This document shows, in pieces, positions 1 through 25,903 of a stretch of DNA of 25,903 bases. The notes below the pieces were generated by a model. It was not told the origin of the DNA, did no database searches, and worked only from the letters and a program-made list of their open reading frames with translations. The first letter of the stretch is position 1; every line of letters begins with the position of its first letter. Location: positions 1 to 25,903 of the IMG/VR virus record IMGVR_UViG_3300042445_000388. One strand, 5' to 3'. A program made the translations under genes and the position numbers. This stretch comes from a virus.

Positions 1-158
1 GATATAATGAACTTAATCCACTACCACCTTATGTATTAAGACCTAGCAGTGTTTCAAGATCAATGAAAGCAAGGGATAAAGCCCTAGATGAAAGTGTTTA
101 TGGTGTGCACTTTAGTCCAAAAGCACTGCAACAACTTGAAGAAAAATACGGTAACTAG
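1..158 (+). CDS. 3' end of a rightward gene of unknown function (partial)
   Basis: An open frame enters from the left edge (first complete codon at base 3) and ends with TAG at 156-158, giving 51 C-terminal residues. The tail ends in HFSPKALQQLEEKYGN and is rich in charged residues; I do not recognise the family. It is the only rightward coding sequence in the left part of the window. It converges tail to tail with the leftward gene ending at 160, leaving a single base between the stops. Because the terminase genes at the right edge also run rightward, this is probably the last gene of the late operon on a circular or permuted map; that is inference. No terminator hairpin is visible between the two stops. 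Confidence 0.6.
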   Translation, partial: YNELNPLPPYVLRPSSVSRSMKARDKALDESVYGVHFSPKALQQLEEKYGN

Positions 159-159
159 T

Positions 160-366
160 TTATAAACGCCAAACACGAATACCCATAATACCATCTTCAA
201 CCACTACCTTGTGAACAAACTCAAATTCTAATCGTTCACTTTCTCTTTTAATAGCAGCTACAGCAGACTTTGTATCTACAACAGGTATAAAAATACTCGT
301 GCCTGGTTTAAACTCAGGCCACTTTATTTGATAATCTAGTCCGTTAGTGTACACTTCTAGGTACAT
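160..366 (-). CDS. Small hypothetical protein (68 aa)
   Basis: This is the last gene of the leftward early module. Its ATG lies inside the 3' end of the primase-helicase gene (23-nt overlap), so translational coupling is likely; the SD is weak. The product is a compact alpha/beta-looking protein that starts MYLEVYTNG and ends GIMGIRVWRL, with no transmembrane segment, cysteine cluster or known motif. Its position beside the replicative primase suggests an accessory role in DNA metabolism, but nothing in the sequence shows this. Confidence 0.65.
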   Translation of the reverse strand: MYLEVYTNGLDYQIKWPEFKPGTSIFIPVVDTKSAVAAIKRESERLEFEFVHKVVVEDGIMGIRVWRL

Positions 367-3193
367 CCAATGGTAAGTTATCTAATTTGATTTCATCAAA
401 TGTTGAGTTATCAATCCATAAACAACGTTTGCCTGAACCGCTAATATCTAATCCTTTGTGTAACACTTTTAAATCTCCTGAACGTCTATGTAATACATTA
501 GAGTCTTTTAACTTTTTAATAAAATCATCTAGCTCAATTTTGCCTAGTGCTTTTAAATATACGCGCATTGTATCAAGACCTATATAAATAGTGCTAGTAT
601 CTGGTTCAATTCTGACACGTAACTCATTGCTTGGTTTCAATAAAGGAGCTTCTTGTAGATTAGACCTAGCATCAACTTTACTATTAATAACTAGTGTATT
701 CTTTAAATTTTCATGTAAGAAAGATGTTAGTGTTTCCATAGCATCAAAGTCACGTTCTTTAATTTGTACTCTAGAGTCTTCCAATGCTTTTCTAACTGCT
801 TCTTGAACAGGCACAGGATCAATATTATGTATGCCTAACTCACGAGCAATCTTAGCCCCTAAAAATACTGCCGCTAAAGTGGCTGAATACTTACGTTCTC
901 TACCTGTAATATTCCAAGCCTTATCTATAATAAGTTGTGTTTCTTTTAGTTTAACTCGAACAAGTTCTAAATTAGCAATAAGCCATTGTGCATAGATTTC
1001 ACCTGCATGTCCAAAGTTATCAAACAATAACTCAAAATAGTCATCTGCTTGTTCTTTAGTAAGTGTTTTATCTTCATCAATACGGATTTGTAGGAAGCGA
1101 GCCATTTCTCCTGAAGCTTTAGCATTCTCTGCAAAAACTACTGTCCTAAAATCTGTGTTAGAAGAAACAACGCTAATAAGATTAAAGACAGTGTCATTAT
1201 GTCGCTCCTTATTTTTACCACTGCTGTCCATACGATTTTTACCGCGACCTGTAGCCATAAATTTTAAAAATTCATGTAACTGATCAGCATTTACTTTTGT
1301 AAATTCATCTACGGCTGAAGGTAAGTTATTCATATAACCCATACGATTAATAACGGCATTACCTGTATCACCCCATACTTGAATTAGATTGGCGTTCATT
1401 TCAGGATTACCATATACGCTAGTCATAGCTTGTAATATAGTTGACTTACCTTGTCCTGACTCAGGATTATATAAATTAATTACCGCTGATTTTTCTTTTG
1501 ATTTAAAGAAAGGCATAAGTAATGAACCAAATGCACAGAAAAATCCAAACGCACGTAACTCCATACCTGGTCTTTCATAAACAGATATAGCTTTTTTCCA
1601 TAAATCATAACTACCTTTTTTAACTAGGGCAGGATTAACGTCTTTAATATCATCAGATACAGGTACAAACTTAATACCAAAGGCACTGATTTCTCTATTA
1701 CCTATAAGTATCTTTTTGTGATCAGGTGTCCAACCATATTGCTTATACATCATAGTAGATGGTTTTTGTTTTTGTTGGTTTGAAATAACTGCCATAATGT
1801 AAAATATAACTTCATCTAACTGCTTACCATTTCTAACAATACCTTTGGCAGCTAAAATCTTACGAGCTTCATCTCGTGATAATAGTTGAGTAAGTGGAGC
1901 TATGAATTCTTGAACACCATCTTGTGGAAGATGTATTTTAAACCATGCACAAAAACCTGCGGCATCTTTATCATTTAATATTTCAACAAGATAAAAGTCA
2001 TAATCATAAATCAATACTGCTTCTTCTTGTTCGTCTTGTGTAGTTTTATATACCCCACCATTCTTACCTCTAAAGTAAGGAAAGGGATAGTCAGGTACAT
2101 GATATGTAAATGTTTCGTTTAGGGCTTCCGACTTTGCTTGAATGACATTGTCTGCTCCTTTAGCACGTAAAATAACACGACCTAATTCTATAGGAGAAGT
2201 TATCTTACCTTTGTGTTTACATCCTTCACAACCTGAGGGACGTAAGCTTTCAAATTGTTTGCAAGTGTGAGGACCTGGAATAGCATTAGCTTTAGCTTCT
2301 GTTTTAGCATACTCATAATCAGGGTGTCTCTTAGATATGTTATGAATAGCTGCTTCAGCATCTTCACAAAAGGCAGCAATAGATAATCCTGAACGCCATA
2401 AGGGTTCTTCAATAGTAGCTTGTTTAGTTACAATATGAGTAATTTGTGCACAGCCATCGTCTTTACTACAACGTTCTAATATCTTTTTAAATTTAGAAGA
2501 GTTGTTACCTAGTATAGCTTTTGTAGCTTCATCTAATGGACGTTTAGCACGAGGTTTATCTGTAAGATGAATAGGTATTAATCTAGCTAATTCATCAAAA
2601 GGCGTGGGTATGCCTTCATTAAGAACAGCAACTTCTACAGGGTTAACCACATCCTTAAAGTTCTGTGTGCCTGGAACTCTTAATATACGTGACATGTCTG
2701 CAGTGCAAGCACCATCAGCTTTTAATCCATGTTTAACACATAAGAACTTTAAACCTTCTGCTACAGGTTTCCATACGGCTTTATCTATAGGTTCTGTTAA
2801 AAGCCAATAACAATGAATGCCATTACCCGAATCTACTATTGTTGGAGCAGGTAATCCTGTCTTGTCTGTAAACTCTCGTAGTGCTATTAATGCATCGTCT
2901 TTAGTTTCATAGTCTTTCCATTTACGTTTTTTACTATCAAAACCACAATCAATATCTAACCAAAAAATACGTTGTTCTTTAGCATTAATACCTTTACGCT
3001 CTGTAGGTTCAATCCATGTTGAGCAAGCAAAATAAACATCTTGCTTATCTTCTAGAAATTTGTTAGATATTGAAATTGCATCATCGATAGTTTTTACAAA
3101 TTTAGGGGTTACTATATTTTTTTGATCTTTGCCACAGATACAATAGTATCCATCATCGGGCCATACAGATTGTAAAAATTCTTTTGTTTGCAT
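344..3193 (-). CDS. Phage primase-helicase (AEP-type primase plus P-loop helicase)
   Basis: The 949-residue product reads as a replicative primase-helicase that primes and unwinds phage DNA. The N-terminal part carries archaeo-eukaryotic primase signatures: the metal-binding pair in WLDIDCG (D80, D82), GNGIHCYW with H127, and a downstream D-x2-R motif in MSRILRVPGT. A cysteine-rich segment near residues 309-326 (CKQF...CEGCKHKG) may bind zinc. The C-terminal half is a P-loop helicase, with Walker A PESGQGKST near residue 580 and Walker B-like SAVDEF near 629, as in DUF927/P4-type helicases. The ATG has a modest GAGAG site. The gene lies 63 nt below the XRE regulator gene, and the intervening leader holds a small hairpin. 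The fusion arrangement is common in phages and plasmids that do not rely on host DnaG; the exact subfamily is not assigned. Confidence 0.88.
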   Translation of the reverse strand: MQTKEFLQSVWPDDGYYCICGKDQKNIVTPKFVKTIDDAISISNKFLEDKQDVYFACSTWIEPTERKGINAKEQRIFWLDIDCGFDSKKRKWKDYETKDDALIALREFTDKTGLPAPTIVDSGNGIHCYWLLTEPIDKAVWKPVAEGLKFLCVKHGLKADGACTADMSRILRVPGTQNFKDVVNPVEVAVLNEGIPTPFDELARLIPIHLTDKPRAKRPLDEATKAILGNNSSKFKKILERCSKDDGCAQITHIVTKQATIEEPLWRSGLSIAAFCEDAEAAIHNISKRHPDYEYAKTEAKANAIPGPHTCKQFESLRPSGCEGCKHKGKITSPIELGRVILRAKGADNVIQAKSEALNETFTYHVPDYPFPYFRGKNGGVYKTTQDEQEEAVLIYDYDFYLVEILNDKDAAGFCAWFKIHLPQDGVQEFIAPLTQLLSRDEARKILAAKGIVRNGKQLDEVIFYIMAVISNQQKQKPSTMMYKQYGWTPDHKKILIGNREISAFGIKFVPVSDDIKDVNPALVKKGSYDLWKKAISVYERPGMELRAFGFFCAFGSLLMPFFKSKEKSAVINLYNPESGQGKSTILQAMTSVYGNPEMNANLIQVWGDTGNAVINRMGYMNNLPSAVDEFTKVNADQLHEFLKFMATGRGKNRMDSSGKNKERHNDTVFNLISVVSSNTDFRTVVFAENAKASGEMARFLQIRIDEDKTLTKEQADDYFELLFDNFGHAGEIYAQWLIANLELVRVKLKETQLIIDKAWNITGRERKYSATLAAVFLGAKIARELGIHNIDPVPVQEAVRKALEDSRVQIKERDFDAMETLTSFLHENLKNTLVINSKVDARSNLQEAPLLKPSNELRVRIEPDTSTIYIGLDTMRVYLKALGKIELDDFIKKLKDSNVLHRRSGDLKVLHKGLDISGSGKRCLWIDNSTFDEIKLDNLPLDVPRSVH

Positions 3194-3230
3194 TATTCTC
3201 TCAAAATAAGTTGTGTTACTAAAATTGGGT

Positions 3231-3250
3231 AGGGGCTTTATACCGCCCCT
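3231..3250 (-). other. Small hairpin between XRE gene and primase gene
   Basis: AGGGGC at 3231-3236 pairs with GCCCCT at 3245-3250 around an 8-nt loop. On the leftward transcript it is followed by ACCCAATTTTAG, which is too poor in T to be a convincing intrinsic terminator. It may be an attenuator or an RNA-stability element ahead of the primase gene. Confidence 0.4.
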
Positions 3251-3256
3251 AAGGTA

Positions 3257-3487
3257 TTACTTAAGGTTCATTTTTGCCATCAAAGCAATCAACTTTTGTT
3301 CTACTCTTTTTGATGGTCTTGTTTTACCCGAAAACCAATCATACACCGTTTGTCGTGAAACGTTAAGTTCTTTCGATACTTGACTAGCGGGATACTTTAG
3401 TGCTATGCAAAGTTTACCTAACAATGTTCCTGTGGTCTCCTTAGCTCTAGCATTAGCCTCGATAATTACTTGGGAATAGCCACGCAT
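3257..3487 (-). CDS. XRE-family helix-turn-helix regulator
   Basis: This is a small DNA-binding protein of 76 residues from ATG 3485-3487. A longer reading begins at TTG 3497-3499, but the ATG lies only two bases after the stop of the upstream gene and is preferred. The segment PASQVSKELNVSRQTVYDWFSGKTRPSKRVEQKL (shown here only to locate it: QVSKELNVSRQTVYDWF) is a typical helix-turn-helix with a recognition helix starting at SRQTVY. There is no peptidase or dimerisation domain, so it is not a LexA/CI-type cleavable repressor. Lying between the SSB-like gene and the primase gene, it probably tunes early transcription. It is one candidate binder for the palindromic operators between 14.4 and 23.4 kb, but the sequence gives no direct link. 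Confidence 0.8.
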   Translation of the reverse strand: MRGYSQVIIEANARAKETTGTLLGKLCIALKYPASQVSKELNVSRQTVYDWFSGKTRPSKRVEQKLIALMAKMNLK

Positions 3488-3489
3488 AA

Positions 3490-4410
3490 TTATGCCCAAT
3501 CTGATACTAAATCATCTAAACTAACATCACCTTGATCAACTTTTGGTGCTGCAGGTTGTGGTGCTGGTGGAGGAGTAGGTTTCTCCGCTGCACGAACTGT
3601 AGGTTCAGGAATATCATCTTCAACTTTTGGTGCGGCTACTTGAGGACGATTGATAGGTTGTTGTTTCTTTTGTTCAAACTCTTCTCCATCATCTTCTTTA
3701 TTAATATTTACTGATAAAGTAATAGCACGTTTAGCTTCTTCTGAAGTTGATTTTGCAGAACATGCAGCATACTCTTCATCATTAAGAATACGAATAGCTT
3801 TAAAGCCAATCTTTGTGCTTGATGAGTCTTCATCAAAAGATACGCGTGATACAACAGACATCAAGTTCTGACCATTAGCACGAACGTAATCTGTATATTC
3901 ATGTAATGGTTTACAATCTTTTGTACCATTACCAAATATTGATTGTGCAGGTAAAGTCATTTGATACACATCGCCATTCATATCATCAGCACGAACCATA
4001 GCAACACGTCTACTAAAACGACATGCTTTAGTGCCGTTAGCACCTGAGCCTTTAATATTTTGTGGACATGCTAAACATGTATCTGCTTGTTTTTCTACCA
4101 CAGCTTCATCAGGCTTTTGACTATCTGATGTCCAACATGTTGGAGGTGGCATCTTTTCGCCAGGAACATATGCTTTAGAAAAATACATTCTATGCACATG
4201 CGGTGACGCATTAACAATAACCACATCAAGCGCGTCTTGATTTGATTTCTCTACTTCTTTACCATTAACCATTAATCTAAACTTACCACCACGTATAGAT
4301 ATACGTTTAGAAGTTACTGAACTACCTGTAATATTGGCAGTAAACCCATCATCCCTACGTGTATGTGTTGCTACTGCGGTGCTACCAAATACGTCTAAAT
4401 CTGTACTCAT
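3490..4410 (-). CDS. Candidate single-stranded-DNA-binding protein (306 aa)
   Basis: The N-terminal ~200 residues look like a folded domain, with an ISIRGGKFRLMVNGKEV beta segment. A cysteine group (CLACPQN...KACRF) lies near residues 112-131 and may hold a metal ion. The next ~70 residues are a disordered linker rich in P, A, E and K (KPTPPPAPQPAAPK), and the protein ends in an acidic tip, VSLDDLVSDWA. A globular domain, a flexible linker and an acidic tail with a terminal aromatic is the layout of bacterial SSB and of T7 gp2.5, where the tail recruits replication partners. The gene sits in the replication module next to primase and SNF2 helicase genes and has a strong AAGGAGG site before its ATG. 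No OB-fold motif can be proven by eye, so the SSB role is inference. Confidence 0.6.
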   Translation of the reverse strand: MSTDLDVFGSTAVATHTRRDDGFTANITGSSVTSKRISIRGGKFRLMVNGKEVEKSNQDALDVVIVNASPHVHRMYFSKAYVPGEKMPPPTCWTSDSQKPDEAVVEKQADTCLACPQNIKGSGANGTKACRFSRRVAMVRADDMNGDVYQMTLPAQSIFGNGTKDCKPLHEYTDYVRANGQNLMSVVSRVSFDEDSSSTKIGFKAIRILNDEEYAACSAKSTSEEAKRAITLSVNINKEDDGEEFEQKKQQPINRPQVAAPKVEDDIPEPTVRAAEKPTPPPAPQPAAPKVDQGDVSLDDLVSDWA

Positions 4411-4814
4411 ACTTCCTCCTTGTTGTCTCTACTTTTTGTTATTCGAACTGTGTATTCACTTGTTGCTTGTAAACCTGGCGGATGTTTGTCAGGATTTTGC
4501 TCTAAGTATTCTTTTATTGATGATTGAACTAATTTCTTTTCAAAAAACTCAGGTAATTTATTTTCTAATATAAAGTCATACATACTAGTCCAATCACTTG
4601 TCCAATACTTTGTTTTTAATATACGTGATATAGTTCCTGCTTTAGTTTTTAAACTAGATACATTAAGTGTTCTACATGCTTCATTAAGTGCCATATCTAC
4701 TTTATCTCGTTGCACTTTAATATCAGATATCTGTTTTTCTAATTCAGCAATTTTATCTCTCATATTAATTGAAGCTTGCATCAGCTTCTCAATCTTATTA
4801 TCATCTAATTCCAC
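4407..4814 (-). CDS. Phage coiled-coil protein of unknown function
   Basis: The start is chosen as GTG 4812-4814, because an AAAGGAG site lies five bases upstream; a longer reading from TTG 4829 would place that site inside the gene. The first ~45 residues form a charged coiled coil (KIAELEKQISDIKVQRDK). The second half (TISRILKTKYWTSDW...) looks like a compact helical domain ending in HPPGLQATSEYTVRITKS, a PPG-plus-beta ending I have seen in many phage replication-region proteins of unknown function. It is the first gene after the promoter at 4844-4871 and overlaps the SSB-like gene by 4-8 bases (ATGA type), so the two are probably co-translated. A helper or loader role is possible but not shown. 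Confidence 0.7.
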   Translation of the reverse strand: MELDDNKIEKLMQASINMRDKIAELEKQISDIKVQRDKVDMALNEACRTLNVSSLKTKAGTISRILKTKYWTSDWTSMYDFILENKLPEFFEKKLVQSSIKEYLEQNPDKHPPGLQATSEYTVRITKSRDNKEEV

Positions 4815-4843
4815 ATTTACTCCTTTCAATAATTAAGGATAAC

Positions 4844-4871
4844 AGTATAACACCCTTATTTACAATGTCAA
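4844..4871 (-). promoter_or_regulatory. Sigma70-like promoter for SSB-XRE-primase operon
   Basis: On the minus strand a perfect -35 TTGACA (4866-4871) and a -10 TATACT (4844-4849) are separated by 16 bp. The transcription start would fall about 7 bp further left, some 20 nt before the GTG at 4814. The -35 reads TTGACATTGT, as in the promoter at 18454, and overlaps the stop codon of the HNH gene at 4868. Replication genes can therefore be expressed apart from the long upstream operon. Confidence 0.7.
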
Positions 4872-5317
4872 CTATTTTTATAACTATGTAAAACCCATTC
4901 AGCAAATCTTATTAACTCTATAGGTGTAGCATTGTGTTTCATTGTGTTAGCCCTATGGCTTATAACTTGTATATTTCCTTTTATGTAACCTTTTGAATTA
5001 TCTATTCTGTCTAAAGATGGAGAGTTAGGTGTAGGTCCTGTATTCTTTCCTTTAGTGTAAATTTTAACTATTGGAATGCCTAATATAGGGCATAGGATCG
5101 GTATATCTATATCTGTTTTATCTATATTAAACTCAAGTCCTTTTTCCTTTGCTCTTCTTTTTGCCATTGAACATAGAACCCTTTCAGGATGTTTTATTCT
5201 ATAGTTAGCACTATGCTCTGCATAGTCTTTATACTTATCTTCTATATAATTTTTGACATGCTCTTTATTTGTATTACGCCATTCTCTATAATATTCTCGT
5301 CTATCTTTAGGCATCAT
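4868..5317 (-). CDS. HNH-type (homing-like) endonuclease
   Basis: The 149-residue product has a basic N-terminal helix region (MMPKDRREYYREW) followed by a nuclease core. The core includes CPILGIPIV around residue 76, the catalytic-type segment SLDRIDNSKGYIKGN at 101-115 and VISHRANTMKHNAT at 118-131. The D-R-I-D...GYxxGN...SxxAN pattern is typical of free-standing phage HNH/endonuclease VII-like genes. Such genes are often mobile; here it sits between the SNF2 helicase and coiled-coil genes, and a downstream promoter has its -35 over the stop codon. The gene overlaps the SNF2 stop by about 11 nt. SD GAGGAG precedes tandem ATGs at 5317 and 5314; either may start. The coding composition looks like that of the neighbours. 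Confidence 0.75.
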   Translation of the reverse strand: MMPKDRREYYREWRNTNKEHVKNYIEDKYKDYAEHSANYRIKHPERVLCSMAKRRAKEKGLEFNIDKTDIDIPILCPILGIPIVKIYTKGKNTGPTPNSPSLDRIDNSKGYIKGNIQVISHRANTMKHNATPIELIRFAEWVLHSYKNS

Positions 5318-6866
5318 TAAACTCCTCTTTGTAAAGGTCTACTAATTTAACGTGGTTATCAATCTTGCCTTGCAACATTTTGTAAATTTTTTGTTCGACA
5401 GGTGAACCTTGTAGGTGCACTACGGTCATCTTGTTTTTTTGTCCCGCCCTATCAACCCGAGCGCAACATTGTATGTAGGTTTCAACAGACATAACAGGTG
5501 ACCAAAACACAACTACGTTAGCTGCGTGGAGGGTAACACCATGTGATGCAGCTTGAGGTTGGATCACTAATACTTGAGGTTGTTTAGTTTCTTGAAAGCG
5601 TTTAAATATATCTGTTCGCGCATTCATTCCTACATCACCATGTATAGCTTCACAAGAGATATGATCTTTATTTAACTCAGACATAATCTTTTCAATGCTG
5701 TGGCGGAAAGGACAAAAGATAAGAATTTTGTGGCTGGCTTCTTCTATTATTTCTTTTAAAGCAGTCATACGATTAGATATATCAAACTCTATAATTTCTC
5801 TGTTGTCTGAATATATTGCCCCTGCACTTACTTGTAGAAGTTTAGTAAGCATTACCCCTGCGTTAACTACAGTAATCTCTTCACCTGAAGTTTCAAGATA
5901 CATATCTTTCTTTAATTTTTTATAATACTTTTCTTGTTGTGGGGTGAGCGGAACTTCACGAGTGGTATATAGAACATCGGGTAAGTCAAGACATTCATCT
6001 TTGGTATATCGAATGGCAGGTTGTAATGTTTTAAATACAATATCCTGTGCATTAAATCTAGGCACCCAGGTGAACTGGCTAACTTTTTGCATTACCATAT
6101 CCTTAAATGTTCCTGCAAATTTAGGTACGGATGCGGGGTTCACAAGTCTAGCCAGTCCATATGCGTCAGCTGGTGATTGAGCAGCGGGTGTTCCTGTCAT
6201 AAGCCATAACCATGTCTGAGGTGTTAGCACACGATTTAATGACTTCCAGCGACGTGTCGTGACAGTCTTGACATAGTTTGCCTCATCGACAACTATTAAA
6301 TCAAAACCGCCAGATTTAATTTCTTTTTCTACTATTTCTATACCGTCATAGTTAATTATAACTACGTCTGTATTTTCTGCAAATACTTTCTTTCTTTTTT
6401 CTGCACTACCATGAGCAATTCCTACAGACCTGTGCATAGCTGTTTTAAAGAAATCTGATTGCCATGCTGCTTGCATAATAGATAAAGGGCATACAACTAA
6501 CATGCGTCTTATTTTACCTAAATTCATTAAGTAATCAGCTGCCCATATTACTGCGGATGTTTTACCTGTTCCCGCTTCACTCAAACAATAGGCACGTTTA
6601 TGTGCTGATAAAAATTCAGCGGTTGTTTTTTGATGATCGAATGGTTTATGAATACCTGGAAAGTTATAGTCACGTGTTATAGGAGACGGAGGGTTTTTAA
6701 CTTTCATGTCTGATAAAGTTAACACTTCATCTAGCCCCCAATTAACTACAACTTGGGTAACACCATTATCGTAAGTTTTTAGAATCTTACTTTTTGGTAT
6801 TTTATTTATAATTAGTTCAGGGCGCTTTGTGTTTACAATCAACGCCTTGTCTTTGTATACTTCCAA
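5307..6866 (-). CDS. SNF2-family DNA helicase/translocase
   Basis: The 519-residue product is an SF2 ATPase of the SNF2 group. Motif I is SEAGTGKTS near residue 98; motif II is VVDEANYVK near 193; motif III is LMTGTPAAQSP. In the second RecA lobe are the motif V-like region PQAASHGVTLHAANVV and motif VI CCARVDRAGQKNK near 470. Phage members are thought to act in replication or recombination as branch-migration or remodelling motors. The start is TTG 6864-6866: an AGGAG site lies six bases upstream and an in-frame stop excludes any longer version. The TTG start and the structured 160-nt leader before it suggest tight translational control. Confidence 0.88.
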   Translation of the reverse strand: MEVYKDKALIVNTKRPELIINKIPKSKILKTYDNGVTQVVVNWGLDEVLTLSDMKVKNPPSPITRDYNFPGIHKPFDHQKTTAEFLSAHKRAYCLSEAGTGKTSAVIWAADYLMNLGKIRRMLVVCPLSIMQAAWQSDFFKTAMHRSVGIAHGSAEKRKKVFAENTDVVIINYDGIEIVEKEIKSGGFDLIVVDEANYVKTVTTRRWKSLNRVLTPQTWLWLMTGTPAAQSPADAYGLARLVNPASVPKFAGTFKDMVMQKVSQFTWVPRFNAQDIVFKTLQPAIRYTKDECLDLPDVLYTTREVPLTPQQEKYYKKLKKDMYLETSGEEITVVNAGVMLTKLLQVSAGAIYSDNREIIEFDISNRMTALKEIIEEASHKILIFCPFRHSIEKIMSELNKDHISCEAIHGDVGMNARTDIFKRFQETKQPQVLVIQPQAASHGVTLHAANVVVFWSPVMSVETYIQCCARVDRAGQKNKMTVVHLQGSPVEQKIYKMLQGKIDNHVKLVDLYKEEFNDA

Positions 6867-7024
6867 TGCAATCTCCTAATGAATAAAAATAGACGTGCCA
6901 CCGAGAGAGGTAGTGACACGTCTACACACTGCAGTGTTAACACCTAGACGAAAGGTTACTTGATAAGGAACTTCTATTGTTAACTGGCGCGGTTTTAACG
7001 CACTCACGCCTTGCGTTGGAAAAA
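6867..7024 (-). promoter_or_regulatory. Structured leader of the SNF2 gene
   Basis: These 158 bases hold no gene but are full of symmetry. They include a long hairpin (6891-6923), overlapping 10-bp palindromes CACTGCAGTG and GTGTTAACAC (about 6926-6942), and a second stem AACGCA/TGCGTT near 7000-7020 on the minus strand. Two GTTAAC sites also occur. An SD lies at its left end. It looks like an RNA leader or attenuator rather than empty spacer. Confidence 0.5.
6891..6923 (-). terminator. Terminator-like hairpin in the SNF2 leader
   Basis: On the leftward transcript AGACGUGUCAC pairs with GUGGCACGUCU over 11 bp (one G-U), with an 11-nt loop, and is followed by AUUUUUAUU. That is the form of an intrinsic terminator, but only 24 nt remain before the TTG start of the helicase. 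An attenuator or anti-SD-linked switch is therefore more likely than a plain end of transcription. The rightward strand lacks a T tract. Confidence 0.45.
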
Positions 7025-7300
7025 TTATTTTTTCTTAGTTACGTTTCTCTTTAACGAACCATCACCATTGCGTGGGAACGAACTGTTCGCACTCTTACTT
7101 TTAATTCTCATATTGCTTGGTGTGTTTGAACCACCCTTACTTAGAGGCACGATATGATCTACATCTTTACCATCACCCTTTGATACTTTACCAGCTTTAA
7201 TCATCATTCGTCTAGCTTTATTTCTAGCTACACGCTTTTTAATTTGATCAGGCTGTGCCTTGTATTCGTTTTCTTTTTGATAATCTCTTTCTTTAGCCAT
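7025..7300 (-). CDS. HNH endonuclease-like protein (91 aa)
   Basis: The start is taken at the second ATG (7298-7300), because AAGGA lies six bases before it; the first ATG at 7306 would touch the SD. The N-terminal half is strongly basic. The core DVDHIVPLSKGGSN (residues 46-59) followed by SNMRIKSKSANSS is an HNH motif (D48-H49, then N63 and N72). The protein ends in basic RNVTKKK. Proteins of this size in phage genomes may nick or cut DNA during packaging or recombination; the location beside replication genes rather than terminase makes a packaging role less obvious. There are no cysteine pairs for a structural zinc. Confidence 0.72.
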   Translation of the reverse strand: MAKERDYQKENEYKAQPDQIKKRVARNKARRMMIKAGKVSKGDGKDVDHIVPLSKGGSNTPSNMRIKSKSANSSFPRNGDGSLKRNVTKKK

Positions 7301-7323
7301 ATACATTCCTTAAAGTTATTTGT

Positions 7324-7378
7324 AAAGCACTCTAGGTCAAATCAAGGACCCTTAATAAAAACCTTGCTAAAGTGCTTT
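7324..7378. other. Imperfect large hairpin between two nuclease genes
   Basis: AAAGCACT (7324-7331) pairs with AGTGCTTT (7371-7378), and inside them CAAGG (7343-7347) pairs with CCTTG (7362-7366). It fills the gap between the RecB/Cas4-like gene and the HNH gene. There is no good T tract on either side, so an RNA-processing or stability element is more likely than a terminator. Confidence 0.35.
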
Positions 7379-7396
7379 AAAAATATAAAACATTTT

Positions 7397-8071
7397 TTAC
7401 TTTCCCCAATGTGAGCATGATTGAACAGGGCAGAACTTCCTACATGCAAAGTTTGGGACTGCATTGAAAACCCCTGTCTGATGGGCAGTGTCTATCCTAT
7501 GTGTTATTTTACCCCATTCTGCAAACATTTCATCTAATTTGTCAATTGTATAGTCTTCTTTTAATATCTCTTTACTTACTAGAAAAACCAATCCAGACTT
7601 GACTTTTAACATATCTGGGAAGTGTTTAAATATAGCTACGCTAAACAAGGATAGCTGTCTAGTATCTGCATACTGACTAGACTTGCCTGTTTTATAATCG
7701 ATCAAGGTAGCTAACTTAGTTTCAGGGTTGATAACTAGTAAGTCCACAACACCACGCCACCAAACATCTTTAGCAAAGAAGTCACAAGGTTCTAAGTCTT
7801 TGGTTAAACCTAACTTATACTCACAATACTTATCCCCTGGAATTGCTATTAACTTGTCAAGGGTTGGCTGAAACATATCAAACTTAGTAGGCAGCGGAGT
7901 TGCGTTCTTAACGTATAACTCACAAGCTTTGTGAACTTCGTTACCATAAAGAAAATGTTCTGTATTTGGGTCTTGCTTAATATCTTTCGCTACATACAGA
8001 TGATAGTATTGCTTAGGACATTTCTCAAATGTGGTAGCACTCGAGTAAGACCACGTTTTAAATTCAGCCAA
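7397..8071 (-). CDS. PD-(D/E)XK nuclease, RecB/Cas4-like
   Basis: This is probably a phage exonuclease for recombination or DNA-end processing. The nuclease core is VVDLLVI (Asp near residue 110) and TLIDYKTGK (D-x-K near 124), the PDDEXK_1/RecB motif pair. A cysteine in EKCPKQY near the N-terminus and the C-terminal group CRKFCPVQSC suggest a Cas4/AddB-type iron-sulfur cluster. The start is TTG 8069-8071, giving (M)AEFKTWSYS: AGGAG lies eight bases before it, whereas a longer TTG reading at 8089 would put the SD inside the gene. The gene overlaps the stop of the upstream small gene by eight bases. Together with the SNF2 helicase it could form a two-part end-processing system. Confidence 0.83.
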   Translation of the reverse strand: MAEFKTWSYSSATTFEKCPKQYYHLYVAKDIKQDPNTEHFLYGNEVHKACELYVKNATPLPTKFDMFQPTLDKLIAIPGDKYCEYKLGLTKDLEPCDFFAKDVWWRGVVDLLVINPETKLATLIDYKTGKSSQYADTRQLSLFSVAIFKHFPDMLKVKSGLVFLVSKEILKEDYTIDKLDEMFAEWGKITHRIDTAHQTGVFNAVPNFACRKFCPVQSCSHWGK

Positions 8072-8246
8072 TTGGAGTTCTCCTAGCAATCTCTTTTGCT
8101 ATCTTTGATTTATGTTTACCTTCTGCAGCTTTATCTAATAACTCATATAGCTTTTTTAAAGACAAGGCTTTTAATCTATCTTTACCTGTTCTTGTTTTAA
8201 ACGGGTCAGCATGCCGTCTACTTTTGTGTATTTGTTGTGTCGCCAT
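8064..8246 (-). CDS. Small basic protein of unknown function (60 aa)
   Basis: This highly basic protein has the helical segment KLYELLDKAAEGKHKSKIAK, similar in style to short nucleic-acid-associated proteins in phage early regions. The ATG lies inside the upstream gene (29-nt overlap) with an AAGG site six bases away. The stop overlaps the SD-supported start of the RecB/Cas4-like gene, so the two are likely co-translated. No family is assigned. Confidence 0.6.
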   Translation of the reverse strand: MATQQIHKSRRHADPFKTRTGKDRLKALSLKKLYELLDKAAEGKHKSKIAKEIARRTPIG

Positions 8247-8463
8247 GATCTACCTTTTGGACTTCGCCTGTTGATTTATTAAGTTCATACTCGGGTAAAA
8301 CTTCTTTCCCTACGGGTTTCATTTGGTCCCATTCTTTATCTATAGGTAATTCTTCTTTCTTTTTCTTACCAAATATCAAATCCCAATTCTTTTCAAACTG
8401 TTCGTTATTAGGTTTAGATTGTAACCAATCGCCTGTTACATCATTACGTGCGGTCTTCTTCAT
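8218..8463 (-). CDS. Small hypothetical protein (81 aa)
   Basis: This is a charged soluble protein. Its N-terminal DVTGDWLQSKPNNEQFEKNW, followed by DLIFGKKK, resembles a short conserved segment seen in many uncharacterised phage proteins of replication regions (TGD..SK...y..N.d.IF). The C-terminal half is polar and probably flexible. The ATG is preceded by AAAGGGAAC. The gene overlaps the oxygenase-like gene upstream by 20 nt and the basic protein gene downstream by 29 nt. Function unknown. Confidence 0.65.
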   Translation of the reverse strand: MKKTARNDVTGDWLQSKPNNEQFEKNWDLIFGKKKKEELPIDKEWDQMKPVGKEVLPEYELNKSTGEVQKVDHGDTTNTQK

Positions 8464-8998
8464 ATGTTCCCTTTACTATCTTTATTACGTCATCATAACT
8501 ATGTATATATGACTTTAAGCAATATGCAGTTCTTATAGCATTAGGTTTACATTTTACACTATGTATTTGCTTTACGTCTAATACATATACATCGCCATAG
8601 TTTGCTTTAAATGTACCTATGACATCTAAATCTTTTTCTTGATATAGCGCACCGTCTGTTTGATTGGGTAGCTTTTCAATATAAGGGGCAATACCATCTT
8701 TAATTTTATAAAAACTTGTTATGCCCTCAGCAGTGTCTACATAAAAATTAATAACTGCTTTAATCTTTGTATCAATATGCGGTATTACATTTGCTATATT
8801 TATTAATATTAGCGCGGGTTCAAAATCTTTTTTATACTCTTTAGGTATTATTTCTAGCAACTTATTACTTGTTTTACTATCTATTTTATATGTGGTGTAA
8901 CCATAAAACTGTCCACCAATAGTTCCACCATATCTAACAAGAACTTCGTTTTCATTCTTTGTATGTAAATTATGTTTTTGAGTGAGTATTTGAAACAC
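8444..8998 (-). CDS. 2OG-Fe(II) oxygenase-like protein
   Basis: The 184-residue product shows the three iron ligands of a 2-oxoglutarate/Fe(II) oxygenase: HID (H74, D76) and IHSV (H146). An Arg at R156 in AIRTAYC follows and could bind 2-oxoglutarate. The beta-rich pattern VINFYVD...GDVYVLDV matches a double-stranded beta-helix. Phage members of this superfamily may modify DNA bases, proteins or small molecules; the substrate cannot be read here. The gene begins with GTG overlapping the TAG stop of DNA polymerase (TAGTG), so translation is coupled to the polymerase. Sequence similarity to known families is loose, so the call rests on spacing of the H-x-D, H and R residues. Confidence 0.6.
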   Translation of the reverse strand: MFQILTQKHNLHTKNENEVLVRYGGTIGGQFYGYTTYKIDSKTSNKLLEIIPKEYKKDFEPALILINIANVIPHIDTKIKAVINFYVDTAEGITSFYKIKDGIAPYIEKLPNQTDGALYQEKDLDVIGTFKANYGDVYVLDVKQIHSVKCKPNAIRTAYCLKSYIHSYDDVIKIVKGTYEEDRT

Positions 8999-10824
8999 TA
9001 CTTAGCATCCATATAGTTATCACCTACGCCTACCTCACAACCAAGCGGTAAGTCACTACACCATGTTGGAGCAGTAGTCATACATTTTTTAACATACGCT
9101 ACACATTCATCTACTTCATCTTCGGGACATAGCATAACTAACTCATCATGCACAGTCATTACTACATCATACACTTTCGCTACTTGAATTAATTGTTCCC
9201 CTATTATATCACGAGCCAATGATTGTATACAGCGTTGAAAAGTTTTAGATGGATGAATATATTCAGGGATTATTGTTCTGCCCATAAGCTTATCGTATGC
9301 CCATGACTCTCCTGTATCCGTCTTTAACTTCCTAAGGTTAGGTAATCCTAGCATCATGCCATTAGGTTTCATCATACCTTCGTGAGGAACACTAGTTATA
9401 ATACTACCATTACCCATACGATATAATTGACCTGCTCTTATACTTTCAAGCATCGTGCCTGCATCCTGCCAAGCTTCAACAAGTTCGGGATTAGCACGTC
9501 TGTAAGCATAGACAATGTTTTTAACTTCGTTAAGTTCTTTCTTTACACCACCTTGTTTTAAGATAGAGTGCATCTTGTTAGCCCCTACCCCATAGATACC
9601 TGATAAGTTAACTACCTTAAATATATAACGTAAGTCTTTATCAACTTTATCATATTCAATACCTGTAATTTCCGATGCTGATTGTTTATACAAATCAATA
9701 CCATCTTTAATCTGCTGTATCTTAGCCGATGATTGAGCAAACCAATAGGCTAGTCTTAACTCAATATTACTTAAGTCAGAGGCTACAAGTTTCCATCCTT
9801 TAGGCGCGCATATAGCTCGTCTTAGCTCTGATGTTCTAGGCAGGTTCTGTAAGTTAATACCATCAACACCACTCCATCGATGAGATACCACCGCCCCTGA
9901 ATACTTTAACGGAACGGGTAACTTACCTCGGTTGGCTATTTGAATAAAGTTTTCTGTTCGGGTTTCTTCGAGCGTAGATTTATTGCCAATACGCGCTGCA
10001 GCAAGTGCTTGAACATGTGGTTTCTCATGATCCAATAAATCTTTAAATCCTTCATCAGTCTTCGCAAAAGCATACGTTTCCTTTCCTGTGGTTGCACTAA
10101 TTTTAACGGGGGGTTCTACACCTTGTTCAATAAGTAACTCAGCAAACTTAGGGTTACTCATAAGTAGTTCTTTATCTACGGATACAGAGGCTAGTAATTT
10201 TTCTTTAGCTTCTTTAACTTCGTGGAGATGTCGTATTAACAAACCTTTATTAAGTTCTAATTTAGGTTCTGTAAACATACGGATAGTTAAATCTATAAGA
10301 CGCATCTCAGGGGCAGTAAACTTATTCTTCATTTTATAAAACAACTGACGAGTAAGTTCTACATCATTGATACAATACTTGGCGTAAGAAGCCATTTCAT
10401 TTGAAGTAAAATCTAATCTATGTTTACCTAAAGCATCGCCTACTTCTGTGCCTTTAACTCCTATGCCATAGAATGTTGATAGATTAGCTAATGATACAGA
10501 CTCAGTAAGTCCATGTAAGATTTGACCCATACTCATGGTATCAAACAAACCTAGTGGATGAATGTCAAATATCCATGAAAGAATAGCCGCATCAAACCGC
10601 ATGTTGTGTCCCAATACAAAGCTATCTTCTAAGTCAAACCCTTTAAGAAAAGTTTTTATCTCGTCATGAGTGCCTGTGTTCCAATAGGTTGTTGTGCCAT
10701 CGTTGACAGCGACACCGATAACTTCAAACTTCTCGTCACGTATGTATTCTTCAGTAGTAAACTTCTTTAATCCATACTCTTTATCGTAGTATGTTTCAAA
10801 GTCAAGCGTGATTAGTTTAGGCAT
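8998..10824 (-). CDS. polA: Family A DNA polymerase with 3'-5' exonuclease
   Basis: This is the replicative polymerase of the phage (608 residues; T7-like phages have ones of similar size). The N-terminal proofreading domain has ExoI LDFETYYD (D8, E10), ExoII GHNMRFDAAIL and ExoIII YAKYCINDVELT. In the polymerase domain, motif A is ASDLSNIELRLAYW near residue 350. The motif B region is DLRYIFKVVNLSGIYGVGANKM near 405 (named by its K...YG core). Motif C is TVHDELV near 560. There is no 5'-3' exonuclease domain, as expected for phage replicases. Upstream lies the coiled-coil gene (2-nt gap); downstream the GTG of the oxygenase-like gene overlaps the stop. The SD is weak, so coupling to the upstream gene is likely. 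Confidence 0.93.
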   Translation of the reverse strand: MPKLITLDFETYYDKEYGLKKFTTEEYIRDEKFEVIGVAVNDGTTTYWNTGTHDEIKTFLKGFDLEDSFVLGHNMRFDAAILSWIFDIHPLGLFDTMSMGQILHGLTESVSLANLSTFYGIGVKGTEVGDALGKHRLDFTSNEMASYAKYCINDVELTRQLFYKMKNKFTAPEMRLIDLTIRMFTEPKLELNKGLLIRHLHEVKEAKEKLLASVSVDKELLMSNPKFAELLIEQGVEPPVKISATTGKETYAFAKTDEGFKDLLDHEKPHVQALAAARIGNKSTLEETRTENFIQIANRGKLPVPLKYSGAVVSHRWSGVDGINLQNLPRTSELRRAICAPKGWKLVASDLSNIELRLAYWFAQSSAKIQQIKDGIDLYKQSASEITGIEYDKVDKDLRYIFKVVNLSGIYGVGANKMHSILKQGGVKKELNEVKNIVYAYRRANPELVEAWQDAGTMLESIRAGQLYRMGNGSIITSVPHEGMMKPNGMMLGLPNLRKLKTDTGESWAYDKLMGRTIIPEYIHPSKTFQRCIQSLARDIIGEQLIQVAKVYDVVMTVHDELVMLCPEDEVDECVAYVKKCMTTAPTWCSDLPLGCEVGVGDNYMDAK

Positions 10825-10826
10825 CG

Positions 10827-11084
10827 TTATTCTTTGTCCGCTCTTTGTCTTGCACGTTCGCGTCTTTGTTCTTCACCTCTACATTTTCTATGTTTCATTA
10901 TCTCATCCATTAACATTTTTATTTGTTCTTCGTTCGCTATCATATGTCTTCGTATAGCGCTTAGTTCATATTGTGTTTTGGATATGATAGGGTCTACATG
11001 TCTTGCAATTATTTCAACTCTTATTTCTTCATGTAACTGTTCTAGATCTAAAATACTTAACTGTTTAAGTTCTGCTCTATGCAT
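10827..11084 (-). CDS. Small coiled-coil protein (85 aa)
   Basis: The product is almost entirely helical and charged, with LKQLSILDLEQLHEEIRVEI at the N-terminus and a very basic C-terminal tail (EEQRRERARQRADKE). It has no transmembrane segment. A GGGGG-rich SD precedes the ATG. It sits directly before DNA polymerase and could be an accessory factor, but no family is recognised. Confidence 0.65.
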   Translation of the reverse strand: MHRAELKQLSILDLEQLHEEIRVEIIARHVDPIISKTQYELSAIRRHMIANEEQIKMLMDEIMKHRKCRGEEQRRERARQRADKE

Positions 11085-11086
11085 TA

Positions 11087-11281
11087 TTATTTCCCCCTAA
11101 CGCGGGCTTTGACTGCATGCTCATAGATAGCCGCAATGTCAATAACTTCTTCTGACTTTAATCCTTTAGGTCTGATTTTGATAACACCATGATGAATGGT
11201 AACGATTAAGTTTCTTTCGCCACGATCAAAAGTCGTAGCAGATGTTTCCCTAGTAGTAGGGTTAGTTGATTTTGTAGCCAT
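11087..11281 (-). CDS. Small hypothetical protein (64 aa)
   Basis: A short protein with a disordered Thr-rich N-terminus (TNPTTRETSATT) and a small beta/alpha core (RNLIVTIHHGVIKIRPKG, then VIDIAAIYEHAVKARV). The start has the strong AAAGGAGAGAG site also seen at genes carrying the 30-bp palindrome, although here no palindrome is present. It lies in a tight run of small genes between DUF3310 and the polymerase. Function unknown. Confidence 0.65.
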   Translation of the reverse strand: MATKSTNPTTRETSATTFDRGERNLIVTIHHGVIKIRPKGLKSEEVIDIAAIYEHAVKARVRGK

Positions 11282-11292
11282 TACTCTCTCCT

Positions 11293-11490
11293 TTATTTGC
11301 GTCTATTGACGTTATAGTCCCAATCGTCAGCACAATCTTTATCGCACCAACGTCTTGAGTCATTAAGTTTCGTGCCACAATTTAAACAGTGACCCGTTCC
11401 TTCTATATATTTAATACCATCCAATTCCTTACGGCGGAGGGTATCTTCAAGTTCTAACCTTGCTTGTGTTTTATCTGCATCATCTGACAT
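11293..11490 (-). CDS. Small zinc-finger protein, TraR/DksA-like
   Basis: The 65-residue product has an acidic N-terminal helix (MSDDADKTQARLELEDTL) and a C-terminal four-cysteine group: C35-x2-C38 and C49-x3-C53, in HCLNCGTKLNDSRRWCDKDC. A DDAD-type helix plus C4 finger is the plan of TraR/DksA proteins, which enter the RNA polymerase secondary channel. A phage version could redirect host transcription. The finger spacing differs from the classical one, so a plain zinc ribbon is also possible. The ATG overlaps the stop of the small membrane-protein gene upstream and has a weak SD, implying coupling. Confidence 0.62.
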   Translation of the reverse strand: MSDDADKTQARLELEDTLRRKELDGIKYIEGTGHCLNCGTKLNDSRRWCDKDCADDWDYNVNRRK

Positions 11491-11629
11491 ATTTAAGCTT
11501 TTGTAATACCAATCGAATTATAAGTAAGTCTATCACTAAAGAGAAAGTATAGGGGGCATCTTCCTCTAAAAATTTAAGTTCTAAGCCTACCATAACTCCT
11601 GATATTAACGCAAGCTGAAATACCCACAT
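11480..11629 (-). CDS. Tiny membrane protein (49 aa)
   Basis: This gene is short but well supported. Its ATG (11627-11629) overlaps the TAA of the DUF3310 gene as TAATG, and its TGA (11480-11482) overlaps the next gene, whose ATG is at 11488-11490. The product begins MWVFQLALISGVMVGLEL, a hydrophobic N-terminal helix, then has an acidic loop KFLEEDAPYT and a second hydrophobic stretch VIDLLIIRLVL. Small two-helix proteins of this style occur in many phage early operons with unknown roles. Lysis and superinfection functions are possible but unproven. Confidence 0.68.
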   Translation of the reverse strand: MWVFQLALISGVMVGLELKFLEEDAPYTFSLVIDLLIIRLVLQKLKYVR

Positions 11630-11985
11630 TATTTATCAATGACTTCAAATTTAACTATTTCTTTTTCTAAAGTTTTAACCCATCTATTAACATACCATTG
11701 TGTTTTTTTAGCGTCTTGTAATTCACTTTCTTTATGCCCCGCCCTTGTAAGATACTTCATGGCTGTTAATTTAAGATGTCCTTTAAACTCTTCGGGTGTT
11801 GACTTAGCCTCCATAATATCTATGGTCTCCATACCTCCTTGAGTATAGTGAGGTGGGTGATTAACCATGTCGGCAGTGATAGGTCTTGCCCCTGCACCTT
11901 GACCTACTCTATTTATCATATCCGCTAATTGCTCTTCAGTAAAATCACCATATGTTTCTTGTAACCTAAATTTTGGTTTTGCCAT
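11629..11985 (-). CDS. DUF3310 family protein
   Basis: The product shows the DUF3310 core: VNHPPHYTQGGMETIDIMEA, then FKGHLKLTAMKYLTRAGHK and AKKTQWYVNRWV. This family, found in phages of many groups, is often annotated loosely as nucleotide kinase-like, but its activity is not established. The start is taken at ATG 11983-11985, with AAGGAG six bases upstream. A longer reading from ATG 12030 overlaps the VRR-NUC stop as ATGA and would add 15 residues; it cannot be excluded. The stop overlaps the ATG of the tiny membrane-protein gene. Confidence 0.82.
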   Translation of the reverse strand: MAKPKFRLQETYGDFTEEQLADMINRVGQGAGARPITADMVNHPPHYTQGGMETIDIMEAKSTPEEFKGHLKLTAMKYLTRAGHKESELQDAKKTQWYVNRWVKTLEKEIVKFEVIDK

Positions 11986-12026
11986 TCTTGTCTCCTTGTA
12001 TTTATTTAATATTGTTTTTAATCTTG

Positions 12027-12323
12027 TCATGTTAATGTTTCCAATCTTTGTTCTAAAGCTTCTAAATCATTTTCATTTACAACTAGGGCAATGCCTTCAT
12101 TATCGCGTATAGCTTCAAGGTTTCGTAGCTGTAATTCTGTAGGGCGATTAGTTCCTGCCTTACATTCAATACCTACAAACCTACCTCTAATACAAGCAAC
12201 AATGTCAGGCACTCCTATACTTGTGTATGCGCCAGCAACGGGGAAAAAATAATATACTCCCCGCGACTTTAACATTTTAACTACTTGTTGTTTAACCCAT
12301 TTTTCTTTTATGGGTTGTTTCAC
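12027..12323 (-). CDS. VRR-NUC domain nuclease
   Basis: The 98-residue product is a stand-alone VRR-NUC nuclease of the PD-(D/E)XK fold. Its active-site residues are D40 in SIGVPDIVA and E53/K55 in GIECKAG, followed by the family's PTELQLRNLEAI helix with Q65. Such small phage enzymes are thought to cut branched DNA, as a junction resolvase would. It starts with GTG that overlaps the upstream TGA (GTGA), and a GGAG site lies eight bases before. It joins the RecB/Cas4-like and HNH genes as one of at least four nuclease genes in the early region. Confidence 0.88.
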   Translation of the reverse strand: MKQPIKEKWVKQQVVKMLKSRGVYYFFPVAGAYTSIGVPDIVACIRGRFVGIECKAGTNRPTELQLRNLEAIRDNEGIALVVNENDLEALEQRLETLT

Positions 12324-12628
12324 GTTGGCATCTCCATAATCCGTCTTACAACTTCAGCTTTCTTGTTATGGAATTCCATAGACTTTTGATCAAGTAACCT
12401 TTGGTCTATTTGTTTTCTAAACGCTGTATCTATTCGTAACATAGCCGCTTTATAATCTAGATACACTGCATCTGTCGAGTTCTCGGGAATAATAAAAAAT
12501 TGCCCATCTCTGACACCAATGTTTTCTACAAACTTACCTGTCTCTGTAAGTTTAAGTATAGCCATCTTTTCTTTATCTTCTTGTGGCACGATGGATGAAT
12601 TTTCATCCATGACGTGATATATTTTCAT
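12320..12628 (-). CDS. Hypothetical protein (102 aa)
   Basis: A soluble alpha/beta protein with the beta-rich segment VRDGQFFIIPENSTDAVYLD and a helical, charged C-terminus (FRKQIDQRLLDQKSMEF...). No motif is recognised. The ATG has a GGAGAAC site and overlaps the stop of the DUF3150-like gene (ATGA); its own stop overlaps the VRR-NUC start. This tight chain suggests co-expression with both neighbours. Confidence 0.65.
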   Translation of the reverse strand: MKIYHVMDENSSIVPQEDKEKMAILKLTETGKFVENIGVRDGQFFIIPENSTDAVYLDYKAAMLRIDTAFRKQIDQRLLDQKSMEFHNKKAEVVRRIMEMPT

Positions 12629-13467
12629 ATGTTCTCCATAATTTGATTTACACGAGCAAGTATTTCTTGTCTTGCACCTTTACTATCGCGTAACTCATCA
12701 GCTGTAACTCCTACTAATGATTGTTCTAATGCTTGTCTTGCGTGTTCTAATTTTGGGTCTTTTGTTACATTAAGCCTTGTTAATAGATTTGTCAACTCTA
12801 ACGCATTATCTACTAAACTATTTCTGAATATCTTTTTATCATCGCCACTCAATCTATCTACCATATGTTCTAGTGTATTGTGTAACCTAGACCATGCGTC
12901 ACTCATAGCGGCTTCAACGCGACCTTCATATGCTTTCTGATATTCTTTCTGCATCTCATCTCGTATGTCATCTGCGATGTCAACACGGAAGTCCTTTGTT
13001 TCAGGCACAGGCATAATAGTATAACGTAGATTAAACTTAGATGCAATCTTGTCCGCATCGGGGTATTCATTTCTATCAAACAACTTACCCAATTTAAATG
13101 CCATACTTAATATGATGTTTGGGTATTGTTGTATAAACGTATTGATACGAGATTTAAATTCCGCTTCATAGATACCTAGCTGTTGCTTGTAATCAAAGAA
13201 GTTATTCATAGGTAATAACCTTGTGCCTGTATCTGACCAAGGCAGAGTTTGTCTACCATGCCAATCACGAATTTCATTTGCTAGCTTTGTGATAGCATCT
13301 AGTTGGTCTGAACCTGCAAGGATATGTTTGTTATAATTACCTGCCTTGATGGTTGTGTTTTTGTTTATATCAATTTCTTTAGACACGTTTTTATCTAGTT
13401 TCCTAGCTGTCCATATTGATATGTTTAAGTCAATTAAGACTGCACTGCTTGCTATACTGATACTCAT
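12625..13467 (-). CDS. DUF3150-like protein, partner of MoxR/VWA cassette
   Basis: The 280-residue product opens with LIDLNISIWTARKLDKNV, has LPWSDTGTRLLPMNNFFDY near residues 75-93, a long helical middle and PVPETKDFRVDIADDI. The isiwtarkkL start and the LPW..G.RlLP..nyFdy and PvP..dFRv segments fit the DUF3150 proteins I recall from phages and mobile elements. Those are often encoded with a MoxR-type ATPase and a VWA protein, and both occur here a few genes upstream (14480-16693). The match is from memory and not searched. The likely role is a helical adaptor or substrate of the ATPase. The ATG overlaps the stop of the 53-aa gene (ATGA). Confidence 0.55.
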   Translation of the reverse strand: MSISIASSAVLIDLNISIWTARKLDKNVSKEIDINKNTTIKAGNYNKHILAGSDQLDAITKLANEIRDWHGRQTLPWSDTGTRLLPMNNFFDYKQQLGIYEAEFKSRINTFIQQYPNIILSMAFKLGKLFDRNEYPDADKIASKFNLRYTIMPVPETKDFRVDIADDIRDEMQKEYQKAYEGRVEAAMSDAWSRLHNTLEHMVDRLSGDDKKIFRNSLVDNALELTNLLTRLNVTKDPKLEHARQALEQSLVGVTADELRDSKGARQEILARVNQIMENI

Positions 13468-13625
13468 TCTGTTTCCTCCTCTGCTCTTTCTTCTTCAATC
13501 TCTGTTAAATATTCATCTACATATTTTGCTAAGTGTTCGGGAAAATCTAACTCTTCAATTTCACCATTGTCCCACTCAACTTCTATTTTTAATTTCCATG
13601 CTACTATACTTTTTGCTTTACTCAT
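13464..13625 (-). CDS. Small acidic protein (53 aa)
   Basis: A short gene supported at both ends: its ATG (13623-13625) overlaps the TGA of the gene upstream and is preceded by an AGGAGG site seven bases away, and its TGA overlaps the ATG of the DUF3150-like gene. The product starts MSKAKSIVAWKLKIEVEWDN and ends in an acidic helix (TEIEEERAEEETE). It could be a small cofactor of the MoxR/VWA cassette; no family is known to me. Confidence 0.68.
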   Translation of the reverse strand: MSKAKSIVAWKLKIEVEWDNGEIEELDFPEHLAKYVDEYLTEIEEERAEEETE

Positions 13626-13882
13626 TTTATTTCCTCCTCTACGTTGATAATTTTGTGTAATGCAGGGTGATACAATAAATGCTTATATGTTTCTTCAAAA
13701 TCTAAACGCTTGTATTTCCATTTAGGTTTCCTATCTTTAAACCAATCTGTATCTACTAATTGCATCAATACATGATGCAAAGCCCAATAGTCCATACGAT
13801 ATTCTTCACCATTATGGTCTCGAACCGATATTACTGTCCCCCATTTACAAGATAATAGTGATACGCTTTTAGGTTTAGCCAT
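13622..13882 (-). CDS. Hypothetical protein (86 aa)
   Basis: A small basic protein with many aromatic residues (YRMDYWALHHVLMQLVDTDW). The N-terminal part looks beta-rich (GTVISVRDHNGEEYRMDYW) and the C-terminal part helical. The start is ATG with AAGG eight bases upstream, ten bases after the stop of the previous gene. It lies between the VWA gene and the DUF3150-like gene, so it may belong to that cassette. Unknown function. Confidence 0.65.
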   Translation of the reverse strand: MAKPKSVSLLSCKWGTVISVRDHNGEEYRMDYWALHHVLMQLVDTDWFKDRKPKWKYKRLDFEETYKHLLYHPALHKIINVEEEIK

Positions 13883-13892
13883 GATTTAATCC

Positions 13893-14423
13893 TTAATAAC
13901 TATCTGCAAAGTCATAGAAATTAACATCAACAACACCTAACTCTCGTCTTTCCATCTTATCTAAAAAGTCTTTGAGTTCACCATCTATTACAACATCTAC
14001 CTTCATGATTTTCTTAAGTTGTTTAACATCATGTCTATCAAATTTATAAGCTCTCACATCGTTTGTTGGACTGTTTTCATCAGCAACTTTAATTGTTTCA
14101 TCTAAATTGTTTCTTTCCCATTCAGATAAATCTGATTGTAATTTAGTCAATGATGCTACATTTTTAAGTTTAGAAAAGAAAGGATGACCGTTAGGTAAAT
14201 CCTGCCATCTAATATACCAACTATCGTATCTAAAATGAGGCGTGGGGTATTTTCTCAATAGCCACTTGGCTATGGTTGTTGTAGCAGAATGCCCATAAGA
14301 TACTGCACCATTCCGTAGTTGTCTAATAATGTTTTTAATCTGTCTATCCGTAAACTTATTAAAGTTTATTTTCATTGACACTTCAGCATATTGCGCTATT
14401 TCGTTTCTAATATATGTTGCCAC
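13893..14423 (-). CDS. Hypothetical protein downstream of a palindromic element
   Basis: The 176-residue product starts with GTG (14421-14423), preceded by AAAGGAG seven bases away. A 30-bp palindrome (14445-14474) ends 21 nt upstream of the start. The protein is basic and helical (RQIKNIIRQLRNG, KLQSDLSEWERNN) and ends in VDVNFYDFADSY. I do not recognise it. The palindrome plus SD layout is shared with the MoxR gene and the first gene of this operon, so these genes seem to be regulated alike. Membership of the MoxR/VWA cassette is inferred from position. Confidence 0.7.
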   Translation of the reverse strand: MATYIRNEIAQYAEVSMKINFNKFTDRQIKNIIRQLRNGAVSYGHSATTTIAKWLLRKYPTPHFRYDSWYIRWQDLPNGHPFFSKLKNVASLTKLQSDLSEWERNNLDETIKVADENSPTNDVRAYKFDRHDVKQLKKIMKVDVVIDGELKDFLDKMERRELGVVDVNFYDFADSY

Positions 14424-14444
14424 TTTCTCTCTCCTTTATGTTGT

Positions 14445-14474
14445 GAACATTTTTACTTTTGAGTAAGAATGTTC
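14445..14474. promoter_or_regulatory. 30-bp palindromic element, copy A
   Basis: Half-sites GAACATTTTTACT and AGTAAGAATGTTC flank a 4-bp spacer; one mismatch between arms. It lies between the stop of the VWA gene (14480) and the GTG of the 176-aa gene, 21 nt from that start. Confidence 0.85.
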
Positions 14475-14479
14475 GGTTA

Positions 14480-15637
14480 TCATTCTTCTATGTGAATAGT
14501 CTTACCATGTGGTGATGTATTGTGCTTAGATGTGACTGCCCATAGTGTAGGGTAATCCCAACTACCACCCCAATCATCTTCCACATAACCATCTGTTAAT
14601 ATAATAATAGCCTCGGGTTCAATGCGTTTATCTTTGATATACTGATTAACACACCCAACATGAGTGCCACCCCCGCCTGCGGGTTTAGTAGACTGAACCA
14701 ATGCTTTGTAATCACCTTGATTGTATGTCTCATGCCCTGCAACTTGTGTATCCCAATACAACAACTCTATACTTGAAGGGGATACATCTTCACATATAGC
14801 TACCACTTCCGTTAAGAACTCGGATAGTTCTTTGTCACCAATAGAACCCGATGTGTCTATGCCAATAACTACTTGACCTATCGACTCACCTATAAGACTA
14901 GGCATGTATATGTCATGACCTATGAAACGTTTGTGTGGTCGCTTCCATGTAGTCTTGTCTTTGTTACGACAAGTGGCATTAACAAAATCACGCAACTGTT
15001 CACGCCAATTTACCTTAGGCTCTAGCAGTTCATTGACACTTCGATTTTTATTACCTTGCATCTTGCCACGAATGATTTCACCTTGACGCAACGCTTGATC
15101 AATCTGCTTGGCAGTTTCTTTAACTTCCTCATCAGACAAAGCTTCAGCACCTTCCCAATCATGCGTATCATGACCACCTTGACCACCACCTCCATTCTGC
15201 TCACTTTCTTTGTTGAGCAAATCAAAGACTTGCTTGGTAGTCATGCCTGCATACTTTGTATCAAACAAAGCAGACGATGGCATTGCAGTAATCTCATTAC
15301 TATTATCGGCTTCATGTATTGAATAGTTCACGACATAGTCAGCCGCCATGTTTGCAAGCATGGGGTTTTGTTTCCATAGCTTTTTCCACAAGTGCATGTG
15401 TTGATATGCTTTGTGTAATGCTTCATGCAACACGACAAAGTTTAGTTCCTTGTCATTCAATGTATCAATAAACTTTGGGTTATACATGACATCACGACCA
15501 TTGGTTGCCGCAGTCGGTAAGTCTTCCGTAAAGTTTACCTTGCCCACCGATAACACACCTGCAAACATACAGAACTGTTTGCTACGCATTATCGCTATGT
15601 GGGACTTCGTGACTCTTTGTTCACTCGTTAGTGCCAT
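14480..15637 (-). CDS. HExxH metallopeptidase-like plus VWA domain protein
   Basis: The 385-residue product has two parts. The N-terminal half carries HEALH (H71, E72, H75) and a following AADYVVN segment with D100, as in DUF2201 putative metallopeptidases. The middle is polar and linker-like (NGGGGQGGHDTHDW). The C-terminal half is a VWA-like domain: IGIDTSGSIGDKE with the DxSGS metal site near residue 259, and ILTDGYVEDD near 347. VWA proteins of this class work with MoxR AAA+ ATPases, and the MoxR gene lies 9 nt upstream. The SD is GGAGATAAGC before ATG. The pair may remodel or degrade a host or phage complex; the substrate is unknown. Confidence 0.87.
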   Translation of the reverse strand: MALTSEQRVTKSHIAIMRSKQFCMFAGVLSVGKVNFTEDLPTAATNGRDVMYNPKFIDTLNDKELNFVVLHEALHKAYQHMHLWKKLWKQNPMLANMAADYVVNYSIHEADNSNEITAMPSSALFDTKYAGMTTKQVFDLLNKESEQNGGGGQGGHDTHDWEGAEALSDEEVKETAKQIDQALRQGEIIRGKMQGNKNRSVNELLEPKVNWREQLRDFVNATCRNKDKTTWKRPHKRFIGHDIYMPSLIGESIGQVVIGIDTSGSIGDKELSEFLTEVVAICEDVSPSSIELLYWDTQVAGHETYNQGDYKALVQSTKPAGGGGTHVGCVNQYIKDKRIEPEAIIILTDGYVEDDWGGSWDYPTLWAVTSKHNTSPHGKTIHIEE

Positions 15638-15646
15638 GCTTATCTC

Positions 15647-16693
15647 CTAGAAGTATTGGTTATTCTTAACTGCCCAATCAATGAACGACTTGTTGGTCGC
15701 GGCTACTTGCTTGCGTGATGATGCCATGATGTTGACAGCAAACAATGCTTGTATCTCCATCGGTAAGCGTTGCAGATAAGTCAACCACGCATCCATATGT
15801 TTGTCTGTGATTGTCATAAGTTCTCGCATAACTAGGATAACTCGTGCAGACGGGTCGCTAGGTAAGATGGCTTTCTCAGGTTCTTGATATATGCTTTCCT
15901 TAGTAGGTAGTCCATCAGCTAGACTGAAGTAAGCAGACATATCACGAGAGGCTGACTCACCGATAGTGCCTGTGAGGGCGACCATTGTAGTATCTTCACC
16001 GAGGGTTGCTCTGTTCTTAACAATGAACGATGCCTTCTCTAGTGAACGAGGCGATACAAACGCATCTTGTTGTTTGCGTGGATTGTAGATATACATGTTC
16101 TCTTTCTGTGAGTCATCGGTATAACAGGCAAGGGCATGTGGGAATTGTTTAACCCATGCTAGAACTTCGGGTGCTATACCATTATCTACACCCCAGTTAA
16201 TCCACTCGTCATCGTTAGGATTGCGAATGGTGACGGAAGTCAATCTGTTCTTGGCATGTGCTTTCATGGTATCACCTACACCATCTGTTGTAAGATTACC
16301 TGTGGAATACACGATAGAGTCGGGGTGAAACTTAACTGCACCCAATCGTCTTTCTAGCATGACAGGTAATAACATATTCTTGACAGGTTCACTAGCTTTG
16401 GTGATCTCGTCTAACATGATGATGACAGGCTTGTCATTGTGTATAGCAAACCTTTCATTCGGATAGAATGATGTGGTCTTTGTTTCATGGTTCATGGCAG
16501 GCATAGCTAGGTCACCTAAGTCTAAGTCTGCACAATCAATATACACAGGTGTGTGGTTGGGAAACCTAGCACTCAATGTCTTTAAGATTGATGATTTACC
16601 AATGCCTGGCTGACCACGCATGTGGATTGTGACATTACGACCTACTGTTGCAATTAGTTCTTCTGCTTGTTTCAAACTGATTTCTTGTTGCAT
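15647..16693 (-). CDS. MoxR-like AAA+ ATPase
   Basis: The 348-residue product is an AAA_5/MoxR-type ATPase. Walker A is GQPGIGKSS (27-35), Walker B is VIIMLDEITKA with D95 and E96, sensor 1 is YSTGNLTTDG with N133, and an Arg-finger candidate is at R150 (HAKNRL). The C-terminal lid is helical. MoxR proteins act as chaperone-like motors on metal-binding VWA partners; here the VWA/HExxH gene follows directly. ATG is preceded by AAAGGAGAGAG, and palindrome copy B ends 22 nt upstream, overlapping the stop of the previous gene. Expression can therefore be adjusted separately from the operon head. Confidence 0.92.
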   Translation of the reverse strand: MQQEISLKQAEELIATVGRNVTIHMRGQPGIGKSSILKTLSARFPNHTPVYIDCADLDLGDLAMPAMNHETKTTSFYPNERFAIHNDKPVIIMLDEITKASEPVKNMLLPVMLERRLGAVKFHPDSIVYSTGNLTTDGVGDTMKAHAKNRLTSVTIRNPNDDEWINWGVDNGIAPEVLAWVKQFPHALACYTDDSQKENMYIYNPRKQQDAFVSPRSLEKASFIVKNRATLGEDTTMVALTGTIGESASRDMSAYFSLADGLPTKESIYQEPEKAILPSDPSARVILVMRELMTITDKHMDAWLTYLQRLPMEIQALFAVNIMASSRKQVAATNKSFIDWAVKNNQYF

Positions 16694-16715
16694 GTTACTC
16701 TCTCCTTTATGTTAT

Positions 16716-16745
16716 GAACTTTCTTACTGAGTAGTAAGATTGTTC
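16716..16745. promoter_or_regulatory. 30-bp palindromic element, copy B
   Basis: Half-sites GAACTTTCTTACT and AGTAAGATTGTTC, 4-bp spacer, two mismatches between arms. It overlaps the last codons and stop of the gene ending at 16724 and lies 22 nt before the MoxR start. The element thus writes the NNLTTQ end of that protein. Confidence 0.82.
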
Positions 16746-17569
16746 GTTGGTTTTACTTCTACTAAAACTTGCGGGTTGGATACTTTAATAAGCTTATCCA
16801 AATATCTTTTTACCATACCCATATTGGCATAGTAGACACGATTACTATTTGTCCATCGCATGCGTTGTGTTCTATTTACTAAATGATAATAGCTTTGATA
16901 CATATTACTTTCTTGAGCAAGGAATTCTAAAATACCTCCCTCATATGCACGAACTTGGTTATCTATTTCTCTATTAGGTTCAACGCCTTCGTTGTTTAAT
17001 TTAAGCAAGGTATCTATATACTTTAATAAATTTTTATACGGCTTTCTTAACTCACGCATCTGACTTGCATCAAACCTATACTTAACAGGTGTTTCAAACT
17101 GTTCGGGGTTAAGTGGTTGATTGTTATAATCTAACTTATACCAATCACTTGCGTTCATATAAAACTTGTCGCCCATTTGATTGATGAAACATTCAATCTG
17201 ATGATTTTTTACCATTGGACTTTGTGTGAATGGTGCAGGCACATAACGCTTATGTTCAAACGGAATTAACCCAAGTCCTGCCAAATACTCAACAAAGTAT
17301 TGAGTGCTTGTAGATGGGTAATCACCTAGCGTTATCTCTTTGTGTGTTGGATAGTATCGCACTAAGTCTGTGTTGTAATACCCCGCAATATATACTTCGA
17401 TCCCGTCTTGTATTTCTTGACGCAACCATTTTTCTTTCTCATACCTATCACCTAATCTACGCACCGATTGATTTTCACCACGAACTGCTTTTTTACTATT
17501 GAATACTTCTCTTGCATGTTTATAGTCCTGTATTCTAGGCATGTTATAAACATTGATATGAAAGCCCAT
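16724..17569 (-). CDS. Hypothetical protein (281 aa) of the MoxR/VWA cassette
   Basis: This protein is rich in Tyr, Asn and Arg, with no transmembrane segment and no motif that I recognise. It has a mixed N-terminal half (DGIEVYIAGYYNTDLVRYYP, then EITLGDYPSTSTQYFVEYLA) and a helical C-terminal half (MRELRKPYKNLLKYIDTLL). The last residues are encoded by palindrome copy B, so coding and regulation overlap there. AGGGG SD precedes the ATG two bases after the previous stop. Being just before MoxR, it may be the substrate or adaptor of the ATPase; that is inference only. Confidence 0.7.
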   Translation of the reverse strand: MGFHINVYNMPRIQDYKHAREVFNSKKAVRGENQSVRRLGDRYEKEKWLRQEIQDGIEVYIAGYYNTDLVRYYPTHKEITLGDYPSTSTQYFVEYLAGLGLIPFEHKRYVPAPFTQSPMVKNHQIECFINQMGDKFYMNASDWYKLDYNNQPLNPEQFETPVKYRFDASQMRELRKPYKNLLKYIDTLLKLNNEGVEPNREIDNQVRAYEGGILEFLAQESNMYQSYYHLVNRTQRMRWTNSNRVYYANMGMVKRYLDKLIKVSNPQVLVEVKPTNNLTTQ

Positions 17570-17570
17570 G

Positions 17571-17912
17571 TTATTCCCCTTCCTTTAAGTCATAACCTCT
17601 GTTCATCCAACTAACAAACTTCATGTTCTCAAGCCAATCTTGTAGGCTAGGTATCCACCCACCACAATCTTCTTTAACATGTTGTTCACCGATAAGTCTT
17701 GTAGGCACTTCACGACCATCACTATTCACAATAAATAACCCGAATTGTCTTTCACATTCAAAGATACCCTGTGAGTGATGACGGATAGCCCTATGTCTTG
17801 CATCAGCAAAACATTCTTTGGTTGCATCAAACCAATCATGAATAGGTTGGTAGTCAGCTTCAACACCTCCCCACTTCTTTACAGATGTTTTAGAATGGTA
17901 ATGAGTATTCAT
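17571..17912 (-). CDS. DUF6915-like protein (113 aa)
   Basis: The product has a striking set of His, Trp and Asp residues: HYHSKTSVKKWGGVEADYQP, then IHDWFDATK and ADARHRAIRHHSQG, then NSDGREVPTRLIGEQHVKED and IPSLQDWLENM. This pattern matches, from memory, the widespread DUF6915 family, whose function is unknown. The repeated conserved His (HHSQGIFECE, GEQHV) suggests a metal site. GGAGGAGG SD precedes the ATG, and the start overlaps the stop of the gene upstream. It is the second gene of the operon under the promoter at 18454. Confidence 0.66.
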   Translation of the reverse strand: MNTHYHSKTSVKKWGGVEADYQPIHDWFDATKECFADARHRAIRHHSQGIFECERQFGLFIVNSDGREVPTRLIGEQHVKEDCGGWIPSLQDWLENMKFVSWMNRGYDLKEGE

Positions 17913-18334
17913 TATTCCTCCTCCTCTTCATCCATGTCATAGTTATAATCATCTGTTGACATAGTGTTGATACCAATATCTAAATGAGTTGTTGGTGGGC
18001 TTTGAGTAAAGTCAATATGCAAATGTCCTTGACCACCTTCGTTATTGCACCAATCAAGACTGACTTCATCTAATGCTCGGTAGCACAAGTCTTCTAACAC
18101 ATCTACGAGTGAAGTGTCTTTAGTTTCAGGTGCTTGTTTGCCATATGTCATTTTTGTCCATGCCATCATGTCTTTAGGTATGTCATGATGATTGTCTTGT
18201 CTATCAATATAATAAACACTTTCAACTTGCCCGTCGTCACCACCACCTCTAAACTCAACATACACACTCTTTGCACCTAGCAGATTTAACTGCGTCAGTA
18301 GTGTTTCTTTTTCTTGCTTGTTTGGATATATCAC
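17912..18334 (-). CDS. DUF6878-like protein, first gene of MoxR/VWA operon
   Basis: The 140-residue product starts with GTG (18332-18334), with GGAG eight bases upstream. Features are a beta-rich segment AKSVYVEFRGGGDDGQVESV, a helix ending in EVSLDWCNNEGGQGHLHIDF, and an acidic tail DMDEEEEE. The GDxG and W.nN.GG.G patterns resemble, from memory, the DUF6878 family; that match is tentative. It is the promoter-proximal gene of the leftward operon and is preceded by palindrome copy C (ends 23 nt upstream), a second hairpin and the promoter. Confidence 0.6.
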   Translation of the reverse strand: MIYPNKQEKETLLTQLNLLGAKSVYVEFRGGGDDGQVESVYYIDRQDNHHDIPKDMMAWTKMTYGKQAPETKDTSLVDVLEDLCYRALDEVSLDWCNNEGGQGHLHIDFTQSPPTTHLDIGINTMSTDDYNYDMDEEEEE

Positions 18335-18357
18335 GATGCTCTCTCCTTACATAAAAA

Positions 18358-18387
18358 GAACATTCTTACTTTAAAGTAAAAATGTTC
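18358..18387. promoter_or_regulatory. 30-bp palindromic element, copy C
   Basis: Half-sites GAACATTCTTACT and AGTAAAAATGTTC, 4-bp spacer TTAA, one mismatch. It lies in the leader between the promoter at 18454-18481 and the GTG at 18334. Confidence 0.85.
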
Positions 18388-18397
18388 GGTTGAAATT

Positions 18398-18417
18398 CGC
18401 AGTAAATACTTACTGCG
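18398..18417. other. Perfect hairpin in operon leader
   Basis: CGCAGTAA and TTACTGCG form perfect 8-bp arms around a 4-nt loop, ten bases to the promoter side of palindrome copy C. There is no T tract. In the leftward transcript it would be a second stem-loop in the same leader; it could also be a DNA operator. Confidence 0.5.
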
Positions 18418-18453
18418 TTTACTACACTTACTAAATTACAATTCTATTCTAGT

Positions 18454-18481
18454 ATTATACCACAATGGTTGACAATGTCAA
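18454..18481 (-). promoter_or_regulatory. Consensus sigma70-like promoter of MoxR/VWA operon
   Basis: A perfect -35 TTGACA (18476-18481) and perfect -10 TATAAT (18454-18459) with a 16-bp spacer, reading leftward. The spacer ends in CATTGTGG, nearly as in the promoter at 21763. It lies about 110 nt upstream of the GTG, giving a long leader that contains two palindromes. Confidence 0.85.
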
Positions 18482-18499
18482 GTTTTATGACAAAAATTT

Positions 18500-18700
18500 T
18501 TACTTGCTTTTGTGCGAACTATTAAGTCCTTTTAACAATTCTAAATCAGTTACAACTATGTAATTACTCTTTGGCATGGGGACGATACAATGTTTATAAT
18601 TAAGTGCATGTTTCTCACCACACTCTAAACATAGCTTATAACCTAACGCATATCTAGCGTCAGCTATATCACCACCACATTGTCTGCATGGATTGATCAT
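18500..18700 (-). CDS. Small C4 zinc-finger protein (66 aa)
   Basis: Two cysteine pairs near the N-terminus, C5-x2-C8 and C24-x2-C27 (PCRQCGGDIADARYALGYKL then CLEC), form a DksA/TraR-type or ribbon-type zinc finger. AR.ALGY..C..C is the same pattern as the finger of bacterial DksA-like proteins. The C-terminal half is short and polar, without the N-terminal acidic coiled coil of DksA. AGGGAGG SD precedes ATG. It is the last gene of the second leftward operon, and the promoter of the next operon begins 19 nt beyond its stop. A regulatory role in transcription is plausible but unproven. Confidence 0.68.
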   Translation of the reverse strand: MINPCRQCGGDIADARYALGYKLCLECGEKHALNYKHCIVPMPKSNYIVVTDLELLKGLNSSHKSK

Positions 18701-18954
18701 TTAATCCTCCCTGCTAAATATTCTAATGCACGAGGTTTCATGTAGGTAACTACCACATGTTCATTTTGTCTATCTTTAGTTTCACGCACAAAGATAAACT
18801 TCCGTCTTTGACACAGCTTAAATATTGAGTATGTTCTATCAGCATCAATCCAATCAACATCTTCCACATGTATCATGCCTTGACCTAAAGTAAATATCCA
18901 CCATAATAAATAGTCTTTCACTTCTTTATCGGTATGTTTTTTTAATTGGCTCAT
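18697..18954 (-). CDS. Hypothetical protein (85 aa)
   Basis: The start is placed at the ATG 18952-18954, which overlaps the upstream stop as TGATG and has AAGGA six bases away. A longer frame up to 19014 has no SD and would add an implausible Cys/Val-rich N-terminus. The product begins MSQLKKHTDKEVKDYLLWWI, and it ends TYMKPRALEYLAGRIK. A winged-helix-like fold (helices, then VEDVDWIDADRTYSIFK and a beta pair) is possible but not certain. Confidence 0.65.
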   Translation of the reverse strand: MSQLKKHTDKEVKDYLLWWIFTLGQGMIHVEDVDWIDADRTYSIFKLCQRRKFIFVRETKDRQNEHVVVTYMKPRALEYLAGRIK

Positions 18955-19211
18955 CAAAAGTCCTTCCAAATCAGAAACGCAAGATACGCAAACACAAACG
19001 CATATATTGTCCATGTCATATACTTTTCTTGTCTACGGTCATGGTCATCGTTTGTGTAAGTCCCACCCCACGCATCTCGTGAACTTCGTGGTGTAGGTTT
19101 AGCCACGCTATCGGGTTGGAAAAAGTGATAACCCTTTTTTGCGTTTGATGCAAATTTTCTGTCTTGCCACCTCTCAAATTTGCGTATGATTTTCTTTTGT
19201 TCTTTGTTCAT
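18954..19211 (-). CDS. Small membrane protein (85 aa)
   Basis: The N-terminal 60 residues are polar and basic (KKIIRKFERWQDRKFASNAK); one transmembrane helix ends the protein (TWTIYAFVFAYLAFLIW), followed by KDF. The arrangement suggests a tail-anchored inner-membrane protein. The ATG has a perfect AAGGAGG site, although it lies 38 nt inside the upstream HTH gene. No family is recognised. Confidence 0.65.
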   Translation of the reverse strand: MNKEQKKIIRKFERWQDRKFASNAKKGYHFFQPDSVAKPTPRSSRDAWGGTYTNDDHDRRQEKYMTWTIYAFVFAYLAFLIWKDF

Positions 19212-19374
19212 ACTTCCTCCTTAAAGTTATTAAACCTTGTTGTTCTAAATACTTAAGCCTGTGCCAATTAGTTATAATCTTTTTACAAAGTTCTTTCTGT
19301 GTCATTGACGGATTACTCCGTAGCAATTCGTTAACTTTGTGAGCATGACGCCAATCATCTAACTTGGTATACAT
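19174..19374 (-). CDS. Small HTH-like protein (66 aa)
   Basis: The segment SMTQKELCKKIITNWHRLKY followed by LEQQGLITLRR looks like a helix-turn-helix of winged type. There is no other domain. The ATG follows the TAA of the 59-aa gene directly, with no strong SD, so coupling is likely. The end overlaps the membrane-protein gene by 38 nt. As a DNA-binding candidate it is a possible regulator of the palindromic elements; this is not shown by the sequence. Confidence 0.58.
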   Translation of the reverse strand: MYTKLDDWRHAHKVNELLRSNPSMTQKELCKKIITNWHRLKYLEQQGLITLRRKYEQRTKENHTQI

Positions 19375-19554
19375 TTAAAATAAACAATCCCCTACTAAAG
19401 ACATAACATCTTCTTTAACTTCTTTAACTACTTCTAGCTTGATGACATTGTTGCCTTGTTCTTTATGCCACTTCGCCTCTTTAGCGTTCCATCTATACTG
19501 ACGGATTACTTCACCATCATCATCAATGACTGCATATGTAAAAGGCAAACTCAT
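19375..19554 (-). CDS. Small hypothetical protein (59 aa)
   Basis: A short gene recognised from tight joins: its ATG (19552-19554) overlaps the stop of the gene upstream (ATGA) and its TAA is followed at once by the ATG of the HTH gene. The product starts MSLPFTYAVIDDDGEVIRQY and contains RWNAKEAKWHKEQGNN and a beta segment VIKLEVVKE. It could be a small beta-strand-pair protein. No family is recognised. Confidence 0.62.
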   Translation of the reverse strand: MSLPFTYAVIDDDGEVIRQYRWNAKEAKWHKEQGNNVIKLEVVKEVKEDVMSLVGDCLF

Positions 19555-19667
19555 TTTGTCTGCTCTACCTTTGGTGGTTCTTTAGGTGGTTCTTTTTTAA
19601 TATCATCATGAATGACACCTATATATAGTGCGATATATAGTGCGGTTAACCATGCGATTGTATCCAT
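19551..19667 (-). CDS. Tiny membrane protein (38 aa)
   Basis: The start is placed at ATG 19665-19667, one base after the upstream stop and with AAAGGA about nine bases before. Longer starts at 19736 or 19754 would overlap the upstream gene heavily. The product begins MDTIAWLTALYIALYIGVIH, a single hydrophobic helix, and ends in a proline/lysine tail (KKEPPKEPPKVEQTK). It may be a membrane-anchored peptide; function unknown. Confidence 0.6.
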   Translation of the reverse strand: MDTIAWLTALYIALYIGVIHDDIKKEPPKEPPKVEQTK

Positions 19668-19668
19668 A

Positions 19669-19878
19669 TTAGAAAGTCCTTTGTTCAAAGCATTCCAAAT
19701 GCGATTTAATATAGAAGTTTGGTCTAATTTCTTCATAGAGTTCCCCTTGCACACACTTCAAGTTCTTATTGTTCTTATCTTTTAGATGAGTAAATTCCAT
19801 GACTGCCCATGTAAAAGCAATACCTACGATAACTCCTACTAACAGAAACCCTGTGCCTTCATAGTTTTTAGAGACCAT
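19669..19878 (-). CDS. Small membrane protein (69 aa)
   Basis: An N-terminal transmembrane helix, GTGFLLVGVIVGIAFTWAVM, is followed by a polar tail with two cysteines (KCVQGELYEEIRPNFYIKS, then LECFEQRTF). N-in anchoring is likely. The ATG overlaps the end of the upstream gene by about 11 nt. This type of short, one-helix protein with a C...C tail is common in phage early regions, but I know no role. Confidence 0.6.
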   Translation of the reverse strand: MVSKNYEGTGFLLVGVIVGIAFTWAVMEFTHLKDKNNKNLKCVQGELYEEIRPNFYIKSHLECFEQRTF

Positions 19879-20116
19879 TGTTCGCCTCCACTAATCGTTT
19901 GGCATTATAGTTCTTACGAACCTTAGCCCTAGCATGTAAGTATTTGGCACACTCTTTATCGCCCATGTAATAGGCAAGTAAAGTTCTAAACGCTTGGCTT
20001 ATCTCATAAAAGTTTGGCTCATCGGGAAAGTTTAGGTTGATTGCATACCCACTTTTTAACGCTTCAATTAATACTTCATCGGCTTGGTCATCATTTAAAT
20101 CAATTAAGACTTGCAT
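19868..20116 (-). CDS. Hypothetical protein (82 aa)
   Basis: A soluble helical protein with the pattern DLNDDQADEVLIEALKSGYA, typical of small phage proteins with an N-terminal beta strand and a DDQAD helix. The C-terminus is basic (HARAKVRKNYNAKRLVEA). The SD AAAGGAGAGAAG precedes ATG; the start overlaps the SleB-like gene by 17 nt. Unknown function. Confidence 0.65.
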   Translation of the reverse strand: MQVLIDLNDDQADEVLIEALKSGYAINLNFPDEPNFYEISQAFRTLLAYYMGDKECAKYLHARAKVRKNYNAKRLVEANNGL

Positions 20117-20486
20117 ACTTCTCTCCTTTTTGTTTATAAAAAATAAGATTAGACCATTTAACTACTGGTTCTAATCTATGCCATGACTTCGGTTTCTTTA
20201 TGGTTGTGTCATGGAAGTTCGTTGCACCATAACTATAATCAACTTCCAATCGGTGTAATACTTTATACGCTATATCATAATAGTGTTGTCGGATAACCGA
20301 AGGTGGTTGTGTAATCCCATACCAACTAAACTGATATGGTCGTTTCATCTCACTACACACATTCTTTTTGTTAAAGTCGGCTCGCCTCATTAATACATAG
20401 CCTACTGCGATCTGAGCTTGATGTGGCTCTGATGCTGACTCCATGTATATGGTCGTGGCGAGACAAAGTAAAGCTTGGTCAATCAT
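20100..20486 (-). CDS. SleB-like cell-wall hydrolase (Hydrolase_2 type)
   Basis: The 128-residue product has the SleB/CwlJ-type core: LATTIYMESASEPHQAQIAV with the candidate catalytic E16, YQFSWYG at 51-57, and the later GATNFHDTTIKKPKSW segment. Such enzymes cut peptidoglycan. No signal peptide is obvious, so release would depend on a holin or on the virion. It is encoded in an early leftward operon among unknown small genes and not in a lysis cassette with a holin, which is unusual; SAR-type targeting is possible if the first helix inserts. AAAGGAGG SD precedes ATG. Confidence 0.8.
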   Translation of the reverse strand: MIDQALLCLATTIYMESASEPHQAQIAVGYVLMRRADFNKKNVCSEMKRPYQFSWYGITQPPSVIRQHYYDIAYKVLHRLEVDYSYGATNFHDTTIKKPKSWHRLEPVVKWSNLIFYKQKGEKYASLN

Positions 20487-20543
20487 ACTGACCTCCTTTA
20501 ATTATGTTTATACGAGTTTAAATTTAGTCTGTGAAAAGACTTA

Positions 20544-20582
20544 GAATGTGAAATTGCTCACGATGATATTGATTTGTTTCAT
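20544..20582 (-). other. 12-codon reading frame with strong SD (leader peptide?)
   Basis: AAAGGAGAAATAT precedes ATG 20580-20582, and the frame reads MKQINIIVSNFTF then TAA. It lies in the 111-nt gap between the 81-aa gene and the SleB-like gene. A strong SD with only 12 codons suggests a leader peptide or a gene broken by mutation. Nothing else of note is seen in the gap. Confidence 0.4.
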
Positions 20583-20597
20583 ATATTTCTCCTTTGA

Positions 20598-20843
20598 TTA
20601 GTCTTCGCAAGAGCCATTGACACAGGCTACATTGTTTAAGATTTCTTCTTCAAGTGATGCAAGGGCATCTTGTCTCTCAATGTCAAGGGCTTTGTCATTG
20701 AGTTCTGCATACATATCTTTAGTATACGGCTCATACCTTACCATCAAACCCGCGTCAGCACAAGCACTTATGTAGTCATCAAACAAAAACCTTGACACAC
20801 TATCTGAGTTTATGCTCAATACTATTGTTATCTTATTGCTCAT
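20598..20843 (-). CDS. Hypothetical protein (81 aa)
   Basis: The product starts MSNKITIVLSINSDSVSRFL and has an acidic helix (DKALDIERQDALASLEEE), ending in a short Cys pair (ACVNGSCED). No transmembrane segment. AAAGGAG SD precedes ATG. It overlaps the next gene upstream by 11 nt. The first part resembles a small alpha/beta domain; no family recognised. Confidence 0.65.
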   Translation of the reverse strand: MSNKITIVLSINSDSVSRFLFDDYISACADAGLMVRYEPYTKDMYAELNDKALDIERQDALASLEEEILNNVACVNGSCED

Positions 20844-21162
20844 TTGTTTCTCCTTTTATTGGTCTTCTAATATAAAACTTCCTCTCTTTACAAGTGGTGT
20901 CTTCACAACGAAGGCAATCAATACACGCTTGGTCAATGAGTAAGTCTTCGTAGTGTCGTTCTTTATACAACACATAACGGAAAAAGTCTAGTTCATGCCT
21001 TGCCCAATTAATTAAACGCTGTTCAACTTCGTGGGACTTGGTCGGTGCTATCTGTTTATACATTTGCTTCCATTCCTTGTCACTCCAATCTTTAAGTATA
21101 TGCCCTACTCGGTAGCTTTTTAGCTGATTGCTTACATACTCTTTTACTTGATCTATATTCAT
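20833..21162 (-). CDS. Hypothetical cysteine-containing protein (109 aa)
   Basis: The start is placed at ATG 21160-21162, which overlaps the stop of the 59-aa membrane-protein gene (ATGA); the longer frame to 21219 runs inside that gene and has no SD. The product begins MNIDQVKEYVSNQLKSYRVG. Near the end, CIDCLRCEDTTCKERK forms a four-cysteine group that could bind zinc. The middle is helical and basic. Function unknown. Confidence 0.66.
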   Translation of the reverse strand: MNIDQVKEYVSNQLKSYRVGHILKDWSDKEWKQMYKQIAPTKSHEVEQRLINWARHELDFFRYVLYKERHYEDLLIDQACIDCLRCEDTTCKERKFYIRRPIKGETNEQ

Positions 21163-21338
21163 CTTAACACCATGACTATAAGTAAAAAGATGTTGATACC
21201 AAAAGATACAACTGCACAAGTTCTTAACCTTCTGTAATGCTCTTTGTTAATCGGGGTATATTCTGACATATATATTTCTCTGTCATACCCTTTGTAGTTT
21301 GGTGATGATGGTGTTTTAAATATCGGTTTTGTTTTCAT
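21159..21338 (-). CDS. Small membrane protein (59 aa)
   Basis: A short gene supported by ATGA overlaps at both ends: with the gene ending at 21335 and with the start at 21162. The product begins MKTKPIFKTPSSPNYKGYDR, is basic in the middle (KEHYRRLRTC), and ends in one transmembrane helix (AVVSFGINIFLLIVMVLR). It should sit in the inner membrane with a cytoplasmic N-terminus. No family is known to me. Confidence 0.65.
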   Translation of the reverse strand: MKTKPIFKTPSSPNYKGYDREIYMSEYTPINKEHYRRLRTCAVVSFGINIFLLIVMVLR

Positions 21339-21658
21339 GCTTGTTCCTTTCTTAATGATTGTTGATGTTGCATTGATTGAGAAACTGCTCTGAACATATC
21401 TACTTTCGGGTAAGAATGTTCGGGGTTTGCTTGGCGATACGCTTCAATAACAAACTTGACATTTTCTCGGTCTATGCTGTCAAATTCTTTGATGTTTTTA
21501 TAGTATCGCTTGACTGCTCGTTCTACTTCCCAAAAGGTGAATGATTTATTTTTACTGCAATAATATGGGAAGTCTTTGTAGAAGTTATACACATAGTCGG
21601 CAAAACCTTGATACTGATAGTCAAACCTATCTGTGTTTGATGCGTTTAAAACATTCAT
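21335..21658 (-). CDS. Hypothetical protein carrying a palindrome copy in its code
   Basis: The start is ATG 21656-21658, or the adjacent GTG at 21659-21661, since AAGGAGAGA lies just before; the longer ATG at 21694 is inside palindrome copy D and lacks an SD. The product begins MNVLNASNTDRFDYQYQGFA and is rich in Tyr, Phe and Lys; it is helical with no known motif. Bases 21392-21421 match the 30-bp palindrome (copy G) and encode EHSYPKVDMF. It is the first gene of the second leftward operon, under the promoter at 21763. Confidence 0.68.
   Translation of the reverse strand: MNVLNASNTDRFDYQYQGFADYVYNFYKDFPYYCSKNKSFTFWEVERAVKRYYKNIKEFDSIDRENVKFVIEAYRQANPEHSYPKVDMFRAVSQSMQHQQSLRKEQA
21392..21421. 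promoter_or_regulatory. 30-bp palindromic element, copy G (inside a gene)
   Basis: Half-sites GAACATATCTACT and GGTAAGAATGTTC with a 4-bp spacer. It is the most degenerate copy besides E, with the same 30-bp length, within the 21335-21658 gene and about 240 nt from its start. A coding coincidence cannot be ruled out, but one half is 12 of 13 to the consensus. Confidence 0.5.
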
Positions 21659-21678
21659 CACTCTCTCCTTAAAAAAAT

Positions 21679-21708
21679 GAACAATCTTACTCAAAAGTAA
21701 AAATGTTC
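21679..21708. promoter_or_regulatory. 30-bp palindromic element, copy D
   Basis: Half-sites GAACAATCTTACT and AGTAAAAATGTTC, 4-bp spacer. It lies in the leader between the promoter at 21763 and the ATG at 21658, ending 20 nt before the start; the AAGGAGAGAG ribosome site follows. Its reverse complement nearly equals copy A. Confidence 0.84.
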
Positions 21709-21762
21709 GGGGTTGAAATGCTCAAAACATGGAAGGCAAACTAATTGCTCTTTCATTCTAAT

Positions 21763-21790
21763 ATTATACCATAATGGTGGACATTGTCAA
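21763..21790 (-). promoter_or_regulatory. Consensus sigma70-like promoter of the second leftward operon
   Basis: Perfect -35 TTGACA (21785-21790) and -10 TATAAT (21763-21768) separated by 16 bp, reading leftward. Sequence from the -35 through the region just past the -10 is almost identical to the promoter at 18454, so the two operons should be driven in parallel. Confidence 0.85.
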
Positions 21791-21889
21791 GTTTTTCGTT
21801 CCTGTTTTACATGATGTCGGTTCATGTTTTTCATCACCTATAAATAAGTTGATAGGTGTTTGTTTTCGGGTGTTTTTTATAGGGGGTAT

Positions 21890-21996
21890 CACAAAGTTAA
21901 CATTGTCTAGTTATGGGCGAGAATGGACATTGTCGTGTAATATTATTAAGTGCTTGATTTCATTAGGTTTATATAGTTGACTTTGTTAACTTTGTG
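21890..21996. repeat. Widely spaced inverted repeat CACAAAGTTAAC
   Basis: CACAAAGTTAAC (21890-21901) and GTTAACTTTGTG (21985-21996) are perfect 12-bp inverted arms separated by 83 bp. They are half-sites of the same motif as the perfect palindrome at 22459. Confidence 0.7.
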
Positions 21997-22012
21997 GGTA
22001 TATTATAACAAC

Positions 22013-22042
22013 CTAAGTCCTTGATTTATAAGTAATAATACA
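22013..22042 (+). repeat. Direct repeat R1
   Basis: First of four 30-bp units with core AAGTCCTTGATTT and end AGTAATAATACA. The preceding AACAAC is shared with R2. Confidence 0.8.
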
Positions 22043-22076
22043 AGGGTGTTTACATTGTCAATAGCTAAATAACAAC

Positions 22077-22106
22077 CTAAGTCATTGATTATTCAGTAAT
22101 AATACA
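22077..22106 (+). repeat. Direct repeat R2
   Basis: Core AAGTCATTGATTA, then CAGTAATAATACA. It starts 64 bp after R1. Confidence 0.85.
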
Positions 22107-22174
22107 ATATAACACGAAAAACGGCATTGCGTGGGCTGGAGGAAAGAGGGCAGGAAAAAATAAAATTGATCAGC

Positions 22175-22185
22175 CACGAAGTTAA
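22175..22185 (+). repeat. CACGAAGTTAA half-site
   Basis: This single half of the CACGAAGTTAAC palindrome family lies just beside the AAAAGTAAAAA inverted repeat. Confidence 0.5.
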
Positions 22186-22297
22186 AAAAGTAAAAACAAA
22201 TTTTCGTCCCGAGGTAATTTTTACTTTTCCTTGTTATATTGTATTTTTATATTAAGTTATTGATTATATTGATATTTGTATTTTTATACCTGCTTTT

Positions 22298-22327
22298 CTA
22301 AGTCATTGATTTTTCAGTAATAATACA
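22298..22327 (+). repeat. Direct repeat R3
   Basis: Identical to R4 over its 30 bases. A degenerate copy (AAGTTATTGATTATA) lies at 22254-22268, between R2 and R3. Confidence 0.88.
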
Positions 22328-22349
22328 CCCTACATATTATAGGGGTATT

Positions 22350-22379
22350 CTAAGTCATTGATTTTTCAGTAATAATACA
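22350..22379 (+). repeat. Direct repeat R4
   Basis: Identical to R3 and starting 52 bp after it. Core AAGTCATTGATTT and end CAGTAATAATACA. Confidence 0.88.
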
Positions 22380-22458
22380 GGGCTTGTTATATTACCCCAT
22401 GTGCGTGTTATATTGCGTCACAAAAGTGTCACAATTAAAAGACACAGAAACATGTAGC

Positions 22459-22476
22459 CACGAAGTTAACTTCGTG
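22459..22476. repeat. Perfect 18-bp palindrome CACGAAGTTAACTTCGTG
   Basis: A perfect palindrome that touches the left end of 30-bp element copy E. The same half-site is found at 21890, 21985, 22175 and 22630. Confidence 0.85.
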
Positions 22477-22505
22477 AACATTCTTACTTCTGCGTAAACT
22501 TGTTC
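22476..22505. promoter_or_regulatory. 30-bp palindromic element, copy E (degenerate)
   Basis: Half-sites GAACATTCTTACT and CGTAAACTTGTTC. The left half matches the consensus fully, the right half only in part. It is abutted by the 18-bp palindrome. No gene start with an SD follows it. Confidence 0.65.
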
Positions 22506-22561
22506 ATTGACTTTGGCTTTAGCTTTAGCATTCTTTTTACTACGGTCATAACTACGGTCAG

Positions 22562-22586
22562 ACCAAGTTAACAAAGTTAACTTGGT
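22562..22586. repeat. Inverted repeat ACCAAGTTAAC with 3-bp loop
   Basis: Perfect 11-bp arms ACCAAGTTAAC (22562-22572) and GTTAACTTGGT (22576-22586) around AAA. It could form a hairpin or bind a dimer, and is related to the CACRAAGTTAAC family. It lies ahead of the terminator at 22607. Confidence 0.75.
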
Positions 22587-22606
22587 AAAAAATGGGCGAA
22601 AAAAAA

Positions 22607-22624
22607 CCCTGTATTTCTACAGGG
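22607..22624. terminator. Bidirectional intrinsic terminator
   Basis: CCCTGTA and TACAGGG form a 7-bp stem around TTTC. On the plus strand CTTTTTT follows; on the minus strand eight Ts (complement of 22599-22606) follow. It lies 17 bases beyond the stop of the 22642 gene, so it ends that leftward transcript. Confidence 0.85.
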
Positions 22625-22629
22625 CTTTT

Positions 22630-22640
22630 TTAACTTCGTG
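22630..22640. repeat. CACGAAGTTAA half-site at gene end
   Basis: TTAACTTCGTG, the inverse of the CACGAAGTTAA half-site, lies between the terminator and the stop of the 22642 gene. Confidence 0.45.
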
Positions 22641-22641
22641 A

Positions 22642-23376
22642 TTACTTAATGTCAGCTAAAAATTTCTTAATAGCCTGTTCATTTTCTAAGCAACGATAAG
22701 CAAAATCAAGTTTAGCTAGTGAGTATTCAAAAATAGGTTCATTATTTTTGTTTAATCTACCGCTATCAATCTTTAGCATTTTTTGCACCTTTTCTACCAT
22801 AGCTTTAAGATTTTTGCCTTGCTGTTCTTTTTGCTGTGAAACCAATTTTTCAGATTTGATTTTTTTAACTTCGCTTAACTCTTTTTGAAGTTTAATATCT
22901 TCTTCTTTTGGTTTCACATTATCAATAAAAGCTTGACCGATAACCCTGTTCACTTTAGCAAGTTTAGCTTCTACACTTTCCAATGCTTCGTGAATATACT
23001 TTTCTTTTAATTCTTTTCTTTTTGCACTCATTCGCAACCCGTCTTTTGTAGGCTTTGAAGGTTTCACGAATTTAGGGTTCGCAAATTGCACTTGCTTCAA
23101 CATTTGAGAAAAAAGCTTTTCTGATGTTGTTAATGCTAGTTTATGGTCATTCACTAATGAATTAAGAATGACCTGTTGAACCTGTTTAAGCAAATTATAA
23201 TCAGGCTTTAAACCCATAAGCTTCAACATTAAAGCACTTGCGGTGTTCATTCTTTTATCGGCGGTCAAGTGCGTTTCATGTGAAGCACTTAATTCAACGC
23301 TGATACTCTTACATGATGATAAAACTTCTACTGGTAAATTAATAACTTCTACTTCTTTTTGAGTTTCTTTTGACAT
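22642..23376 (-). CDS. Helical, Lys-rich protein of unknown function (244 aa)
   Basis: The start is ATG 23374-23376, with AAAGG seven bases upstream; the ATG at 23391 has no SD. The product is almost wholly helical, Lys- and Glu-rich and soluble, with coiled-coil-like stretches (KLAKVNRVIGQAFIDNVKPK, KIKSEKLVSQQKEQQGK). I do not recognise it. It stands alone, with its own promoter (23472-23499), palindrome copy F and a terminator, outside the two leftward operons. An isolated single-gene unit with its own copy of the shared operator-like element is what a regulator or an early takeover protein would look like; this is inference. Confidence 0.75.
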   Translation of the reverse strand: MSKETQKEVEVINLPVEVLSSCKSISVELSASHETHLTADKRMNTASALMLKLMGLKPDYNLLKQVQQVILNSLVNDHKLALTTSEKLFSQMLKQVQFANPKFVKPSKPTKDGLRMSAKRKELKEKYIHEALESVEAKLAKVNRVIGQAFIDNVKPKEEDIKLQKELSEVKKIKSEKLVSQQKEQQGKNLKAMVEKVQKMLKIDSGRLNKNNEPIFEYSLAKLDFAYRCLENEQAIKKFLADIK

Positions 23377-23407
23377 GGTATAACCTTTCATTTTAAGTTT
23401 ATAAAGT

Positions 23408-23437
23408 GAACATTTTTACTAGCTAGTAAGAATGTTC
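23408..23437. promoter_or_regulatory. 30-bp palindromic element, copy F
   Basis: Half-sites GAACATTTTTACT and AGTAAGAATGTTC around AGCT. The symmetry extends to GTG...CAC at 23406-23439, with one mismatch. It lies between the promoter at 23472 and the ATG at 23376. Confidence 0.88.
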
Positions 23438-23471
23438 ACAAGGCTTAGCGTTATTGCCTTGCCTTAATTAA

Positions 23472-23499
23472 ATAATGACACCTAGCTTGATAATGTCAA
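23472..23499 (-). promoter_or_regulatory. Sigma70-like promoter of the 22642 gene
   Basis: -35 TTGACA (23494-23499, perfect) and -10 CATTAT (23472-23477, 4 of 6) separated by 16 bp, reading leftward; -35 extends to TTGACATT as at 4866 and 18476. Confidence 0.62.
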
Positions 23500-23690
23500 A
23501 TATAAAGCATGATATTTGAACCCCACCTATACCCCATCACCCCAAAACTTTGTGGGACTCCGTGCGATTGCCTTTACACTATGATTCGCATAAACGATAT
23601 ACATTTTTTAAAAAATCGGAAAATAGAAACCCACCCCCTATCAAAAGAAAAGGGATTTGTAAAAAAATTTTTATAAAAAATTTAAAAAAA
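23500..23690. other. AT-rich spacer without a gene
   Basis: It holds long A/T runs, a 14-bp ATTTTTTAAAAAAT palindrome near 23605, and nothing that looks coding. The open frame at 23550-23738 has no SD and a composition set by the A runs. Confidence 0.5.
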
Positions 23691-23691
23691 C

Positions 23692-23710
23692 GGGTTTTCA
23701 TTCAAAACCC
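23692..23710 (-). terminator. Intrinsic terminator of the SprT-like gene
   Basis: GGGTTTT (23692-23698) pairs with AAAACCC (23704-23710) over a 5-nt loop. On the leftward strand it is followed by GTTTTTTTAAATTTTTT, giving a strong T tract 25 bases after the stop of the metalloprotease gene. Confidence 0.82.
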
Positions 23711-23734
23711 CAAAGATGCAACAATGAATGAAAA

Positions 23735-24079
23735 CTAGATTGCTTTTGGATCGAAGTTGTATAACTCGGAGTAGACGTCTTTGATGCGGAGGAACTTAGG
23801 ACCATGCTCATGGAAATCATCATCACCTCTTACATATAAGGCTAGATGCACCATCTCATGGAGGAGGGTTTGAAATATAGTAGTAAAGTAACCACAAGAA
23901 CCAGAACTTATTTGAATTTCCATCTCATGCTCATCAAAACACCCATAGATGGTAGGATCTTTAATAACTTTAAATCTAACTTTAGAAGACTTAGGCATCG
24001 AAAGAGTATTGAAGGGCGCCATTTGACAAGCCATGTTGTAAAGAATCTCTAAATTTTTAGAAGTAAGAGTAGTTTTCAT
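23735..24079 (-). CDS. SprT-like zinc metalloprotease
   Basis: The 114-residue product has HEMVH (H74, E75, H78) in TLLHEMVHLALY, followed by HEHGPKFLRI with the third ligand H92; this is the SprT/Spartan-like peptidase core. The length is right for a stand-alone phage SprT domain, without the C-terminal zinc ribbon of larger homologs. Spartan-type enzymes cut DNA-protein crosslinks; a phage one may clean proteins off replicating DNA. It is read leftward, divergently from terminase, with 103 nt between the starts. A weak promoter (TTGAAG, 16 bp, TATTAT) lies in that gap. A terminator follows. Confidence 0.83.
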   Translation of the reverse strand: MKTTLTSKNLEILYNMACQMAPFNTLSMPKSSKVRFKVIKDPTIYGCFDEHEMEIQISSGSCGYFTTIFQTLLHEMVHLALYVRGDDDFHEHGPKFLRIKDVYSELYNFDPKAI

Positions 24080-24103
24080 ACACCCATTCTATCAAAAAAG
24101 TGC

Positions 24104-24132
24104 TTGATTTATATAATAATTTACTATATATT
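24104..24132 (+). promoter_or_regulatory. Candidate late promoter before terminase
   Basis: -35 TTGATT (24104-24109) and -10 TATATT (24127-24132) with a 17-bp spacer, reading rightward, about 50 nt before the TerS ATG. The -35 lies in AAGTGCTTGATTT (24098-24110), identical to 21948-21960 and close to the R1-R4 core. Confidence 0.6.
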
Positions 24133-24182
24133 CGCTTCAACAGCTGCAAAAATAAATTCTAAGGTGTAAACAGCGACATTTT

Positions 24183-24764
24183 ATGGCTATATCCATTATT
24201 CCAGAAACAAATAAGCCCTTGCCTGATGACTTTGAGTCAGAAGAACCTACTACTTTCAATAAAAAAGTGGAAGTTGCCTCCGCAACTGCTAAATTTTTAA
24301 TGGATGCAGGAGCAGAAATCCCAGTTTCGACCCAAGAAAAAGAAGAAGCAGCAGAAATATTTAAAAAATACACTAATCCTGACGTTACTGCCTCATTAAA
24401 CGCAGCAACCAGTAAAGCATTAAGCGTTCCAGCTACAGTTCAGCATTTATACGCGATGCTCTCGGATTATGACCATCAAGTTGTACAAGAAGCCGTCCAG
24501 TTGAGACGGTTTGTTACAAATAAACTCATAGAAGATGCAGGATTATCAGATCCAAGACACAGATTAAAAGCCCTAGAGCTTCTAGGTAAGATATCTGACG
24601 TAGGATTGTTCTCAGAAAAAACAGAAATCACAGTTAAAAATTTAAGCCAAGAAGATTTAGAAACACAAATCAAATCAAAGCTTTACAAAATATTAGGCAA
24701 GACTGCAGTTATAGATACAACGTTTGAAGTTGTAGATGTAAAAGACGTAACACCAGATATTTAA
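24183..24764 (+). CDS. terS: Terminase small subunit
   Basis: The 193-residue product recognises phage DNA for packaging. The helical region VQEAVQLRRFVTNKLIEDAG is followed by RHRLKALELLGKISDVGLFS and SEKTEITVKN, a pattern I know from environmental-phage small terminases. The N-terminus is acidic and disordered (NKPLPDDFESEE). The gene precedes the large subunit gene by one base. The ATG has no good SD (AAGGTG is 16 bases away), so initiation may depend on other leader features. It is the first gene of the rightward late operon. Confidence 0.75.
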   Translation: MAISIIPETNKPLPDDFESEEPTTFNKKVEVASATAKFLMDAGAEIPVSTQEKEEAAEIFKKYTNPDVTASLNAATSKALSVPATVQHLYAMLSDYDHQVVQEAVQLRRFVTNKLIEDAGLSDPRHRLKALELLGKISDVGLFSEKTEITVKNLSQEDLETQIKSKLYKILGKTAVIDTTFEVVDVKDVTPDI

Positions 24765-24765
24765 T

Positions 24766-25903
24766 ATGCCTATTGAAATTACAGGCGTAACTGATGCCGA
24801 GTTAGATAAAGCGTTAGCTAATATAAGCTTACTAACGGCTACAGAACAACAACAGTTATTATCTGAGCTAGATGCATTAGAAAAAACTCAGACTGTTGAG
24901 AAAAGACAGAATACTTTTTTGGAGTTTGTGAAACATGTATATCCTGGTTACAAAGTTGGTGCACACCATAAACGATTGGCTCAAATCTTTGAAGACATCG
25001 CTAACGGGAAAAAGAAACGCGTTATTGTTAACATTGCTCCGCGACACGGAAAATCAGAACTCATCTCATATTTGGCACCGGCTTGGTTTTTGGGTAAGTA
25101 TCCAGACAAGAAGATTATTATGGCATCTCATACTGCTGACCTTGCAGTTAACTTTGGTCGACGTGTTCGTAACCTTGTGGGTAGTGATGCTTATAGTGAT
25201 ATATTTCCTGATGTAGAGTTACAAGCAGATAGTAAGTCTGCCTCTCGTTGGGGAACTAATCATAATGGAGAATATTTTGCAATTGGTGTTGGTGGTGCCC
25301 TCGCTGGTCGCGGGGCTGATTTGTTTATCATTGATGATCCACACTCCGAACAAGACGCCAAGTTGGGACGTCCGGATGTTTTTCTGCCTGCTTGGGAGTG
25401 GTTTCAGTCTGGTCCAATACAACGTCTTATGCCGGGCGGTGCGATTATTGTGGTGATGACTAGGTGGTCTAAGCTAGACTTGACCGGCCAAATAGTTAAC
25501 CAAATGATCAAGACTGAAGGCGTTGACGATTGGGAAGTCGTTGAATTTCCAGCGATTATTGAAGACAAAGATGGTAACGAAGCTTCACTTTGGCCTGAAT
25601 TTTGGCCACTTGAAGAATTACAGGCAAAAAAGGCTTCACTAGATGTACGGTATTGGAATGCGCAATACTTACAGAACCCAGTCTCCGAAGAAGGTGCTCT
25701 CATCAAACGTGAATGGTGGAAGATATGGGAGAACGAAGTGCCACCAAGTTGTGAGTTTACAATCATGTCTCTTGATGCTGCACAAGAAGCTAACAATAGA
25801 GCGGATTATAATTCGTTAACTACGTGGGGTGTCTTTTTTAACGAAGAGACCAATAATTATAATATAATACTGCTAAATGCAATTAAGCAACGATTAGAGT
25901 TTC
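24766..25903 (+). CDS. terL: Terminase large subunit (partial at right edge)
   Basis: The packaging motor runs off the right edge after about 379 residues. The ATPase has Walker A NIAPRHGKSE (89-98, with G95-K96-S97) and Walker B LFIIDDPHS (D190, D191). The nuclease begins with MSLDAAQEANNRADYNSLTTWG, where D337 is the likely first metal ligand. The coupling motif and remaining nuclease residues lie outside. The ATG follows the TerS TAA by one base and has no SD, so translation is coupled. The frame is open to the edge, with no sign of a frameshift. Confidence 0.93.
   Translation, partial: MPIEITGVTDAELDKALANISLLTATEQQQLLSELDALEKTQTVEKRQNTFLEFVKHVYPGYKVGAHHKRLAQIFEDIANGKKKRVIVNIAPRHGKSELISYLAPAWFLGKYPDKKIIMASHTADLAVNFGRRVRNLVGSDAYSDIFPDVELQADSKSASRWGTNHNGEYFAIGVGGALAGRGADLFIIDDPHSEQDAKLGRPDVFLPAWEWFQSGPIQRLMPGGAIIVVMTRWSKLDLTGQIVNQMIKTEGVDDWEVVEFPAIIEDKDGNEASLWPEFWPLEELQAKKASLDVRYWNAQYLQNPVSEEGALIKREWWKIWENEVPPSCEFTIMSLDAAQEANNRADYNSLTTWGVFFNEETNNYNIILLNAIKQRLEF

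Follow-up and report, generated by a model that had tools for sequence, protein, structure and literature searches.

In the window, a 25,903-nucleotide stretch of viral DNA (IMG/VR record IMGVR_UViG_3300042445_000388), a MoxR-class AAA+ ATPase, a metallopeptidase-VWA protein and a DUF3150-like protein are encoded together in the early block, on the strand opposite the terminase gene, and the linkage of these three genes is far above chance. The MoxR/peptidase-VWA pair is not new; DUF3150 as its linked third partner is new here, and no mention of DUF3150 was found in the literature searched. The best explanation, which we hold with slightly better than even confidence, is a three-part early protein-remodelling machine placed behind the dyad operators of a diversifying regulator. 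All of the ORFs named by an earlier sequence-only reading were found where it had placed them, on the minus strand (Table 1), and clear ribosome-binding sites precede most of them. Neighbours of the cassette include PolA, an SNF2 helicase and nucleases, and the window has no near-identical DNA in named phages.

Table 1. Genes and sites of the early region, by position in the window.
Feature	Position	Strand	Details
DUF3150-like protein, core member 3	12625..13467	-	280 aa; beta strand and long helices
Small accessory ORF	13464..13625	-	53 aa; seen in one near-identical locus only
Accessory ORF	13622..13882	-	86 aa; in some close relatives
Fast-evolving accessory ORF after VWA gene	13893..14423	-	22-81% identity; missing from some relatives
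Operator-like dyad, copy A	14445..14474	.	just after VWA stop, upstream of 13893
Metallopeptidase (HEALH)-VWA protein, core member 2	14480..15637	-	385 aa; Pfam, motifs, model
MoxR-class AAA+ ATPase, core member 1	15647..16693	-	348 aa; Pfam AAA_5, PHROG_1297, motifs
Operator-like dyad, copy B	16716..16745	.	centre 38 bp before MoxR start codon
Fast-evolving ORF upstream of MoxR	16724..17569	-	22-73% identity
DUF6915 protein, accessory	17571..17912	-	E 4e-44; missing from several relatives
DUF6878 protein, accessory	17912..18334	-	E 7e-21; missing or displaced in several relatives
Operator-like dyad	18358..18387	.	upstream of DUF6878
Sigma70-type promoter TTGACA-16-TATAAT	18454..18481	-	upstream of dyad at 18358
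Operator-like dyad	21392..21421	.	
Operator-like dyad	21679..21708	.	
Sigma70-type promoter TTGACA-16-TATAAT	21763..21790	-	upstream of dyad at 21679
Operator-like dyad	22476..22505	.	downstream of candidate regulator gene
Terminator-like GC stem and T run after candidate regulator gene	22596..22626	-	read by eye
Candidate cognate regulator, first early gene	22642..23376	-	244 aa; no known domain; hyper-divergent in relatives
Operator-like dyad	23408..23437	.	centre 47 bp before candidate regulator start

The ATPase matches Pfam AAA_5 (E 2e-6, 28.1 bits against a curated cut-off of 22) and PHROG_1297, annotated 'ATPase' (E 1e-53), and has Midasin as its top PDB profile match. It carries the motifs of the AAA+ core, namely Walker A GQPGIGKS, Walker B IIMLDE, the sensor-1 N and the arginine of AKNR, and the Walker motifs are kept in all diverse members aligned. 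The protein is homologous to N4 gp24, just as the VWA partner encoded with it is homologous to N4 gp25. This partner joins a DUF2201_N metallopeptidase domain (E 2e-29, 103 bits) to a DUF2201 VWA-like domain (E 4e-17, 63 bits), both above cut-off. In its structure model (pLDDT 77.5), residues 250-385 match VWA folds with a Z of about 12, and the peptidase half is barely covered by matches in the fold search. Its MIDAS is complete (DTSGS/T/D) and invariant in 15 diverse members. The HExxH motif of the predicted peptidase domain is also present; it is kept in 8/8 aligned phage members and lost in two plasmid members.

Assignment of the third protein to DUF3150 (PF11348) comes through its relatives. 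The window protein itself scores 21.0 bits (E 2e-4), under the Pfam gathering cut-off of 24.9 bits, and one relative, in G004, narrowly clears it at 25 bits; the assignment is supported because annotated DUF3150 proteins of a cyanophage and plasmids match the window protein at E 1e-22 or better. Among solved folds, Foldseek returned nothing below E 0.3 and VIA-align returned generic helical bundles only, at Z 9.3 or less.

DUF3150 adjoins MoxR and VWA in 98/98 and 104/104 related loci, two overlapping sets in which only loci with enough flank were counted. Three distant phage contigs and cyanophage MinM2 retain the triad in other gene orders. On plasmids the three genes occur together in six of the seven regions read, five of which are contiguous three-gene runs, and several of these regions adjoin PRTRC or type IV secretion genes. 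The carriers are conjugative plasmids and megaplasmids of beta- and alphaproteobacteria; the DUF3150 gene of a Manganitrophus (Nitrospirota) plasmid has AAA, DUF1257 and DUF2997 neighbours and no triad. The proposed cassette of MoxR ATPase, peptidase-VWA and DUF3150-like protein is thus borne out by both domain matches and conserved linkage, its homologues staying together in other phages and plasmids and not scattered. DUF3150 is nevertheless not universal, because N4, phage G, phiFa and CRP-7 have MoxR and VWA without a detectable DUF3150: a whole-record profile search of these four found none, and the idea of a hidden copy was rejected on that result.

The sequence-only reading had also counted genes 13464, 13622, 13893 and 16724 and the DUF6915 and DUF6878 genes into the cassette. 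These are variable or missing in relatives, and from their distribution they are best taken as accessory to the triad; the first four have no family match above the curated cut-off.

Palindromes B and A lie where that reading had put them, at the starts of the ATPase gene and of the gene after the VWA gene, yet they are not mere gene markers and belong to an operator-like family that spans the whole early region. The window dyad occurs in seven copies against 0.0 expected in shuffled sequence. Conservation of this particular sequence across relatives was rejected, as it is present in few loci, and its rarity led to the recognition of genome-specific families: each related phage has its own family of 30-34 bp dyads, alike within a genome and differing between genomes. 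The dyads are bipartite, with symmetry limited to two sequence blocks, and all sites (69/69) are restricted to the early block. In most contigs a dyad centre lies 35-39 bp before the MoxR start, and at 35-40% of sites, compared with 3-5% of controls, the dyad axis follows the -10 box of a sigma70 promoter by about 50 bp.

Dyad sequence tracks the gene at 22642-23376 (Mantel r=0.69, n=22, P=0.0002), far above any other gene tested, with r about 0.1 for control genes. Other regulator candidates, namely the HTH protein at 3257-3499 and the products of 16724, 13893 and 18500, were rejected at r values of 0.0-0.3. This covariation suggests that the product of 22642-23376 is probably the dyad regulator. 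Pfam, PHROG and PDB profile searches gave its family no significant match and no recognisable DNA-binding domain.

The palindromes might instead act as RNA hairpins, that is, as processing sites, attenuators or hairpin promoters, and not as double-stranded DNA operators. They lie behind sigma70 promoters, in 5' leaders, and their arms are nearly complementary, which would suit such a role. However, variable arm positions pair less than shuffled arms (0.56 versus 0.60, P=0.003), with mismatches that are mainly A-A and T-T, and from one genome to the next the sequence changes along with a single protein. For want of excess arm pairing we rejected the hairpin reading and regard it as improbable. 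Still more improbable is that the triad is a set of fortuitous neighbours, early genes kept together only by the common descent of one phage family. Most loci do come from one syntenic phage group, but the reordered triads of distant phages and of plasmids, at about 22-34% identity, speak against this, and the plasmid operons already largely refute it.

Two other roles for the triad deserve more weight. A MoxR/peptidase-VWA pair that folds or clips structural proteins during virion assembly or processing has already been proposed for the same domain combination in jumbo phages of group 2.2 (Iyer et al. 2021, PMC7824862). In the archaeal Acidianus two-tailed virus (ATV), p618 is part of the virion and functions in tail development; its binding to virion proteins and to the VWA protein p892 (PMC4124505) gives that pair experimental support. 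The earlier statement that the role in phages is not described was thus only half right. Retention of HExxH in every aligned phage member and its decay on two plasmids also fit an assembly role. On the other hand, the triad stands in the early block, on the strand opposite TerL, wherever a relative includes that region, and it is also carried by plasmids that make no virions; these two observations argue against a virion-only role. The early position is still compatible with assembly, which we consider unlikely as the main function. Slightly less probable again is a chaperone that matures a single enzyme belonging to the same element, inserting a metal or cofactor or reactivating the enzyme in the manner of NorQD or CbbQO; DUF3150 would then belong to the client and not be an adaptor. 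The best-studied MoxR-VWA pairs act in this way (PMC9976466, PMC13036017), and candidate enzymes are at hand in the PolA, helicase and nuclease neighbours; across phages and plasmids, however, no enzyme gene is constant beside the triad, which alone is common to them. Membership in a defence system was rejected, since there was no PADLOC match and the NCBIfam match was sub-cut-off only.

In the protein-remodelling machine that we favour, a MoxR ring, predicted to be probably a hexamer, would bind the peptidase-VWA co-chaperone at its VWA domain, following the working principle shown by NorQD (PMC9976466, PMC13036017). A client would be gripped by the VWA MIDAS site and then strained by ATP hydrolysis, and in phage versions it may be cut by the HExxH domain. 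DUF3150 would be the constant third subunit, most likely the adaptor by which the client is selected or presented. Rather than the virion, this client is probably an in-cell complex important for the establishment of foreign DNA, either belonging to the host or formed on the DNA that enters. The MoxR gene and the gene that follows VWA would be transcribed past dyad operators, to which the first early gene product probably binds, forming a roadblock within 5' leaders as well as in the gaps separating genes; both the DNA binding and the sign of the regulation are what we infer. More tentatively, and at somewhat less than even confidence, the whole may represent an undescribed class of early control, in which an unclassified, hyper-divergent first-gene regulator acts through genome-specific bipartite roadblock dyads, some 15 specificities occurring within a single syntenic phage group. 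Under this control would stand a new ternary MoxR/peptidase-VWA/DUF3150 machine, used by phages and conjugative plasmids alike to establish themselves in the host.

Few AAA+ machines are as poorly understood as MoxR-VWA pairs, and for the phage pair, which even the model phage N4 has, a role has so far only been proposed. With a third partner common to conjugative plasmids, action in the infected cell becomes likelier than action in the virion, and the triad is a concrete complex for purification. The diversifying dyads, together with the gene that covaries with them, are a natural library from which DNA reading by a protein of unknown fold could be learned, and this diversity suggests that related phages, among which no integrase has been found so far, are in an immunity-like conflict.

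The dyads resemble the stoperators of Cluster A mycobacteriophages, which are likewise many, dispersed and genome-specific, with correlated repressor and site distances. In those temperate phages a monomeric repressor binds 13-bp sites that are asymmetric (PMC6550527), whereas here the sites are bipartite dyads confined to the early region and paired with an unclassified candidate protein, and no tyrosine integrase was found in 11 long contigs, which may be incomplete. Among MoxR-VWA systems, NorQD, CbbQO, RavA-ViaA and Midasin, all with a MoxR/dynein-related AAA+ protein, share the ring ATPase and MIDAS co-chaperone, but serve cellular clients and have neither a fused DUF2201_N peptidase domain nor DUF3150. 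ATV p618/p892 is likewise a virus-encoded pair, in that case without the peptidase domain (PMC7824862). The MoxR-vWA ternary conflict systems (PMC7159879) also add a constant third protein, there a VMAP, iSTAND, FtsH or beta-propeller protein and here DUF3150; Pfam and PADLOC searches of the cassette found none of those four (bpMoxR E 0.038, below cut-off), and here the vWA protein bears a metallopeptidase and the genes are carried by phages and plasmids. Closest are jumbo-phage group 2.2 and coliphage N4 gp24/gp25, which have the same two proteins, a MoxR AAA+ ATPase and a vWA protein with an N-terminal metallopeptidase domain. Compared with the pairs of N4, phage G, phiFa and CRP-7, the system described here is a linked triad that includes DUF3150 and stands behind dyad operators.

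The window, a 25.9-kb phage fragment from IMG/VR, carries its early genes on the minus strand, among them those for a DUF927 primase/helicase-like protein, an SNF2 helicase, a PD-(D/E)XK nuclease and a family A DNA polymerase. Every open reading frame (ORF) of the cassette proposed in a sequence-only reading is present where that reading placed it, which confirms the observation, while the interpretation is supported in part: a conserved MoxR-VWA-DUF3150 set (the triad) stands, whereas the four ORFs starting at 13464, 13622, 13893 and 16724 and the DUF6915 and DUF6878 genes are strongly variable or missing among relatives and are best treated as accessory. The endolysin-like gene lies within the early block, not among the late genes, and the protein with a HEMVHL motif, which adjoins the divergent terminase side, is kept in most relatives.

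Features of the window and the basis of their assignment
Feature	Position	Strand	Basis or remark
DUF3150-like protein	12625-13467		score slightly under Pfam cut-off
DUF2201_N metallopeptidase domain joined to DUF2201 VWA-like domain (VWA protein)	14480-15637		domain matches
MoxR-class AAA+ ATPase	15647-16693		family and domain matches
Endolysin-like gene	20100-20486	-	PHROG_938
Direct repeats, CTAAGTCATTGATTTNTCAGTAATAATACA x4	22013-22393		gap downstream of candidate regulator gene
Candidate regulator	22642-23376		first early gene, 244 aa
HEMVHL-motif protein	23735-24079	-	114 aa, SprT-like metallopeptidase look
Terminase-large-subunit-like ORF	from 24766	+	called from sequence

Relatives of each core protein were fetched from viral contigs. 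Among DUF3150 loci with an upstream flank of 4.5 kb or more, MoxR and VWA were both present in 98 of 98; among MoxR loci with a downstream flank of 4.5 kb or more, the other two triad genes were present in 104 of 104. The counts are not independent, because loci from one contig overlap. The triad is kept in differing gene orders in the distant contigs L055, L098 and L099 (about 32-49% identity) and in cyanophage MinM2. DUF3150 matches also occur in 42 plasmid records, and six of the seven plasmid regions read around such a match contain all three genes, five as a contiguous run and the sixth, from Simplicispira, with MoxR and DUF3150 separated by several small genes; in the seventh (Manganitrophus), DUF3150 is paired with AAA/DUF1257/DUF2997 genes. 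Several plasmid triads adjoin PRTRC genes or type IV secretion genes. The PRTRC genes, a ThiF-type cassette, lie near the triad in Cupriavidus pMTS2 and a B. vietnamiensis plasmid (L167, L179). The MIDAS of Midasin binds ubiquitin-like domains, which raises the possibility of a link between the triad and a ubiquitin-like PRTRC protein.

The MoxR-VWA pair is already known and is present in hundreds of phages (779 matching records for the VWA protein, 393 for MoxR), including coliphage N4, where it is gp24/gp25. The two genes are adjacent on plasmid pSYSA, and on a Streptomyces plasmid MoxR adjoins one large unnamed gene. The PHROG_1314 name for the VWA protein, 'HNH endonuclease', is not backed by the domains; the label has been copied for this peptidase-VWA family into RefSeq phage records, including N4 gp25 (NC_008720.1 11164-12306). 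DUF3150 was not detectable in the whole records of N4, phage G, phiFa and CRP-7; these phages do carry the pair, and we therefore distinguish the widespread pair from a subtype, the triad, which is a variant, itself new, of the known MoxR-VWA kind. A literature search, with most subscription papers beyond its reach, found 'DUF3150' in no paper, and the triad with DUF3150 appears to be new.

Across 15 diverse VWA proteins the MIDAS residues (DxSxS, T, D) do not vary. Nor, across 13 MoxR proteins, do the lysine of Walker A, an aspartate of Walker B and the asparagine of sensor 1. HExxH is intact in 8 of 8 phage members, but two plasmid members (P. dioscoreae pIII, Variovorax) have a decayed version of the motif. 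This pattern suggests that the essential activity may be grip-and-strain remodelling, with cutting added to it. In the MoxR of L055 (7903-9015), the arginine-finger position is apparently missing, with SRNAV instead of KNRL. In the AlphaFold2 model of the VWA protein (mean pLDDT 77.5), residues 250-385 match VWA domains (Z about 12). The predicted DUF3150 structure (mean pLDDT 75.3) consists of a strand then long helices, and a fold search with it gave no significant match. Against the PDB, the MoxR profile has Midasin as its best sequence relative, a protein with its AAA ring and MIDAS domain on a single chain. In NorQD, a finger of the VWA protein inserts into the pore of MoxR, with the MIDAS in contact with the client (PMC9976466, PMC13036017).

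For related pairs, virion-related roles have been put forward. A jumbo-phage survey that reported a MoxR AAA+ protein plus a metallopeptidase-vWA fusion proposed that they serve in virion assembly and processing (PMC7824862). In the archaeal virus ATV, MoxR p618 interacts with VWA p892, and the published conclusion is a function in tail development (PMC4124505). A virion-only role for the triad is argued against by its fixed place in the early block of 20 related contigs, on the other strand from TerL in those that include the TerL region, and by its occurrence on plasmids, which build no virions. The triad is therefore more likely to act within the cell, either on a complex of the host or on one formed on incoming DNA.

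The palindromes A and B of the sequence-only reading are real, and the window holds seven such 30-bp dyads in all. Nearly every genome among the 20 related contigs has its own family of 3-10 dyads, conserved in position and not in sequence: most contigs have one centred 35-39 bp ahead of the MoxR start codon, and many have one 17-33 bp past the VWA stop. When 11 sequences were rescanned with genome-specific weight matrices, all 69 sites fell between -9 and +7 kb of MoxR and none in the late region. Foreign-type dyads at one fixed place in two contigs, G013 (-39 of MoxR) and G007 (+27 of VWA), indicate mosaic exchange; the resident regulator may not recognise such operators. Each half-site holds two blocks that are conserved within a genome, at 12-15 and 4-7 bp from the axis; the positions that separate them are variable. 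An RNA hairpin predicts arm matches above those of re-dealt arms, and was rejected because at variable positions the opposite was observed (0.56 versus 0.60 re-dealt; rarer than expected, P=0.003). The dyads look like double-stranded sites. A near-perfect sigma70 promoter lies upstream of 35-40% of 116 dyads, compared with 3-5% of control positions, and in most promoter-linked dyads the -10 box ends 43-60 bp before the axis, a geometry by which transcription would run into the dyad after roughly 30-60 bp, a roadblock position.

Following these palindromes brought to light the more surprising part, a putative operator/regulator pair. The product of the first early gene has no match of note in Pfam, PHROG or the PDB. 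All relatives whose sequence reaches this end carry the gene in the same position, and in many of them it has a dyad upstream, at about 50 or 110 bp. Its protein is only 12-43% identical among most genomes, against 60-95% for most neighbours, and the distances between its versions follow those between the dyads (r=0.74, 27 genomes; r=0.69, n=22, P=0.0002 with pairs >90% identical removed; r=0.38, n=16, P=0.0004 with pairs >45% identical removed), in Mantel tests that handle relatedness imperfectly and with dyad families picked by an automatic rule (a single dyad for G011, one of the genomes). Controls (MoxR, VWA, 16724, 18500) gave r of about 0-0.13 in dereplicated sets, and other genes 0.34 or less in a smaller set. 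This gene is the candidate cognate regulator of the dyads.

Eleven long contigs of related phages yielded no tyrosine integrase. Cluster A mycobacteriophages, which are temperate, have genome-specific stoperators whose distance follows repressor distance; those sites are asymmetric and 13 bp long (PMC6550527), whereas the sites here are dyads. The logic is alike, in that site sequence is genome-specific and tracks one protein.
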